A stretch of DNA of 64,000 bases from Candidatus Chlorohelix allophototropha (lineage in GTDB: Bacteria; Chloroflexota; Chloroflexia; Chloroheliales; Chloroheliaceae), in assembly GCF_030389965.1 (NCBI RefSeq), contig NZ_CP128400.1, positions 682,001 through 746,000 on the forward strand. Direction: 5' to 3'. The notes under the pieces were generated by a model that was not told where the DNA came from, did not search any database, and saw nothing but the letters and a program-made list of their open reading frames with translations. Of this stretch, positions 1 to 64,000 are shown piece after piece; the first letter of the stretch is position 1; each line of letters opens with the position of its first letter. The translations under genes were made by a program, and so were the position numbers.

Positions 1-1279
1 TTCTGGGTAAGAAGGGGATGTCTGAAAACTAAATTCCCTCCACAATCCCCTTCTTACCCCGGCTAAAAGATCACCGAAAGTCAAATGCTCCTTGCGATAC
101 CAGGCACTCTGCGCTGGTTTTAATTTCCCTGCCTGATACAGCTTCTCGCCTATCAATGCTACCAGGTTGTATAGCCCTAATAGTAATGGAGTGCTTCGCT
201 CACTCGCCCTGTCACTCCAGTACCGCTGGGTTTCAAAGCCTAAATGGGCTCGGCTTTCTTCAAATGTTACTTCCAGTGACCACCTTTTCACAAATTCAAC
301 TACTATTTCCCCGGTTGGTTGCCCCAGATCGGTAGAGAAAAAGGCTCGAACCTGCTCTTCTTTCTCCGGGTCTCGTACCAACACCCACCTGATCGGTAGT
401 GGGGTCTCCCCGGTGTGATACCATAATGCAGTTCCGCTACTCAGTTCTAACCTTTTGAGCTTTCCTCCATACCATTCTAATTGGCTAAATTAAATTGCCA
501 ACTGGTGGTTGCATCTGTCAGGCGTTCGTTTAGATTTGGTTGCCGCTTGCCTACCACTCTTGGTCTGCCCGTCCAGGCTCGCAAATCTCCCACCGGGTCG
601 AATAGCCTAGCATCCAGTCTAAGCGGGGCAATCAATGTAATATCAAGCTCCCGGCACTGGTGCCCAAATTTAAGGGCACTGTAAGCGCTATCGCCCACCA
701 GTTTCAGTTTTAGCTTGGGCTACCACCGTCTCATTACCCTGAGTAGTTGAGCCGCTACCTCCAATACTGTCTTATGCCGCACCCCTAATTTCTGGCTGGT
801 TTTAGGGGTAAGAACGGTAGCAGTTAAAAAAGGTAAAGCCCAGTACAAAGCGCTCCAGGGCACTTTTACCGCTAGGGCTATCGCAGACCACTATTGGTTA
901 TATTAAGTCCACCACTGGAAAGCAGGCTATCCCGCCAATGACCTCGTTTGCTTAGTTTGCGACCCCAACGCCGTTCTAACGTTTCATCAATTACCAGGGT
1001 AACTTCCTGGTCAGAACCTACAAACTGTTGCAGCAGGACTGCCAATAAGGTACGGCTAAGCAAAAGGGTAGAATAACGTGCCTGGTTGAGCAGATGGTGG
1101 AATTTGGCATAATTAGGGTTATTGGCTAATCCCAGGTAACGCAGAGCCGCGCTAACCGTATGCCGACCCCTGGTTAATATTACCCCGGAAAACAACAACA
1201 GCATTTTCTGAAAAGTAGGGCGGGTAAAATGTGGGCGGAAATGCCCCAACACGGTTATAATTTCAGTTGGAAGGAACAT
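1..1279 (-). pseudogene. Decayed DDE transposase (IS701/DDE_5-like), runs off the left edge
   Basis: Reading leftward from 1279, an N-terminal part (to about 878) carries a LVIDET motif typical of the first catalytic Asp of DDE_5-type transposases. The frame then breaks near 880. It resumes with an in-frame TAG near 720, continues through VGDSAYS (second Asp region), and breaks again near 480. An open stretch from 480 to position 1 follows, containing the C-terminal signature RWSLEVTFEESRAHLG. At least two frameshifts and one stop separate recognisable pieces of one protein, so it cannot make an intact transposase. The family name is tentative; the pseudogene status is clear. The element's left end lies outside the window. 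Confidence 0.8.
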
Positions 1280-1687
1280 TTTCTCCTCGCTTTCGATAGT
1301 GGTTTGGTGATTACTATCTTAGCAGAGCTCTGTTCCTTCCTTTTTATTTGCTTGTTAAAGTCCTATTTTTGTTCAAACTCGAGCTTAGACAGAGTAGAAT
1401 TGTGAGATAAATCATTTGAAACAACCGCAATTATTATTAGTCTTATACTAAACTAGTCGCGATGAAGAGTCTTTTGAATAAAGTTTTCTGCCACCGCTGC
1501 ACCACCTTCAAATTAGAGCGTTTGAGCGCGAGTTTCCGCTTTTATTTCTGAGAATAGCATAGCATATTAAGTCCAGAGTAGCGGTTAAAAGCTTTAGCAT
1601 GACTGAACTTTAACCCTAAAAGGGTATTTTAATACTGTGAATTAATTGTATAATATTTTTACTAGATTTTAACCTTTATTTACGACA
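1280..1687. other. Intergenic region, no gene seen
   Basis: This 408-bp AT-rich stretch lies between the transposase remnant and the kinase gene. A TATAAT box at 1649-1654 sits 34 bp before the first possible kinase start and could be its -10 element, but the matching -35 position is poor. No RNA gene or ORF was recognised. Confidence 0.4.
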
Positions 1688-3274
1688 ATGGGTAGCGTCG
1701 GAAAGCGGGGTCTTATGCCTTTAGAAAATACTCAGCTTGGTGCATATCGGTTACTTTCCCCCGTAGGTCGGGGTGGAATGGCTGAAGTATGGCTAGCAAA
1801 TCAACTTAATTTGAATCGTGAAGTCGCCATAAAAATTATTCCCAATCGTAATGATACCAATGACGAGCTTAATATTACCGCTCGTTTCGAACGTGAAGCA
1901 CGTGCTATTGCTCGTCTTGACCACCCTGCTATCCTGCCTGTGATTGATTTCGGTAACACTGATGAGTATCTCTATTTGGTGATGCCTTACCTACGTGGTG
2001 GTAGTTTGCAGGAACGTATCAAGCGCGAGACACTAACCCGCGTGCAGGCTTTCGAGATTTTCGGGCAAGTTTTGAGCGGGTTGACTTATGCCCACTCTCG
2101 CGGAATAATTCATCGTGATCTTAAGCCCGCTAATATACTGCTATATGATGAACGACGCGCCGTGATCGCCGATTTTGGGGTTGCTAAAACACTGGGAGAA
2201 AATGTCAATCTTACCCAAACGGGTTCAGCGGTAGGTTCACCGCTATATATGGCACCAGAACAATTTATGGGGCAAGCCGATTATCGCAGTGACCTCTATT
2301 CGATGGGTGTTATTCTGTTTCAGCTTCTCACTGGCAGGGTAGTATATTCCGGTACTACTTCGTGGGAAATTGCCACAAAGCATTTCAGCGATGCTTTACC
2401 ACTGCCCGACCAGATGGTGCCGCTCCCGTTAGAGCAATTTCTTACTCGTGCTTTGCACAAGCGTCCCGAAGGACGTTTTGCAAGCGCACAAGAGATGGAA
2501 ACTGCGTTTCATGAAGCTGCCCGCCGAGTCACTTCTGCCGATTTGCAGGTTAGACCTGTAAGGCAAGCGCAAGGGGCGATAGCGACTCCTTCTTCCGCAC
2601 CACAATATTCCAACCCTGCTAATGTTTATACAATACCGTTAACGCCTACACCCAATCATCCCGCCACCTATTATCCGGCGAATTCAGGCGGTATTCCTAC
2701 CGGGTTGCAACCAAATGTAAATTATGGCGCGGCGGTACCGCCTTATCCCACTCCTACTCCACCACCTGCCCCTGCTAAAAAATCTTCTATGCCGCTTATC
2801 ATAGGTGGTGTAGCGGCAATGTTATTGGTGGCTGTTACTGCGCTACTATTGTTTGTTTTCCTCGGCAATTCTACTGCCAAAACTGCCAGTAATAGCAATG
2901 TGACGGTAGTGACAACTGTGGCAGGTAACGCCCCTTCTTTAAAGGTGCAAATTAATCCTGCTAGTGGCACTAAAGTTTCAGGTTTTGGTGTAATTACGGA
3001 TATGGGCAATGGACAGGTTCGAGTTGAAATGAATATTACCGGACTAGAACCCGGTGCGCATAATTCTCACATTCATAGTGGTTCTTGCGCAAATCTCGGT
3101 CCAATCGAATATGCGCTGAACCCTTTACAAGCAGATTCGAGCGGCAAAGCACAAACTGTCACAGTTGTTTCCGCCAGTTTCGCCGAAGTTACCAGGGGCG
3201 GTTTGTATCTGAATGTCCATAATGAAACGGGTACACCGACTTATAATGCCGGTTGTGGAGATATAATCTCTTAA
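1688..3274 (+). CDS. Membrane Ser/Thr protein kinase with CHRD-like extracellular domain
   Basis: A Hanks-type kinase domain occupies about residues 20-275. It shows the Gly loop VGRGGMAEVW, ATP-binding Lys49, HRDLKPAN with catalytic Asp144, DFG at 162-164 and APE at 189-191. A Pro/Tyr-rich linker (290-365) leads to one membrane helix (369-393). The outer part (415-528) is not PASTA. It resembles CHRD/Cu-Zn-SOD-like beta domains, with HNSHIHSGSC, Cys467 and Cys523. The kinase would phosphorylate cytoplasmic Ser/Thr targets in response to an unknown outside cue. The second Met (1715) is an equally good start, because the Gly loop follows closely and GGGG lies upstream. The gene is monocistronic. 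Confidence 0.9.
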   Translation: MGSVGKRGLMPLENTQLGAYRLLSPVGRGGMAEVWLANQLNLNREVAIKIIPNRNDTNDELNITARFEREARAIARLDHPAILPVIDFGNTDEYLYLVMPYLRGGSLQERIKRETLTRVQAFEIFGQVLSGLTYAHSRGIIHRDLKPANILLYDERRAVIADFGVAKTLGENVNLTQTGSAVGSPLYMAPEQFMGQADYRSDLYSMGVILFQLLTGRVVYSGTTSWEIATKHFSDALPLPDQMVPLPLEQFLTRALHKRPEGRFASAQEMETAFHEAARRVTSADLQVRPVRQAQGAIATPSSAPQYSNPANVYTIPLTPTPNHPATYYPANSGGIPTGLQPNVNYGAAVPPYPTPTPPPAPAKKSSMPLIIGGVAAMLLVAVTALLLFVFLGNSTAKTASNSNVTVVTTVAGNAPSLKVQINPASGTKVSGFGVITDMGNGQVRVEMNITGLEPGAHNSHIHSGSCANLGPIEYALNPLQADSSGKAQTVTVVSASFAEVTRGGLYLNVHNETGTPTYNAGCGDIIS

Positions 3275-3494
3275 TTATTCGATGTAAATTTTGGAGATTA
3301 GCTTCATTTGACGTTTTTGGGGGTTACAGAATTCCTAACTTGCAGTGAAAAATAATTCCAAAAGTCTCTGAAACCCCATTTTGGTCAACTATATATGTGT
3401 TTTCCTAGATCGTAGAATGTCGAGCTTTATATTTCCCTAACCCAGCATAACTAAACGCGAAAAACTGCCGTGCATCTTAATTTCAAGTTCAAAC

Positions 3495-3523
3495 TTGACA
3501 ATGGAACAAATAAATGATATTAA
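3495..3523 (+). promoter_or_regulatory. Sigma70-type promoter of the TetR gene
   Basis: TTGACA (3495-3500) and TATTAA (3518-3523) are separated by exactly 17 bp and lie 44 bp before the TetR start codon. The -10 box overlaps the operator-like repeat at 3521-3538. Confidence 0.7.
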
Positions 3524-3538
3524 CTTACGTGTTAGTTA
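3521..3538. promoter_or_regulatory. Putative TetR autoregulatory operator
   Basis: An imperfect inverted repeat has half-sites TAACTTA and TTAGTTA around the spacer CGTG (6 of 7 positions symmetric). It has the same half-site (TNACTTA) and the same 4-bp spacer as the perfect repeat at 4206-4231. It overlaps the -10 box, so bound repressor would block its own promoter. Confidence 0.6.
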
Positions 3539-3566
3539 GCTAAATTATTGGAGCTGTCCAGAACCT

Positions 3567-4190
3567 ATGAAATCTGATTTAAGAACTACGGATACGAAAG
3601 AGCGGGTAATTGCCGAAGCACTGCGGCTTTATCAGCTTGGCGGTTATAGCTATCTGAATATGGATCATATTGCCAGAACTCTCAAGATTACCCGTCCTGC
3701 TCTTTATTTTCATTTTCCGGGCGGCAAAGACCAACTCATAATTGAGGTTATAAAATCTTGGGGTGAAGAAGTAATCAAGCAGGTGGAAACCGCAATTCGA
3801 GAAAATGAAGATGTCAGAACTCGCTTAAAGCATATCATGTACGGAGTTACGCTCTTACCTCTTCCCGATGATAAAGAAATAGCCCAAGCGCAACTATGCC
3901 ATCTTAATCAGCAAGCACAGGAACAGATGCACCTGTTTATTATCTCGATTAACCGAATAATTACCGGTGTAATCGAGGAAGGTATTTGCAAGGGAGAGTT
4001 ACGGCAGGTTGACCCTAACATTGTATTTATCAGCTTTACAGGTTTATGCCATCAGGTTGAAAAATTGCCGGTTATACGTCAATTACTTCCTCAGGAATTT
4101 GCCAATAAATTTCCTGATACTGTGGAAGAGTTAGCCGATAAACTGCTTGAGCTTTGGTTCGAGGGCATAATTGCTCGTTGTACTACCTAA
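3567..4190 (+). CDS. TetR/AcrR-family transcriptional repressor
   Basis: The protein is 207 aa. The N-terminal 60 residues form the TetR helix-turn-helix: a KERVIAEALRLYQLGGY helix, then MDHIARTLKITRPALYFHF. The remainder is the helical ligand-binding and dimer domain. GGAG lies 12 bp before the ATG. It stands directly upstream of an MFS exporter in the same direction with an 84-bp gap, and matching operators lie before both genes. This is the usual layout for a drug-responsive repressor that controls itself and a pump. The inducing compound cannot be read from sequence. Confidence 0.9.
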   Translation: MKSDLRTTDTKERVIAEALRLYQLGGYSYLNMDHIARTLKITRPALYFHFPGGKDQLIIEVIKSWGEEVIKQVETAIRENEDVRTRLKHIMYGVTLLPLPDDKEIAQAQLCHLNQQAQEQMHLFIISINRIITGVIEEGICKGELRQVDPNIVFISFTGLCHQVEKLPVIRQLLPQEFANKFPDTVEELADKLLELWFEGIIARCTT

Positions 4191-4205
4191 TTATTCGCGG
4201 CTTTA

Positions 4206-4231
4206 AAACTGACTTAACTGTAAGTCAGTTT
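4206..4231. promoter_or_regulatory. Perfect inverted repeat, likely TetR operator for the MFS gene
   Basis: Perfect 11-bp arms, AAACTGACTTA and TAAGTCAGTTT, flank ACTG, 44 bp before the MFS start. There is no T-run after it, so an operator fits better than a terminator of the TetR gene. It shares its core with the repeat at 3521-3538. Confidence 0.65.
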
Positions 4232-4274
4232 ACTCAAATAAATGATATCTAATTGAATATCGAAAGGATCATTT

Positions 4275-5879
4275 TTGATGACAAAAGGGAGAAAGTATGC
4301 CATCGCCCTAACTGCTGCGTTAGGTTTAATAATGGGCATACTCGATAATACAATTGTGAATATCGCGCTGGTGCCGATTGCTAAGGAGCTAAAGATTGAT
4401 CTCAGCACTGTGCAGTGGCTGGTGACCGGTTACTTCTTGGCGCAAGCAGCAGTAATCCCGGTAGCCGGATATTTGGGAAATCGTTTCGGCAGTCGGCGCA
4501 TATTCATGGGGTCTGTAGCGATATTCACCCTTGGCTCGCTATTATGTGGCGTTACACAAGACCCTACAATGCTGATCACTTTCCGCGTGCTGCAAGGTAT
4601 CGGCGCGGGTGCGCTCTTCCCGTTGGGTCAGGCGCTTGCTCTCGACCCTTTCGAGCCACACGAAAGACCCGCCGCAATGTCTTTGCTGGTAATTCCTATC
4701 CTGTTGGGACCGATATTGGGACCAATTCTGGGTGGTTGGTTGAACGATAGCTTTGGATGGCAATACCTATTCCTGATTAATGTGCCAATCGGTTTTATAA
4801 CCGTTTTCCTGACTTGGCGAGTTATGCCCCACGATCATCATCGTACCCCCGAAGAACTGGCTAAGAGCAAGCAGTTCGACTATGTGGGGTTGGTGCTTTC
4901 CACTATGGGTGTGTTGGGCATAGTATATGGCTTTTCGCTGGTAAATGAAGTTGACCCGGCTACCCGCACCCAACTTAACCCTTCTGGTATAGCCTATGGT
5001 TGGGGTTACTGGCTGGTGTGGACGTTGGTGGGGGTTGGAACGGCGCTGGTTGCTGCTTTCTGCCTTTACGAGTTGCGCAGACCAGACCCGATGCTGGATT
5101 TAAGAATGTTTAAGAAATATAGTTTCACTATTGCTACGATTGTTTCCTGCGTTATCAGTGGCACAGTGTTTGGGGCATTGCTACTGCTGCCCGTATTCCT
5201 GCAACAAATTCGTACGCCTCATCTTACTGCGCTAGATACCGGATTGGCATTGATTCCGCAGGGAATAGGTTCATTAATCGGAGCAGGGTTGGGCGGACCC
5301 TTATTCAATAAGCTAGGCGGACGCATTATAACCGGAGCAGGTGCAATTTTTGTAATAATTGCGCTATGGCAATTCGGTAATCTCACACCTACTACCGATG
5401 GTTGGGCGATGACTCCTTGGAACTTCTTACTTGGGATGGGGCTTGGTCTGACCTTTATACCTTCGCAAACGTTGGCTTTCCTTTCGTTGCGAGGAACGGC
5501 TCTGACCAAAGCCAGTTCGCTGCTTAATGTCACCCGTCAAATAGCCGGTTCGGTGGCTACAGCAATTACAATTACTCTGCTGGGTCAACAAACTACTTAT
5601 CACTTTAATTTGTTGCAGGCTGATGCTATCAAGAATCTACCGGCAGGCGCACCCACTCCGAATCCGGCAGACCCGCAATATGCGCAAGCGATGCAGCAAC
5701 TAGGCGCACAGGCGGGAACCAACGGCATTAACGATGTCTTTATCTATCTGGCAATCGGTACAGTTCTGGTGTTCTTGCTCTCCTTTGCCCTACCCAGTCG
5801 CAAGAATGTCATTGCGATGGAGGAAGAAGCCGAGCGATTGCACGGTAGTCTGGAAGTTGCGCCTATTCATATAGGATAA
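4275..5879 (+). CDS. MFS multidrug exporter, DHA2 (EmrB/QacA) family
   Basis: The 534-aa protein has about 14 membrane helices, as expected of the DHA2 drug:H+ antiporter family. Early residues read LGLIMGILDNTIVNIAL, the family's helix-1 signature. The motif A-like loop GYLGNRFGSRRIF follows helix 2, and the motif C-like GPILGPILGGWL lies in helix 5. AAAGGA precedes the ATG. It would export hydrophobic or cationic toxins from the inner membrane using the proton gradient. It is under probable control of the adjacent TetR protein, and a nitroreductase follows 112 bp downstream, which fits a xenobiotic-defence unit. Confidence 0.92.
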   Translation: MMTKGRKYAIALTAALGLIMGILDNTIVNIALVPIAKELKIDLSTVQWLVTGYFLAQAAVIPVAGYLGNRFGSRRIFMGSVAIFTLGSLLCGVTQDPTMLITFRVLQGIGAGALFPLGQALALDPFEPHERPAAMSLLVIPILLGPILGPILGGWLNDSFGWQYLFLINVPIGFITVFLTWRVMPHDHHRTPEELAKSKQFDYVGLVLSTMGVLGIVYGFSLVNEVDPATRTQLNPSGIAYGWGYWLVWTLVGVGTALVAAFCLYELRRPDPMLDLRMFKKYSFTIATIVSCVISGTVFGALLLLPVFLQQIRTPHLTALDTGLALIPQGIGSLIGAGLGGPLFNKLGGRIITGAGAIFVIIALWQFGNLTPTTDGWAMTPWNFLLGMGLGLTFIPSQTLAFLSLRGTALTKASSLLNVTRQIAGSVATAITITLLGQQTTYHFNLLQADAIKNLPAGAPTPNPADPQYAQAMQQLGAQAGTNGINDVFIYLAIGTVLVFLLSFALPSRKNVIAMEEEAERLHGSLEVAPIHIG

Positions 5880-5990
5880 TAACCCAAATGAATTTTAGTC
5901 TTAAGCTTGTTATTCTATGGAACAGCGTAGTTAGAAGAATGCAAGTTGTGAAGCAGATATATAGTTATTAACTAGAAAAGAGAAAAACCA

Positions 5991-6599
5991 ATGACCAAAC
6001 TTGCAGAAACAAGTTATGCAATTCACGAACTTCTCGCAAATCGCTGGAGTCCCCGCGCCTTTTCCAGCCAACCGGTGGAAGAGGAAAAACTTCTGAGTCT
6101 TTTTGAAGCGGCACGTTGGTCGCCTTCCGGCGGGAACAGTCAGCCGTGGTCTTTCATTGTCGGTACTGAAAGTGACCCGGAAACGCACCAAAAGATTTTT
6201 GATGTTTTAGTTCCCGGAAATCAGCTTTGGAATAAAAACGTTCCAGTGCTGGTGTTGTCGGTGGCAAAAATGGCTCTCCAACCCGAAAAGCCCTATCGCT
6301 GGGCTTTGTACGATGTTGGTCAGGCGGTGGCACACCTGACGGTTCAAGCAGGAGCTTTAGGCTTGTATGTCCATCAAATGGCAGGGTTCGACCCTGAAAA
6401 AGCCCGGCAAGTTTTCCAGATACCGGAAGGGTATGAGGCAGTAACCGCAATTGCAATCGGCTATCCCGGCGATGCTGACCAATTGTCTGAACCTCTTCGG
6501 GAACGCGAACTAGCGCCGCGCACTCGCAAATCTCTTTCGGAGTTTGTATTTAAAGGAAGCTGGAATCAACCATTGAAGCTACCGGAAACTGAGATTTAG
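5991..6599 (+). CDS. Nitroreductase-family FMN oxidoreductase
   Basis: The 202-aa protein has the nitroreductase fold signatures. NRWSPRAFSS binds FMN phosphate near the N-terminus, AARWSPSGGNSQPWSF follows, and a C-terminal AIAIGYPGDAD segment is present. Members reduce nitro groups, quinones or flavins with NAD(P)H; the substrate here is not predictable. It lies 112 bp after the MFS exporter in the same direction and is followed by a strong terminator, so it may share the TetR-controlled transcript. Length and motifs are complete. Confidence 0.88.
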   Translation: MTKLAETSYAIHELLANRWSPRAFSSQPVEEEKLLSLFEAARWSPSGGNSQPWSFIVGTESDPETHQKIFDVLVPGNQLWNKNVPVLVLSVAKMALQPEKPYRWALYDVGQAVAHLTVQAGALGLYVHQMAGFDPEKARQVFQIPEGYEAVTAIAIGYPGDADQLSEPLRERELAPRTRKSLSEFVFKGSWNQPLKLPETEI

Positions 6600-6632
6600 G
6601 GAGATTCTTTCCAGCCCTTCTAATTATTAAAG

Positions 6633-6692
6633 GACTTTCGTCTGGAATGTTAAGGATGAATCTGAAACATTTCTAAGACGAAAGTCTTTTTT
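6633..6692 (+). terminator. Rho-independent terminator after the nitroreductase gene
   Basis: An 11-bp perfect stem GACTTTCGTCT / AGACGAAAGTC (6633-6643 with 6676-6686), with partial pairing in the 32-nt loop, is followed by six T (6687-6692). Confidence 0.8.
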
Positions 6693-6960
6693 AGAGAACC
6701 ATTGGCAATGCCGTCCAAAACTAAACTATCGTTGATTCCCATTACTGCCAGCATTTTGGCGATTGTTCCGCCTTTTCCTGCCTACTTCTGCGTATATTGG
6801 GTTCATTAAGCTTTCCTCCCACACCCTTTTCGGGATTCCACCCTTTTTTTGTACGGTTGTTCGTTAGCGAGAAACAAAAAGAGAACTTTCCAGACTTATT
6901 TCGTTTTTATTGATGTAAGATAGAAATAAGAGGGTAAATTGTACCGGATAAACAAATTTT

Positions 6961-8706
6961 ATGAGTAATGGCATTTTGAAAAAAGCGGGAATAGGCTTTG
7001 TATCGCTGCTGATATACTTGCTGGCAGGGCTTGCGTTGTGGTTCAGCCTTTCCCATCCAAAAGAGCAGGCTAACCCGCTCATACCGCAACCTGATGCACA
7101 GGTTACTTTGTTAGCGGTGGGTGATGTAATGTTGGGTAGAGATGTAGCGTTATCTTCTGCTGCTGCGCCTGAGAAAAGTGATTATCCCTTTGCGGTCATG
7201 TCCAAACTGCGGAAAGGCGCTGACCTGATATTCGGGGATCTTGAATCGCCCATAGTCGCACCTGTGAACCGCGCAAATGCCAGTTCAGGCGGCTATCTTT
7301 TCCCGGCTGACCATGAATCGGCGGGAGCGTTAAAACGAAACGGCTTTGATATAGTAACGCTTGCAAACAATCACAGCCTTGATTATGGAATCGCAGGGTT
7401 GCGTGATACTCTAAGCAATCTGAAGTTTGCGGGGGTGGCGTATGTTGGGGCTGGTGATGATGCAGCAACGGCAAATCAGGTAGTGTATATAGAGCGGAAC
7501 GGTTTGAAGCTGGCGTTTATTGCGGCTACTTCGGTCTATCCTTCCGGGTTGGATGAACTGCAGGCGGCTAGTTCTCCGGTCGCGCTATTTGAACCCAAAA
7601 AGATTCTTGAAGCGATTCGGCAAGCGCGTACACAAGCAGATGCGGTAATTGTAGCTTTGCATTGGGGCGATGAGTATAATTCGGCGGCTTCTACAGCCCA
7701 ACGTGATTTTGCTACACAGGCTTCCGAAGCAGGGGCAGACCTTATAATAGGCGCACATTCGCATGTGGTCGGTGATTTTGAGATTATGAATCACACCTTT
7801 GTAGCATACAGTCTCGGTAATTTTGTGTTTGATAGTCGCTTCCCGCCAGAAACCCGCCAAAGTGTAGGACTTTACATAAAGCTGGATAAACGCGGAGTAT
7901 CCGCCGTGTCAGCCGTACCGCTAAAGATTGAAGCAAACCGCCCAGATTATTATAAACCGAGTGAGCTTGAAACCGCTTTTACTGCTCTTTCGGGACACTC
8001 GCTTAACTTACCACCCACCGAAGCAGCATTCTGGAATGGTAGCGAGTGGCGAACTACTCCCGCGCTTGCCTATATGCGTGAGTCGAAAGCGGATAGCGTA
8101 AGCTTGCCCGTTTCTAGAACCGTTCAAGTCAGGGATATTGTGGCAGATAAGGGCGGCTATACCACCGGACGCGCCGTTGAAGATTTCAGCAAGGAATTGC
8201 AAACGGCCGAACGGATTGAGTTGAAGAACGGTACGTTGCGAATTTGGCGGTTTGACTTGAATAGCGCAAGCTGGAAATTGATCTGGGAAACTAAGGCGGG
8301 CTGGCAAGTAGAGCAATTTGATTTTGGAGATGCAGACGCGGACGGCAGACCTGAGTTGATGTTCAGCATGTGGAAAAACGATGGTTGGGATGACGCAGGG
8401 CAATATCGCAGCCATCCGTTTGTTTATGGTTGGCGAAGGGATGCTTTTCGTCCTGTTTGGGCAGGTTCAGCCCTAACAGACCCCATCAGGGAATTTGCGC
8501 TGACCGACCTTGCCGACGATGGCGGTAACGAACTGGTAGTGCTTGAGGGAAAATATTCGGATGAACGCACTACCCCGGCGCGTTACTTTACAATCTGGCG
8601 TTGGATGGGTTGGGGCTATGAGTTGTTATACCGAAGTGAAGCCGGTAGCTATACGGCTTTATCAGAACTTCCGGGTCAACCATATGTATTTTTCAGGCAT
8701 AATTGA
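6961..8706 (+). CDS. CapA-family membrane-anchored metallophosphatase-fold protein
   Basis: The protein is 581 aa. An N-terminal membrane anchor or uncleaved signal (residues 10-30) is followed by a CapA/PgsA-type domain (about 45-320). It carries the metal-site motifs VGDVMLGRD, GDLESP, LANNHSLDYG, HWGDEY and GAHSHVV. The C-terminal 200 residues contain FG-GAP/VCBS-like segments (DADADGRPELMF; DLADDGGNELVV), suggesting a small beta-propeller outside the cell. CapA proteins act in poly-gamma-glutamate or other cell-envelope polymer metabolism; the substrate here is unknown. No clear Shine-Dalgarno precedes the ATG. The next gene follows after 15 bp, so the two probably form an operon. Confidence 0.85.
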   Translation: MSNGILKKAGIGFVSLLIYLLAGLALWFSLSHPKEQANPLIPQPDAQVTLLAVGDVMLGRDVALSSAAAPEKSDYPFAVMSKLRKGADLIFGDLESPIVAPVNRANASSGGYLFPADHESAGALKRNGFDIVTLANNHSLDYGIAGLRDTLSNLKFAGVAYVGAGDDAATANQVVYIERNGLKLAFIAATSVYPSGLDELQAASSPVALFEPKKILEAIRQARTQADAVIVALHWGDEYNSAASTAQRDFATQASEAGADLIIGAHSHVVGDFEIMNHTFVAYSLGNFVFDSRFPPETRQSVGLYIKLDKRGVSAVSAVPLKIEANRPDYYKPSELETAFTALSGHSLNLPPTEAAFWNGSEWRTTPALAYMRESKADSVSLPVSRTVQVRDIVADKGGYTTGRAVEDFSKELQTAERIELKNGTLRIWRFDLNSASWKLIWETKAGWQVEQFDFGDADADGRPELMFSMWKNDGWDDAGQYRSHPFVYGWRRDAFRPVWAGSALTDPIREFALTDLADDGGNELVVLEGKYSDERTTPARYFTIWRWMGWGYELLYRSEAGSYTALSELPGQPYVFFRHN

Positions 8707-8721
8707 AAGGACTAGAAGCTA

Positions 8722-11037
8722 ATGAGTGATCGAGTCAAATGGCTAAAAATTTATGGAATAATTGGGTTGGTAGCTCTAACGTTAAATTTGTTGCTGGCAG
8801 CATGCGGCGATGCTACCGCTACCCCTTCGGGTGTAAGCCAGACCGGAGGCGGGATTCCGTTTTTACAAAACAAAACAGCCACTCCTACCACGGCGGTGGT
8901 GGCTACGACACAGGCTATCACGGCGGCTACCTCGCTTGCTACTACGGTGGGTCAGGTTACTACCGTTGCCACTACCACAACCGCAGCGGCTACTCCGGTT
9001 GCAATCCAGCGCTATAACCCGAATTTTGCTACCTACAAAGAACAGCCCTCGACTATTAAACCGAACTTTCCTGCCTACACGGTAAATTCCGGGCTGTCGA
9101 ATGTATCTAACCTTGCGGACTTTAAATTGAGCGATGCTCAGAAGAAATTACTCGAACAGAATTATTTTGCAGTGGAACCGGCTCAATTTAAGCAATTTTT
9201 TCAGGCTTATGAGAGTTTCCGGTATGACCAGATTCCAACTTACATTTCTACCGACAGCGTAACCCATGTTTACCACCTGCTATTTGATAAGCTATTACGC
9301 GATACCGAACGAAACTTTCTAACCAAAGACTTGGTTGGACTTACCACCGCGCTATATGATGCTTCGCTGGCGCAATATAACGACCTCAAGGGAACGGCGT
9401 TAGATGGCGCTGTCACCCGGAATGTAGCTTTTACGGCGGTAGCGCGCAAACTGGCAGACCCTAAAGCCGATTTGAATTCGCTTCCTGCCACCGCCGCTAA
9501 GTTAGTGGATGCTGAAATGAAGCTGATCAGTGGCACGAGCGGCTTTGCTCTCAGCCCTATCATGGGTAGTGACTATCAGGAAGATTACAGCCAGTATATC
9601 CCTCGTGGACATTACACTATATCGGATGATTTGAAGAATTATTTTAGGGGGATGATGTGGATCGGGCGCATGAATTTCAGGCTCAAGAATGACAGCGAAA
9701 CTCAATCCGCTTTGTTGCTATCACAAGCAATTTTAAATGGTAAGTTTGGCAATCAGAAAGCCAAAGACCTTTGGCTACTGCTATATGAGCCAACCGCTTT
9801 CTTTGTGGGTTCTTCGGATGATTTGACCTACCTAGATTATGCGAATCTGGCAAATGCAATCTGGGGTGAGAACGGTTTGAAAGACCTTAAAACTCTAGCC
9901 GATGCTACAAAGTTCGCTCAATTCAAAAAATCGGCGGATACGCTGCCGCCTCCCAAGATTAATTCGATGTACACTCTGATAACCGAAAGTCAGGAAACCC
10001 AGATTAAGGGTATGCGGTTGATGGGGCAACGCTTTACGCTGGATGCCTATATTTTCCAGAACCTCATCTGGCGCAGGGTAGGCACTTTGGAAAAACCGCG
10101 TGACCTACCTACGGGTTTGGATGTGTTTGCCGCTTTTGGCAGTGATCAGGCGCAGAAACTTTTGCAGCAAAAAGGCGAAACCAATTATGCCAATTTCTCT
10201 ACCCAATTGGATAAGGTAAAAACGCAAGTTGCTGCTATCAGCAACGACACTTGGACTCAGAACCTTTATTGGGGTTGGTTGTATAATCTCAAGCCGTTGG
10301 CAGAAAAGCGCAGCGATGGTTATCCGAAATATATGCAAAACGAACTGTGGCAGCGCAAACAACTTGTAACCGGGTTGGCAAGCTGGACGGAATTAAAGCA
10401 CGATACTATCCTTTATGCCAAGCAAGTTTATGCGGAACGCGGCGGTGGCCCAGAAGATTTACCAACTGGATTTGTAGAGCCAGAACCAACCTTCTACGCA
10501 CGTATAGCGGCGTTGGCGCAACTGACCCGCACCGGACTCGAACAGCGCAACCTGATTGATAAGTCCAATTCGGATGTTTTGCAAAGGTTGGAAAAAACTG
10601 CTCTAACTCTCAAAACGATTGCTGAGAAAGAGTTAACCAACCAGAAGCTTACCGATGAAGAAAAGACCTTTATCGCGTATTGGGGCGCTACCATTGAGAG
10701 TTACACCCTTGAAGCAGCCGATGCGGATTCTTCCGGTCGCAAGTATATCGACAAGCAAGATGCGGCGTTGGTAGCCGATGTAGCTACTGGTATAGATAAG
10801 GTATTGACCGAAGCAACCGGACGTGTAAATCTCATTTATGTGGCTGTGCCGATAAACGGTAAAGTCATATTGACCAAAGGGGCGGTTTATAGCCAGTATG
10901 AGTTCACGGTAAAACCTAACGAACGTTTAACCGATGAAGCATGGCAGCAACGCCTCAATGATGGCAAAGCTCCAGCTTTGGAGGATTGGAAGAAGAGCTA
11001 CACTGCGCCCGGTGTAGCGGTGCAACCTGCACCCTAA
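8722..11037 (+). CDS. DUF3160-type secreted lipoprotein
   Basis: The 771-aa protein has a signal peptide ending in the lipobox LLAAC, with lipidated Cys28. A low-complexity Thr/Ala linker to about residue 95 probably spans the wall or capsule. The large remainder is typical of DUF3160 proteins, including an early segment DSVTHVYHLLFDKLLRD and a late VPINGKVILTKGAVYSQYEF. The function of DUF3160 is unknown. It follows the CapA-like gene by 15 bp with an AAAGGA ribosome site, so the two are likely co-transcribed and act together on the cell surface. Confidence 0.85.
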   Translation: MSDRVKWLKIYGIIGLVALTLNLLLAACGDATATPSGVSQTGGGIPFLQNKTATPTTAVVATTQAITAATSLATTVGQVTTVATTTTAAATPVAIQRYNPNFATYKEQPSTIKPNFPAYTVNSGLSNVSNLADFKLSDAQKKLLEQNYFAVEPAQFKQFFQAYESFRYDQIPTYISTDSVTHVYHLLFDKLLRDTERNFLTKDLVGLTTALYDASLAQYNDLKGTALDGAVTRNVAFTAVARKLADPKADLNSLPATAAKLVDAEMKLISGTSGFALSPIMGSDYQEDYSQYIPRGHYTISDDLKNYFRGMMWIGRMNFRLKNDSETQSALLLSQAILNGKFGNQKAKDLWLLLYEPTAFFVGSSDDLTYLDYANLANAIWGENGLKDLKTLADATKFAQFKKSADTLPPPKINSMYTLITESQETQIKGMRLMGQRFTLDAYIFQNLIWRRVGTLEKPRDLPTGLDVFAAFGSDQAQKLLQQKGETNYANFSTQLDKVKTQVAAISNDTWTQNLYWGWLYNLKPLAEKRSDGYPKYMQNELWQRKQLVTGLASWTELKHDTILYAKQVYAERGGGPEDLPTGFVEPEPTFYARIAALAQLTRTGLEQRNLIDKSNSDVLQRLEKTALTLKTIAEKELTNQKLTDEEKTFIAYWGATIESYTLEAADADSSGRKYIDKQDAALVADVATGIDKVLTEATGRVNLIYVAVPINGKVILTKGAVYSQYEFTVKPNERLTDEAWQQRLNDGKAPALEDWKKSYTAPGVAVQPAP

Positions 11038-11062
11038 TACTAATAGCTGTTAACTATTTTAG

Positions 11063-11121
11063 CTCCGGCATTTTGAAAGCTTCAAAATAGGCTTGACAAA
11101 GTGCCGGAGTTATCGTATACT
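11063..11121 (+). promoter_or_regulatory. Near-consensus promoter overlapped by nested inverted repeats
   Basis: TTGACA (11093-11098) and TATACT (11116-11121) have a 17-bp spacer. An outer repeat CTCCGGCA / TGCCGGAG (11063-11070, 11102-11109) brackets an inner hairpin ATTTTGAA-AGC-TTCAAAAT (11070-11088). The right outer arm lies inside the promoter spacer, so a bound dimer or cruciform could control it. The left part could also act as a weak terminator for the upstream gene. Confidence 0.6.
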
Positions 11122-11210
11122 ACATTCGGCTAATCAAACAAGATTGGTCAGCTAAAAATGTGTGCCTGTTTGTATTTTCCAACACCTCTTTAGGCAGGAA
11201 GGAAACTACT

Positions 11211-11339
11211 TTGACCCATTTCGGTAGTACAAAAAAATATCTCGAATCGCGTTTTCCAATGCGGTTGTGGGGTTATATCGAAAATCCGGGCAAATCGGTT
11301 GACTTTACCTGTTTCAGTTCAGCCTCTTACGTCCGGTAA
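11211..11339 (+). CDS. Putative 42-aa small protein with TTG start
   Basis: A TTG codon at 11211 is preceded by a strong ribosome site (AGGAAGGAAA), 90 bp after the near-consensus promoter. It opens a 42-codon frame beginning MTHFGSTKKYLESRF and ending FSSASYVR. It is basic and aromatic-rich, with no membrane segment. I do not recognise it. It could be a genuine small protein or a leader peptide. The 308 bp after it (11340-11647) hold no recognisable feature before the next small gene. Confidence 0.45.
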   Translation: MTHFGSTKKYLESRFPMRLWGYIENPGKSVDFTCFSSASYVR

Positions 11340-11647
11340 ATAACCCAGAACCTTTAATTTTAGCGCGAACTTACAATCCAATAATTTGGCTATTTGTGCT
11401 TTATTTTAAGCGTTTGTTTAATGTGCTTTGCGTCTGATACCACTTGTATTGGGATTTTGCAGGCAATTTTAAGCAAATCTGGCACAAAAATCTCAAGTTG
11501 AAGATATATAAACGGGGAAGTTAGCACAATTTCCTGAAGTAGCCTTAACTGGGAATTTTCACCACTAGCCAATTTAATTTTCTTACTTTCCGGGCTAATC
11601 TTTTTACCGGTTTATTAGGCTCGCCTTAGCAGAAAGGATGCAAAAAA

Positions 11648-11833
11648 ATGCAGGATCGCAAAATGGAGAGAAATGAATTCCGCCTTCCTTTAGGGTGGAA
11701 AGTCGCCTTCTTCCTCGCGTTCGTTCTGGCGATCTTTATACTCGATCCTGGCATTGCGGCAACTGTAAGCCACTACGTCTTAGAGCTTCTGCATAGGGCA
11801 ATCGAGTGCAAAAATGGCTGCCCCGGAAATTAA
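11648..11833 (+). CDS. Small single-pass membrane protein, unknown function
   Basis: The protein is 61 aa. A charged N-terminus (MQDRKMERNEFR) is followed by one hydrophobic helix at about residues 18-36 and a short tail with two Cys (ECKNGC). AGAAAGGA lies about 10 bp before the ATG, and a rho-independent terminator lies 35 bp after the stop, so this is a credible independent gene. It has no recognised family. Confidence 0.6.
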   Translation: MQDRKMERNEFRLPLGWKVAFFLAFVLAIFILDPGIAATVSHYVLELLHRAIECKNGCPGN

Positions 11834-11868
11834 TCCGGGTGTAGCGCTAATCGAGCGCACTAGTTTAG

Positions 11869-11898
11869 CCTCTCTCCGTTATTACGGGGAGAGGTTTT
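11869..11898 (+). terminator. Rho-independent terminator
   Basis: A 10-bp stem (CCTCTCTCCG / CGGGGAGAGG, one G-T pair), a 6-nt loop TTATTA and four T end the transcript of the small membrane protein. Confidence 0.8.
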
Positions 11899-12016
11899 CA
11901 ATTCCAGTGAACTTTACATAAGTGATAACAAGCATTTATTGATCTTCTATGGTTATAGACAAAACAGGTATAATTGGAATTATTGACAGTGACTATAGCT
12001 TGCGGAGTGCAAATCA

Positions 12017-12883
12017 ATGGGAAATAATAATCAGATCGATTATGCTTTCAAGGTTAAGGCGGGCGAGAAAATCAAGTTACATGAATACGACCCGAATTTT
12101 ACCTCCGGTTTGAAAAAGGAAGATGCCGCTGCCCATTTCGCCAAATATAGCGCAGAACTGGAAGAGCTTCAGGAATTATTGATTGCCAGCGGTTCGCATA
12201 GTGTGTTGGTAGTTTTACAAGGCATGGATACCAGTGGTAAGGATGGCACTATACGCCATGTTATGAGTACCTTGAATCCGCAAGGCTGCCGCGTGACCAG
12301 TTTTAAAGTGCCTACCGCTAATGAGCAGGCACATGATTTTCTGTGGCGAATTCATCTGGAAACTCCACAAAAAGGCGTAATTGGGATTTTCAATCGCAGC
12401 CATTACGAAGATGTGTTGGTAGTGCCGGTGCATGGGCTTAAGCCTGAAGAAGATGTTGAAAGATATTACGACCACATCAACAATTTCGAGCGATTACTTG
12501 CCGATTCTGGTACGATAATTCTTAAATTCTTCCTGCATATTTCAAAGAAAGAACAACTGGCGCGTCTTAAAGAACGTGAATTGAATCCTTCAAAAAGATG
12601 GAAAATGTCGGTAGCGGATTACAAAGAGCGCGAGTTATGGGACACGTACCAACGCTATTATGGAGAAGCCTTGAGCCGTTGTAGTACCAGTCATGCCCCT
12701 TGGTGGATTGTACCTGCTGATGCCAAGTGGTATCGGAACTTAGCAGTTGCCGAAACATTGGTGGAACATTTGAGACCGTATCGCGACAAATGGAAGAAAG
12801 CTCTGGACGAACGTGGGCAGGCTGCTATAAAGGAATTGCAAGCGGCACGCGCGAGAGGCGAGATTAATAATAACCATTCTTGA
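12017..12883 (+). CDS. ppk2: Polyphosphate kinase 2 family protein
   Basis: The protein is 288 aa, the normal size for single-domain PPK2. Walker A GMDTSGKDG is at about 69-77 and the Walker B/lid-type segment FNRSHYEDVL at 125-134. PPK2 enzymes transfer phosphate between polyphosphate and nucleotides, mostly making ADP/ATP or GTP from polyphosphate. The subclass (NDP- or NMP-phosphorylating) cannot be settled by eye. It is a cytoplasmic protein and stands alone, 93 bp before the disulfide oxidoreductase gene. Confidence 0.93.
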   Translation: MGNNNQIDYAFKVKAGEKIKLHEYDPNFTSGLKKEDAAAHFAKYSAELEELQELLIASGSHSVLVVLQGMDTSGKDGTIRHVMSTLNPQGCRVTSFKVPTANEQAHDFLWRIHLETPQKGVIGIFNRSHYEDVLVVPVHGLKPEEDVERYYDHINNFERLLADSGTIILKFFLHISKKEQLARLKERELNPSKRWKMSVADYKERELWDTYQRYYGEALSRCSTSHAPWWIVPADAKWYRNLAVAETLVEHLRPYRDKWKKALDERGQAAIKELQAARARGEINNNHS

Positions 12884-12975
12884 AATTTAAGGATTTGCTT
12901 GCGATATAGCCTTTCCTGCCTTATTATTAGTCGGATAATATAAACCTTACATATACAAGAAAGGTCTCATATAAG

Positions 12976-13692
12976 ATGAAGCTTATATCAGAAGAGAATC
13001 GGGCTTTTCTTACAAAACGCTTTTCCGAAGAGCTAATAGACCCGGTGAATATAGAGCTTTACACGCTTGGGAAGTACCATACCTCGGATGAGGAAGTTAC
13101 CAATGATGGCGAAGAATTCGAGGTAGTAGAAGAGGAAGCCTGTCGGCTAACTCGCCAATTATTAGCCGAGCTTTCTGATGTGTCCGAAGGAAAAATACAA
13201 TTAGTAATGCATGATATGGAAACTCCTGAAGGTGTCGCAACCGCTAATCTGGAAGGAATTAATCCGGGTATGTTACCTGCGCTGGCTTATAAAGCCACCA
13301 GCCTCAAGGGTAAGTCGCATTATTATGGGCTGCCAAGCGGCTACGAGTTTGGCACAATGATTGATAATCTAATATCGCTATCCAGTGGAAAAGCCGAGTT
13401 GAGCCAGAAGGCACAGGAACAGCTACAGCACATGAATAAATCTGTTTCTTTGCTGGTTTTCGTAACCCCTACCTGACCGCATTGCCCCCCCGTCGCCAGT
13501 ATGGCGCATCAGATGGCAATGTTGAATCCCCATTTTAAGGCGGAAGTGGTCGAAGCTAACGAATTTATGGAATTTTCGCAGCAATACTATGTTTTTGGCG
13601 TACCAAAAACCGTAGTAAACAATCTGCTTCAATTTGAGGGGTCTGTACCCGAATCGGCTTTTATGAATTATATAGTGCAAGCCACTAGCTGA
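12976..13692 (+). CDS. Probable selenoprotein: two-domain protein disulfide oxidoreductase (U-x-x-C)
   Basis: The frame from 12976 meets TGA at 13474-13476 and then continues without another stop or frameshift to TGA at 13690-13692, giving 238 residues. The flanking protein reads VFVTPT-U-PHCPP, placing the TGA exactly at the first redox Cys of a glutaredoxin-like CxxC site (residue 167; Cys170 kept). Beyond it come the cis-Pro loop VFGVPKTVVN and a complete C-terminal thioredoxin fold. The N-terminal half resembles the first domain of archaeal-type PDO/GlrX proteins, including LPSGYEFGTMI, but lacks its own CxxC. A hairpin just after the TGA resembles a bacterial SECIS. It would reduce or exchange disulfides in the cytoplasm. 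The alternative is a nonsense mutation. AAGAAAGG supports the start. Confidence 0.75.
13479..13522 (+). promoter_or_regulatory. Candidate bacterial SECIS element
   Basis: The outer stem CATTGCC (13480-13486) pairs with GGCAATG (13515-13521), and a flanking G-U pair extends it. An apical stem CGCC/GGCG carries the loop AGUAU at 13498-13502. A U (13493) is bulged if G13492 pairs with C13507. The loop begins 21 nt after the TGA. A G in the loop, a bulged U in the apical stem and this distance match what is known for bacterial selenocysteine insertion elements. Confidence 0.6.
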
Positions 13693-13769
13693 TTTGAAAA
13701 AGGCTGCCAGAATACTGTAAAGTAAGGGCGTAGAAAATGTCTGCGCCTTTTAATATTGCCGGAGAATAT

Positions 13770-14750
13770 ATGTTGAAAACACGATTTACAGAGCTTTTTG
13801 GAGTTGAGAGACCTATAGTACAGGGTGGGTTGCAGCATCTTGCGCTTGCCAAACTTGCCGCCGCCGTTTCTAACGCGGGGGGATTGGGACAAATAACCGC
13901 GGCGGCTTTTCCCGACCCGATTTCTTTCAGGGAGGAAGTACGCCTATGTAAGAGCCTTACCGATAAGCCTTTTGCTATAAACTTTGCGCTTGGACATCGC
14001 CCGATGTTTGATCTTCTTGATGTGGCATTGGAAGAAGGGGTGCGTTGTATCAGTATCACCGCCGGAAATCCCGATACAATGATTCAGCATGTGCGTAATG
14101 CCGGGCTTGCAGAGGAAGTAAAAATTCTAGTGCTGGTGGCAGGTATTCGTGCTGCGCAGAAAGCCGAAAGCCTTGGGGCACATTGTGTAATTGCGGTAGG
14201 TTACGAGGGCGGCGGGCATTTAGGACGCGATGATATAGGTACATTAGTGCTGGTTCCAAGAATATTGGATGCAGTGAAAATTCCGGTGCTGGCAAGCGGC
14301 GGTATCGGTGATGCGCGAGGTTTGGCGGCGGCGTTGGCGCTTGGCGCGTCTGGCATTGAGATGGGGACTCGTTTTGTTGCTACCCGCGAGTGTATTGCTC
14401 ATCAGAACTACAAAGAAGCGCTTGTGGCTGCTCGCGAAACTGACACCGAAATTATTGAACGTTCTATCGGGCGACCGGGCAGGGCGTTAAGGGGTAAGGT
14501 ATCCCAAGATATTATAAAATTGGAAGCAACCAATCCTAGCCTTGAGCAGTTATTACCCTTTATTTCCGGGGAAGTCAATAAACAAGCGGCAGTATCCGGC
14601 GAAATGGATGCAGGCTTTGTGTGGGCGGGACAAATTGCCGGATTGATAAATGATATACCCACCGTACAAGAGTTATTGGAACGAATGGCTAATGGCGCTG
14701 AAGAAATTTTGAGCAATTTGGCTAAAAATGTAGTGCAACCCAAAGCGTAG
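13770..14750 (+). CDS. NPD-family flavoprotein (nitronate monooxygenase / FabK-like)
   Basis: The 326-aa FMN-dependent TIM-barrel protein has typical segments: ERPIVQGG at the N-terminus, SNAGGLGQI, VGYEGGGHLG, and the phosphate-binding IPVLASGGIGDARGLAAALALGASGIEMGT region. Relatives oxidise nitronates or act as enoyl-ACP reductase II; the reaction here is not certain. The start chosen is the ATG at 13770, because GGAG stands 6 bp upstream and conserved sequence begins at once; an earlier in-frame ATG at 13737 would add 11 unsupported residues. The Nudix gene follows by 6 bp, which suggests an operon. Confidence 0.88.
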   Translation: MLKTRFTELFGVERPIVQGGLQHLALAKLAAAVSNAGGLGQITAAAFPDPISFREEVRLCKSLTDKPFAINFALGHRPMFDLLDVALEEGVRCISITAGNPDTMIQHVRNAGLAEEVKILVLVAGIRAAQKAESLGAHCVIAVGYEGGGHLGRDDIGTLVLVPRILDAVKIPVLASGGIGDARGLAAALALGASGIEMGTRFVATRECIAHQNYKEALVAARETDTEIIERSIGRPGRALRGKVSQDIIKLEATNPSLEQLLPFISGEVNKQAAVSGEMDAGFVWAGQIAGLINDIPTVQELLERMANGAEEILSNLAKNVVQPKA

Positions 14751-14756
14751 GCTACC

Positions 14757-15260
14757 ATGAAATTTTGCCCGATGTGTGCTACTCCACTGAAAGCCCTGTT
14801 GAATTTCGGGACAATCCGTCCCACCTGTCCAATGTGCGGTTATATAGTATTTCAAGACCCAAAAGTAGTAGCGGTGGTGTTGGTAGAATATGAGGGTAAA
14901 GTTTTGCTGGGCAAGCGCAATATCAATCCCGGTTTAGGTAAATGGAGTTTTCTCAGCGGCTTTGTTGATCGCTGCGAAAAAGTAGAAGAAGCTGCCCTCC
15001 GTGAAGTAAAAGAAGAAACCAACCTTGATGTAACCCTAACAGCTTTATTGGGTGTTTACAGCGATACTAGCAACCCGAATATTTTGATAGTTTACCGGGC
15101 TGAGGTAAAGGGTAGTATTCTTGATATGACTCCTGAACCTGAGGAAGTAAGTGAACTGGCTTTCTTCAGTTTGGATGCTTTACCTGAGCTGGCTTTCCCC
15201 TTTGATGGCAAAATAATACACCATTTTGCCACAGGCGACCGCCAAATAGCGCTAGATTAA
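14757..15260 (+). CDS. Zinc-ribbon Nudix hydrolase
   Basis: The protein is 167 aa. An N-terminal zinc ribbon has Cys4, Cys7, Cys24 and Cys27. A Nudix domain follows with the box GFVDRCEKVEEAALREVKEE, matching the G-x5-E-x7-REUxEE pattern. Such proteins cleave nucleoside diphosphate derivatives such as ADP-ribose, NADH or dinucleotides using Mg2+. It lacks the extra N-terminal domain of NudC. It is 6 bp after the NPD gene and ends before a bidirectional terminator. Confidence 0.9.
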   Translation: MKFCPMCATPLKALLNFGTIRPTCPMCGYIVFQDPKVVAVVLVEYEGKVLLGKRNINPGLGKWSFLSGFVDRCEKVEEAALREVKEETNLDVTLTALLGVYSDTSNPNILIVYRAEVKGSILDMTPEPEEVSELAFFSLDALPELAFPFDGKIIHHFATGDRQIALD

Positions 15261-15276
15261 CCATAAATTGTGAATT

Positions 15277-15312
15277 AAAAAAGGAGGGTTCTAAACACCC
15301 TCCTCTTTTTTT
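15277..15312. terminator. Bidirectional terminator between convergent genes
   Basis: The stem GGAGGGT / ACCCTCC (15283-15289, 15297-15303) is flanked by an A-run on the left and a T-run on the right. It can end both the Nudix transcript and the convergent RRM transcript. Confidence 0.85.
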
Positions 15313-15317
15313 ATTTT

Positions 15318-15716
15318 CTAGTAACGATCGCGACCGCCACGGTCACCACCGCCGTAACCACCGCGGTCACCGCCACGGTCACCACCGCCGCCGTAACCGC
15401 CGCCGCCGCCGTAACCGCCGCGACCACCGCCGCCGCGATTACCACCGCCACCGCGAGGTGCGCCTTCTTCACGAGGGCGAGCTTCGTTTACTGCAATAGG
15501 ACGACCCATAAGCATATAACCATCGAACATCTGGATTGCTTTGGTGGCATCTTCTTTAGTGTTCATTTCTACAAAGCCAAAGCCGCGTGGACGTTGGGTA
15601 TCGCGATCAGTCACGATGCGAGTAGAGATAACTTCACCTGCCTGCTCAAACAGTTGTTGCAGAGAGTCCTCGGTCGCTTTAAAAGACAAGTTGCCGACAA
15701 ACAGTTTAACCGTCAT
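15318..15716 (-). CDS. RRM RNA-binding protein with Gly-rich tail
   Basis: The 132-aa protein has one RNA-recognition motif (residues 2-80), with RNP2 KLFVGNL and RNP1 RGFGFVEM. A Gly/Arg/Tyr tail of GGYGGGG and GGDRGG repeats follows. This is the architecture of cyanobacterial-type Rbp and glycine-rich cold-induced proteins that bind or chaperone mRNA. The start at 15716 was chosen because the RRM fold begins within four residues; the open frame extends to 15812 without conserved sequence. A strong promoter and a long leader lie upstream, which suggests control at the RNA level. Confidence 0.92.
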   Translation of the reverse strand: MTVKLFVGNLSFKATEDSLQQLFEQAGEVISTRIVTDRDTQRPRGFGFVEMNTKEDATKAIQMFDGYMLMGRPIAVNEARPREEGAPRGGGGNRGGGGRGGYGGGGGYGGGGDRGGDRGGYGGGDRGGRDRY

Positions 15717-16067
15717 ACTAAAACTAACCTTCACTTTCTTTCCCCAAAGGGAAGTGATAACAAAAAATATACCATATACAGCTACAAGCATATCAGGCTG
15801 TGTCATTTTCACAGCCTTACCTAGACTTTACTACCAAGTCCGGATAAGCTCATACTCAAAACGGGTTCGATCCGGCTTAAACCTGTTTGCGGGACGGTAA
15901 TACAGAAAGCCCCACTGTTTTCCGGGAGGTGGACACGAATCAGATTCGAGGTTCGAGTGCCAGGCTTGCTCTTGAATTTTTGAGGATGGAACTCTACTAA
16001 CCAACTATCCTTCGGTACGCGGTAAAATAATAATACGCGGTTTAACCACGTGGAGCGTACACGCCCC
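15717..16067 (-). ncRNA. Long structured leader or independent small RNA upstream of the RRM gene
   Basis: About 350 nt would be transcribed from the promoter at 16074-16101 before the RRM start. The minus strand holds an 8-bp hairpin near its 5' end (GTGGGGCG / CGCTCCAC, loop TGTA), a CCGGAT...ATCCGG stem, and a perfect GGCTGTG / CACAGCC stem-loop at 15796-15816. A GTG-started 82-codon frame (16069 to 15821) also spans it but would be nearly leaderless and has no known relative. A 6S-like RNA cannot be confirmed by eye. Confidence 0.4.
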
Positions 16068-16073
16068 ACCTAC

Positions 16074-16101
16074 ATTATAGCAAAGGAATACGGTCTGTCA
16101 A
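16074..16101 (-). promoter_or_regulatory. Consensus promoter, minus strand
   Basis: Reading the minus strand, TTGACA (16101-16096) and TATAAT (16079-16074) are both perfect consensus boxes with a 16-bp spacer. This is among the strongest promoter matches in the window, and it points at the structured leader and RRM gene. Confidence 0.75.
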
Positions 16102-16290
16102 ATACTTTGGATTGAATTTTTTAAAATTCAGTTGCCCATATTATTTAACTTTTTTAATCTAATAGATGATTAAACTTTCAATCTTTACGAGAGTTTGAGT
16201 GTTACCGTTTTTATAAGTATTTTAACTCTGGCTACAAACATTTTCTGCCTACTATGCTATACTGAGCTAAAATAATGTCTAGAAAATAGG

Positions 16291-17148
16291 TTGATAGAAT
16301 TGCGTTTCGTCGTATTGCCGGATTTGCATTTTTCTGAATACTCGCTGGGTTCGCTAAGACAGTTGCGAGATGAGTTTTATTTACGTCTTTTTCGCACAGT
16401 CAAAAAGTTCGAACCGGAACTGGTTTTCCTTGCCGGAGACGCTTCAAATAATAGTCACCCGGATGAGTTTGATGGTCTGCGAACATGTGCCCGCCGTGCC
16501 GGTATTGAGCAGCTATATCTAGCCAATGGCAATCATGACCTCTGGAAAATGAGCCGTCGCGAAGTAGCTTATTATACTTCTAATCCATCCCCCAGTTATT
16601 ATGAGATAGAGGCAAATACAGAAGGAAGTAAAGTCAGTAAGTTTTTGGTGCTGGACACCTCCACTCCCAGACATCGCACCGATACAAGGGGCATAGTTGA
16701 CCCAGAGCAGCTAAACTGGTTATCGCAGCAACTTGATAACACCTCAAGTGGTCCTGTTTTTATTATTGCCCATCACCCTTTAAACGAATTATTACAGCGC
16801 ACACGCATTCCTGATTTCCACATTACCAACAGTAGTGAAGTATTGGAAATACTCGAAGGTTGGAATAAAGGTCCCGGCTTTTATTTCTGTGGTCATACCC
16901 ACACTCATAAGTTAGTGCGCCAGAATAATTGGTTTTTACTTCAGTTAAACGCACCCCTTAACAGCCTGAACTTTCCAGTGATAGAGGTTAATAACAATGA
17001 GGTTCAGATCAGTTTCGCCCGCATAGAAGGTGGTGACGAGACGGCACGTATGAGCAGATTACTTGCTCTGGTGCAATATCATATCACCGGATTTTCTCCT
17101 CGTCGCGACATCCCGGAATATCATAAAAAAATAATGATTGAGTGGTAA
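16291..17148 (+). CDS. Calcineurin-like metallophosphoesterase
   Basis: The 285-aa protein has the five metal-binding blocks in order: LPDLHFS, LAGDAS, NGNHDLW, IIAHHP and FCGHTHTH. The substrate is unknown; relatives cleave cyclic nucleotides, UDP-sugars or phosphodiesters. The C-terminal 70 residues are less conserved. The start is TTG at 16291, since no ATG or GTG precedes DLH closely enough. It is convergent with the crtI gene, and the stop codon overlaps the crtI terminator hairpin. Confidence 0.88.
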   Translation: MIELRFVVLPDLHFSEYSLGSLRQLRDEFYLRLFRTVKKFEPELVFLAGDASNNSHPDEFDGLRTCARRAGIEQLYLANGNHDLWKMSRREVAYYTSNPSPSYYEIEANTEGSKVSKFLVLDTSTPRHRTDTRGIVDPEQLNWLSQQLDNTSSGPVFIIAHHPLNELLQRTRIPDFHITNSSEVLEILEGWNKGPGFYFCGHTHTHKLVRQNNWFLLQLNAPLNSLNFPVIEVNNNEVQISFARIEGGDETARMSRLLALVQYHITGFSPRRDIPEYHKKIMIEW

Positions 17149-17174
17149 AAAAAGCGGTGGAATAACTCCACCGC
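17147..17174 (-). terminator. Terminator of the carotenoid desaturase gene
   Basis: On the minus strand GCGGTGGA-GTTAT-TCCACCGC is followed by seven T. On the plus strand there is no T-run, so it serves the minus-strand gene ending at 17189. Confidence 0.85.
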
Positions 17175-17188
17175 CCCGCTGCTTATTA

Positions 17189-18670
17189 TTAGGCAGGTCC
17201 TATGAGATTTGATGTTACTACCGCCGAGGAAAGCACCCCCGGAATACCAGCACCCGGATGAGTACCAGCCCCTACAATATACAGGTTCGAAATATCTTCA
17301 GAACGATTATGCGGTCTGAACCACGCCGATTGGAGCAAGGTCGGTTGCACTGAGAAGCCCGTTCCCAGATAACTATTAAGCTCGTTTTCAAAATAGCGCG
17401 GGTCTACCATGTGTTCCATAACAATATGCTTGCTCAAATCGGGCAAGTAATTCTTTTCAAGGAAATTCATGATTGCATCCCTATAGGGCTTTGCCTGAGT
17501 ACTCCAATCTATACCGGAACGTTGGTTAGGTACGGGTGAAAGTACGTAAAAGGTTTCATGCCCTTCCGGCGCAACGCTTGGGTCGGTTTTGGTAGGCATG
17601 TGTAGGTACAGGGAAAAGTTTTTGGAAAGCTTCTTGGTCTTGAAGATGTCTTGTATCAAGCCTCTATAACTTTCGTCCAGAATGATATTGTGATGCGCCA
17701 GCTTGCCATCGTTATAGCGCTTGTTTGTCCCGAAATATATCACCATTAGCGACATGCTATAAGATGTTCGCCGCTCATAACGCTGGTTGGTATTCTTTTT
17801 TCTAGCTTGCGGTGCTATCAATTCACGATATGTATTTGCCACATCTCCATTTGAAACAACGATGTCGGAGTGGTGAATCGTACCACCGCGCAGCATTATT
17901 CCGGTAGCCTTTCCATTCTGCACCAGTATCTGTTGCACTTCGCTATTTAAGTTTAACTTGCCGCCTAGTTCTTCAAAAAGCTTGACCATAGCAGAGACGA
18001 TAGCGTTTGTACCGCCCATTGCATAAAGAATACCCCATTCTTGCTCAAGGTAATCCACCAGCGCATAGATCGAAGAAGCTACAAAAGGGTTGCCGCCAAT
18101 CAAAAGCGGATGGAATGAAAAGCAACGCCGTATAAATTCATCCTTGAAGAACTTGGATACATAGGTATAAACACTTAGGTAGGATTTTAGCTTGATGAGA
18201 TCGGGCGCGACCTTGAGCATATCGGTAAATTTTAGAAAGGGTTTATCCGATAGTTCCAGAAAACCTTTCTTGAAAATAGCGTAAGATGATTTCATGAAAG
18301 GCGCATAGGCATCTCGATCAGCCGGGCTTATTTTAGCGATTTCCCTTAATACATCTTCTTCATTACTGGTGTAATCAAAATGTCTGCCAATATGGTCAAA
18401 GATACGGTAATAGGGATTGCATAAAACTAGTTCAAAATAGTCCTCGCGTTTTTTCCCGGCAGCCTTCCAAAGGTCATCGAGCATGAATGGCGCGGTAATT
18501 ACGGTTGGTCCAGCATCGAACTTGAAACCATCTTTTTCGAAAACGTAAGCCCGCCCACCGGGTTTATCTCTTTTTTCAAAAATCTCGACTTCGTGTCCTT
18601 GTGCAGCAAGGCGAATAGCCGCTGCCAGACCGCCGAATCCACTGCCAATGACTATTATCCGTTTTTTCAT
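17189..18670 (-). CDS. crtI: CrtI-family carotenoid (phytoene) desaturase
   Basis: The protein is 493 aa. An N-terminal dinucleotide-binding motif [10 protein letters not shown] is followed by [12 protein letters not shown] and [10 protein letters not shown], all typical of CrtI. The C-terminal FAD region reads [16 protein letters not shown]. The family dehydrogenates phytoene or later C40/C30 carotenoid intermediates, using FAD at the membrane. Which desaturation steps, or whether it is a CrtN/CrtO-like variant, cannot be told. No other carotenoid gene is adjacent. Upstream lies a 425-bp spacer with a small palindrome at 18802-18817. Confidence 0.92.
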
Positions 18671-19095
18671 AAAATTCCCCTAGGTCTTTTAGACAAATTA
18701 GGAAAACACCTATAGTGCTTTCGATTTATAGTAATGTAAATCTCATTGCGATAAGGTAGCAAGACTTACAAATCGTGAAAATATATACAAGTGATTTTAG
18801 AGCATACTTCAGTATGCGAACTGCATAGTAACAGAAAAGTCAGTTCGGTTCATTGAAACCAGCCTGACCTTACTGATTTTATATCAAAATGAAATTCTAG
18901 CGGTTGGAAGCAACTTTCAATTCAAGTGAAATTTGGTAGCTTTAGCGGTGGAGGTCTTACAACTTCCAAGTTACAAAGCGCTGGCATATAGCCATAAGCG
19001 CCCTACTTCAATATAATGCCTAGACAACAAAATTTGGAGAACTTATGCTATTCGCCTGAATGGCAACTTAATCAAGCTAAAGGATAGAAATATAT
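18671..19095. other. Intergenic region between divergent crtI and msrA
   Basis: No gene was seen. A perfect 7+2+7 palindrome, GCATACT-TC-AGTATGC, lies at 18802-18817, about 130 bp before crtI and 280 bp before msrA. It is a possible operator. The rest is AT-rich. Confidence 0.4.
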
Positions 19096-19644
19096 ATGCA
19101 AAATGGAAATAAAAAAGAATTGGCAACCCTTGCGGGCGGTTGCTTTTGGTGTTTGGAAGCGGTTTACGATGAGCTAAAAGGCGTTGAGGACGTTGTATCA
19201 GGCTACGCAGGTGGGAAGGTTAAAAACCCAACTTACAAACAGGTTTGTGCCGGAACCACCGGGCATGCCGAAGTAGTTCAGCTTACTTTCAACCCAGCGG
19301 TAGTTTCCTTTGAGGAACTTTTGCAGGTCTTTTTCACCATCCATGACCCAACCACTTTGAATCGACAAGGGCATGATGTAGGTACTCAATACCGTTCGGC
19401 GATTTTCTACCATAGTGACGAGCAAAGGGTTATTGCCGAAAGAGTCATTGCCGAACAGAATAGTTCCAAAATATGGGATGCGCCGATTGTTACAGAAGTA
19501 GTACCTATATCAGAATATTATCCGGCAGAGGATTACCATCAGGAATATTACGCCAATAATTCTCAACAGCCTTATTGCAGGGCGGTAGTAGCGCCTAAAG
19601 TTGCCAAATTCCGCAAATATTACCTTGATAAGCTCAAGAAGTAG
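19096..19644 (+). CDS. msrA: Peptide methionine-(S)-S-oxide reductase MsrA
   Basis: The protein is 182 aa. The active-site motif GGCFWC has nucleophilic Cys16. The family blocks SGYAGG, HAEVVQ, FFTIHDPTTLNRQGHDVGTQYRS and AEDYHQEYY are intact. It reduces methionine-S-sulfoxide in oxidised proteins, recycled through thioredoxin, in the cytoplasm. AAAGGA lies 14 bp before the ATG. It is a single gene, and an insertion sequence begins 78 bp after its stop. Confidence 0.96.
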   Translation: MQNGNKKELATLAGGCFWCLEAVYDELKGVEDVVSGYAGGKVKNPTYKQVCAGTTGHAEVVQLTFNPAVVSFEELLQVFFTIHDPTTLNRQGHDVGTQYRSAIFYHSDEQRVIAERVIAEQNSSKIWDAPIVTEVVPISEYYPAEDYHQEYYANNSQQPYCRAVVAPKVAKFRKYYLDKLKK

Positions 19645-19721
19645 GTTTTAGCCTCTTGGCGAATATCCTCTCAGCTTGAATCTGCTAGAATACACACTAC
19701 CATATGTGCTTGTTCTAATAA

Positions 19722-20412
19722 GGGTCTTGTGCTAGATAAAACAAAATACCCTCCGAAACGTATAGAAGGTGCGAATCAACCTATACCAATCGGAGGGATA
19801 AAAACATGATAACCAATTTCGAAGATTTTTGCACTTGGGCTTTCGTTATCATTGATGATCTGTGGAAAGAGCTAAGCCCAGCTTTTACACGCACTGGACC
19901 ACAACCAGCATGCTCTGATAGTGAGCTTATTACCCTGGCTGTGGTGGGTGAGTGTAAAGGCTGGGATCAGGAAACAGAACTGATTAGCAACTGGCGAAAC
20001 TACCAGTACTTGTTCCTACATATCCCAGAACGTAGTCGCTTCAACCGACGCAGACGTAATCTGATGGGAGCAATCAATTGTATTCGGCAGTCTCTGTTAG
20101 CTTTACTGGACCTGGCACAGGAACAGCAAACTGTGCTGGATAGTCTACCTTTACCGATTATCGAGTTTAGGCACGCTCATTTTTCGCCTGCACGCTCTTA
20201 TTGGAGCAGTCAGGGAGCTCGTTATGGTAAGGTCGCCACTAAGAAACAAACTATTTTTGGCTACAAGTTGCAGTTGCTGGTGACCTTCAATGGTGTAATA
20301 GTAGACTTTGAGTTAGCGGGGGCGAACCAGCCTGATTTAAGGGTGGGGCTAGAATTACTAGAAAACCACCCAGGTTTAACAGTGGTACGGGATAAAGCTT
20401 ATATCAGCCAGT
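19722..20412 (+). mobile_element. IS982-like element, copy 1 (right end missing)
   Basis: The left end (CTTGTGCTAGATA at 19726-19738) and the following 690 bp are almost identical to the copies starting at 52936 and 63357. Identity stops abruptly at 20412, where unrelated transposon sequence begins, so about 300 bp of the right end have been lost. The IS982 assignment rests on length and transposase layout and is tentative. Confidence 0.75.
19749..19797 (+). promoter_or_regulatory. Hairpin sequestering the transposase ribosome site (IS copy 1)
   Basis: CCCTCCGA (19749-19756) can pair with TCGGAGGG (19790-19797), which contains the GGAGGG ribosome site 8 bp before the ATG. An inner GTATAGAAGGT / ACCTATAC pairing extends the stem. 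The same structure is present unchanged in the other two copies. Confidence 0.65.
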
Positions 20413-20430
20413 GTACTGTTTACCCGTAGC
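19806..20430 (+). pseudogene. Truncated IS982-like transposase
   Basis: A 207-codon frame begins MITNFEDFCTWAFVIID and keeps the middle motifs (LDSLPLP; IFGYKLQLLVTFNGVIVDF; VVRDKAYISQ). It loses the last 90 or so residues at the junction at 20412, and the final codons derive from unrelated DNA. It includes GKVATKKQ, absent from copy 2. It is probably inactive. Confidence 0.75.
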
Positions 20431-20990
20431 AACACCCTCTACTATTCTTCGACACTTCGTAGCCCCCCTGAGAGAGCAATAGCTCCTTCCCATCAGGCTA
20501 TTTCCCCCTGGTATTTGTCTGGAAATTCGTTTTCCACTTCTTTTGCCTTCTTCAATTACACTCCCCACCGTACATACCACTCCTCTTCCGCTTCCAGACC
20601 GCAAAAGTACACCTCTAACCTTCCGGCTTTCCGGCTGGCGTGCTGCCTTTCTCCCTTTTCAGCTATTCCGGCTAGCTATCGAAGGCGATGCCCTGCCTCG
20701 CTCTGGTTCTCATTCCCGCTAGCCGCCGCTCACTCTTTGCTTCCTTCAACCGTAACTTCAGAAATTCCTCATAACCTAACTCTTGTCCGATCAAGCCCTT
20801 GATTGCTACCCGTTTCACTTCACGCTGTTCATTCCAAAACACCAATTGTCCTTGTACGCCGTCCACTTCCGCCTGCACATACTTCCCCGCCAGTTCTTTT
20901 CCTACATAGTAGTGGTGTTTATCTACTCGAACTGTCCCCTTATGATCGGCTTTGCGCAGGTATCTCAAGCCGTGACAGCTTTTTATCCAC
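20413..20990 (-). pseudogene. IS481-like transposase 3' remnant
   Basis: A minus-strand frame at 20968-20672 (98 codons) resembles the post-catalytic tail of IS481-type transposases: VDKHHYYVGKELAGKYVQAE, then IKGLIGQELGYEEFLKLRL. The catalytic integrase core that should precede it is gone, replaced by the IS3 element that begins at 20991. The remaining sequence down to 20413 has no recognisable coding content. Confidence 0.6.
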
Positions 20991-21075
20991 TGGAGTGAAC
21001 CCTGGAATACCAGACCACAAACTAAGAAGAAATGGGTAGAATAGAAGGAGCTTAGTTTGAGAAAGGACTGGAAAA

Positions 21076-21417
21076 ATGCAGGGAAGAAGCTTTAATCCCG
21101 AGTTTAAGCTAAAAATAGTGAGAGCAGTACTGAGCGGGGAGAAAACCGTAATCCAAGTGTGCCGAGAGCATAATCTGAGTGAGAGCCTGATCCATAACTG
21201 GAAGAAATTATACCGGGAAAAGGGAGAAGTCGCCTTCACAACTGCTACCCAATCCCGTACTACCCCTGCTACCACTGAGCAGCAGGAGATAACCGCTCTC
21301 AGGCAGCGGGTAGCAGAACTGGAACGGCTGGCTGGTCAGCAGGCTCTTGAAATTTCTATCTTAAAAAAAGTCTCGGAGATGCTGAATACCTCAGCGTCGC
21401 CCAACGGTGTGAAATGA
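21076..21417 (+). CDS. IS3-family transposase OrfA
   Basis: The 113-aa HTH_Tnp_1-type protein has a helix-turn-helix (FNPEFKLKIVRAVLSGEKTV, then CREHNLSESLIHNWKK) and a C-terminal leucine-zipper-like coil rich in L and E. It binds the element's ends. It overlaps OrfB by ATGA at 21414, so the two are translated together by stop-start coupling or frameshifting. Confidence 0.9.
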   Translation: MQGRSFNPEFKLKIVRAVLSGEKTVIQVCREHNLSESLIHNWKKLYREKGEVAFTTATQSRTTPATTEQQEITALRQRVAELERLAGQQALEISILKKVSEMLNTSASPNGVK

Positions 21418-22319
21418 TCGGTGGGTTATACCGGCTCAGCCAAAAGCAAGGACTGGGCTATTCTCTGAGGAAATTATGTCACCTGTTTAGGGTCAATCGG
21501 GCTTGGTATTACCAACGCCAAAATAAGGTGGAAAAAGCCAACCCGGAGGAGGAAAGCCTGAAGCAACGGGTGGAGCAAATACTAGGTACTTACAGCGGCT
21601 ATGGCTATCGGCGCGTAACCAAAGCCTTACAGAAGGGTGGGGAAAAGATCAACCACAAGCGAGTGAGGCGCTTGCTGAAGAAATGGGGTTTAAGCTGGAA
21701 ACGGTGGAAAAGGAGAAAACCACTGACCAGTGTCAATGATCCTAAAGCTGCCAGAGAGGCAAATCGGTTGGTGACGGCTAAACAAGCTGGGGAGATCAAC
21801 GCCCCGAATCGGGCTTGGGTAGGGGATGTGTTGTTCGTAGCCACCAAAAAAGAGGAAGGTTACCTAGCAACTTTATTGGATGGGTTCAGCCGGAAAGTGG
21901 TAGGCTGGGCAGTGAGCCGTCACAATGATACTCAGTTGACCCTGCGGGCCTTGCAAATGGCAATAGGGCAGAGGCGACCAGAAGCAGGTTTGATCCATCA
22001 CACCGACAAGGGCTCGAACTACACCAGTCGAGAGTATCGTGAGCAGTTAACTGCAATCGGGGCGGTAGTAAGCCACAGCCAACCGGGGCGACCGCAGCAG
22101 AACGGGATGGCGGAGAGCTTTAACAAGACGGTTAGTTATGAGAAACTCTATTTAGAAGAATTTCAGAATTTGGCAGAGGTAGCAGTGGGTTTGGAACATT
22201 GGCTAGAACGGATTTATAATGAAGGTCGCTTACATTCGTCTTTGGGTTACTTAGCCCCAGTAGAATTTGAACATAACTGGTTGGCTCAAAAGCAGCTAGA
22301 ATGTGGTCTGGTCATATAG
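21414..22319 (+). CDS. IS3-family transposase OrfB (DDE integrase)
   Basis: The 301-aa protein has an HTH_21 segment (GTYSGYGYRRVTKAL) followed by an rve integrase core. DDE positions are seen in WVGDVLFV, HHTDKGSNYTS and NGMAESFNKTV. It catalyses cut-out and insertion of the element. The frame is intact from start to stop, so it may be active, unlike most other transposases in this window. Confidence 0.92.
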   Translation: MIGGLYRLSQKQGLGYSLRKLCHLFRVNRAWYYQRQNKVEKANPEEESLKQRVEQILGTYSGYGYRRVTKALQKGGEKINHKRVRRLLKKWGLSWKRWKRRKPLTSVNDPKAAREANRLVTAKQAGEINAPNRAWVGDVLFVATKKEEGYLATLLDGFSRKVVGWAVSRHNDTQLTLRALQMAIGQRRPEAGLIHHTDKGSNYTSREYREQLTAIGAVVSHSQPGRPQQNGMAESFNKTVSYEKLYLEEFQNLAEVAVGLEHWLERIYNEGRLHSSLGYLAPVEFEHNWLAQKQLECGLVI

Positions 22320-22467
22320 GGGGCATTCCAGGAACCCCTTCTTTTAAACTAAACCCATAACCCCTGTTGACGGAATTGTCACCTTCGCAAAGTGAGCCAA
22401 CGGATGGTATTATATAACCAAAAGCACTGAATGGAGTGTTTTTTATACATAGGAGGTCTTAAGTTAC

Positions 22468-22833
22468 TTGTTCACTTTTCTTATCATCGGGCTTGAAATA
22501 TTAGCTCTTGCTGGTGGGCAAATATTGTGGAAAAAAGGCATTGACCAATCGGGTGGAATCCTAAAAGATGGGGAATCCATTTGGATTTCCCTTTTCCATT
22601 TATTTACTAACTACACTTTTCTGGTGGGTTGTATTTTTTATGGGATTTCAATGCTAGTTTGGTTTTATCTCCTATCGCGCTTTGATCTGAGCTATATATA
22701 CCCATTTATTAGTCTGACCTATGTTGTAACCCTATTAGGAGCAAAATTTATTTTGAGAGAAGATGTGACTTTCCAGCAAGGATTAGCAGTGGGTTTTATT
22801 TGCTTAGGAGTAGCATTGATGGGCAGCCGATAA
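22468..22833 (+). CDS. Small multidrug/EamA-like membrane protein
   Basis: The 121-aa protein has four predicted membrane helices. LGAKFILREDVTFQQGLAVG near the end resembles half-size EamA/SMR proteins such as ArnE/ArnF undecaprenyl-linked sugar flippase subunits. The start is TTG at 22468, 10 bp after a perfect AGGAGG. It is the first gene of an AT-rich glycan operon, where a lipid-linked sugar flippase would make sense. Function is inferred from context. Confidence 0.75.
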   Translation: MFTFLIIGLEILALAGGQILWKKGIDQSGGILKDGESIWISLFHLFTNYTFLVGCIFYGISMLVWFYLLSRFDLSYIYPFISLTYVVTLLGAKFILREDVTFQQGLAVGFICLGVALMGSR

Positions 22834-22865
22834 ACAAAGCCATACTTGAACTTAAAAGGGGTTTT

Positions 22866-23555
22866 ATGGGCGATAAAGAAGATGTCTGGATTGTAGTCCC
22901 GGCGTACAAAGAAGAAGCAGTAATTGGGTTGGTACTTCAAAACTTGATGCAAACAGGGTATCGGGTGGTCGTAGTTGACGACGGTTCAAATGATAATACG
23001 GCAAAAGAAGTCCTCAAATACCCTGTTACCCTGCTACGCCATTGTTATAACCTAGGGCAAGGTGCCGCTTTACAAACAGGAATCAGCTACGCACTAACCT
23101 TCTCCACAACAAAGTATATTGTTACTTTCGATTCTGATGGTCAGCACCAAGTGCAAGATATAGAAAAATTACTTAATCCTCTAAGAAGCGGTACTCATGA
23201 AGTAACTCTAGGTTCGCGCTTCCTAGAAAAAAATGGGACTATTAATCTTCCTCTTAGCAAGAGAATAATGCTTCACTTAGCCCTAGCTTTCAGTCGCTTT
23301 AGCACACATCTAAAATTAACAGATACGCATAATGGTCTTCGAGCCTTTACTACTAGAGCTGCCTCAAAAATTTCTATTAAACAAAATCGAATGGCGCATG
23401 CCTCCGAAATATTATCTCAAATTAGTGACCATAAGCTTAAATACTGTGAAATACCAGTGACCATAATTTATACTGATTATTCTAAAGCTAAAGGACAGAG
23501 TCTCTTAAATAGTATTAACATTATCTGGGATTTAGTACGAGGTAATCTCAAATGA
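22866..23555 (+). CDS. Family 2 glycosyltransferase
   Basis: The 229-aa protein has a GT-A fold with IVVPAYKEEAVIG, VVVDDGSNDNT and TFDSDGQHQ (the DxD-type nucleotide-sugar site). It is close to dolichyl- or polyprenyl-phosphate sugar synthases but lacks a C-terminal membrane anchor. The ATG at 22866 follows AAAAGGGG; an upstream TTG at 22800 would overlap the previous gene and add unsupported residues. It probably loads a sugar on polyprenyl phosphate for the operon's GT39-like enzyme. Confidence 0.88.
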   Translation: MGDKEDVWIVVPAYKEEAVIGLVLQNLMQTGYRVVVVDDGSNDNTAKEVLKYPVTLLRHCYNLGQGAALQTGISYALTFSTTKYIVTFDSDGQHQVQDIEKLLNPLRSGTHEVTLGSRFLEKNGTINLPLSKRIMLHLALAFSRFSTHLKLTDTHNGLRAFTTRAASKISIKQNRMAHASEILSQISDHKLKYCEIPVTIIYTDYSKAKGQSLLNSINIIWDLVRGNLK

Positions 23556-23941
23556 TCAGTCAGTTTGTTTTTTTGAGCGGGTTGCTCATTTTACTAATTT
23601 ATGTGTTTCGATTCAGGAGCCTATTGACTGATAGAATTATCTATCTAAGTATTTTATTGGTTGGAATTATTGCAGTTATCTATCCGGAGTTGACAACAGC
23701 AATAGCAAAAAAGTTGGAAATAGGACGGGGTGCTGATTTAATCTTTTATTCTTTTATAATTTTCAGCTTATTTCAAATGTTTAATCAAGCCTCTCATTAT
23801 AAAAAAATGGAAGCTCAAATAACCTCGCTAATTAGGAACCAAGCTATCAGTAATCCTATGGAAGGCATATCAGATAAAATAACCGCTCAAGTTTTGATGG
23901 AAGACGGTGAATTTAAGGATTCAGATAGCAGCGAGCATTAA
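23552..23941 (+). CDS. DUF2304 membrane protein
   Basis: The 129-aa protein has three hydrophobic helices (about 5-20, 30-48, 62-80) and a polar, acidic C-terminal tail that varies in this family. DUF2304 genes commonly sit beside GT2 polyprenyl-phosphate glycosyltransferases; the biochemical role is unknown. It overlaps the GT2 gene by ATGA, so translation is coupled. Confidence 0.8.
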   Translation: MISQFVFLSGLLILLIYVFRFRSLLTDRIIYLSILLVGIIAVIYPELTTAIAKKLEIGRGADLIFYSFIIFSLFQMFNQASHYKKMEAQITSLIRNQAISNPMEGISDKITAQVLMEDGEFKDSDSSEH

Positions 23942-23981
23942 ACTAGAGGACACAAACCATCAATCTGTAAGGAGTGCACCA

Positions 23982-24836
23982 TTGGGAAACCTCGAATGCA
24001 TTGTATGTAAAAACCGACAATTTTCTCCTTTATACAAAGGGGTTGTCAAATGCGAAGAATGTGGGCATAGTACGGCAGACATGGAATTAAGCGATGAAGA
24101 GTTATTCACGATATACAAGAAGAATTATTTTTTTGGGGAAGAATATAGCGATTACTTGGGTGATAGAAAACTATTCCAAAGAAATTTTCGTCTGAGATTT
24201 AAAACTCTACAGCGGTTTCTTCAAGCAGAAAGACATAAGAGCCTATTAGAAATCGGTTGCGCTTATGGATTCTTCTTAGAAATTGCACAACCCTACTTTG
24301 AAATTGCTAAGGGTATAGATATTACGGAAGACGGCGTCAAATATGCACATGATGTACTTAAGCTTGACTGTATCCAAGCAGATTTCTTAACGCATCCGAT
24401 AAATGAACAAAGTTTTGATGTAGTTTGTATGTGGGATACTATTGAGCACCTTCGTAATCCACATTTATATATCGAAAAATTTGCTAAAAATATGCCAAAA
24501 GGAGGTTTGTTAGCAATAACTACAGGAGACTTAGATAGCTTTAACTCGCGCTTTAGAAGAGAAAAGTGGCGTTTAATCCACCCTCCGACCCATCTTCATT
24601 ATTTTTCTAGAAAAACTCTTCAAAAAATGCTTTCAAATTACGGCTATGAAGTAACATACAACCAGTATTGCGGTAATTATCGAAGCATCCAACATGCCGC
24701 TCATAATTTATTAGTCTTAGGTTATAACAAACCAGATCTATATTCGTCTATTATGAAAATTGGCTTAACCAATTTACCCTTATATTTTAATTTGTTTGAT
24801 ATCACCTATACGATAGCTAGGAAAGTAGCAAACTAA
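23982..24836 (+). CDS. SAM-dependent methyltransferase with N-terminal Cys4 knuckle
   Basis: The protein is about 284 aa. Paired Cys (CIVCKN and VKCEECGH) suggest a zinc knuckle. A class I methyltransferase core follows, with motif I LLEIGCAYGFFLEIA, an acidic residue in GIDITEDG, and DVVCMWDTIEHL (post-II HL motif). It resembles methyltransferases of sugar and O-antigen clusters. TTG at 23982 was chosen because AGGAG lies 8 bp upstream; an in-frame earlier start at 23907 would overlap DUF2304 by 35 bp and lacks a ribosome site. Confidence 0.83.
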   Translation: MGNLECIVCKNRQFSPLYKGVVKCEECGHSTADMELSDEELFTIYKKNYFFGEEYSDYLGDRKLFQRNFRLRFKTLQRFLQAERHKSLLEIGCAYGFFLEIAQPYFEIAKGIDITEDGVKYAHDVLKLDCIQADFLTHPINEQSFDVVCMWDTIEHLRNPHLYIEKFAKNMPKGGLLAITTGDLDSFNSRFRREKWRLIHPPTHLHYFSRKTLQKMLSNYGYEVTYNQYCGNYRSIQHAAHNLLVLGYNKPDLYSSIMKIGLTNLPLYFNLFDITYTIARKVAN

Positions 24837-24913
24837 TTGTGGCGGGACATAATCGGTAGATTTTCCTAACTAGCACAACACTCTAACAACATCCTATAAG
24901 GAGTATAGCTACT

Positions 24914-27508
24914 TTGAATAGTAAATTGGGTTGGATTAAAGCACGTCTATTACTACTACCTCTGGGTATATTATTTGTCGGGTGGAGTATTTATGTCTTC
25001 AAAGAAAGTATTTACTCTAATAACCCAAGTGCTTGGGAAGCTATCAAAGCAGATGCTAAATATTATCCTGATATTATAACCAGACTACCACTTAACCTTC
25101 ATTTACTATTGGCTCTTATTTTTTTTCTCTTTTCTGCAATTGGTCCAGGCAATATGCTTCTCAAGCCTGTGCATTTAAATTGGCGGGATCCTCTTGAGGA
25201 GACTCTATTTTCATTGGCTCTAGGTCTTATAATTTTTACATTCGTGACATTAGTAATTGGAGTTTTAGGTCTATTAAACTTGGGGCTTTTGATTCCTTTG
25301 CTTGTCCTAGCTTTTTTATCTAGTTTGTGGTACATCTTCAAGGTATTCCGGTCTCTTAAAAATAGAATTAAGCAAAGAGAACAAACCTTTCATAGCAAGT
25401 GGAAGATTTGGATCGGACTTGGTCTTGGGTTATTATTACTATTTAACTTATATATAGCTTTATTGGGTGCTCTCGGTCCAGAAATAAATTGGGATGCACG
25501 ATATTACCATCTTGGACCACCTGCTCATTACGCCCTCCAAGAGCGAATTTATGATCCAATGAAAACAACTGGGCTTGGTGCAGCAGCCTTATCACCTTAT
25601 CAAGAGATACTTTATACCGCTCTTGTTAAGTTATTTGGTGTGATCGGTGCAAAATTACTCCACTGGGGGCAGGCTGTACTTACAGTTCTAACAATTATAT
25701 ATTTTTGTCGCACCTACTTTGGGTCTATTCTACAAGGTATTCTGGCTGCGCTTATTTTTATCAACGTACCTGTTGTTAGTTGGCTTTCTGCCACTGGCTA
25801 CAATGACTTGCCATTAGCGTTTTATGGACTATTAATTGTACACGCTTTTTTGAGGTGGAAAGCTGGTAATAGAACACTTAATTGGCTTTTCTTGATCGGG
25901 ATTTTAGGGGGCTATACTTTAGGAATTAAAACATTTGGGGCATTTACTCTTGCAATAATTATAGGCACTATTACCTTGTCTATTTTAGATTTGAATAAGA
26001 AACCCCTTAATCTTAAGAAGGTTATTTATAATTTATGTCCTGCCTTAGGTATAATTGGTTTGGCAGTTATTATAGGGGCTTTACCATGGCTTACTAGAAG
26101 TTATGCAATAACAGGTAACCCAACATACCCTTTCTTAAATAATATTTTCAAATCTCCCTATTGGAATAGCTATGTAGAGAACTTTGTCTCAGTTATTTAT
26201 CAGGGCTATGGAACTGGACGATCCTTTCAAGACTTCCTTATACTGCCTTGGTCATTAGTTACGCAGGGAATTAAGTTTCAAACCTTAATTGGACCTGGAT
26301 TTCTGATTTTTTTACCGATTATAGTTATGCTATCAGCTTATCTAATAATTAAGAAGAATCCTAAAAATAGATTATTCTTTGGATTGGGAATATTTTGCAC
26401 TCTCTGGATGGCATTATGGTTTATTTCCGGGGCACAGGTGAGCCGATATGCGGTTCCAGTGCTCCCAATTGCTGCCATAGCAATCAGTTTTTGTGCATTA
26501 ACTTTTAAGTGGACAGGTTGGGAAGGAAGATTTTTTCAAGTTAGCTTACTAGTTGTATTGTTAGCAGTAACAACATTAAATAGTCAACTTATTCTACCAC
26601 TCCAAAAGTATTCCGAGCCGGGAGTAACTGCTTCCAAGATACAAATATCTTGGGAATACTTATATCATGGAGATCCCGAAGAAAATGTTCAATTAAGATG
26701 GATCCCATTAATTAGGTATATAAATGCAAATCTTTCTCCAAATACCGATAAGGTTTATGATGCTGGAGGTATAGTTATACCTTACTATCTTTACTGCAAA
26801 GTCGAAGCATTTGATGGATTAAGTTATATGGGACCTACTGGTCTACAACATTGGAGTATTTTTCAGGAAGATGCACTACAATATCTACATGATACTAATA
26901 TTACACATATTGCTATATATGCAGCTCAGTATCCCGCATTACAATTATTCCCAATTAACCAATATCTACAGCAAGTTTATTTTAATAAAGAAGGAACTGG
27001 AGAACTTCTCTTTAAAATAAATTACCCGTCAGACATGCTAACAGCTACTGTATCACCAAAAGTAGTAGCAATCCCAGAAAAATATGATATTGACACAGTA
27101 GCTGGAGTACCTCTATATCCTAGCGCAGTCCAATTGAATGGGAGCTCTAGCTATACTAATCCTCAAAATTATTACTATAGCTCAAGTGACCCCTATGATA
27201 AGGTTGTTAGAGATTTAACCTTACTACTACAGCAAAAAGGCTTTAAGGATATACGCTCAATACCAAATTACGCCGATTTCTACACGCTGGTTGGGACTAA
27301 AGATTATATAACTGCACTTATTTATGTGTATTCAGGAGATCGAATGCTAGGTTTAAAGAATGGGTCTGGTAAGGAAGATGCTATAAGTAGAGCCACATGG
27401 TATTTGCTTAAAGGGTATAAAAATTTATATGGTGCTATAAAAAGTCAGAGCTATATTCAATACCAACTATACTTAAAAACTTATAGATATATAACTCCAG
27501 AAGGATAA
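24914..27508 (+). CDS. Large polytopic glycosyltransferase-like protein (GT39/PMT-like)
   Basis: The protein is 864 aa. About a dozen membrane helices cover residues 10-560, followed by a soluble outer domain. The first large loop contains INWDARYYHLGPPAHY, comparable to the acidic catalytic loop of GT-C enzymes that use polyprenyl-phosphate sugars. It would add sugars to an acceptor outside the membrane, fed by the GT2 enzyme upstream. TTG start with AAGGAG upstream. Base composition is clearly more AT-rich than the flanking genes, which suggests transfer together with the whole operon. Confidence 0.75.
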   Translation: MNSKLGWIKARLLLLPLGILFVGWSIYVFKESIYSNNPSAWEAIKADAKYYPDIITRLPLNLHLLLALIFFLFSAIGPGNMLLKPVHLNWRDPLEETLFSLALGLIIFTFVTLVIGVLGLLNLGLLIPLLVLAFLSSLWYIFKVFRSLKNRIKQREQTFHSKWKIWIGLGLGLLLLFNLYIALLGALGPEINWDARYYHLGPPAHYALQERIYDPMKTTGLGAAALSPYQEILYTALVKLFGVIGAKLLHWGQAVLTVLTIIYFCRTYFGSILQGILAALIFINVPVVSWLSATGYNDLPLAFYGLLIVHAFLRWKAGNRTLNWLFLIGILGGYTLGIKTFGAFTLAIIIGTITLSILDLNKKPLNLKKVIYNLCPALGIIGLAVIIGALPWLTRSYAITGNPTYPFLNNIFKSPYWNSYVENFVSVIYQGYGTGRSFQDFLILPWSLVTQGIKFQTLIGPGFLIFLPIIVMLSAYLIIKKNPKNRLFFGLGIFCTLWMALWFISGAQVSRYAVPVLPIAAIAISFCALTFKWTGWEGRFFQVSLLVVLLAVTTLNSQLILPLQKYSEPGVTASKIQISWEYLYHGDPEENVQLRWIPLIRYINANLSPNTDKVYDAGGIVIPYYLYCKVEAFDGLSYMGPTGLQHWSIFQEDALQYLHDTNITHIAIYAAQYPALQLFPINQYLQQVYFNKEGTGELLFKINYPSDMLTATVSPKVVAIPEKYDIDTVAGVPLYPSAVQLNGSSSYTNPQNYYYSSSDPYDKVVRDLTLLLQQKGFKDIRSIPNYADFYTLVGTKDYITALIYVYSGDRMLGLKNGSGKEDAISRATWYLLKGYKNLYGAIKSQSYIQYQLYLKTYRYITPEG

Positions 27509-27718
27509 ACTTTTACGGGGGAATTTACCTTAAGCGGTACGCTCCGACCATTTCAGTAGCTCAGCATGTGCTAGAATACAGGGCTGCGCACCGATAGCTG
27601 CTATATTCAGATTGACAAAATATAAGAAAGGTCTAAAATTCAGTACGCTACCAAGAAGTGAAGCTACTAACATTACCGCAATTTCAAACGAAGGTTATAA
27701 AATGAGCACTATAAGGAG

Positions 27719-27744
27719 ACCGTTCCAAACTGGGGGCGGTTTTT
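27719..27744 (+). terminator. Possible terminator of the glycan operon
   Basis: ACCGTTCC and GGGGGCGGT can pair around AAACT, followed by TTTT. It is 210 bp past the last gene. The stem is imperfect, so this is a modest call. Confidence 0.45.
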
Positions 27745-27758
27745 AGAACAAATGTGTG

Positions 27759-28058
27759 CTAGGCCGCTTGCTTTACTTTCTCCACCGTTTCGGTGTTGAG
27801 TGGTTGCATCCCTGGATACCATTCACAAAATCTTTGGTGCAATTCATCATCAATCACTTTAACCCTGACCTGTAACAACAAATGCGCTCCTCTAGGTCGC
27901 CATTTCATTTGTTGCTTCTTCACAAACCTTCGGCTAATTAATTGATTTATGGTTGATTCTACAAACCCAGTCGAAATCCTTTCCCCATTACGATACCGTT
28001 CACCGTAATTAACCAGGTAGTTCCGATTAGCTTTCAAGTAGCCAGACATTTCCCGCAC
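27759..28058 (-). pseudogene. ISKra4-like transposase C-terminal fragment
   Basis: A 99-codon frame matches the end of ISKra4-type transposases: NYLVNYGERYRNGERISTGF, then NQLISRRFVKKQQM and RPRGAHLLLQVR. The rest of the transposase is missing upstream; the first residues (MREMSGYLKANR) are still homologous, so the break lies close to 28058. Confidence 0.7.
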
Positions 28059-28334
28059 TCCTTATATAATAGTTTTGAACAAAGAAGAGCTTAGACTACA
28101 GCAAAGTACTCAAAAGCTAATAGACTGATGGTAACGGGAGAACCGAGGTCTCGACTTACGGCTTCATAACTGGATAGCAGTGGAGAAGACCGACTTGCAA
28201 AGACTGTTCCCCGACCATTAGCGCTAGTAGCGGCAATTAGGCTTGTTACAGCGCAGTTATGCGACTGGCTATCCGCGATAAGCTTACGCACGCGCTGAAT
28301 GGTTGGGTGTCCCGTAAGTTCAATAGTGCATTTG
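28059..28334. other. Non-coding stretch between transposon remnants
   Basis: No open frame, RNA gene or clear repeat was recognised in this 276-bp piece. It is probably leftover transposon or intergenic DNA. Confidence 0.4.
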
Positions 28335-28434
28335 TGAAATGACCCAGTTTGTCAAGACAAAAATAAAAGCTTGGTTAAGGAGTGATACAGTCCTTTCTAT
28401 AGAACTAATAATGTTAAATAGCTAGTAACTCTTT

Positions 28435-29304
28435 TTAGCTCTTTAACATAATTACTGGTGTCACGGTATTGAAATAAACCTGAGCCGGTGTCTGATATTT
28501 CAAAGCCTGATGAGGTCGAGTATTATTGTAGAAATCGAAATACTCACCAATCCCTAGCTTTGCTTCTTTGGGGTTCTCAAATTGTGCTAAATAAACACAC
28601 TCATATTTTAAGGAACGCCAGAGCCTTTCGGTGAAAACATTATCTAGTGCTCGCCCACGTCCATCCATACTTAACTTTACACCTGCGCCCAATATCAAAG
28701 CAGTGTATTTGGGACTAGTAAAATGACTACCTTGGTCACTGTTAAAGATCTCCGGTTTTATTTTCGCCAACGCTCGCTTGGTAGTTCTAAGCACAAAATC
28801 GATTTCCAAAGTATCAGATAATTCCCAACTTACCACATATCTGCTGTACCAGTCGATGACAGCCACCAGATAAAGCCAACCGTGTTTGAGCTTGATATAT
28901 GTGATGTCGGTACCGAATACCTGAGCGGGTCTGGTTATAGCCAGGTTCCTTAAGAGATAGGGATATACCCGCTGCTTTTGATCTCGTTTCGAAAGATTAG
29001 GACCAGGATAGATTGCTTCTAGCCCCATCTCCCGCATATAGTTTTGCACCGTTTTGCGGTTGAGGTGCTTGCCTTCCCGCAGTAATTGTTGATGAATTCG
29101 CCGATATCCATAAAAAGGGTAAACGGTGTAAATCTCATCAATTCGGTGTTTGAGCTCAATTTCTCGTTCGGTTGGTGCTACTGAGCGGTAGTACAAACTG
29201 GAACGGCTAATTCCTAGCAACTCACTTTGTTTTGAGAGTGAGAGTTCAGCTTTTTGGGTTTCGATTAGGCTTAATCTGACCGACCTGGGCAAAGCCTGCT
29301 TCAC
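28435..29304 (-). CDS. IS3-family transposase OrfB
   Basis: The 289-aa protein has an N-terminal HTH_21 part (YPFYGYRRIHQQLL), then the integrase core with FGTDITYI, FNSDQGSHFTS and NVFTERLWRSLKYE giving D, D and E. It ends with HQALKYQTPAQVYF. Translation is probably by -1 frameshifting from OrfA at an A8G run (29312-29304 on the minus strand), because the same LTTPLRWLGKK sequence enters both frames. Confidence 0.9.
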   Translation of the reverse strand: MKQALPRSVRLSLIETQKAELSLSKQSELLGISRSSLYYRSVAPTEREIELKHRIDEIYTVYPFYGYRRIHQQLLREGKHLNRKTVQNYMREMGLEAIYPGPNLSKRDQKQRVYPYLLRNLAITRPAQVFGTDITYIKLKHGWLYLVAVIDWYSRYVVSWELSDTLEIDFVLRTTKRALAKIKPEIFNSDQGSHFTSPKYTALILGAGVKLSMDGRGRALDNVFTERLWRSLKYECVYLAQFENPKEAKLGIGEYFDFYNNTRPHQALKYQTPAQVYFNTVTPVIMLKS

Positions 29305-29590
29305 TTTTTTTTCCTAACCACCTGAGCGGTGTAGTCAGGCGACCTATTTCGGCGTAAAGTTGTTCTTTTTCTTGTTCGTACTGTGCGGTCAGCAGCGCGA
29401 TTTGCTTCTGAGTACGCTCATCAAAGGATTGTGGCAGACCTTTTAGAGCCAGTTGTTTCCATTTAGTGAGCATATTCGGATGAATACCATATTCAGAAGC
29501 TATCTGGGTAACGGTTTTATTACCTTCCAGCACTTCTTGCACTCTTTGAGACTTAAATGTGGGTGAATACTTTTTTCTAGGTGTTGTCAT
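29246..29590 (-). CDS. IS3-family transposase OrfA
   Basis: The 114-aa HTH_Tnp_1 protein contains KYSPTFKSQRVQEVLEGNKT, then ASEYGIHPNMLTKWKQ and a coiled coil. ATG at 29590 was chosen because MTTPRKKYSPTFK is the usual N-terminus; an alternative start lies 24 bp upstream. The frame overlaps OrfB by 59 bp around the slippery A8G run. Confidence 0.88.
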   Translation of the reverse strand: MTTPRKKYSPTFKSQRVQEVLEGNKTVTQIASEYGIHPNMLTKWKQLALKGLPQSFDERTQKQIALLTAQYEQEKEQLYAEIGRLTTPLRWLGKKSEAGFAQVGQIKPNRNPKS

Positions 29591-29649
29591 GTTTTTAAGT
29601 ATACACCTTACCAAACCCTTTTTAGTTGTTCAGTTCTTCTGGTTCATTA

Positions 29650-29991
29650 TATTCCCCAATGACCCAGAATATCCCGCCGCCCTTCCAGATCGACCCCCAA
29701 CACATTGTAAACTGCCATATTCTCGACTTTGCCTTCCCGGCGCATTTTCACAAAGATGGCGTCCAGATAGATGATCGGGCCAGTGACCGGTTCTGCCAGG
29801 CTTCTACCATCGGCCAGATCATGGCGCTGATGGTAGCGGGCGAGATTTCCACCCCATACAGATCCTGTAAAGTCTCCTGCAAGTCTCGGATAGAGAGCCC
29901 TTTGCCATACAGACCCAGGATCTTTTCTTCCAGTTCGTTGGTGTTATGACCGTACTTTTTGAGTAGGGTGGGTTCGAACTCGCCATTGCGG
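29650..29991 (-). pseudogene. IS256-family transposase internal fragment
   Basis: Minus-strand remnants read RNGEFEPTLLKKYGHNTNEL, then LGLYGKGLSIRDLQETL, and after a frameshift YLDAIFVKMRREGKVENMAVY. This is the central part of a Mutator/IS256 transposase. It stops at the IS3 end on the left and at a 10-bp microhomology (GCCATTGCGG, 29982-29991) on the right. Confidence 0.75.
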
Positions 29992-30255
29992 TAAAGAGCT
30001 GGGAGAACAATTGGGCGGAGCTGTCCACCTATTTCGACTATCCACCTGATATCCGGCGGCTGATCTACACCACGAATTCCGTCGAGAGCTACCATCGCCA
30101 ATTGCGTAAAGTGATCAAAACCAAGGGGGCTTTTCCCTCCGCGGAGTCAGTAAGGAAGTTATTTTACCTAGCAAATTGTGATATTACCAGCGATTGGACC
30201 ATGCCGATACCTAATTGGGCATGTATTTTGAACCAGCTTTCGATCTGTTTTTAAG
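29982..30255 (+). pseudogene. IS256-family transposase C-terminal fragment, inverted relative to its partner
   Basis: The plus strand reads SWENNWAELSTYFDYPPDIR, then TTNSVESYHRQLRKVIKTKG and TSDWTMPIPNW up to a TAA near 30255. This is the C-terminus of the same IS256-type transposase as at 62165-63353. It faces the opposite direction to the fragment immediately left of it, and the junction is a shared 10-bp word. Confidence 0.75.
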
Positions 30256-30319
30256 GAAAGAGTAACTATTTGAATTCAGCAATCAATTCCATTTACACAA
30301 AACTATTGACATGCCCGGA

Positions 30320-30547
30320 CGGGATGGCTGAAAGCTTTACCAAGACGGTTAGTTATGAGAAACTCTATTTAGAAGAATTTCAGAATTTGGCAGAGGTAGC
30401 AGTGGGTTTGGAAGATTGGCTAGAACGGATTTATAATGAAGGTCGCTTACATTCGTCTTTGGGTTACTTAGCGCCGATAGAATTTGAACATAATTGGTTG
30501 GCTCAAAAGCGGCTAGAATGTGGTCTGGTTATATAGGGTGCATTCCA
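30320..30547 (+). mobile_element. 3' fragment of the IS3 element found at 20991-22330
   Basis: From about 30320 the sequence is nearly identical to the last 230 bp of the complete IS3 copy, coding GMAESFTKTVSYEKLYLEEF and the C-terminus, and ending in the same terminal repeat (CATTCCA at 30547). A 30270-30536 frame exists only through a chance upstream start. Confidence 0.85.
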
Positions 30548-30743
30548 ATTTTCAGAAGAGTATCAAGCAGTGTTCCTACCCGCTTGTGTGATATTACAAA
30601 AAATGATAGTCCGACTATACCACCAACCTTTGGTCGAAAATCTCCATCTTTTGGTAATTCCAAACCCAATTAGGGTAGCGCCATTGCTGATTTACTACTC
30701 ATAGCGCAGCAACTCCCACCGGATTTGTTTACCAAATTTAAAC

Positions 30744-30772
30744 TTGACAATGTTAATAAACTAGATTATCTT
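30744..30772 (+). promoter_or_regulatory. Promoter of the SAM-riboswitch operon
   Basis: TTGACA (30744-30749) and TATCTT (30767-30772) have a 17-bp spacer and lie about 40 bp before the riboswitch. Confidence 0.65.
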
Positions 30773-30810
30773 TAGCATGTAATCTGAACGGATTACAAAA
30801 ATTGAAAATT

Positions 30811-30932
30811 GCTCTTATCCAGAGAGGTGGAGGGTATAAGGCCCTGTGAAGCCCGGCAACCCGCGCAATGTAAGCGTAAGGTGCCAATTCCGGCGCTACC
30901 TGTTCATCAGGTGGTCGCAAGATAAGGGAGTC
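30811..30932 (+). promoter_or_regulatory. SAM-I (S-box) riboswitch
   Basis: The S-box signatures appear in order. The 5' P1 strand is CTCTTATCC, followed by AGAGAGGTGGAGGG and GCCCTGTGAAGCCCGGCAAC. GGTGCCAATTCC follows, and the closing P1 strand is GATAAGGGAG. SAM-I riboswitches bind S-adenosylmethionine and usually switch off methionine and sulfur genes. A terminator hairpin follows at 30976-31007. The operon below encodes a UroD-like protein and a peptide-type importer, an unusual cargo. Confidence 0.92.
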
Positions 30933-30975
30933 CTGTTCAAAAAGCGTACAAACGCAGAGAATAATGGAATTTCCG

Positions 30976-31007
30976 CCCCCTTATCTAAACTTGATAAGTG
31001 GGTTTTT
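30976..31007 (+). terminator. Riboswitch expression-platform terminator
   Basis: CCCCCTTATC pairs with GATAAGTGGG (one mismatch) around TAAACTT, followed by five T. The left arm's CTTATC repeats the riboswitch P1 5' strand, so the segments can compete, as in SAM-off attenuation. About 180 bp remain to the first start codon, with no further feature identified. Confidence 0.75.
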
Positions 31008-31185
31008 ATTATCCCACGTTATTAAGCCGTAACCAATCGAATTAGCCGTGGCTTAGCATATGCCCCGGTTCTATGAGTATTGCAAAAAAACCCTGTAGGT
31101 CTTTGCGCCTAGGTGGGGTCTGGTTAGGTATTGCCAGAAATATGGTTAGCAACTAATTTATTAGAAAAGACTCTCAGGAGGAGTT

Positions 31186-32190
31186 ATGGCTACGTCTGAA
31201 AAGTGGAAACGAGTAGAAACTGCCTTATCCGGCGGACAACCTGATCGCGTACCGTACGCTTTCTGGCGGCACTTCCCGGTTATTGATCAGAATCCAGATG
31301 AATTGGTCAAGGCTACGGCAGAACTGCACCGCAAGTTCGAGCAGGATTTTGTAAAGGTAATGTTTCGCAGTTCCTTTACCACCGAGGATTGGGGATTTCG
31401 CCCTAACGGTTACCACCCTACCGCTGGTAATTTACTGATTACCGATTATGTTATCAAAACACCCCAAGATTGGCGGAAGCTTGAATTGCTTGACCCCACA
31501 CATGGGACATTGGGCGAGCAACTTATCGTGTTGCAGAAATTGGCGAAGGAATTGGAGGGCGATGCCCCGATTCTTTCCACTATTTTTTCGCCTTCGATGA
31601 TTGGTCTCAAGTTGGCAGGGGAAGAAGGGCTGGCTGAACATCTCAAAGCTGACCCGGAAGCGGTGAAAGCCGGACTCTCTGCGATTGCTGAAACGGTTCT
31701 TAAATTTGGTGAAGCTACCTTAAAGAATGGAGCAGATGGTCTCTTTTATGCCATTCAAGAACCGGGACGCATTTTAACATCAGGTGATGGTCAACCTAAT
31801 TTGGGCGACCTTTTTGACCGCCCTGTATTGGAAAAACTCTTCCCCTCAACCGGATTCTTCTTCCTGCACGCGCATGGTGAGACTATCGCTTTTGAAGAGA
31901 TTGTGAATTATTCCTACCACGCTCTGAACTGGCATGACCGTGGGGGTGGTCCTTCTTTGAAAGAAGCTCGTCGTTTTACCAACAAGACGTTAGCCGGTGG
32001 ACTTAATAACCGCGAAACTTTACCCAATGGAACCCCGGCAGAGGTCGCTGCTGAAGTAAATGATGCGGTTAATCAGTTAGAAGGTCGCGGCTTGTTGTTG
32101 ACTCCCGGCTGTGGCTTCCCGGTGAACGCCCCAGAAGAGAATTTGCTGGCTGTTAAAGAAACTATACAGGGTCGGTTAGCCCTGGCTTAA
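31186..32190 (+). CDS. Uroporphyrinogen decarboxylase (UroD/MtaA)-superfamily protein
   Basis: The 334-aa protein begins with the family's typical WKRVETALSGGQPDRVPYAF. It keeps the barrel segments and has possible metal ligands His228/His230 (FFLHAHGE) and Cys309 (TPGCGFP), as in the methyltransferase branch (MtaA/MtbA, related to MetE) rather than true HemE. AGGAGG stands 5 bp before the ATG. Placed directly under a SAM-I riboswitch, it is most easily read as a methyl-transfer enzyme linked to methionine supply. The substrate is unknown; this is inference. Confidence 0.8.
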   Translation: MATSEKWKRVETALSGGQPDRVPYAFWRHFPVIDQNPDELVKATAELHRKFEQDFVKVMFRSSFTTEDWGFRPNGYHPTAGNLLITDYVIKTPQDWRKLELLDPTHGTLGEQLIVLQKLAKELEGDAPILSTIFSPSMIGLKLAGEEGLAEHLKADPEAVKAGLSAIAETVLKFGEATLKNGADGLFYAIQEPGRILTSGDGQPNLGDLFDRPVLEKLFPSTGFFFLHAHGETIAFEEIVNYSYHALNWHDRGGGPSLKEARRFTNKTLAGGLNNRETLPNGTPAEVAAEVNDAVNQLEGRGLLLTPGCGFPVNAPEENLLAVKETIQGRLALA

Positions 32191-32208
32191 GAGGAGAGAT
32201 TTATTTTT

Positions 32209-33894
32209 ATGTCCAAGAAAAGTTTTAGTACCAAAACCCCCCGCCGCTATGCCTTAACCTTGATCGGGTTGATGATTGCCGCATTACTGGCAGCCTGCGG
32301 CGATGCTACCGTCACTACTACATCCAGTAGCGCTACTACTGCCGCGACTACCTCGAGCAGTAATACTATTGGTGCGACAAATGGCGCAACTACCGCAACG
32401 GGTAATACTACCGCTGCCGCTACTAATCCGGCTAATTCTCAGCTTATCATCGGCACGCTGGTAGAGTTAGCTAACCTTAACCCGCTAACAACTCTGGCAG
32501 ATCATTTCCCGGAACATGCTCCGCAAACGCTTTTGTTCGATGGACTTACTCAGTTTTTGCCGGATAGCACCATAGGTCCGCGTCTCGCCAGTAGTTGGGA
32601 AATTAGCAAGGACGGCAAGGAATACACTTTTAAGCTAAACCCCAAAGCTACTTGGTGGGATGGACAGCCGGTGACTGCGGATGATGTTAAATTCACTTAC
32701 GACTCTCTTATAGATGCCAATACGGGCAGTAGCAATGAAGGGGCTGAAGCGGTAGTATCTACGACGGTTATTGACGCGCAGACCGTCAAAATTACCTTGA
32801 GCCAGTCCGACCCCACTTTTCTTTCGAGAGGCTGCTCTCGCGGGATTGTCCCACAGCATATTTTGAAGGGTCAGGATTTGAATAAGACCGACTTTGGACG
32901 CAAGCCGGTAGGTAGTGGTCCTTACAAGTTGGTATCGTGGCAACAGGGCAGCAGCTATGTGCTAGAAGCCAACACTAATTACTTCTTGGGTGCTCCGAAC
33001 ATTGGCAAGGTGATTATTAAAATCCTGCCTAACCAGAATGTGTTGCTAACCCAACTTAGAAGCGGTGAGATTAATTACGCCCCGGTAACGCCCCGCGACC
33101 TGAAGACAATTGAAAGTATTCCCGGCTCTAAAGTGCTGGAAAACCCAACGCCGCGCTTCTATGACATTGCGCCCAATCACCAGAACTTCTTCCTGCAAGA
33201 TGTGAAAGTGCGTCAGGCAATATTGTTCGCGATTGACCGCCAGGGCATTGTAGATAAAGTGCTGCTAGGTCATGGAGTAGTTATCGACTCGAACGCGACC
33301 CCTGCTTCTTGGGCATACAATTCAGAAGCGCCCAAGCATCCCTACGACCCTGCCAAAGCCAAGCAATTGCTGACTGAAGCAGGCTTTACCACCGGTTCGG
33401 ATGGCATACTGGTAAAAGACGGCAAGCCCTTTAAGATTTCTTTCTTGGTCAATACTTACGATACCGCCTTGATACAGGCACTGACCGTAGCTCAGCAAAA
33501 TCTCAAGGATATAGGGATTGATCTCACCGTCAGCCCGGTTGATGCCGCCGTTTTTGGCGCCAAACGCAAAGCAAAAGACTTTGACGGACTTAGTCGCGCT
33601 TGGAACCCGGTTTATGACCCTGACCAATACGCTGCGTTGGTTAAAACCGGCAATTTCTACGGCTACAGCAATCCTGAAGCTGACCGCCTTGCCGCAGCCA
33701 CGCTCAACACTACCGACCAAGCAGCCCGCAAGAAGCTCTATGCTGATTTGCAGGTAGTGCTGGACAACGATGTAGCCAAGCTCTGGCTCTACAGCGAGAA
33801 CGAATTGCACGCCTTTAACGTAAACCTGAACGGACCTAAAACTCACCCGGTTAACATCTTCTGGAACCTACGGGAGTGGCAGTTTCAAAAATAG
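32209..33894 (+). CDS. Family 5 (peptide/nickel-type) solute-binding lipoprotein
   Basis: The 561-aa protein has a signal peptide ending LLAAC (Cys30 lipidated) and a Ser/Thr/Ala-rich tether to about residue 82. An SBP_bac_5 domain follows, with LASSWEISKDGKEYTFKL and WWDGQPVTADDVKFTYDSL. Members capture oligopeptides, metal chelates or other small molecules at the cell surface. GAGGAGA precedes the ATG, and the gene is 18 bp after the UroD-like gene in the same operon. The ligand is unknown; SAM-riboswitch control hints at a methionine- or sulfur-related compound. Confidence 0.9.
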   Translation: MSKKSFSTKTPRRYALTLIGLMIAALLAACGDATVTTTSSSATTAATTSSSNTIGATNGATTATGNTTAAATNPANSQLIIGTLVELANLNPLTTLADHFPEHAPQTLLFDGLTQFLPDSTIGPRLASSWEISKDGKEYTFKLNPKATWWDGQPVTADDVKFTYDSLIDANTGSSNEGAEAVVSTTVIDAQTVKITLSQSDPTFLSRGCSRGIVPQHILKGQDLNKTDFGRKPVGSGPYKLVSWQQGSSYVLEANTNYFLGAPNIGKVIIKILPNQNVLLTQLRSGEINYAPVTPRDLKTIESIPGSKVLENPTPRFYDIAPNHQNFFLQDVKVRQAILFAIDRQGIVDKVLLGHGVVIDSNATPASWAYNSEAPKHPYDPAKAKQLLTEAGFTTGSDGILVKDGKPFKISFLVNTYDTALIQALTVAQQNLKDIGIDLTVSPVDAAVFGAKRKAKDFDGLSRAWNPVYDPDQYAALVKTGNFYGYSNPEADRLAAATLNTTDQAARKKLYADLQVVLDNDVAKLWLYSENELHAFNVNLNGPKTHPVNIFWNLREWQFQK

Positions 33895-33932
33895 GTTAGT
33901 AGCTTGAAAAGGCAGAGTTTTAATTAAATCAG

Positions 33933-33982
33933 GCGGGAAGTCTTTGCGCAATCCTAAAAAGGAAAAAGAAAGGCTTTCCCGC
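33933..33982 (+). other. Intercistronic hairpin
   Basis: GCGGGAA and TTCCCGC pair across a 36-nt loop between the binding-protein and permease genes. There is no T-run. Such hairpins often mark a processing or stability site that keeps binding protein mRNA more abundant than permease mRNA. Confidence 0.4.
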
Positions 33983-34038
33983 TCATTTGTAAGTAAGCTA
34001 GGGGAAGAACTTCCGCCAGCTTAATATCAGGAATTGAA

Positions 34039-34992
34039 ATGTTTTTATTCACCGTTAAACGTTTTTTCTATGCAACGCTAACTCTGGCTGTTTTGGGAAT
34101 AGTGGTCTTTTTTGCACTAAGAATAGCACCCGGTGGTCCGGTGGCATTTCTGATGGGACCAGATCAATCCAATCGTGAGCGGGAAGCGGCTATTGCTAAG
34201 AATCTTGGGCTGGATCAGCCGCTGCCGATACAACTCTGGCGTTGGTTGGGTAATATGGCAAAGGGAGATTTTGGCTATTCCTACTTTCATCGACAGGATA
34301 CATTGACAGTTATCTCCGAGCGGTTTCCTGCCACCCTAGAATTGGCGCTGGTTTGTTTTACCTTAGCAATTGTAGTAGGGGTTGGAGCGGGTGCGCTGGC
34401 AGCTTACTTTTCAGGAAGCCTTTTTGACAAACTCGTCTGCAATACCGCTCTAATTATTCTAGCAGTGCCGAGTGTGTGGATGGGCTTATTGCTCATCGTG
34501 ATTTTTGCCGCTACTTTGAAGATATTACCCTCGGCAGGTCAGGAAACTCTAGGCAATTCCGGTAACATTTTGGATCATCTCGTCCACTTGATACTTCCAT
34601 CTCTCAGCCTAAGTGCGGGGTATATCGCCACTTTTGCGCTTAACACCCGTGAAGTAGTGGCAGAAACACTGTCGGCAGATTATATCCGTACCGCCAGAGC
34701 AAAGGGCTTGAGTGAGAATTGGGTGGTATATCGACACGCTATTCGCAATGCCCTGATACCCATAATCAGCCTTGGTGGGATGGCGCTGCCGGATTTGCTA
34801 GGTGGGTCGGCAGTGGTGGAGGCAGTATTTGCTTGGCCCGGAATAGGGCAACTTATGGTGGATAGCTTCGGGCGGCGCGATTATCCGGTAGTGTTAGCAA
34901 TAAGTATGCTGGCAGCCGTTACTGTGCTGTTTTGTAGCTGGTTATCCGATGTTTTGTATCATCTAGCCGACCCAAGGATTAAGTATGGTTGA
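34039..34992 (+). CDS. ABC transporter permease, DppB type
   Basis: The 317-aa protein has six membrane helices and a long loop after helix 1. The N-terminal signature is ALRIAPGGPVAFLMGPDQ, and the coupling-helix EAA motif is DYIRTARAKGLSENWVVYRH, followed by ALIPIISLGGMALPDLLGGS. It pairs with the DppC-type subunit, whose start overlaps its stop by 8 bp. It imports the ligand of the upstream binding protein. Confidence 0.92.
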   Translation: MFLFTVKRFFYATLTLAVLGIVVFFALRIAPGGPVAFLMGPDQSNREREAAIAKNLGLDQPLPIQLWRWLGNMAKGDFGYSYFHRQDTLTVISERFPATLELALVCFTLAIVVGVGAGALAAYFSGSLFDKLVCNTALIILAVPSVWMGLLLIVIFAATLKILPSAGQETLGNSGNILDHLVHLILPSLSLSAGYIATFALNTREVVAETLSADYIRTARAKGLSENWVVYRHAIRNALIPIISLGGMALPDLLGGSAVVEAVFAWPGIGQLMVDSFGRRDYPVVLAISMLAAVTVLFCSWLSDVLYHLADPRIKYG

Positions 34993-35899
34993 AATTGACG
35001 AAAGAAATGAAAGTCCTGCCCCATTGTTGCGTATATTACCGGGTAATAGTAAAGCGGTTAAAATTAGGTTGCCCCTGACAAACCGATTGCTAAAACGCCG
35101 TATTTCTATCCCGGTTATTTTAGGGTTACTGTGGTTTGTGTTACTCATTACAGGCCCATTGTTTATTCGCATTGACCCCAATCGCATTGACTTGTATCGT
35201 TTTGTAGAGCCTCCTAGCCTCAACGCGCTGCTTGGCACCGACGAAAACGGGCGAGATGTTTTGGCGCGGGTGTTGGCAGGAGCGCGGGTTTCACTAATAA
35301 TCGGTTTCAGTTCGGCAGCAATTTCCCTGATTCTTGGCACTGCCTTTGGCAGTTTCGCAGGATATCGAGGCGGTTGGCTGGATAACCTCATAATGCGTTT
35401 TGTAGATTTCAGCTTGGCAGTGCCTACTATAATAATCATACTTTTAGTAGCGGCTGTGTACGGTGCAGGAGAATTCCAGCTTATTCTAACCATCGGGCTT
35501 ACCGGTTGGATGCCCGTTGCCCGATTGGCGCGTGGTCAGGTACGTGAGCTAAAAGAGATGCTCTGGGTAGAAGCTAGTCAATCGATAGGGGCTTCTTCGT
35601 CCCGGATTTTGATTCGCGGTATAATGCCGGCGCTCGGTCCGGTGCTATTTATTGCAGGTGTTTCTGAGCTAAGGCGAGCGGTAATCTTGGAAGCAACTGC
35701 TAGTTTCTTGGGAGCGGGAATACTATTACCCAATGCGAGTTGGGGAAACATGTTAACCAGCGCCCAAGTTTATTTGCTGACTGCGCCTTGGTTGGCGTTA
35801 GCGCCGGGCTTTGCCTTAAGTATCACCCTATTGGTAGTTGGTAACTTTCGTTCGTTGGTAGCTACTCCTCGACTTAAAAAGAAAGAAAGGGTTGCCTGA
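34985..35899 (+). CDS. ABC transporter permease, DppC type
   Basis: The protein is 304 aa. An N-terminal helix is followed by five transmembrane segments. The DppC signatures are LLGTDENGRDVLARVLAGARVSL split over 35230-35300 and the EAA loop LWVEASQSIGASSSRILIRG. No ATP-binding subunit gene follows; the next gene is on the other strand. The two ATPases must therefore come from another locus, or the system is incomplete. Confidence 0.92.
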   Translation: MVEIDERNESPAPLLRILPGNSKAVKIRLPLTNRLLKRRISIPVILGLLWFVLLITGPLFIRIDPNRIDLYRFVEPPSLNALLGTDENGRDVLARVLAGARVSLIIGFSSAAISLILGTAFGSFAGYRGGWLDNLIMRFVDFSLAVPTIIIILLVAAVYGAGEFQLILTIGLTGWMPVARLARGQVRELKEMLWVEASQSIGASSSRILIRGIMPALGPVLFIAGVSELRRAVILEATASFLGAGILLPNASWGNMLTSAQVYLLTAPWLALAPGFALSITLLVVGNFRSLVATPRLKKKERVA

Positions 35900-36028
35900 A
35901 ATTTTGCTGCTTGAGTAAAGCCTTGTCTGATGTGGTAAGCAAGGGCGCTGCCACGACGCTTAAGGCGTTAATACTCAGACTCGCTCAGTTTTGTGTCCAA
36001 GCAATGTTTTTATGCGGTAAGCGTTGCT

Positions 36029-39000
36029 CTATTCTCCTATTTTCTTCGGCAACCAGTTTTCGAGGGTTTGGCGCAGCGTTTCCAGCTTCACTGGCTTGCT
36101 CAGATATTCGTCCATCCCTGCCTCGAAGCAGTGTTTCCGTTCTTCCGGCATAGCATTTGCCGTCACGGCTACGATGGGTATCCGCCCCTTTCCAGCTTTC
36201 TCTAAACGGCGGATGCGTTCTGTCGTAGTATAGCCGTCCATCACCGGCATCTGGCAATCCATCAGAATCAGGCTGTAGCCACCTTTCGCAAAAGCTTCAA
36301 GCGCCTCCTGTCCGTTCTCCACCACCCGGCAAGCATACCCAAGCTTGGTCAACTGGGTCTTTATCAAACGTTGGTTGAGGGGATTATCTTCTGCCACAAG
36401 TACCACAACGCCCGGTTTTAGCGGCTGTGTTTGTAACCGCTTACGTCCTTCTTTCTCCAAACGAGCTTTTCTTTCTGAAAGCACGCGCTCAAGCGTCTCC
36501 AACAACTGCGCTTTTTTGAGAGGTTTGGTCAAATAGGCTGAAAATTTGGCATTTATTGCCTGCTCAGCCTGGCCGCTTTCATCGAAAGCGGTGAGCATTA
36601 CCAGAGGGAGATCTTTCAGAATAGGGTTTTTTTGGATGGTGCGCGCCAGTGCAAAGCCATCCATATCCGGCAAAACCATATCCAAAATGGCTAGGTCAAA
36701 CGGCTCTTTGGCAGCGGCTTCCTGTAAAAGGGTCAGCGCTTTTTGTCCGCTGGTAGCTACCTGACTCTGAATACCCCAAGATTCCAGATATTGCCGGATA
36801 ATTTGTAGGTGGGAAGGCAGATCATCCACCACCAGAACCAGAGTACCACTTAAATCTAACTCTGAAACCGCTGCCTTTGCCAAAGGTGTTCCAGCAATCT
36901 CAAACCGGGCGGTAAACCAGAAGATTGAGCCTTTGCCGGGAGTGCTTTCCACTCCAATTGTCCCATCCATATGTTCTACTAAACGCTTACAGATGGCAAG
37001 CCCAAGCCCGGTTCCACCATATTTACGAGTAGTTGAACCGTCCGCTTGGGTAAAGGACTGGAATAAACGCTGGGCATCGGCTTCAGCGATTCCGATGCCG
37101 GTGTCTGAAACCGAAAAATGCAAAAGCGCTGTGTTATTCTCGGTTGATTCTGCGCGTACCTTTACGAGAATTTCCCCCTCCGAAGTAAATTTTATGGCGT
37201 TGCTGATCAAGTTTAGCAATATCTGGCGCAACCTGACCGGGTCACCGATTACTCTTTCCGGTACATTCTGGTCAACAAAAGTCAGCAGCGAAAGGCTCTT
37301 TTTGTGGGTAAGCGGTGCCAATGCCTCTGCCGCGTTCTCTACTTCTTCCAAAGTCGAAAGCGGTATTTTCTCCAAAATTAGTTTGCCCGCTTCTATTTTG
37401 GAATAGTCCAAAACATCGTTGATGATGGTGAGTAGGTTTTGGGCGGAATCCTGCACTATCTCCGCAAACTCCCGCTGTTCTCCATCCAGAGGCGTTTCCA
37501 GCAGCAGTTCCGTTACCCCAATGATACTGTTCATAGGAGTTCGGATTTCATGGCTCATGGTGGCAAGAAATTCTGACTTTAGGCGACTGGCTTCTAATGC
37601 CTGATCACGGGCTTGCGCCAACGCTTCTTCCATTTGCTTTCGTTCGGTTAAATCGGTGACAACCGCTACCGAGCCGATTATTTGGTCGTTGTGACGACGC
37701 GGCATCATGCTGACCAACACATAGGGGTCTTTGCCATCGGCGCTTTTCAAGCGGACTTCGTGATTAGCGGTTTCGCCTAGTTTTCTTTTTGAAAGAGCCT
37801 CCCAATATTTAGGAGCCTCTTCTTGGTAAAATAAATCTAGTGGTCGCAAACCAACCAATTCTTCCGGTTTTCGAGCCACTATTGCCGCAAAAGCCGGGTT
37901 GACAAACTCGATCAAGCCGTCCATCGAAGTTACGCACAGACCTTGCCCCAATGAGTTCATAACCTGCGAGGCAAAATCTCGCTCGGTTGCCAGCGCCTCT
38001 TCCGCCTGCTTGCGTTTGGTGATGTCATTCATCATCGTTAGCAGATAGCTTTCGCCGTCAAAATCTATCAACTCGCCATAGGCAAGGCAATCGATGATCT
38101 CACCACCGGGTTTCTGGACTTTTATCTCCAAATCTCTAACGTAGCCTTGCTCTCGAAGTTGCCGAAGCATCTTTTCCCGATCGCTCTCTCTCGCCCAAAG
38201 ACCCATCTCTGTGGAGGTTCGCCCTAGCATTTCCTCACGGCTATAACCCAATAGCTTTAAAACGCTGCCGTTGACCTCCCGATACCGCCCATCCGCTAGG
38301 GTAGAAATAGCCATTGCTATCGGGCTTGCCTCAAAAATCTTGGCGAAGCGTTGCCCGGATTGGTACAAAGCTTTCTCCGCCTGTTTACGCTCGGAAATAT
38401 CCCGAATAATGCTCAATATTAGCAACTCTTGGTTTATGCCGATACTGCGCGAACTGACTTCTACTGGAAAAGTTGTACCATCCCTGCGGCGGTGGTAGGT
38501 TTCGAAAAACACATCACTTAGTAGGGCAGCCTGTAACTGGCTGTTAATTTGGGCATAGGTATGGGGTGCGCGCAAATCAAAAATGCTAAGCGTCTGTAGT
38601 TCTGCCGCGTTATAGCCATAAGCCAAAGTTGCCGCTTTATTGGCTTCTACGATGCTACCGTTTGGTTTCATAAACAGCATAATTTCTAGAGCATTCTCGG
38701 AGAGTAGGCGGTAACGCTCAAGAAAACCGGCATTTTCCTGTAATGCTGCTTCCACAGCCTTTTTTTCTTGCATTATCCTGTTCACTTCAACCGAATTAAG
38801 CTCGCTTTGAACCAGCACCGCTAGACTACGGAGGTTTTCTAACTCTTCGGCGCTTAACCGGCGGGGCACTCGGTCTATAAGGCATAGAGTGCCAATCCGG
38901 TAATCTCCGGGACCCTTCAAGGGGCAACCAGCATAAAACCTGATAAAGGGTTCTCCGGTAACTAATGGGTTGTCTTGGAAGCGGGGGTCTTGTAGTGCAT

Positions 39001-39271
39001 CTTCTACCAGAAAGATTGTATCTTCCTGAATGGCATAGTTGCAAAAAGAAATATTCCGGGGTGTCTCGTTAAGCCCTAGACCGAAACAGGACTTAAACCA
39101 TTGCCGATGTTCGTCTACCAAGCTGATCAGCGCAATTGGAACCTTGAATAAACCGACGGCTATTTTTATTATTCGATCAAACCGCTCTTCGGCAGAGGTA
39201 TCTAGTATGTTTAAAGCTTGGAGACTCTTCAAGCGCTCCGCTTCGTTATTTGGAATGTTGGGTTCAATCAT
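36029..39271 (-). CDS. GAF-PAS hybrid sensor histidine kinase with two receiver domains
   Basis: The protein is 1080 aa. A GAF domain (about 30-160) is followed by three PAS domains (about 185-300, 305-425, 430-545). Then come HisKA with His574 (MSHEIRTP), an HATPase domain with Asn691, DTGIG and GTGLGL, REC1 with Asp864 and REC2 with Asp1005. It is soluble, with no membrane helix. It probably runs a phosphorelay within itself and passes phosphate to a separate Hpt or regulator. ATG at 39271 was chosen; a TTG at 39313 would add 14 residues. It lies 52 bp after the REC-PAS kinase and is the last gene of the signalling block. Confidence 0.9.
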   Translation of the reverse strand: MIEPNIPNNEAERLKSLQALNILDTSAEERFDRIIKIAVGLFKVPIALISLVDEHRQWFKSCFGLGLNETPRNISFCNYAIQEDTIFLVEDALQDPRFQDNPLVTGEPFIRFYAGCPLKGPGDYRIGTLCLIDRVPRRLSAEELENLRSLAVLVQSELNSVEVNRIMQEKKAVEAALQENAGFLERYRLLSENALEIMLFMKPNGSIVEANKAATLAYGYNAAELQTLSIFDLRAPHTYAQINSQLQAALLSDVFFETYHRRRDGTTFPVEVSSRSIGINQELLILSIIRDISERKQAEKALYQSGQRFAKIFEASPIAMAISTLADGRYREVNGSVLKLLGYSREEMLGRTSTEMGLWARESDREKMLRQLREQGYVRDLEIKVQKPGGEIIDCLAYGELIDFDGESYLLTMMNDITKRKQAEEALATERDFASQVMNSLGQGLCVTSMDGLIEFVNPAFAAIVARKPEELVGLRPLDLFYQEEAPKYWEALSKRKLGETANHEVRLKSADGKDPYVLVSMMPRRHNDQIIGSVAVVTDLTERKQMEEALAQARDQALEASRLKSEFLATMSHEIRTPMNSIIGVTELLLETPLDGEQREFAEIVQDSAQNLLTIINDVLDYSKIEAGKLILEKIPLSTLEEVENAAEALAPLTHKKSLSLLTFVDQNVPERVIGDPVRLRQILLNLISNAIKFTSEGEILVKVRAESTENNTALLHFSVSDTGIGIAEADAQRLFQSFTQADGSTTRKYGGTGLGLAICKRLVEHMDGTIGVESTPGKGSIFWFTARFEIAGTPLAKAAVSELDLSGTLVLVVDDLPSHLQIIRQYLESWGIQSQVATSGQKALTLLQEAAAKEPFDLAILDMVLPDMDGFALARTIQKNPILKDLPLVMLTAFDESGQAEQAINAKFSAYLTKPLKKAQLLETLERVLSERKARLEKEGRKRLQTQPLKPGVVVLVAEDNPLNQRLIKTQLTKLGYACRVVENGQEALEAFAKGGYSLILMDCQMPVMDGYTTTERIRRLEKAGKGRIPIVAVTANAMPEERKHCFEAGMDEYLSKPVKLETLRQTLENWLPKKIGE

Positions 39272-39323
39272 AATAAAGTGATAGCCTCGTTGGTGTGAAT
39301 TTATGGTAGACAAACCTCAAAAC

Positions 39324-42300
39324 TCAAACTCCTGCTTCTTCGGGGAGGGCAGGTAGGTAAAAGTGTATGGTAGTGCCCTTGCCCCACTCGCTTTCCACCA
39401 CTAGCTGACCTCCGTGCCGCCTGATTATGGAGTAGCTTAGCGTAAGTCCCAAGCCATTACCCATAAATTTGCTGGTGTAATAGGGGTCGAATATCCGCGC
39501 TAATTCTTCCGACCTAATCCCACAGCCTTGATCCTGCACTGTCACCTTTACATACCTACCCGGATTAAGTAAGAAAACCTGATTTGCTTCCAGCGTAACA
39601 TTAGCGGCTTTAACCTCGATAATCCCACCTTCCGGCATCGCTTCCAGCGCATTCTTGATCAGGTTCTGGAGCGCTTCCCTAATCTGGGCAGGTTCGGCAG
39701 GCACAAGCCAGAGATCGGGAGGCAAATCAAAGTGGTAGCGTAGGTTAGAGTTTTGGTTCATAAAACTGGTGGCGTTTTTGATTATGTTTTCGAGCTTGAC
39801 TTTTTGTTTAATAGGCGCGCCCCCACTGGCAAAGGGCACCAACCGTTGCGCCAATTCTGTAAGGCGCTGAGTGGATTTTTCGGCTTCCTCCAAACAGGCA
39901 TAAGCATCACTGGTTTCTTCTAGTTCGAGCTTGGCGAGGGACATATAGCCGGTCACTCCGACCAGGGCATTATTAAAGCTATGGGCAATTCCCCCCGCCA
40001 GCACTCCCAACGACTCAAGGTTTTGAGCCTTCAGTTTCTCAGCATTCAAAGCCTCTTCCATTTTTAGTCGCTCGGTGATGTCGCGGGTTACCATGATGAC
40101 ATTTAGTACTTGTCCGGTATTAGGATTGCTCGTGAGATGCACGCTGGCTTCCACCCAGATGTAGTGACCACTTTTGCAGCGAGCACGGTAGGTCACTAAA
40201 AAGTTGTTTTGCCCCTGCCAATTTGAAAGAAGCTTTAGAAACTGTTCGTGGTCATCGGGATGGACAAAGTCTAGGAAGGTATGACCCCGCAATTCTTCAG
40301 TGGCAAAGCCGATGAATTTCTGGCAAGCGGGGGAGACATACTCGAAAACTCCCGCATATGACAGTCGGCTGATCGTGTCGGTGCTGTTCTCAGCAAGGAA
40401 GCGATAACGTTCTTCACTCTCACGTAACGCTGCTTCCGCTAGACGTTGTTCGTGAACATCGCGGAGAGTGCCAGAAGTGCCTAGTACAACATCGTGTTCA
40501 TCGAACGTTAAGCGGGCATAAACTTCAATCCAACGAGGTGTGCCTGCCTTGGTCAGGTAACGGATGGTATGGCGACAGTACTCTTTTTTTCGCTCGATCA
40601 GCGGGGTAAACAACTCTAGATTGCGCTGACGGTCATCGGGATAAACATAATTGAGGAAATTCTGACCAAGACTTTCTTCTACTGTAAAGCCGGTCACCTC
40701 CGTCCAAGCTGGATTTAGAAATGACCAAAGACCTTCTGCATCAGTTTGGAAAAACACTTCTTTAATATTATTAACCACCGAACGGAATCTATTTTCGCTC
40801 TGGCGCAGAGCTTCTTCCATCCTTACCCGCTCGGTAATATCAGTGGCTATTCCACCTATCAGGCGCTGACCGGACGGGTCAGGAATTGGAAACAATGAGA
40901 CTAATGCCTGTCGCTTAGTTCCTACAGCCCCGGGGAAAGGTTCGATAACTAATGTAGCCTGAGCAGTATCATAGGTTTTTTGGATGTTCGCCAAGATTAG
41001 ATCGACGAATTCTGGTGGGATATAATCTGTCAAATTCTTACTGCCAGCGTTTTCAAGCTCGATTTTCATACTATGGGCAGAAGCCCGGTTCATGTATTGG
41101 AGCCTGCCCTCATAATCTATAATCCATGCTGCCGTCGGGCTATTATCCATAAATGCCCGGAAGCGTTCTTCACTGTCATGCAAAGCTGTTTCTGCTTGTT
41201 TGCGCTCTGAAATGTCACGTATTAAACTCAACAATACTATCTCATCATCTAGTTCGATACCACGAGAACTTACTTCCACCGGAAATACACTTCCATCCCT
41301 CCGACGGTGTAACGTTTCAAACACTACTCCCTTGTTACCAGCTTCTTGCATCTGGGAAATTACCAAGCTGCGAGTTTCTTCTGCTCGTAAGTCCCGAATA
41401 TTTAAGGACTGCAACTCTTCTATGCTATAGCCGTAGGCTAACACCGCTGCGTGGTTAGCTTCCAGCAGTGTTCCATCTGGTCGGATAAACAGAATGATTT
41501 CGAGAGTATTTTCTGAAAGTAGCTGGTAGCGTTGTAGTACCTTTTCAGCCTGTTTGCGCACACTTATATCGCGGGTTACGGTGATGATATTAATCGCTTG
41601 TCCGGTATCAGAATCAATTGTGAAGTGAGCGCTGATTTCCACCCAGAGATATTGACCACTTTTACAGCGGCTGCGGTAGGTTACTAATAAATTATTTTGC
41701 CCATGCCAATTTGCTTGGAGCTTTAGAAGCTTGAGGTGGTCATCGGGATGGATAAATTCTAGGAGGTGATGCCCCACTAGTTCTTCCGGCGTAAAGCCTA
41801 AGATTTTTTGGCAAGACGGAGACACATACTCGAAAACCCCATCCGGCGACAAACGACTAATCGTGTCGGTGAGGTTCTCAGTCAGGAAGCGATAACGCTC
41901 TTCGCTCTTGCTCAAGGCTTCCTCCGACCGCTTACGCCCTTCAATCTCGGTGGTTAGTGCGGCGGTACGCTCTTCTACCTTCCTTTCCAGTTCTTCATTC
42001 CAGCGTCTCATTTGTTCTTCGGCTTGCTTCTGTACCGATATATCCTCGAAATAAACCGAAACCCCACTTCCAGCCGGGTAAACTTTGATTTTTATCCAGC
42101 GTTGGATGGCATGTATATACCTTTCAAATTTAACCGGAGTTTGATCGACTATTGCCTGACGCAAGTATTGGTACTCTGGTATGCTTGCCATCTGGGGAAA
42201 TATTTCCTCAAATTTTTTGCCTTGTAGCTCTTCTTGATGGATATTCCACAGTTCTTCTGCTTTGTGGTTCACATAGGTAAAGCGTTCTTCCGCGTCCAGT

Positions 42301-42773
42301 GCACAAAAGGCCTCGCTAATGCTTTCAAGAATGGAAGTTGACAGTAGGTAACGCTCTTGTAGTTTGCGTCTATAGGTTTGGTAGCTGGTTTGTATAGCTA
42401 GCTGAAGATTTTCGGGGGTGAATGCGCCTTTAACTAAATAATCCTGCGCGCCGTATTTCATACATTCGGTAGCGATAGTTGCGTTGCCTACCCCGGTGAA
42501 CACTATTACTGGGCAAGGCAGTTCCTTCATTCGTTCGTTCAAATCCTTCAGAAATTCCAGCCCGGTAAAATCGGGGAGGCTGTAGTCCAGCAGTATTAAA
42601 TCAGGATGCCGAGATAGGCAAAGCTCAAGCCCGGTTTCCCCCATATCGGTTTCTTCAAATCGGTAAGAGTGGTAGGGGTCTTGGTTCAAAAATCTCTTAA
42701 CGATGGTTCTATCCTCTACAGAGTCCTCGATGATTAGAACAGTATAGGAGTTGTTTGACACCACAGTGTCCAT
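39324..42773 (-). CDS. REC-multi-PAS sensor histidine kinase
   Basis: The protein is 1149 aa. An N-terminal receiver (phospho-acceptor Asp63 in LLDYSLPDFTG) is followed by about six PAS/PAC modules (140-905), several nearly repeated: ENLTDTISRLSPDGVFEYVS recurs as ENSTDTISRLSYAGVFEYVS. A kinase core follows with GGIAHSFNN (His about 931), N-box NLIKNALE, DQGCGI and GNGLGL. It has no C-terminal receiver. Its own receiver suggests that it accepts input from another kinase, perhaps the neighbouring phytochrome. Internal PAS duplication explains its size. Confidence 0.9.
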   Translation of the reverse strand: MDTVVSNNSYTVLIIEDSVEDRTIVKRFLNQDPYHSYRFEETDMGETGLELCLSRHPDLILLDYSLPDFTGLEFLKDLNERMKELPCPVIVFTGVGNATIATECMKYGAQDYLVKGAFTPENLQLAIQTSYQTYRRKLQERYLLSTSILESISEAFCALDAEERFTYVNHKAEELWNIHQEELQGKKFEEIFPQMASIPEYQYLRQAIVDQTPVKFERYIHAIQRWIKIKVYPAGSGVSVYFEDISVQKQAEEQMRRWNEELERKVEERTAALTTEIEGRKRSEEALSKSEERYRFLTENLTDTISRLSPDGVFEYVSPSCQKILGFTPEELVGHHLLEFIHPDDHLKLLKLQANWHGQNNLLVTYRSRCKSGQYLWVEISAHFTIDSDTGQAINIITVTRDISVRKQAEKVLQRYQLLSENTLEIILFIRPDGTLLEANHAAVLAYGYSIEELQSLNIRDLRAEETRSLVISQMQEAGNKGVVFETLHRRRDGSVFPVEVSSRGIELDDEIVLLSLIRDISERKQAETALHDSEERFRAFMDNSPTAAWIIDYEGRLQYMNRASAHSMKIELENAGSKNLTDYIPPEFVDLILANIQKTYDTAQATLVIEPFPGAVGTKRQALVSLFPIPDPSGQRLIGGIATDITERVRMEEALRQSENRFRSVVNNIKEVFFQTDAEGLWSFLNPAWTEVTGFTVEESLGQNFLNYVYPDDRQRNLELFTPLIERKKEYCRHTIRYLTKAGTPRWIEVYARLTFDEHDVVLGTSGTLRDVHEQRLAEAALRESEERYRFLAENSTDTISRLSYAGVFEYVSPACQKFIGFATEELRGHTFLDFVHPDDHEQFLKLLSNWQGQNNFLVTYRARCKSGHYIWVEASVHLTSNPNTGQVLNVIMVTRDITERLKMEEALNAEKLKAQNLESLGVLAGGIAHSFNNALVGVTGYMSLAKLELEETSDAYACLEEAEKSTQRLTELAQRLVPFASGGAPIKQKVKLENIIKNATSFMNQNSNLRYHFDLPPDLWLVPAEPAQIREALQNLIKNALEAMPEGGIIEVKAANVTLEANQVFLLNPGRYVKVTVQDQGCGIRSEELARIFDPYYTSKFMGNGLGLTLSYSIIRRHGGQLVVESEWGKGTTIHFYLPALPEEAGV

Positions 42774-43008
42774 ATTACCTCCCGGTGGTAAGTGCTATCG
42801 TGATTCATGTATAACTTCAAAATTGTAGTCAGCAGTTATAAAGATAGAGACCTTATCTTTTTTAGCGCATACTATAAAATTATATAACCGATTGGTTCTT
42901 AAAACAGTGCTTAAACAACTAAAATTATTAAAAGAATGCAAAGAATAATTACAGCGAGGAAGGGCAGGCTCTTGGCAGTCCGCGAAGCGGGAAACAACCA
43001 TTTTATGG

Positions 43009-43476
43009 CTAGATAGAATCTTCGCCCGGTAAAATTATAGTTTCAAACCAGTAATCAATCATAAGTTTCAGCATTTGCAAAAACCTGTCAAGATTTACAG
43101 GCTTGAGGATGTAACTGTTCGCTCCGCTTCTGTAGCAGGTCTCTACATCCTTTGGGCTATTGGTGGTAGTAAGCACTATTACCGGAATTAATTTGAATTT
43201 TTCATTATGCTTGAGGGAATAGAGAATATCACGCCCGTCAGTACCCGGTAAATTTAAATCAAGCAAGATAATCGAAGGTAAATGTAAGCGTGGCTGGACA
43301 CTATATTTGCCGTTGTGGTTGAGAAAATCTAACGCTTCCTCTCCATCTAAAACCCGATGAACCGGATAAGAAATCTCCAGTTTCTTAAATACCCATAGAA
43401 TAGTCTGGTAATCTTCCTCGCTATCCTCAACCAACAGTATAGAATGAAAGACTGGTGTTATTTCGTTTGGGTACAT
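43009..43476 (-). CDS. Single-domain response regulator (Rcp1-like)
   Basis: The 155-aa protein is a receiver only. It has the acidic pair in LLVEDSEED, phospho-acceptor Asp73 in ILLDLNLPGTDG, a Thr in VIVLTTTNSP and a Lys in YILKPVNL. This is the Rcp1 type that partners phytochrome kinases. It starts 4 bp after the phytochrome stop codon, so the two are co-translated. It is closely similar to residues 1-140 of the receiver-transposase fusion upstream. It has no output domain and presumably shuttles phosphate. Confidence 0.93.
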   Translation of the reverse strand: MYPNEITPVFHSILLVEDSEEDYQTILWVFKKLEISYPVHRVLDGEEALDFLNHNGKYSVQPRLHLPSIILLDLNLPGTDGRDILYSLKHNEKFKLIPVIVLTTTNSPKDVETCYRSGANSYILKPVNLDRFLQMLKLMIDYWFETIILPGEDSI

Positions 43477-43480
43477 TTGG

Positions 43481-45787
43481 TTACTTTAGTTTCCTTGAAT
43501 GCAAAGTGAAATAAAAGATACTGCCTTCACCGTATTCTGACTCTGCCCAAATTTCGCCACCATGTCGCTCAATAATTTTCTTAGTAATTGTAAGCCCCGC
43601 ACCCGTCCCACCGCCAAACTGATCTCTAGCATGTAGTCGCTTGAAAATTTGGAAGATAGATTCCAAGTGTTTTGAACGGATGCCAATGCCGTTATCTTTT
43701 ACATAGAATATATAAGTATTCTCGAAACCAGCCAGTTTTTGGTTTGAAGTAGTAGGCTCACCCGGCGCAAAATAACCGATTTCAATCCATTTTTTCGGCT
43801 TATTGTTATATTTGATAGCGTTACTTATTAAATTATTATATACTTCGCCTAATCTTACTTTATCGCATTTGATCATGGGCAAAGGACGGGGCAAACGCAC
43901 TTCGACCTTATCCTGTTCCAATCGCGCACTTAGTATATCCAAAGCTTGCTGTACTGCTTCATCCAGATTTATAACACTTACCGAGAAATCGATCCTTCCC
44001 ACTCTTGAAAAATACAACAAAGAATCTAGAAGCCCTTCCATGCGCTGGGTAAGACGTGCTAGTGTCTTAAGTTTATCCTTACCGTCCTGATCAATTTGGT
44101 CGGCATAGTCTGCCAGCAGAATATTGGAATAATTATGCATGCCCCGCAAAGGTTCTTTTAAGTCATGCGAGGCAATATAGGAAAAAGCATCTAGCTCGAT
44201 ATTACTTTGCTCAAGATCGCGATTGAGTCGCGCCAGTTCATTAGCTTGTCGTAGTAAAATAATATCGACAATAGCATCTTTTAGTTCGCGCGCTGCATTT
44301 ATTTCGTAGGCAATCCAGGGATGAGAAGTCAGTTGAACAGTTTCTTTCCACAACTCGAAAGATTTGCGCGGCAACAAACGCTCGCCATCGTCAGATACTT
44401 CCATTGGTTTGTTGGGATTGCCACCCCAATTCACTGTTTGAATAACCTCCGGGCGAAACCACAAAATAAAATGTTTCTGTGAACGAACAATAGCAACTGA
44501 TAATAAGCCACTTGCAACTTCTTTAAATTCCAGCGCCATCGGATATTCTTTAGACAGACAATTAGAAGAAAAAATATCATCGGTAACACTCTCAGAAAGC
44601 CAATTAATTAAATTGGCAATTTGAGTATTATGAGGAGTTTCTCCCAATTTAGAAATAGCGCCATCAACGCAAACTGCTATTCCCCCTGCTTTAATAAGAT
44701 TGGCTAAGTTTGGATTATAGTTAAGCAACCCTTCAATATAATTCTCTTGCATTGATATGTGCTCTATAAGCCGGGCGTGTACCGCTTTAATTTGAAGCCT
44801 GTATTCAAAATCCTCATTTTCCTCTCTGGTAGAGAGTTGGAGTGAGATGATTTGCCCCATTAATTCACAGGCGGTACGCAGTTCGTAAGGTACAAATTTT
44901 GGAGACTCATGATGGCAGGCAATTAAGCCCCATAAGCGGTTATTTTGAATTAAAGAAATGGACATCGAGGCTTTTACGCCCATATTCTTCAAATACTCAA
45001 TGTGAATCGGCGAGACGCTGCGTAATACCGAATAACTCATATCAAGCGGCTTAGCCGTTACCGGGTTCAAGGTTGGAGTTAAGGGCGCTGGCGTATATTC
45101 AACGTCACATATAAGGCGCAGCCAACTCAACATATAAAGCGCTCTGGCTTGTTTAGGAATATCTGAGGCAGGATAGTGCAATCCCAGAAAAGAGCTTATA
45201 CCCTCACCGATAGATTCTGACAAAACTTCTCCGCGCCCTTCCTCATCAAATTTATACACTACTACGCGGTCAAATCCGGTTAGGTTTTGTACATGCTCGG
45301 TTACTACCTGACAAAATTCGCGCACATTCATGGCACTGGACAAATTGGAAAACATAGATTTGATGCGACTATATACGTCGGGGGAATTACCCGCTTTCAC
45401 AAACTTAGAAGGTTCCAGTTCTAATACCATTACGCCATGAATTCGATGAACCAAACTATCGAAAACTCGTCCCTGCACCTTAAGCGTAAAGATATAAAGG
45501 GGATTATTTTCGAAGTTCTCCCGTTTCAAACTAGCTTTTAGATAGTCAAGTTGAGTTTTTTTGAGAATAGTGCCAATAGGCTTATTCAGCAATTCTTCAG
45601 GATGAAGACCAAGATGTTGGTAACTATTACTACTGATCTGAATAATAGTTAATTCAGGCTCTTTAATTACCAGTAAAACCCCATGGGGTTGAATATTCCC
45701 CGGTATATGTATCGGTTCGCGATCACAGTTGGTTAAATCAACATTATCGCTGGTTATTAGAGATTCTAGACTAGATTCATTATCCAT
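43481..45787 (-). CDS. bphP: Bacteriophytochrome histidine kinase
   Basis: The 768-aa protein has PAS-GAF-PHY photosensory and histidine-kinase modules. Cys21 in the N-terminal LTNCDREPIHIPGNIQPHG is the biliverdin attachment site. The GAF Cys of plant and Cph1 phytochromes is absent, since LRSVSPIHIEYLKNMG has no Cys. YPASDIPKQAR gives the DIP motif, and LLPRKSFELW is the PHY PRxSF tongue. The kinase His is about residue 541 (SHDLKEPLR), followed by DNGIGI and GGTGAGL. It senses red/far-red light and passes phosphate to the adjacent Rcp1-like protein. A GTG 6 bp upstream is an alternative start. Confidence 0.95.
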   Translation of the reverse strand: MDNESSLESLITSDNVDLTNCDREPIHIPGNIQPHGVLLVIKEPELTIIQISSNSYQHLGLHPEELLNKPIGTILKKTQLDYLKASLKRENFENNPLYIFTLKVQGRVFDSLVHRIHGVMVLELEPSKFVKAGNSPDVYSRIKSMFSNLSSAMNVREFCQVVTEHVQNLTGFDRVVVYKFDEEGRGEVLSESIGEGISSFLGLHYPASDIPKQARALYMLSWLRLICDVEYTPAPLTPTLNPVTAKPLDMSYSVLRSVSPIHIEYLKNMGVKASMSISLIQNNRLWGLIACHHESPKFVPYELRTACELMGQIISLQLSTREENEDFEYRLQIKAVHARLIEHISMQENYIEGLLNYNPNLANLIKAGGIAVCVDGAISKLGETPHNTQIANLINWLSESVTDDIFSSNCLSKEYPMALEFKEVASGLLSVAIVRSQKHFILWFRPEVIQTVNWGGNPNKPMEVSDDGERLLPRKSFELWKETVQLTSHPWIAYEINAARELKDAIVDIILLRQANELARLNRDLEQSNIELDAFSYIASHDLKEPLRGMHNYSNILLADYADQIDQDGKDKLKTLARLTQRMEGLLDSLLYFSRVGRIDFSVSVINLDEAVQQALDILSARLEQDKVEVRLPRPLPMIKCDKVRLGEVYNNLISNAIKYNNKPKKWIEIGYFAPGEPTTSNQKLAGFENTYIFYVKDNGIGIRSKHLESIFQIFKRLHARDQFGGGTGAGLTITKKIIERHGGEIWAESEYGEGSIFYFTLHSRKLK

Positions 45788-45835
45788 AATCACGTATATT
45801 TTCTATGCAAATACCCAATTAATTTAAGATGGTTC

Positions 45836-45866
45836 TACAATAGTGAGTTTTAAATCTCCTATTGTA
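45836..45866. other. Perfect hairpin between the fusion gene and the phytochrome gene
   Basis: Arms TACAATAG and CTATTGTA (8 bp perfect), with inner GAG/CTC, make a 31-nt stem-loop in the 112-bp gap. Neither strand has a following T-run. It may be an mRNA processing or stability site, an operator, or a scar from the transposase's origin. Confidence 0.5.
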
Positions 45867-45905
45867 AAATTCAAATATATTACTTTCGCTCAAGGTGAAG
45901 CTCGT

Positions 45906-47474
45906 TTAGCTGTTAGCGGATATATGGTAGACGTAAGCAGCCATCGCCAGAGTAATATGTCGATACCAGCCATGCCAATATCTTACCTCATATTGATCCA
46001 ACCCTACTTCGTTTTTAGCCATCTTCCAGATTTTCTCATTAAGCCGATACTGTCCCTCAACTTGAACCATATCAGGTAGAGAAGTAGAGGATGGACCAAA
46101 TACCAAATAATAGCGGTATTCATTTTGAGTTCCAGCTTTGCGCCGAATTAACAGCCAAGTGCACCAGCCATTAGTCTTTTGTAGTCCGTCAACTCTTATA
46201 AGGTTCCAATCGTAATAATCATAGCCAAAGAGCTTTTGCTTGGAGTTAACCTGTGTCCAAGTTGAAGAATCTAGCGCAGAAAGGTAATTATCTATATCTT
46301 TTGCAGCAATTTTGGACAGAATACCCTGCCACTCTATCATTTCAGGATTTATTTCGAAGAGGAATGGTATAGATTTTTCTTCCAGCCATTGGCGCAAAGT
46401 TCGATCATTGCCGTAAATTATATTACCGGCAACCCACCGAAAGGGTACACCAGCCGCTACAGTACTTTCAAGCATATGGCGCGCGAATTCAGGTCTGCTA
46501 CGATGTTTCATATTTTCAGGAATCATAGCAAAACTGCGATTCTGGGTATCATTAATCCATTCTTGGGGTAGATAAAGTTCGCGATCGAGAATAACATTTC
46601 CTAAAGGACTGTTATAAGTCAGAAAAATCCCTTTCTGACAATTCTCAATGGTACCTGTTTGATAGCTTATCTGACGAGCTACACCCGCCGATTTACTACC
46701 TTTCTTGGGAAAGCTGACTTCATCTATGACCAAAACCGAATTGGGATGTCCCAACCGCTCAACCATATATTCACGTAATTGATTCCTCACTAAGTCGGCA
46801 TCCCATTGCGCATGGCTCAGTAAACGTTGCATCTTGGCAGGGTTACTATCGCCTGCCTGTGCGGCAAGTTGCCAGCAATTCTTACGCTTGGCATCGCTTA
46901 GCAATGCCTTAATATAAGCAAGCACCTGCGCGCGTGTTTCGGAACGAAGAAAATATTTGGATATTCTGGAATGTAACTCGATTAACATAGGGTCTGTAAA
47001 GACTGGCTGTTGTTCGACCCGATAATTCTTATACCCTTCAAACACCCGCTCCATTGCCCCAAACCAATAATCCAGCACAACCTTGAGGGATTTAACAAAG
47101 CCTTCCAGATTAACCGGTTTGTGCAAATAGCTATTCGCGCCTTCTATATAACAGCGATCAATATCCTGCGGGTTTGAAGAAGAAGTCAGCACTACTACCG
47201 GCAACATCCTGAGTTTGGGGTCTTGCTTAATTTGCTGTAACACTTCCCTGCCATCAGTACCGGGAAGATTCAGGTCGAGAAGGATTAGGCTAGGGTCTAC
47301 TTCTTCTGAATACTTGCCACGTCTGTGCAAATAATCCAACGCTTCATCACCATCTTCACAACGACGAACAGTTTGAGGCGCGGCTAGCTTTTTAAAAGCC
47401 CATAAAATAGCCTCATAATCTTCATCACTATCTTCTACTACTAAAATACTTTGGGAGGGAGAATATCTTTCCAT
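45906..47474 (-). CDS. Receiver domain fused to an IS701-type transposase (likely catalytically dead)
   Basis: One uninterrupted 522-aa frame. Residues 1-140 are an intact receiver: Glu14/Asp15, phospho-acceptor Asp67, Thr97, Lys119. Residues about 165-522 are a full IS701-family transposase, from LHSRISKYFLRSETRAQVLA through NCWQLAAQAGDSNPAKMQRL and WDADLVRNQLREY to EVGLDQYEVRYWHGWYRHIT. The first catalytic Asp is kept (VLVIDEV, Asp251) and a Glu lies at 480 with Lys487. The second Asp, in the usual GDxxYG, is Asn351 (AGNIIYG). No IS ends flank the gene. Its receiver closely resembles the Rcp1-like neighbour. I infer a phosphorylation-controlled DNA-binding regulator made from a tamed transposase. 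It leads the phytochrome block. Confidence 0.85.
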   Translation of the reverse strand: MERYSPSQSILVVEDSDEDYEAILWAFKKLAAPQTVRRCEDGDEALDYLHRRGKYSEEVDPSLILLDLNLPGTDGREVLQQIKQDPKLRMLPVVVLTSSSNPQDIDRCYIEGANSYLHKPVNLEGFVKSLKVVLDYWFGAMERVFEGYKNYRVEQQPVFTDPMLIELHSRISKYFLRSETRAQVLAYIKALLSDAKRKNCWQLAAQAGDSNPAKMQRLLSHAQWDADLVRNQLREYMVERLGHPNSVLVIDEVSFPKKGSKSAGVARQISYQTGTIENCQKGIFLTYNSPLGNVILDRELYLPQEWINDTQNRSFAMIPENMKHRSRPEFARHMLESTVAAGVPFRWVAGNIIYGNDRTLRQWLEEKSIPFLFEINPEMIEWQGILSKIAAKDIDNYLSALDSSTWTQVNSKQKLFGYDYYDWNLIRVDGLQKTNGWCTWLLIRRKAGTQNEYRYYLVFGPSSTSLPDMVQVEGQYRLNEKIWKMAKNEVGLDQYEVRYWHGWYRHITLAMAAYVYHISANS

Positions 47475-47988
47475 ACTTAACCCACACTCAACTTCTTCTA
47501 ACTCAAAAATACGATTATTAAAACGATTTTATGGGAGAGTATTACACATGGTAACCTCATTATTACATTATCAGTCCTTTTACTAGGATATTACCTTTGT
47601 CCAAGTGTATTTGCAAGCGAATTTCAATATGCAAACAAGGTTTTCATATTTAAATACACCTACAACTACACTTAACACTAGAACTATACCTGCATTTTAA
47701 CTCAACTTCTAAGCTAATCAAAGTTTATTATACCACTTAGTGGTATTTAATTATCTATATATATATTTCAAGCTTCTTCCACTCAAAATTGGACAATATG
47801 TTATAATATGTGAATAATGGTGTTACACCTTAGGCGACATTCATTTTAAGTGAGTTTATAAGTATATAAGGGTCTAGGAATTGCTCATATTTATCCTCGA
47901 AAGATTATTCCAAAGTACGAATACCCGGATGATATTCGTAGTACCAAAATAAATCTTCTTAAAGTATTAGATAGGATTTAAAGTAAAG
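47475..47988. promoter_or_regulatory. Divergent control region with a perfect 17-bp palindrome
   Basis: This 514-bp AT-rich spacer separates the signalling block (minus) and the chlorophyll synthase gene (plus). ATACCACT-T-AGTGGTAT at 47730-47746 is a perfect 8+1+8 repeat, a typical dimeric operator. A TATATATATA tract follows at about 47755. No coding sequence was seen. Confidence 0.5.
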
Positions 47989-48954
47989 ATGAGACAATCA
48001 GAATCTCTCTCCAAAAATAGCCGGGCACAAACTATTTTACCTAAGAATGTCCGCTCTACTCTTCGTGGACATATTGACCTTCTCGACCCTGTTACTTGGG
48101 TTTCCGGTCCGCAAGGATTTATCAGTGGTGCGCTTGCCAGTGGCGCTATGCTCTGGGACTGGCAAACTTTCTGGTTGGCATTTGTCGGTTTGGTGTTGGT
48201 AGGTCCTTTAACTATCGGTTTCAGCCAATCCATCAACGATTTCTTTGACCGCGATGTTGATGCGATAAACGAACCAACTAGACCAATACCGGCGGGTTTG
48301 GTTACCTTAAGAGGAGCCATTCTTAACTTCAGCTTAGTAGGGGCACTTGCAATTTTGCTCTCGGTAGGATTGGCTCTTACCAGTAAAAGTGGTCCGATAT
48401 TAGTTATCATGACAGTTTTGGGGTTGCTGCTGGGCGTTTTATATAGTATGCCACCCGTAGAATTTAAGCGTAATGGTTTGATTGGTCCCCTTTCTGTCGG
48501 GTTTGGCTATACCCTGTTGACTTGGTTATCAGGCTTACTCATTTTTGGACCTTTCAAAACGGAAGTGCTGATTACGGCACTTGTAAACGTTTCTATTTCT
48601 GCTGGGCTATTGATATTGAACGATATTAAAAGTATTGAGGGCGATCGAAAGCTGGGCTTACATACACTACCCGTAAATTACGGTGTGCATAATGCTCTGA
48701 AAATCTCCTATGCTTTTATAGATAGCGTACAAATCTTCTTTGCCATTTATTTGATTACAACTGGTCATTTCTGGATTGGTCTTATACAGGTGGTTGCTTT
48801 GCTGGTACAACTCAAAGCGCAACGCGACCTTTATACTACCCCCACCCATAGCCAATACAAGAAATATCTTCTAACCGGGAACGGCTTAATCACCGTTATA
48901 TCTCTTCTAGCAGCGCTTAGTTTTGGCGGATACACTCCGTTTAATTCACTGTAA
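47989..48954 (+). CDS. bchG: (Bacterio)chlorophyll synthase-family UbiA prenyltransferase
   Basis: The 321-aa protein has about eight membrane helices. The first Asp-rich motif lies in FSQSINDFFDRDVDAINEP followed by RPIPAG. The second lies in LNDIKSIEGDRKLGLHTLP. Both match ChlG/BchG/BchK rather than UbiA or MenA, and LDPVTWVSGPQGFISGA is also typical of the group. It attaches a geranylgeranyl, phytyl or farnesyl tail to (bacterio)chlorophyllide in the membrane. Whether it makes Bchl a (BchG) or a chlorosome pigment (BchK) cannot be told by eye. It stands head-to-head with the phytochrome signalling block. Confidence 0.9.
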   Translation: MRQSESLSKNSRAQTILPKNVRSTLRGHIDLLDPVTWVSGPQGFISGALASGAMLWDWQTFWLAFVGLVLVGPLTIGFSQSINDFFDRDVDAINEPTRPIPAGLVTLRGAILNFSLVGALAILLSVGLALTSKSGPILVIMTVLGLLLGVLYSMPPVEFKRNGLIGPLSVGFGYTLLTWLSGLLIFGPFKTEVLITALVNVSISAGLLILNDIKSIEGDRKLGLHTLPVNYGVHNALKISYAFIDSVQIFFAIYLITTGHFWIGLIQVVALLVQLKAQRDLYTTPTHSQYKKYLLTGNGLITVISLLAALSFGGYTPFNSL

Positions 48955-49382
48955 TCTCTAATTAGAAACCAAAAATTTGCGCGAAGGTAGCTTGTACAAT
49001 AGCTACCTTTTTTGCAATCTGCAAGTGTGTTTGTAGTGCTCAATATTAAATATAATTAAGATCAAAAAAACTACTAATCGACCTTTATATCGTAAAACAC
49101 ATTCTATTTCTACAATGCTACTTATATAAAGTATCGCACCTATCCCAAGTTGAAATCCATACATGTTTAATAGCTATAACTACATATGTTATATTTAAGA
49201 TTGATTTTATTAATTATTTTGTATTATTGTTTACTTTATTGAAGCGCAATGGTATACTAATTATAAGTAGGATATCTTATCTATACTACATTTAGTTTAA
49301 TAAATGGCGTTGTAGATATTTTTACTAACTACGTAATCCTGATGTTAGATCGAGTTCCATTAAGTAAGATGGGGGTGAAGTT
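48955..49382. other. AT-rich spacer with possible promoter
   Basis: No gene was seen in 428 bp. TTTACT (49230-49235) and TATACT (49253-49258) are 17 bp apart and could drive the small gene at 49383. Confidence 0.4.
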
Positions 49383-49613
49383 ATGGAGATTATTATCCAA
49401 CTTGGCACAGATTTACCTTCAATAGACGCAAATACCGCAGGGCAATTGGTGCATGCGCTGTCGCAGTTTGGCTACGTTCCAACTATAAATGTAATAGTAA
49501 CTGCAAAGGAAGGTCATGATTTTGAAATGCTCCAGACTATTCTGACTAGCAACAAAATTGACTGGAAGGTAGTTCCCCAAAAATTAAAGGTTCCAGAATT
49601 GGTTTTGGCATAA
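49383..49613 (+). CDS. 76-aa protein, unknown
   Basis: A GGGGGTGAAG ribosome site precedes the ATG. The protein looks like a small alpha/beta fold: EIIIQLGTDLPSIDANTAGQ, then VPTINVIVTAKEG, and a hydrophobic C-terminus. There is no Cys, signal or membrane helix. I do not recognise the family. It lies between the chlorophyll synthase and a START-like gene in the same direction, so a link with pigment handling is possible but unsupported. Confidence 0.6.
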   Translation: MEIIIQLGTDLPSIDANTAGQLVHALSQFGYVPTINVIVTAKEGHDFEMLQTILTSNKIDWKVVPQKLKVPELVLA

Positions 49614-49693
49614 TAACCAATAAGTTTAGGTATTCGGTTCTTACAATATAACAAATCTCACTTTTAATCCATGTTAGGAAGGATAAACAGGCT

Positions 49694-50263
49694 ATGTTTT
49701 CTCCCGATGGAAACAAATTTCTGGTAAGAAGCGAGGTTAGACATTCTTACGCCATAAACGCGAAAACTGACTATGTTTTTGAATATCTCAGTGATATAAA
49801 AATGTTATTGGTCAATATTCCACATATTAGCCGTGTGCAAGTGCGTAAGAATAGCGGACAAGCACGCCTGTTTTGTAGCATGCCGGTATTAGCTTTCAAA
49901 ATGAATGTAGTGGTGGATGTTGAAAGTAGAATTGACTCCGCCACTCGTACAATTTCATTTTTCAAGCCCACTAAATTAATTGACACTTTGCCGCATGGTT
50001 ATATTGTAGGAACTTTCGGAGCTAACCTTGATATAACGCCTAAAGAGAACGGCGATACCAGTATCTCCAGCCAGCTAATTCTTGGATTTGACTCCAGCCA
50101 GATTGATATGTTCAAACTGCTACCACCTATCATTCTTGAGTCAGCCGGACAAAGAATGCTACAAGAATTTGTTGATCAAACCAGCAAGAATTATGTCCGC
50201 AAACTGGTAAATGATTTTCCAGTTTGGTTGCGGCAAAGGCAACAGTTAGGGAACCAAAAATAA
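49694..50263 (+). CDS. START/SRPBCC-like protein (DUF1997-like)
   Basis: The 189-aa protein shows the helix-grip pattern: an N-terminal beta strand, SYAINAKTDYVFEYLSDIKM, a run of alternating beta strands, and a long C-terminal helix (MLQEFVDQTSKNYVRKLVND). SRPBCC proteins enclose hydrophobic ligands such as lipids, polyketides or tetrapyrroles. AGGAAGGA precedes the ATG. It follows the unknown 76-aa gene by 80 bp. A ligand connected with chlorophyll is an inference from position only. Confidence 0.65.
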   Translation: MFSPDGNKFLVRSEVRHSYAINAKTDYVFEYLSDIKMLLVNIPHISRVQVRKNSGQARLFCSMPVLAFKMNVVVDVESRIDSATRTISFFKPTKLIDTLPHGYIVGTFGANLDITPKENGDTSISSQLILGFDSSQIDMFKLLPPIILESAGQRMLQEFVDQTSKNYVRKLVNDFPVWLRQRQQLGNQK

Positions 50264-50308
50264 TTAAGTGCCTCAAGAGCAGTGGAGGGATTTGCAGCCC
50301 ATCATTAC

Positions 50309-50727
50309 TGGGAGTGTCTAAAAAGCAAGACACAACTTACTTTTGAAATTAAAGTTGGAAAAGTGAACAGTTCGTCAATTTCAATAGTGTGAGTGGCTTG
50401 AGTTTCACTGACTTGGGGCGGCAAGTTGGTGGCTTGGGCGTTAATCCAGTTAATAACACTTTGATGATGCACATTTAACAAGCGACCAATCACCCGAAAA
50501 GAAGTGCCTTCTAGGTAAAGTTTTAGGGCTTGCTTTTGCAAAGCTGGCTCCAAGCCACGTGGACTGGGGTTGGCTGTAAAATATTTACGGCAGTTGTGGC
50601 AGCGAAAGCGTTGTGAGCCACTAGGATTGAAACCAGCTTTAACAACTCTATCATTGTGCTAGCAATGCGGACAATTCGGTTTGTTCATTCTCTTACTTTA
50701 CCACATCTTGCTTCTTAGACACTCCCA
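50309..50727 (-). mobile_element. IS1-like miniature element (419 bp) with a dead transposase fragment
   Basis: Terminal repeats TGGGAGTGTCTAA.AAGCAAGA face each other at 50309 and 50727. On the minus strand inside, an IS1/InsA-like N-terminus is readable. It has NCPHC with a TAG instead of the next residue, then RFRCHNCRKYF, an HTH (EGTSFRVIGRLLNVHHQSVINW) and truncation just after EIDELF. The DDE domain is absent, so it could move only with a helper transposase. Confidence 0.8.
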
Positions 50728-50833
50728 TTTTTTACTCCCTATTTACAATTAGATGGGTTGGATTTAACATGTTTTTGTTATGCTTCAAAGAAAAGATTGA
50801 CTAAAACAGTATTTAACAGGAGTAAAATTAAAA

Positions 50834-51106
50834 ATGGACGTTTCTATAACCGCATGGCTAGAAGATGGTTCTCACAAGTACATTATAAATCATGGGTTGG
50901 TTGGTAATATCGGCACCAGTTCAAAAGCGGAAGATATTCCTGAGGTCGTAAAAGACGCGCACAGAATGATGAGTAGCGGCGAATTAGAGCAAGCTATAAA
51001 TCACTTGCAAAATGCAGGCTTTCAGGTGGAACAGGTAAATTGGTGGAAGGACGGGGTATTGGGTAAGGAAGCCAGTTGGATGGAAAAACCCCCGTCCGGT
51101 TACTAA
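50834..51106 (+). CDS. 90-aa protein, unknown
   Basis: AGGAG lies about 10 bp before the ATG. A beta-strand start (MDVSITAWLEDG) is followed by an amphipathic helix (ELEQAINHLQNAG) and a Trp-rich tail (VNWWKDGVLGKEASWMEKPP). There is no signal or membrane segment and no recognised family. It comes after the miniature element in the direction of the chlorophyll synthase group. Confidence 0.6.
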   Translation: MDVSITAWLEDGSHKYIINHGLVGNIGTSSKAEDIPEVVKDAHRMMSSGELEQAINHLQNAGFQVEQVNWWKDGVLGKEASWMEKPPSGY

Positions 51107-51111
51107 AACTA

Positions 51112-51909
51112 TCAGGCAAATAGATCGCGTTTATTAAAGCGGGCACTAGCAAAACGCCACATTGCCTTGCGCTTGGTGAGCCATGCTATGCGTATCCCAT
51201 GTTTGTTATTCGCCAATACTTGCTCTACTAACCAAGGCGTAACCGTTTCTACTGTATCCGCGAGTATATTAAAAATACGCTTTACTCTTTCCATATCTTC
51301 AGGTTTGGTATCGCCCATCAGCAGGTCAGTTATAACCATACCGGGGCTGAGATAGCACACCTGAACTGGCGTATTAGCGGCTTCTTTAATCAAGCCTTTG
51401 GTTAGATAGGTAAGCGTCGCTTTGGTCGAACCATAAAGAATCAACCCTTCCCGCACTCCGCCCGTGCTACCCTCTCCCTCCATATTGTAGATTTGACCTG
51501 AGCCTTGCTTAATCATACCTTGCAAAGCAATCTTTGAACCGTACATCATTCCCAGCGCGTTGGTATGTACTACCTGCTCGATTCTATCAAAGCTGATTTC
51601 CCAGAAGGGTATGCGAGAAGCGCCAACCCCGGCATTATTTATCCAAATGTCCACCTTGCCAAAAGCTTTGATAGAAGCATCCCATATTGCCTGTACCTGC
51701 TCATAAGAGCGCACATCGCAAGTTTGCCCCTGCACTTTTTCTTTGCCGAATTGCGCCGTTAGTTTTTGCAACGCCTGATTTAGCGTTTCCTGATTACTAC
51801 CAGAAATCATCACCCGGTGTCCGCGCTTTAAAAATTCGTGCGCCATTCCTAAACCGATGCCCTTGGTGCTACCGGTTATAACCACACTTTTCAAAATCGC
51901 CCCTCCCAA
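51112..51909 (-). CDS. Short-chain dehydrogenase, NOL/NYC1-like
   Basis: The 265-aa Rossmann protein has VVITGSTKGIGLG for NAD(P) binding, NNAGVG and active-site YGSTK. In place of the usual catalytic NISS segment it reads YNMEGEGSTGG. NMxGxGS is a mark of chlorophyll b reductases (NYC1/NOL) and their bacterial relatives. The substrate is unknown; a tetrapyrrole or other lipophilic ketone is possible. It is convergent with the 90-aa gene, with 5 bp between stops. Confidence 0.8.
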   Translation of the reverse strand: MGGAILKSVVITGSTKGIGLGMAHEFLKRGHRVMISGSNQETLNQALQKLTAQFGKEKVQGQTCDVRSYEQVQAIWDASIKAFGKVDIWINNAGVGASRIPFWEISFDRIEQVVHTNALGMMYGSKIALQGMIKQGSGQIYNMEGEGSTGGVREGLILYGSTKATLTYLTKGLIKEAANTPVQVCYLSPGMVITDLLMGDTKPEDMERVKRIFNILADTVETVTPWLVEQVLANNKHGIRIAWLTKRKAMWRFASARFNKRDLFA

Positions 51910-51981
51910 TAGTTAAAAGCCATCCTAAAACTTTCGGTATAACGTTACTACTACCACAATCTGTAAAAAAGCTGCTCAACC

Positions 51982-52773
51982 CTATTTCAGCCAACGCCAG
52001 CGCGAACGAGCGCGCGCTACCAAAACATCTCCGCGCCGTATCTGTTGCAATCTCTCAAATTCAGTTGAGTATGCGGGGTTGGGAGAAAACCAGTTCAAAA
52101 AGGTTAAAGCGTCTCCAAATTCAGCAATACCCATGTACTCAATATCATAATGTAATGGCAGCAATGCGCCGGGTGGGTTTAGCGGATTAATACCAGCTGT
52201 CAGTAACGCGCCCCAACCTGCATCATCTAGCACCTCAAAATAAGCGGTATTATTCATATGTGCCAGAATATCCAGTCGGGAAAAAGGTACAGACCCCGTA
52301 GTTTCAAGCGGCGCAGTTGTCGGGAATGGTAACCACATCGGGTCATTCAATTGCGGTTGTGCGCCGTTGTGCAGCCAGATTGTAGCCGCTTCAGGTGGTA
52401 TTCGCGCCGGGTGTCCCTTAGCATCAACATAAACCCATAAAGTACGAGCTTTTATAGCCGGTAAAGTGGCGTTATCGCTTTCCAGCCTAAATTCGTAAGC
52501 GCGTTGAGCAGTAACCCGGCTGAAGCCTATCGGGAAAGTGACAGTTTGAAAGTTAGAACACGCCGGAATGGGACAATTAAAATCTATCAAAGTACGTTTG
52601 GCTAACCAGTTAAACCCTGCCGGTAACTCCACCTCAGCGGCATCACGTCGCGCAATATCCTGCATATAACGCGAGGCGGAAGCAGGCGTGAGGTAGCCAA
52701 ACATATCCACCTCATCGAAGCGCACCGAATAGGTAAAATCAAATCTTCTGGTTTTGATTTCATTTTGTTCCAT
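51982..52773 (-). CDS. Acyl-ACP thioesterase-like double hotdog protein
   Basis: The 263-aa protein has two hotdog domains. The first starts FTYSVRFDEVDMFGYLTPAS and the second contains LDILAHMNNTAYFEVLDDA, the FatA/FatB-type catalytic segment (Asn-His region). Such enzymes free fatty acids from acyl-ACP in the cytoplasm. It lies 72 bp upstream of the SDR gene on the same strand, so the two may be co-transcribed. Confidence 0.83.
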   Translation of the reverse strand: MEQNEIKTRRFDFTYSVRFDEVDMFGYLTPASASRYMQDIARRDAAEVELPAGFNWLAKRTLIDFNCPIPACSNFQTVTFPIGFSRVTAQRAYEFRLESDNATLPAIKARTLWVYVDAKGHPARIPPEAATIWLHNGAQPQLNDPMWLPFPTTAPLETTGSVPFSRLDILAHMNNTAYFEVLDDAGWGALLTAGINPLNPPGALLPLHYDIEYMGIAEFGDALTFLNWFSPNPAYSTEFERLQQIRRGDVLVARARSRWRWLK

Positions 52774-52935
52774 ACCTGTATTATCGCATGCTGGAGACCT
52801 CTTCGCAAAATATTACACACCCTAGTAGATCACGCGGCAGTTAGGGGTGTCAGGAAAATACGGTAAGTTCTAGGTCACAATAATTAAGACTACCAATTTA
52901 GTAGGGATTCTGGAGAGTAGGTTATTATTAAACAA

Positions 52936-53920
52936 GGGTCTTGTGCTAGATAAAACAAAATACCCTCCGAAACGTATAGAAGGTGCGAATCAACCTATAC
53001 CAATCGGAGGGATAAAAACATGATAACCAATTTCGAAGATTTTTGCACTTGGGCTTTCGTTATTATTGATGATCTGTGGAAAGAGCTAAGCCCAGCCTTT
53101 ACACGCACTGGACCACAACCAGCATGCTCTGATAGTGAGCTTATTACCCTGGCTGTGGTGGGTGAGTGTAAAGGCTGGGATCAGGAAACAGAACTGATTA
53201 GCAACTGGCGAAACTATCAGTACTTGTTCCCGCATATCCCAGAACGTAGTCGCTTCAACCGACGCAGACGTAATCTGATGGGAGCAATCAATTGTATTCG
53301 GCAGTCTCTGTTAGCTTTACTGGACCTGGCACAGGATCAGCAAACTGTGCTGGATAGTCTACCCTTACCGGTTATCGAGTTTAGGCACGCTCATTTTTCG
53401 CCTGCACGCTCTTATTGGAGCAGTCAGGGAGCTCGTTATGGTAAGAAACAAACTATTTTTGGCTACAAGTTGCAGTTGCTGGTGACCTTCAATGGTGTAA
53501 TAGTAGACTTTGAGTTAGCGGGAGCGAACCAGCCTGATTTAAGGATGGGGCTAGAATTACTGGAAAACCACCCAGGTTTAACGGGGATAAAGCTTATATC
53601 AGCCAGTCTGAATAGCAGCACTTGGAACAGGAGCAGGGAATAAAATTGTTGACTAACCCTCGACAAAATCAAAAAGTGGAACAGCCTGCTGAACGAGCGA
53701 AGCTAATCAATCATTTTCGGCAAATAATTGAAACGGTCAATGGGCAGTTAGCGCAGCAATTCAAGCTTGAGATTAACCGGGCGCATAGTTTCTGGGGTTT
53801 GTGTAGTCGGTTATACAGCAAGTTAGCTGGTCATACCTTATCGATTTATCTAAACCGTTTATTAGGAAAGCCAGATTGTTTGAAGATCAAAGCCCTGGCT
53901 TTCCCTATCTAGCACAAGGG
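52936..53920 (+). mobile_element. IS982-like element, copy 2 (full length, decayed)
   Basis: The 985-bp element has ends CTTGTGCTAGATA (left) and TATCTAGCACAAG (right) as inverted repeats. It is nearly identical to copies at 19722 and 63357. The hairpin that hides the ribosome site (52963-53011) is intact. Confidence 0.85.
53020..53912 (+). pseudogene. IS982-like transposase, frameshifted
   Basis: This copy lacks the codons for VAT in GKVATKKQ and has a small deletion after HPGLT that shifts the frame near 53582. In the original frame an in-frame TAG follows DKAYISQSE. The C-terminal part reads on in the next frame (LINHFRQIIETVNGQLAQQF, then SFWGLCSRLYSKLAGHTLS). It is not expected to be active. 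Confidence 0.8.
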
Positions 53921-53951
53921 CTTAATAAAAATAAATGAAAGGATAACCAAC

Positions 53952-54914
53952 TTGGAAATGCGAAAATTGGGGCGCACCGGGTTAAAGGTTGCGCCTATTT
54001 GCCTTGGCGGCAATGTGTTTGGCTGGACGATTGATGAAGCTACTTCCTTTAAGGTACTTGATACTTATGTAGAAGAGGGTGGCAATTTCATTGATACTGC
54101 CGATGTTTATTCGGCTTGGGTGCCCGGCAATAGCGGCGGCGAGTCTGAAGTTATTCTGGGTAATTGGATGAAAGCCCACAATAATCGCGATAAGCTCATA
54201 ATTGCTACCAAAGTTGGCAATCCAATGGGTAAAGACCCAAATAGACGCGGTCTTTCCAGACGACGTATTATCGAAGCGGTAGAAGAATCTTTAAAACGTC
54301 TCCAAACCGATTACATCGACCTTTACCAATCACATATTGACGATACTGATACGCCGCTCAATGAAAGCTTACGTGCCTATGATGACTTGGTAACACAAGG
54401 CAAGGTACGCTATCTTGGGGCTTCTAATTACTCCTCTTGGCGGTTAACTCGCGCACTTTGGGAGAGCGATAAGCATGAGTATGCTCGCTATGATTGCTTA
54501 CAGCCGGTTTATCACCTTATGAATCGGGCAGAGTTTGAGCGAGAATTGGAACCGCTCTGTCTTGATCAGCAAGTCGGCGTAATCAACTATTCCTCATTGG
54601 CAAGCGGCTTTTTGACCGGAAAATACCGACTTGGGAAAGACTTACCAAAAACGCCACGTGCTGTCAATATCCAGGCTCGTTATATGAATGAGAAAGGCTT
54701 TGCCTTGCTGGAAAAGATGGATAAAATAGCGGAAAGCCACAATGCCACCCTTGCTCAAATTGCTTTGGCATGGTTATTGGCGCGCCCTGTAATTACTGCT
54801 CCGATTGCCAGCGCCACAACTGTTGAGCAAACCCGTGAATTGATGGGTGCAGTTTCCATTAAGTTAGAAAAAGAAGATTTGGCAGAACTAAATGCTGCCA
54901 GTGCGTGGAAGTAA
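53952..54914 (+). CDS. Aldo/keto reductase
   Basis: The 320-aa TIM-barrel protein begins MRKLGRTGLKVAPICLGGN. The catalytic tetrad is visible: Asp and Tyr in FIDTADVYSAW, Lys in IIATKVGNP, His in DLYQSHIDD. SNYSSWRL and a C-terminal NADPH-binding PIASATTVEQTRE complete the family pattern. It reduces aldehydes or ketones with NADPH; the substrate is unknown. TTG at 53952, or ATG six bases later, follows AAAGGA. An insertion sequence ends 31 bp upstream. Confidence 0.92.
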   Translation: MEMRKLGRTGLKVAPICLGGNVFGWTIDEATSFKVLDTYVEEGGNFIDTADVYSAWVPGNSGGESEVILGNWMKAHNNRDKLIIATKVGNPMGKDPNRRGLSRRRIIEAVEESLKRLQTDYIDLYQSHIDDTDTPLNESLRAYDDLVTQGKVRYLGASNYSSWRLTRALWESDKHEYARYDCLQPVYHLMNRAEFERELEPLCLDQQVGVINYSSLASGFLTGKYRLGKDLPKTPRAVNIQARYMNEKGFALLEKMDKIAESHNATLAQIALAWLLARPVITAPIASATTVEQTRELMGAVSIKLEKEDLAELNAASAWK

Positions 54915-55025
54915 GCTTTTTCCTAAGCTATACAGCTATCGGCGATCTCTTTGTCCAGATGCCGATAGCTTGTGCAAAGGCATACGCTAGTTGCAAAACC
55001 ACTAAGCGCAAATCTTCAGGAAAGA

Positions 55026-56444
55026 TTACCAGCTATTCTCTCCGGTGGGAAAGAGTTTGCCACTGTTCAGGATACCGTTCGGGTCGAAAATTGATTTGAG
55101 ACGGCGCATAAGTTCTACCTGTTCTGCGCCCAAAGCTTCTAGCATAAACTCTTTTTTGAGCAAACCAATGCCGTGTTCGCCGGAGAGAGTACCGCCCAAC
55201 CGTATTGCTAGTCGGAAGATTTCGGTGGCAGCAGCATGCACTCTTTCCATTTCTTGCGGGTCGCGCCGATCACAGAGCATATTGGGATGCAGATTGCCAT
55301 CTCCGGCATGTCCGAAAACAGGAATAGGCAGTTTATATCGTTCGGAGATTTCGCCGATACCGCGTACCAATTCGGGCAGGGCGCTGCGTGGCACTGAAAT
55401 ATCCTCGCCTAGTTTGTTGGGGCGGCGGCGCGCCAATGCCGGAGAGATTGCCCGCCGCGCTTCCCACAGCTTGTCATTTTCGCTGTCATCTGCCGCTACT
55501 CGCACAGAGGTTGCCCCACACTCGCGGCAGATTTGCGCCACCGCTTCAGTTTCGGAAAGCAGAATTTGCTCGTAATTGCTATCCAGTGCAAACAGCAACA
55601 ACGCTCCGGCATCGAGGGGTAATCCCGCTGGTTTAAATTCTTCCACGCACCGAATAGTAAGGTTGTCCATCAATTCAATGGAGGCGGGTAACAAGCCGCT
55701 TTCCATGATTTGAGTGACGGCTACGCTGGCGCTTTCTACCGTCGGGAAAGTGGCAAGAGCAGTGCGTTTGTATTTGGGCAGTGGAATGAGCTTGAGAGTA
55801 ATACGGGTAACAATGCCAAGCGTACCTTCCGCCCCCACAAAGAGATGGCGCAAGTTGTAGCCGGTAGCAATTTTTACCATTTTGCCGCCGGTATGGATTA
55901 TTTCTCCGGTAGGCAATACCACTTCCAAAGCGCGCACGTAATCGCTGGTAACACCGTATTTTAGGCAGCGTGCGCCGCCTGCATTCTCGGCAATATTGCC
56001 GCCAATAGCCGATTGCTTGAGACTAGAAGGGTCGGGCGGGTAAAATAACCCCACTTTCTCAACCGCTTTTTGAAGGGCAAAGGTGATGACGCCCGGTTCT
56101 ACTACTGCCACGCTATTTTCGGTATCTATTTCCAAAATGCGATTCATCAGGGTGAGCGCGAGGGCAATACCACCCTGTTGCGGCACTGAACCGCCGGACA
56201 AGCCGCTACCAGCGCCGCGTGGGGCAACCGGGATTTTATAGCGGTTCGCCAATTTCAGAACTTCCGATATTTCTGTTGCGTTTTTTGGCAATACTACCAC
56301 CTGCGGGGGGCTTTCGATCCAAGTGGCATCATAGGAATAGGCTACCATGTCTTCAGGCGAGGTAAGGGTGCGCTCCGTTCCGGTGATAGCTTGTAGAGCC
56401 GCAATAACTTCGGGCGGCAAAGTCTTGGGTTTTCCCTCTATCAT
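55026..56444 (-). CDS. glcD: Glycolate oxidase FAD subunit GlcD
   Basis: The 472-aa protein has a PCMH/VAO-type FAD domain with PVAPRGAGSGLSGGSVPQ and GGNIAENAGGARCLKYG. A C-terminal FAD-linked oxidase domain has FGHAGDGNLHPN and the SGEHGIGLLKKEF signature. It oxidises glycolate or a related 2-hydroxyacid together with the Fe-S subunit encoded 1 bp overlapping upstream, feeding electrons to the membrane. In a phototroph it would salvage photorespiratory glycolate. Confidence 0.92.
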   Translation of the reverse strand: MIEGKPKTLPPEVIAALQAITGTERTLTSPEDMVAYSYDATWIESPPQVVVLPKNATEISEVLKLANRYKIPVAPRGAGSGLSGGSVPQQGGIALALTLMNRILEIDTENSVAVVEPGVITFALQKAVEKVGLFYPPDPSSLKQSAIGGNIAENAGGARCLKYGVTSDYVRALEVVLPTGEIIHTGGKMVKIATGYNLRHLFVGAEGTLGIVTRITLKLIPLPKYKRTALATFPTVESASVAVTQIMESGLLPASIELMDNLTIRCVEEFKPAGLPLDAGALLLFALDSNYEQILLSETEAVAQICRECGATSVRVAADDSENDKLWEARRAISPALARRRPNKLGEDISVPRSALPELVRGIGEISERYKLPIPVFGHAGDGNLHPNMLCDRRDPQEMERVHAAATEIFRLAIRLGGTLSGEHGIGLLKKEFMLEALGAEQVELMRRLKSIFDPNGILNSGKLFPTGENSW

Positions 56445-57727
56445 TAATTTTCCTCCTTGCGGTACGCCTCGTCCAGAAGCTGCACGATATGGCGCACTTT
56501 CATGCTCTTCTTTTGCCGCTTCAACCCGGCTTCAAGCTGGATATGGCAACCCGGATTAGCAGTACATAGCACTTCTGCGCCGGTGGCAAGGGCATTATTG
56601 AGTTTGCGATCTACCAATTCATTGGCGATGGTCGGGTTGAGCAGGTTGTACACTCCGGCGCTACCACAACAAAGCGAGGAGTCTTCCATTTCCTTGAGGC
56701 GCAAACCGGGAATAGCTTTGAGTAAGCGGCGCGGTTGGCTGGTAATGCGCTGCGCGTGCGCCAAGTGGCAGGGTTCTTGGTAGGTTACTTCTAGGTCAAG
56801 GTTTGCGGTGGGTGGGGTAAAGCCGGTTTCTGCCAGATATTCGCTCACATCCCGCACTTTGCGGGAAAATGTAATGGCACGTTCGCGCCACTCCGGGTCA
56901 TCATGCAACAAATGGTCGTATTCTTTGAGCGCTGCCCCACAACCCGCTGCATTTATAATGACATATTCTGTGTCACTTTGCTCGAAAGCAGCGATGTTTC
57001 GACGGGCTAAATCTTGCGCCCCGGCTGTATCGCCGGAATGTATTTGCAATGCGCCACAACACCATTGTTCTTTTGGTACTTCAACGGTTGTGCCGTTTTT
57101 CGCCAGCACTCGTCCGGTGGCACTGTCGATACCGGAGAAGGCGGTACTCATTATACAACCTGCGAAAAGTGCGACTTTATGCTTTTCCACGCCTTGCGCT
57201 TGCCAGCCTTTTTGACCGGGACGCACGAAGGGAAAATCAATATGCGGCAGCATTTCTTCCATAGCGGCAAGGCGCAGGAGTTTGAGAATACCCGATTTGC
57301 GTGCTAGCCATTGTAAACCGCTACGCTGGTATAGCAGCATCAGGAAGGCAAAAGCTACAAAAAGCCAGCGTCGGAAAAACAGACCGCGTAAGGCAATTGC
57401 TCTTATCAAGCGCACTTGCAAGCTGTAACGGGGCGCACGTTCTTTTTCAATTAGATCGCGCGCGCTTTCAACCAATTTGCCGTATTGCACCCCGCTCGGA
57501 CACACTGCTTCACAGGCGCGACAATCGAGGCATTCGTAAATTTGGGAAACTACGCCAGCATCCATTAGGTGCAGGTTGCCTTTGTTGACGGCGTTAAGTA
57601 TGGAGATACGTCCACGTGGTGAACTGGTTTCTACGCCCTTAACCACATAGGTGGGGCAAGAGGCTAGGCAAAGTCCGCAACGTACACAATTATCGATTAT
57701 TTTCTGGTCAAAAATATTGTCAGCCAT
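56444..57727 (-). CDS. glcF: Glycolate oxidase Fe-S subunit GlcF
   Basis: The protein is 427 aa. Two 4Fe-4S ferredoxin motifs (CVRCGLCLASCP and CLDCRACEAVCP) lie at the N-terminus. A hydrophobic segment (about 135-150) could touch the membrane. Two CCG domains follow, with WCCGALQIHSGD and SLCCGSAGVYN. It passes electrons from GlcD to the quinone pool. It overlaps glcD by one base, so the two are tightly coupled. Confidence 0.92.
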   Translation of the reverse strand: MADNIFDQKIIDNCVRCGLCLASCPTYVVKGVETSSPRGRISILNAVNKGNLHLMDAGVVSQIYECLDCRACEAVCPSGVQYGKLVESARDLIEKERAPRYSLQVRLIRAIALRGLFFRRWLFVAFAFLMLLYQRSGLQWLARKSGILKLLRLAAMEEMLPHIDFPFVRPGQKGWQAQGVEKHKVALFAGCIMSTAFSGIDSATGRVLAKNGTTVEVPKEQWCCGALQIHSGDTAGAQDLARRNIAAFEQSDTEYVIINAAGCGAALKEYDHLLHDDPEWRERAITFSRKVRDVSEYLAETGFTPPTANLDLEVTYQEPCHLAHAQRITSQPRRLLKAIPGLRLKEMEDSSLCCGSAGVYNLLNPTIANELVDRKLNNALATGAEVLCTANPGCHIQLEAGLKRQKKSMKVRHIVQLLDEAYRKEEN

Positions 57728-58297
57728 TTTTTGTTTTTTAGTTATCTACCGCTACAAGGCGGAACGCTTATTAGTTGGGGTAACTTGATAGGTTTAGTTT
57801 ATCACAAAATAGGTAACATCTCAGACGAGTAGGTTGGGAAGGATGGAATGATCGGCAAAAGTAACAGGCGCTCACCTGACTGTGAAAACAGCCTGAAACC
57901 TTTTGTTGCACTTTGCCATTCCTTACCATTAGACCAACCCACTTGGGGAGAAGGGTTATAGCTGCCAAACCCTGCTCTTTGGTAGCTTTTCTGGTTCAGC
58001 ATGACACTGGGTTAGCAGATTGACTAGTGTACCGGGCGAAAGGCTTTCGCTGTATAATTCATTTTGAGTTTTAAATGGCATTACACTATCATTTGCATAT
58101 GCGCCGCTTTAGAAATTAAATCCTTAAGATTGTAGTCATGAATACTGTAAAGGAATACAGCTTTCAGGTAGTATAGAGTGTGTATTACTTTTTGTGTTGA
58201 ACCTGAAACTTGAAGCACCGGAACTGCATATAGTCATTCAACTCCGTCATTGCAGTCATGTTGCCCGCTTCAAAGAGCAAATATACGAGGTTAGGCG
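57728..58297. other. 570-bp spacer with a long imperfect inverted repeat
   Basis: GGTTGGGAAGGATGGAATG near 57828 faces CATTCCTTACCATTAGACC and AACCC near 57930-57955, around a core containing a short CTGTGAAAACAG hairpin. No coding frame was recognised. It may be a small RNA or a decayed miniature transposon. Confidence 0.4.
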
Positions 58298-59731
58298 ATG
58301 AAAGTAGCAATTATAGGCGGAGGAATGGCAGGGTTATCTGCCACTTATTATCTGCAACAACTCGGTCAGGGCGCGATAGACTATGTGCTTATCGAAAGTT
58401 CGTCGCAATTTGGAGGCAAGGTAAGTACGATACGCGAGAGTAATTTTGTGGTTGAGGGTGGACCGGATTCGTTCCATGCTTTAAAAACGGCAGCAGTTGA
58501 CTTGTGCCGCGCCCTAAATCTGGACGAAGAATTAATCGGGACAAACACCGAGGCGCGCAAGGTTTTCGTATGGAGTCGCGGCAAACTTCGCCGTATGCCC
58601 GAAGGCGTTATGCTCATCATCCCTACCAAAATCACTCCTTTCTTGAAATCGGGTTTGATTTCGTGGCCCGGAAAACTGCGTATGGGGCTAGATTTGTTTA
58701 TACCTCGACGCAAGGACGATTCCGATGTCAGTTTGGCGGATTTCGTGCGCCGTCGCTTGGGCAAAGAAGCGCTTGATCGTATTGCGGGTCCGATGGTAGC
58801 AGGTATTTATGTGGCGGATGCCGATCATATGAGCCTAAAAAGCACCTTTCCGCGTTTTTTAGAGATGGAAAAAAAATACGGTAGCCTGTTGCGGGGAATT
58901 ATCACACAAAAGCTAGAAACAGCCCGTAGCAAGAAAAAAGAGAAAGATAGCCTCAACACTCCCGGTAAAGCGCCTAATTCAAACTTCTTAACTTTGCGCG
59001 GTGGCTTGCAGCGATTGCCCGAAGCCCTTGTGGAAAAGCTCAATCCCCGGTCGTTGCTCCTAAACCGTAAGGTCGAAACGATCCGGCGCGAGGGCACGAC
59101 TTACGATCTTACTTTGGATGATGGTTCCCATATAAAGGCAGATGCGGTAGTATTCGCCACTCCTACATATGTCACTTCCGACATTGTGAAAGGGTTGGAT
59201 TCGAAGCTGTCAGAAAAGCTGAAAACGATTCGCTATGTTTCGACCGCTACTGTTTCGCTTGGTTACCGTCGTAGAGAAGTAGAACATTCCTTGAGTGGCT
59301 TTGGCTTCGTAGTGCCACGTAGCGAAAAGCGCAAAATCATTGCTTGCGCATGGTCATCTACCAAATTCAACTGGCGCGCGCCGGAAGGCTATGTACTGGT
59401 TCGTGCCTTTGTTGGTGGCGCTTCAGCGGAAGAACTGGCAGAGCAAGATGAAGCGAGTTTGTTGCAAATGGTGCGGGAAGAAATGCGCGACTCGCTTGGC
59501 ATTAATGCTACTCCGATATTAAACAAAGTATTTCGCTGGCGTAAGGGAAATCCACAATATGATGTGGGACACGAAGAGAGAGTAGCCGAAATCGATCGGT
59601 TAACTACACAGCACGAAGGCTTATACATGGCAGGAGCAGCCTTCCGAGGGGTCGGCGTTCCCGATTGCATTGCTGATGGTAAACGGGTAGCGCAACTAAT
59701 CGCGGAAAAGGCAAAAACGCTGGTGAAATAG
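58298..59731 (+). CDS. hemY: Protoporphyrinogen oxidase, HemY type
   Basis: The 477-aa protein has FAD-binding VAIIGGGMAGLSATYYL, FGGKVST and VEGGPDSFHALK, as in oxygen-dependent PPO. The middle shows LADFVRRRLGKEALDRIAGP followed by MVAGIYVADA. The C-terminus reads GLYMAGAAFRGVGVPDCI. It converts protoporphyrinogen IX to protoporphyrin IX for heme and chlorophyll. GAGG precedes the ATG and a terminator lies 58 bp after the stop, so it is monocistronic. Confidence 0.93.
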   Translation: MKVAIIGGGMAGLSATYYLQQLGQGAIDYVLIESSSQFGGKVSTIRESNFVVEGGPDSFHALKTAAVDLCRALNLDEELIGTNTEARKVFVWSRGKLRRMPEGVMLIIPTKITPFLKSGLISWPGKLRMGLDLFIPRRKDDSDVSLADFVRRRLGKEALDRIAGPMVAGIYVADADHMSLKSTFPRFLEMEKKYGSLLRGIITQKLETARSKKKEKDSLNTPGKAPNSNFLTLRGGLQRLPEALVEKLNPRSLLLNRKVETIRREGTTYDLTLDDGSHIKADAVVFATPTYVTSDIVKGLDSKLSEKLKTIRYVSTATVSLGYRRREVEHSLSGFGFVVPRSEKRKIIACAWSSTKFNWRAPEGYVLVRAFVGGASAEELAEQDEASLLQMVREEMRDSLGINATPILNKVFRWRKGNPQYDVGHEERVAEIDRLTTQHEGLYMAGAAFRGVGVPDCIADGKRVAQLIAEKAKTLVK

Positions 59732-59788
59732 AAGTATCCAGCAAGACCTATAAAAGTAGATGGGTTACTTAAAAGAGGATTGCTGAGG

Positions 59789-59812
59789 CAAGGGGCTTAC
59801 GCCCCTTGTTTT
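59789..59812 (+). terminator. Terminator after hemY
   Basis: The perfect stem CAAGGGGC / GCCCCTTG with loop TTAC is followed by four T. Confidence 0.85.
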
Positions 59813-59941
59813 AATCTGGGTTCATTCCTTGTTATAATATCTTACGATTGATAAATGAAAGGAAAGTCAGCTATTCGAATTTACGGCAGAATTTAAGCGG
59901 GAAGCAATAATGCTATTTGATGCAAGTGAAAGGATTCTGCT

Positions 59942-61996
59942 ATGCCGTCGAAAAACCCAGACAATTTTCGGAATGAGAAAAACGCATCTTCGTTTCGAAT
60001 GAGGAAGCTTGTTATTATAACTATCGGAGCGATTGGTCTCCTTGCCGTTTTAGCCTTAATCATTTTTAGTATTGCCAGTAAGCTCCTAGAAACCTCAGTT
60101 GCGGTAAAGCAAAACCCCGTTGTCAATCCTACAAGCACAGCCCTTGCAACTATACCTAAAGTTCAGCGTACTGGCGATGGTTCTTGGGTCTGGCTCTATC
60201 CCGCCACTCCATCTACCACACTCAGCGCGGTGAATTGCCCGGCCTCAGATGCCTGTTTTGCGGTAGGCGAACTGGGTGTTATCCTTTTTAGCAACGATGG
60301 CGGCAAAAACTGGCAGGGGCAAGTTTCCAGCACCAATCAGAATTTAGATCAGTTAATTTGCCCCACTCCCCAAAATTGCTATGCAACAGGGCTATTGGGA
60401 GCATTTGTAGCTACCGAGAATGGCGGAAGTAAATGGACTACCTACCCCGATGGGTCAGGATACAGAATTGATGGTATAACCTGCCCAGAAGCCAAAGTGT
60501 GTATCGTAGTAGGGCATGGCAGCGTGTCAATAACCAGAGATGCGGGGGTTTCGTGGCAACCATTCGGCAAAGGTGCAGTGTCAGAGCTAAGTGCTCTTTT
60601 TTGTAAGTCGATCAATACTTGTTTTGCTACAAGTAGTCAGGGTGAGATTTTTAACACCACAGACGGTGGAAACATCTGGAATAAACTTAACTCTCCAGTC
60701 GACTATAATCTTTTTGATATTACTTGCCCCACTGAAAAAACCTGCTTCGCTATCGGTCAGATTGGTACTATTGTAGCCACTACCGATGGCGGTAAGAATT
60801 GGAATATCCAAATAACCCTAGGAGGGCTTGCACGGTTAACTAAGATTACTTGCATCGGTCAGGCTACCTGCTACGCGGTTGGTTGGGATAAAACAATAAT
60901 AGCAACCAACAATGGGGGTAAAAACTGGGTGCAACTAATTTCCCCATTGGAAAAGTCTGGAGGACGGGTGGATGTAACAGGCATAGGCTGCACAACTGCT
61001 AAAAATTGTGTGGTTGTAGGTGAAAGTGGAACATTCCTAGTTACTCAAGACGGTGGTACCAACTGGGACTCTCCAAGAAAACAGAATGTCGAATCCCTTA
61101 AAACAATTACTTGCCCTACCAAAAACGTCTGTTATGCTGGCGGTTGGTACAGTGCAATATTAGCAACAACCGATGGTGGCAGAAACTGGAATGAGCAAAA
61201 AATAACAGCTAAAAGCATCAAGCAAATTGCCTGTTTGACTACAACCAATTGCTTTGCCAGTGGCGATAAAGGGACGGTTTTTATTACTCGCGATGGTGGA
61301 GATACTTGGATTGAGCAAACCATAACGGCAAACGGCGTAATTAATGATATTTCCTGCCTTTCCCCCAATACTTGCTTTGCAACAAGCGATAAAGGTGAGG
61401 TTTCTGCTACCATTGACAGCGGCAAAAGTTGGGTAACACAAAATACGGGTACTACTATCAGTTTGAGTAGTATTAGCTGCCCAAGTGTTTTAAATTGCTA
61501 TGTGGTAGGGGCACAAGGTACAGATTATTGGAAAAATGACAAGCATAAGGGAGTACTGGTTAGCACCGATGATGGTGGTAAAACTTGGAGCGCCACCACT
61601 ACTCCGGTAGGGCAAGAATTTATTTCGATTAGCTGTCCTTCCACAACTACTTGTTTTGCTGCTAATTCCATAAAAAGTGATGCCTTTCCGTGGAGGGTCA
61701 CGCTTTTTAAAAGCGAAGATAGCGGAAAATCTTGGGATAAAGTAACCGAAACCAACGGTCCAAGCAACATCACATGCGCCACTACCCAGATTTGTTATTC
61801 CGCTAATCAGGACGGCACGGTGTCTTTTACTAATGACGGCGGAAAATCTTGGACAAAACAACTTCCTGGGGTAGGTTATATTATTTCAAAGGTTAGTTGC
61901 CCAACTCCTGATTATTGTTTTCTAGTTGGATTTAAGTTCTCAAATGATAGTTCCAGCTTTATCTTAACCAACGCCGATGAATTGAAGAATCCTTAA
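59942..61996 (+). CDS. Membrane-anchored Asp-box beta-propeller protein with paired cysteines
   Basis: The protein is 684 aa. A basic N-terminus and one membrane helix (about 24-45) leave the rest outside the cell. Thirteen repeats of about 40-45 residues follow, each with a pattern like ITCPTxxxCFAxG, then GTIxxTTDGGKNW. The D.G..W Asp-boxes (BNR/Ycf48-like) are therefore coupled to two Cys per repeat, probably one disulfide per blade. Ycf48/HCF136 has single-propeller Asp-boxes without such Cys and is shorter, so a photosystem role is not supported. It probably binds a glycan or protein at the surface. Confidence 0.8.
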   Translation: MPSKNPDNFRNEKNASSFRMRKLVIITIGAIGLLAVLALIIFSIASKLLETSVAVKQNPVVNPTSTALATIPKVQRTGDGSWVWLYPATPSTTLSAVNCPASDACFAVGELGVILFSNDGGKNWQGQVSSTNQNLDQLICPTPQNCYATGLLGAFVATENGGSKWTTYPDGSGYRIDGITCPEAKVCIVVGHGSVSITRDAGVSWQPFGKGAVSELSALFCKSINTCFATSSQGEIFNTTDGGNIWNKLNSPVDYNLFDITCPTEKTCFAIGQIGTIVATTDGGKNWNIQITLGGLARLTKITCIGQATCYAVGWDKTIIATNNGGKNWVQLISPLEKSGGRVDVTGIGCTTAKNCVVVGESGTFLVTQDGGTNWDSPRKQNVESLKTITCPTKNVCYAGGWYSAILATTDGGRNWNEQKITAKSIKQIACLTTTNCFASGDKGTVFITRDGGDTWIEQTITANGVINDISCLSPNTCFATSDKGEVSATIDSGKSWVTQNTGTTISLSSISCPSVLNCYVVGAQGTDYWKNDKHKGVLVSTDDGGKTWSATTTPVGQEFISISCPSTTTCFAANSIKSDAFPWRVTLFKSEDSGKSWDKVTETNGPSNITCATTQICYSANQDGTVSFTNDGGKSWTKQLPGVGYIISKVSCPTPDYCFLVGFKFSNDSSSFILTNADELKNP

Positions 61997-62164
61997 GAAG
62001 GGTTCAGGGCGTTGCAGAGAATAATATTTTTGACAAGTAAATTCAAAGCAACGGAAGGAAAGGCACCAAACCAATCCATGAGGGTGTACATTAGTGTGTG
62101 TAAATGGAAAAAGCTGCTGCTACAATAAAGCAATTAAAACCAGCTAATAAGGAGAAAACCATTT

Positions 62165-63353
62165 ATGCCAGACAGCAACCAGAACTCGAATTCAAAAAAG
62201 AAGCAGACCCAGGAGATTATTCAGGCATCCTTACCACCCATGGAGTTAATCCAACAACAGTTGGGCAGTGCCAAAAGTATGGACGATTTCTTCGGCAAAG
62301 AAGGCATCCTTTGCCGGGTTTTCGGCCATACCCTCGAAAAATTGTTGGAAGCTGAACTCACTGACCACCTCGGCTACGACAAATACGAAGCGGCAGGTCG
62401 AAACAGTGGCAACTCGCGCAACGGCAAAATCAACCGCTCCAGCGCCGGTGAAACCGAAATAGCCGTGCCCAGAGACCGTAACGGGGAGATCGAACCGAAG
62501 CTTCTTAAAAAGTACGCTCACAATACCAACGAGCTCGAAGAGAAGATTTTGGGCTGCTATGCCAGGGGTCTTTCCACTCGTGACATCCAGGAGAGCCTGG
62601 TCGAGATGTAGGGCATGGATGTCAGTGCAGCGACCATTAGCACCATCACCGACAAGGTGTGACCTCTGGTGGAAGAATGGCAGAACCGGCCTTTCATACC
62701 ATCATCTACCTGGATGCCATTTTCATCAAGTTGCGGCGAGAAGATAAGGTCGAAAATGTGGCTGTGTACAATGCCCTGGGAGTAGACCTGGAAGGACGGC
62801 GCGACATTTTAGGTCACTGGATTGGGGAAGGCACCGGCGAAGGAGCCAAATTCTGGCTGAGTGTGTTAGGAGAAGTCAAGGTCCGAGGAGTAAGAGAGAT
62901 TTTCATTGCCTGCGTGGACGGATTTAGCGAGGCGATTGCTGCTGTCTTTCCCTACACCGAGGTTCAGCGCTGCATCATTCACCAAATCCGCACCAGCCTG
63001 CGCTATGTGGTCTGGAAGGATCAGAAAGCCTTTATGGCTGACTTGAAAACGGTTTACAAGGCGGCTACTCGGGAAGAAGCCGAACTCAACCTGCTAAATA
63101 TCTGACCGATAAATGGGGTGGGAAGTATGCCATTGCGGTAAAGAGCTGGGAGAAAATTGGGCGGAGCTGTCCAACTATCCACCTGATATCCGGCGGCTGA
63201 TCTACACCACGAATTCCGTCGAGGGCTACCATCGCCAATTGCGTAAAGTGATCAAAACCAAGGGGGCTTTTCCCTCCGCGGAGTCAGTAAAGAAGTTATT
63301 TTACCTGGCAAATTGTGATATTACCAGCGATTGGACCATGCCGATACCTAATT
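62165..63353 (+). pseudogene. IS256-family transposase, multiply disrupted
   Basis: The N-terminus is intact (MELIQQQLGSAKSMDDFFGK, then ELTDHLGYDKYE). It then meets TAG at 62609-62611 in place of Tyr in EMYGMDVS, TGA near 62659 in place of Trp, and a frame change. It continues IIYLDAIFIKLRREDKVENV, and breaks again near 63105. The last part reads LIYTTNSVEGYHRQLRKVIK and stops at 63353 where IS copy 3 begins. It is dead and truncated by that insertion. Confidence 0.85.
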
Positions 63354-63356
63354 GAG

Positions 63357-64000
63357 CCCTTGTGCTAGATAAAACAAAATACCCTCCGAAACGTATAGAA
63401 GGTGCGAATCAACCTATACCAATCGGAGGGATAAAAACATGATAACCAATTTCGAAGATTTTTGCACTTGGGCTTTCGTTATTATTGATGATCTGTGGAA
63501 AGAGCTAAGCCCAGCCTTTACACGCACTGGACCACAACCAGCATGCTCTGATAGTGAGCTTATTACCCTGGCTGTGGTGGGTGAGTGTAAAGGCTGGGAT
63601 CAGGAAACAGAACTGATTAGCAACTGGCGAAACTATCAGTACTTGTTCCCGCATATACCAGAGCGTAGCCGCTTCAACCGACGCAGACGTAATCTGATGG
63701 GAGCAATCAATAGTATTCGTCAGTCTCTGTTAGCTTTACTGGACCTGGCACAGGATCAGCAAACTGTGCTGGATAGTCTACCCTTACCGGTTATCGAGTT
63801 TAGGCAGGCTCATTTTTCGCCTGCACGCTCTTATTGGAGCAGTCAGGGAGCTCGTTATGGTAAGGTCGCCACTAAGAAACAAACTATTTTTGGCTACAAG
63901 TTGCAGTTGCTGGTGACCTTCAATGGTGTGATAGTAGACTTTGAGTTAGCGGGAGCGAACCAGCCTGATTTAAGGGTGGGGCTAGAATTACTGGAAAACC
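63357..64000 (+). mobile_element. IS982-like element, copy 3 (runs off the right edge)
   Basis: It begins with CCCTTGTGCTAGAT, the exact complement of the right end of copy 2, directly after the IS256 remnant. The leader hairpin CCCTCCGA / TCGGAGGG lies at 63382-63430. Confidence 0.85.
63439..64000 (+). CDS. IS982-like transposase, partial
   Basis: 187 codons are visible with no interruption, starting MITNFEDFCTWAFVIID and including LDSLPLPVIEFRQAHF, GKVATKKQTIFGYKLQLLV and DFELAGANQPDLRVG. It keeps the residues deleted from copy 2, and no frame damage is seen up to the window edge. This may therefore be the active source copy. Confidence 0.8.
   Translation, partial: MITNFEDFCTWAFVIIDDLWKELSPAFTRTGPQPACSDSELITLAVVGECKGWDQETELISNWRNYQYLFPHIPERSRFNRRRRNLMGAINSIRQSLLALLDLAQDQQTVLDSLPLPVIEFRQAHFSPARSYWSSQGARYGKVATKKQTIFGYKLQLLVTFNGVIVDFELAGANQPDLRVGLELLEN

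Follow-up and report, generated by a model that had tools for sequence, protein, structure and literature searches.

The N-terminal domain of AhpF comprises two thioredoxin folds, with the redox pair kept only in the second, and in the SECIS hairpin of E. coli fdhF an A-G-G/U loop caps a short stem, beneath which lies a bulged U. The Sec form of the family treated here has been on record since 2006 under the name 'homolog of AhpF N-terminal domain' (Grx-like domain protein; PMC1794560), and TIGR02187 ('PDO_seleno_TRX') is listed as a UxxC selenoprotein family, with ABB15282.1 as the example (PMC13188914; see also PMC9312934). The published constraints on bacterial SECIS elements (bSECIS) are a loop of 3-9 nt, an upper stem of 4-16 bp, a distance of 16-37 nt from the UGA and an MFE of -7.5 or lower, together with a loop rule that demands a G in the first two loop positions, within an N1-G-[G/U]-N-N2 loop (PMC13188914). 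Since the Sec form of TIGR02187 is already listed, the Chlorohelix protein disulfide oxidoreductase (PDO) described here is not a new kind of selenoprotein. What is new is the probable use of Sec in Chlorohelix, its replacement by Cys in four genomes of the same taxonomic family and the loss of the N-terminal CxxC in this lineage. The word 'seleno' is absent from the Chlorohelix genome paper (PMC10972752), and no report of Sec in Chlorohelix was found in the open-access literature, although one may exist elsewhere. This Chloroflexota phototroph, newly brought into culture and equipped with a type I reaction centre, very probably uses selenocysteine.

The window, the whole stretch of 64,000 nucleotides of Candidatus Chlorohelix allophototropha that was analysed, is part of a contig of 2,453,413 bases, one of five in a genome of 6,086,194 bases; the L227-S17 genome has been described as 2.96 Mb, 2.45 Mb, a 375 kb chromid and two plasmids (PMC10972752). 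A frame of 238 codons opening at ATG 12976 is broken by a single TGA at 13474-13476, after which 71 further codons lead to a stop at 13690-13692. The preliminary description had placed this TGA at the expected first Cys of a CxxC motif and had followed the same frame through VFGVPKTVVN to a normal stop. Both statements hold: the first Cys of the C-terminal CPxC of the PDO family aligns with the TGA, and the continuation is present in full, including the VFGVPKTVVN segment. With a probability of roughly 0.96, the gene is predicted to encode a TIGR02187-family PDO with selenocysteine, inserted at the UGA, as catalytic residue 167. This reading rests on a continuous, conserved protein, a TGA that dozens of genomes share at the redox position, selection on a hairpin and the presence of the complete Sec machinery. 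The features of the locus are as follows.

12957-12963, + strand: candidate Shine-Dalgarno-like stretch AAGAAAG upstream of ATG 12976 (sequence reading)
12976-13692, + strand: predicted complete Sec-containing PDO gene, 238 aa, Sec167 (UPHC), stop TGA 13690-13692 (translation with TGA = U)
13132-13143, + strand: degenerate N-terminal active site, E53-x-x-C56 instead of CxxC (alignment, 114 homologues)
13474-13476, + strand: predicted Sec-UGA codon for the nucleophilic redox residue that opens the C-terminal UxxC site (34 homologous loci with TGA here, 80 with TGC/TGT)
13480-13521, + strand: predicted bacterial SECIS stem-loop, outer stem CATTGCC 13480-13486 / GGCAATG 13515-13521 (fold)
13483-13485, + strand: Cys170, putative resolving Cys of UPHC (invariant column, 25-protein alignment)
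13492-13507, + strand: upper hairpin of the predicted SECIS, CGCCA/UGGCG with a GUA loop and U13493 at the bulge position (comparative alignment)
13603-13605, + strand: Pro210 of the cis-Pro motif, GVPK (invariant column, 25-protein alignment)

The NCBIfam model TIGR02187 matches residues 6-235 (model positions 2-208 of 209) with 183.6 bits (E 3e-54), missing the curated cut-off of 185 bits by 1.4 bits, and the Pfam model Thioredoxin_3 matches residues 161-234 with 53.1 bits, above its cut-off. AhpF models score far below cut-off for the 238-aa protein, which ends at the stop at 13692 with no fused TrxR-like flavin domain. The best solved relatives by sequence are archaeal and Aquifex PDOs, the CPYC of which aligns with UPHC. 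While a classical two-site PDO carries CxxC in both domains, this protein has UPHC in the C-terminal domain and E53xxC56 in the N-terminal domain. The expectation that automatic annotation would split the gene proved true in part: NCBIfam now has TIGR02187 as a Sec-aware model for this family, but where the cut-off of this model is applied strictly (183.6 against 185 bits), the gene would be mis-annotated as two fragments. The neighbouring genes (PPK2, NMO-like, NUDIX and DUF3160) provide no redox partner adjoining the PDO gene, and an operon-based assignment of function was dropped because they show no redox theme. The PPK2-type polyphosphate kinase gene (window 12017-12883) lies directly 5' of the selenoprotein gene.

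The genome contains the complete set of selA, selB, selC (tRNA-Sec) and selD for which the preliminary description had advised searching. The matches to selB (367.6 bits), selA (565.8 bits) and selD (360.6 bits) all lie above the curated cut-offs, as does that to tRNA-Sec (72.2 bits), which ARAGORN identifies as tRNA-SeC with anticodon TCA; its gene and selD are separated by about 2 kb of contig 1. With one internal TGA (...ALAACAGUASK...), selD (L018:1474-2544, contig 1) is itself a Sec gene (AACAGU) by its predicted translation; its best A-G-U-loop hairpin lies some 33 nt after the UGA, close to the limit of the permitted distance. Two matches to the selB model with identical scores of 193 bits, 11.2 kb apart on contig 1 (1636665-1650566), are probably duplicated EF-Tu genes. 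Two further genes carry in-frame TGA codons. One is ResA/TlpA-like (L149:790-1368, contig 2 about 362789-363367), with its TGA at WSVYUPSC followed by the strong hairpin GUCAGGA GUU UCCUGAC; its product, a lipoprotein-like, secreted thiol oxidoreductase of the ResA/TlpA type, is a probable second selenoprotein of Chlorohelix. The other, SelL-related and above the NF040769 cut-off (L150:972-1595, contig 1 about 1122271-1122894), contains two TGAs forming UMPU and is a probable double-Sec (UxxU) selenoprotein. By eye, possible A-G-U-loop hairpins lie 3' of the TGA in both of these genes and in selD. Given that these other genes of the genome carry TGA as well, the TGA of the PDO gene is unlikely to be an isolated accident. 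No Sec formate dehydrogenase with an in-frame TGA, which might have been the main user of Sec, was found in the genome. Genome-wide recoding of TGA was ruled out, because TGA also serves as the terminal stop of the PDO gene and no Sec factor is missing.

When selenophosphate runs short, the Sec machinery can insert Cys by mistake, and Cys is functional at this site in relatives; the UGA could accordingly be read through with Cys or another residue instead of Sec, at least under selenium scarcity. However, SelD, SelA, SelB and tRNA-Sec are all encoded in the genome and SelD itself uses UGA, which makes this alternative very improbable compared with the insertion of Sec.

Within a phylum sample of 400 genomes, a homologue was detected in 118 and a single in-frame TGA in 54 of these, by our own tally of the listing. 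All 38 TGA-bearing genomes that are at least 90% complete contain selA, as do 230 of the 284 good-quality genomes that form the background, and the three TGA-bearing genomes that lack it have a completeness of 76-88%; the association is genuine, though modest, given how common selA is in the phylum. A second collection, from which an alignment-based scan gave 80 loci, added Sec forms from Acidobacteriota, a Bacillota MAG, Thermomicrobium, Ktedonobacterales and Dehalococcoidia, although Sec forms are under-sampled there because the search patterns were built with Cys. No relatives were confirmed in viral contigs or by a single-sequence scan of genome contigs. The combined set comprises 34 Sec and 80 Cys loci, including some near-copies (28 Sec and 77 Cys rows after removal of duplicates). 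In the loci read out, the TGA always encodes the first residue of a UP[HY]C motif; all 34 Sec loci have it at the redox position, and every homologue read out has either Cys or Sec there, the comparison that the preliminary description had proposed. The nearest Sec homologues share about 40% identity with the Chlorohelix PDO.

On a quick maximum-likelihood tree, the Sec/Cys label needs about ten changes, at least six of them on well supported branches, while shuffled labels need about 25; the predicted Sec-PDO is widespread in the phylum, with repeated exchange between Sec and Cys. Chlorohelix groups with four members of its family (support 96), all of which have Cys (CSFC, CGYC, CGFC) and nonetheless contain selA, so that within the order the TGA is unique to one genome. 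The branch order inside this clade is without support, and Sec in Chlorohelix would be either kept or regained.

The stem-loop given in the preliminary description (CATTGCC/GGCAATG and CGCC/GGCG, with a bulged U and a loop G, 21 nt from the TGA) is present in the sequence and, as it had proposed, fits the bacterial SECIS rules. The apical stem is formed by CGCC 13494-13497 and GGCG 13503-13506 around the loop AGTAT 13498-13502, with T13493 at the bulge position, in agreement with the bSECIS constraints: the loop is AGUAU, the upper stem has 4 bp (CGCC/GGCG; 5 with A-U), the distance from the UGA is 21 nt and the MFE over 13474-13524 is -17.8 kcal/mol (z -1.98 versus shuffles). The outer stem (13480-13486/13515-13521) is real in this sequence and is not clearly conserved among relatives. 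On its own, the hairpin is only mildly above chance and constitutes weak evidence: the 5-bp hairpin with its loop G is made by 9% of synonymous recodings, and an equally good fold by 6.7%. Rfam returned no match at gathering level, the weak SECIS_3 match scoring 14.9 bits against a gathering threshold of 63 (E 2.5).

It is the comparison across homologues, rather than the single fold, that makes the hairpin convincing. The five pairs from +18/+30 to +22/+26 all form in 33 of 34 Sec loci, in a hairpin with an A-G-K-N-U loop, against seven of the 80 Cys loci. All 34 Sec loci have G at loop base +23; the one Sec locus that lacks the five pairs (L091) has, by eye, a hairpin GUGUGC/GCACAC in a shifted register. 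Among 21 aligned Sec sequences, hairpin columns 22-26 and 29-32 are invariant, while the pair +18/+30 (columns 21/33), in which both bases occupy third codon positions, occurs as GC (11), CG (5), AU (2), GU (2) and UG (1), with no failures. The covariation score of the whole structure exceeds those of all 500 shuffles and of all slid registers; the lower-stem pairs 17/36 and 18/35 are frequently broken. The codon containing the loop G is always AGG or AGT in Sec forms, whereas many codons are found in Cys forms. One genus (f4/g9) has both forms and offers a natural before-and-after experiment on the hairpin: across this region the Cys member (L039) reads GCT CGT CTC and its Sec sisters (L042, L044 and L048) read GCC AGG TTG, L039 having no SECIS hairpin, largely through synonymous codon differences. 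By this comparison of sequences, the hairpin is shown to be under selection at synonymous sites in the Sec forms only.

The same comparisons bear on the possibility that a nonsense mutation truncated an ordinary PDO and left the downstream 71 codons as a decaying remnant. UGA does stop ribosomes without SelB, and intact Cys versions exist in the four relatives of the same family. Against this, many families, and MAGs of Acidobacteriota and Bacillota as well, carry a TGA at the identical codon, no other lesion lies 3' of the TGA, the cis-Pro and C-terminal residues are conserved, and the hairpin is kept with the TGA and mostly missing from Cys forms. The pairing that the preliminary description had set against its own reading, a genome devoid of Sec machinery and homologues devoid of a TGA at this position, is excluded by the genome and homologue data. 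The shared position of the TGA in practice refutes truncation, which is still less probable than the insertion of Cys. The selenoprotein reading, already regarded as probable in the preliminary description, is instead borne out by the machinery, by Cys or Sec at the redox position of homologues and by the fitting stem-loop.

The full-length chain, modelled with AlphaFold2 from 25 window/locus proteins and with Cys substituted for Sec, gave a mean pLDDT of 93.9. The model aligns with PDOs over 214-216 residues with a Z of about 30, or 27.5 in the case of the Aeropyrum PDO, and with AhpF N-terminal domains with a Z of 24-26, while single thioredoxins score far lower, at about 11. Model and structure comparison both display the two tandem thioredoxin folds expected of TIGR02187. 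The UGA falls inside one of these folds, with strand 157-163 before it and the active-site helix 170-183 and remaining sheet after it; in the model, the second thioredoxin fold would be incomplete without the residues encoded 3' of the TGA. Two separate proteins, a 166-aa N-terminal product and a 63-aa product from ATG 13501, would both be valid ORFs by simple rules, but the split would fall inside a single thioredoxin fold of the AlphaFold2 model and Cys homologues are single chains, which leaves this alternative with hardly any probability. The N-terminal CxxC is retained in 103 of 114 homologues and is lost in all five Chloroheliales genomes.

Taken as a selenoprotein, the gene product would be a cytosolic PDO of two thioredoxin folds with Sec at residue 167, inserted at the UGA upon recognition by SelB of the hairpin, the loop of which begins 21 nt after this codon. 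From what is known of the family, Sec167 would act as the nucleophile attacking substrate disulfides or peroxide-derived species, and Cys170 would resolve the intermediate as a selenenylsulfide. A thioredoxin reductase, of which the genome has two copies above the model cut-off, may return the protein to its reduced form. Since the nucleophilic Cys of the N-terminal site is lost in this lineage, the N-terminal fold probably serves for docking or as a structural element, as it does in AhpF, with catalysis at the Sec site; by analogy with AhpF N-terminal domains, only the C-terminal site would turn over. We tentatively suggest, as a possibility that we regard as rather doubtful, a single-site selenoenzyme PDO in a phototroph with a type I reaction centre, with the N-terminal CxxC lost and Sec where the four nearest relatives have Cys, working as an AhpF-N-like selenol shuttle fed by a stand-alone thioredoxin reductase.

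Like the PDOs from P. furiosus and A. aeolicus (1a8l, 2ayt, 2ywm and 1j08), the modelled Chlorohelix protein consists of two thioredoxin folds in tandem, matched along its full length at a Z of about 30 and an rmsd of 1.5-1.8, but those enzymes have Cys at both sites, while it is predicted to have Sec C-terminally and lacks a complete N-terminal CxxC. It shares two thioredoxin folds with the N-terminal domain of AhpF (1zyn and 5h29; Z 24-26) and differs from AhpF in being stand-alone, without fusion to a flavin reductase, and in the predicted presence of Sec. Its hairpin resembles the SECIS of E. coli fdhF in the A-G-G/U loop, the short stem and the bulged U beneath, and differs by about one codon more of distance from the UGA and by a triloop closed by A-U. 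With TIGR02187 PDO_seleno_TRX it has in common the family, the fold, the UxxC site and a predicted bacterial SECIS just 3' of the UGA; it is set apart from this family by its score of 183.6 bits against the 185-bit cut-off, by its N-terminal ExxC and by an insertion before that site.
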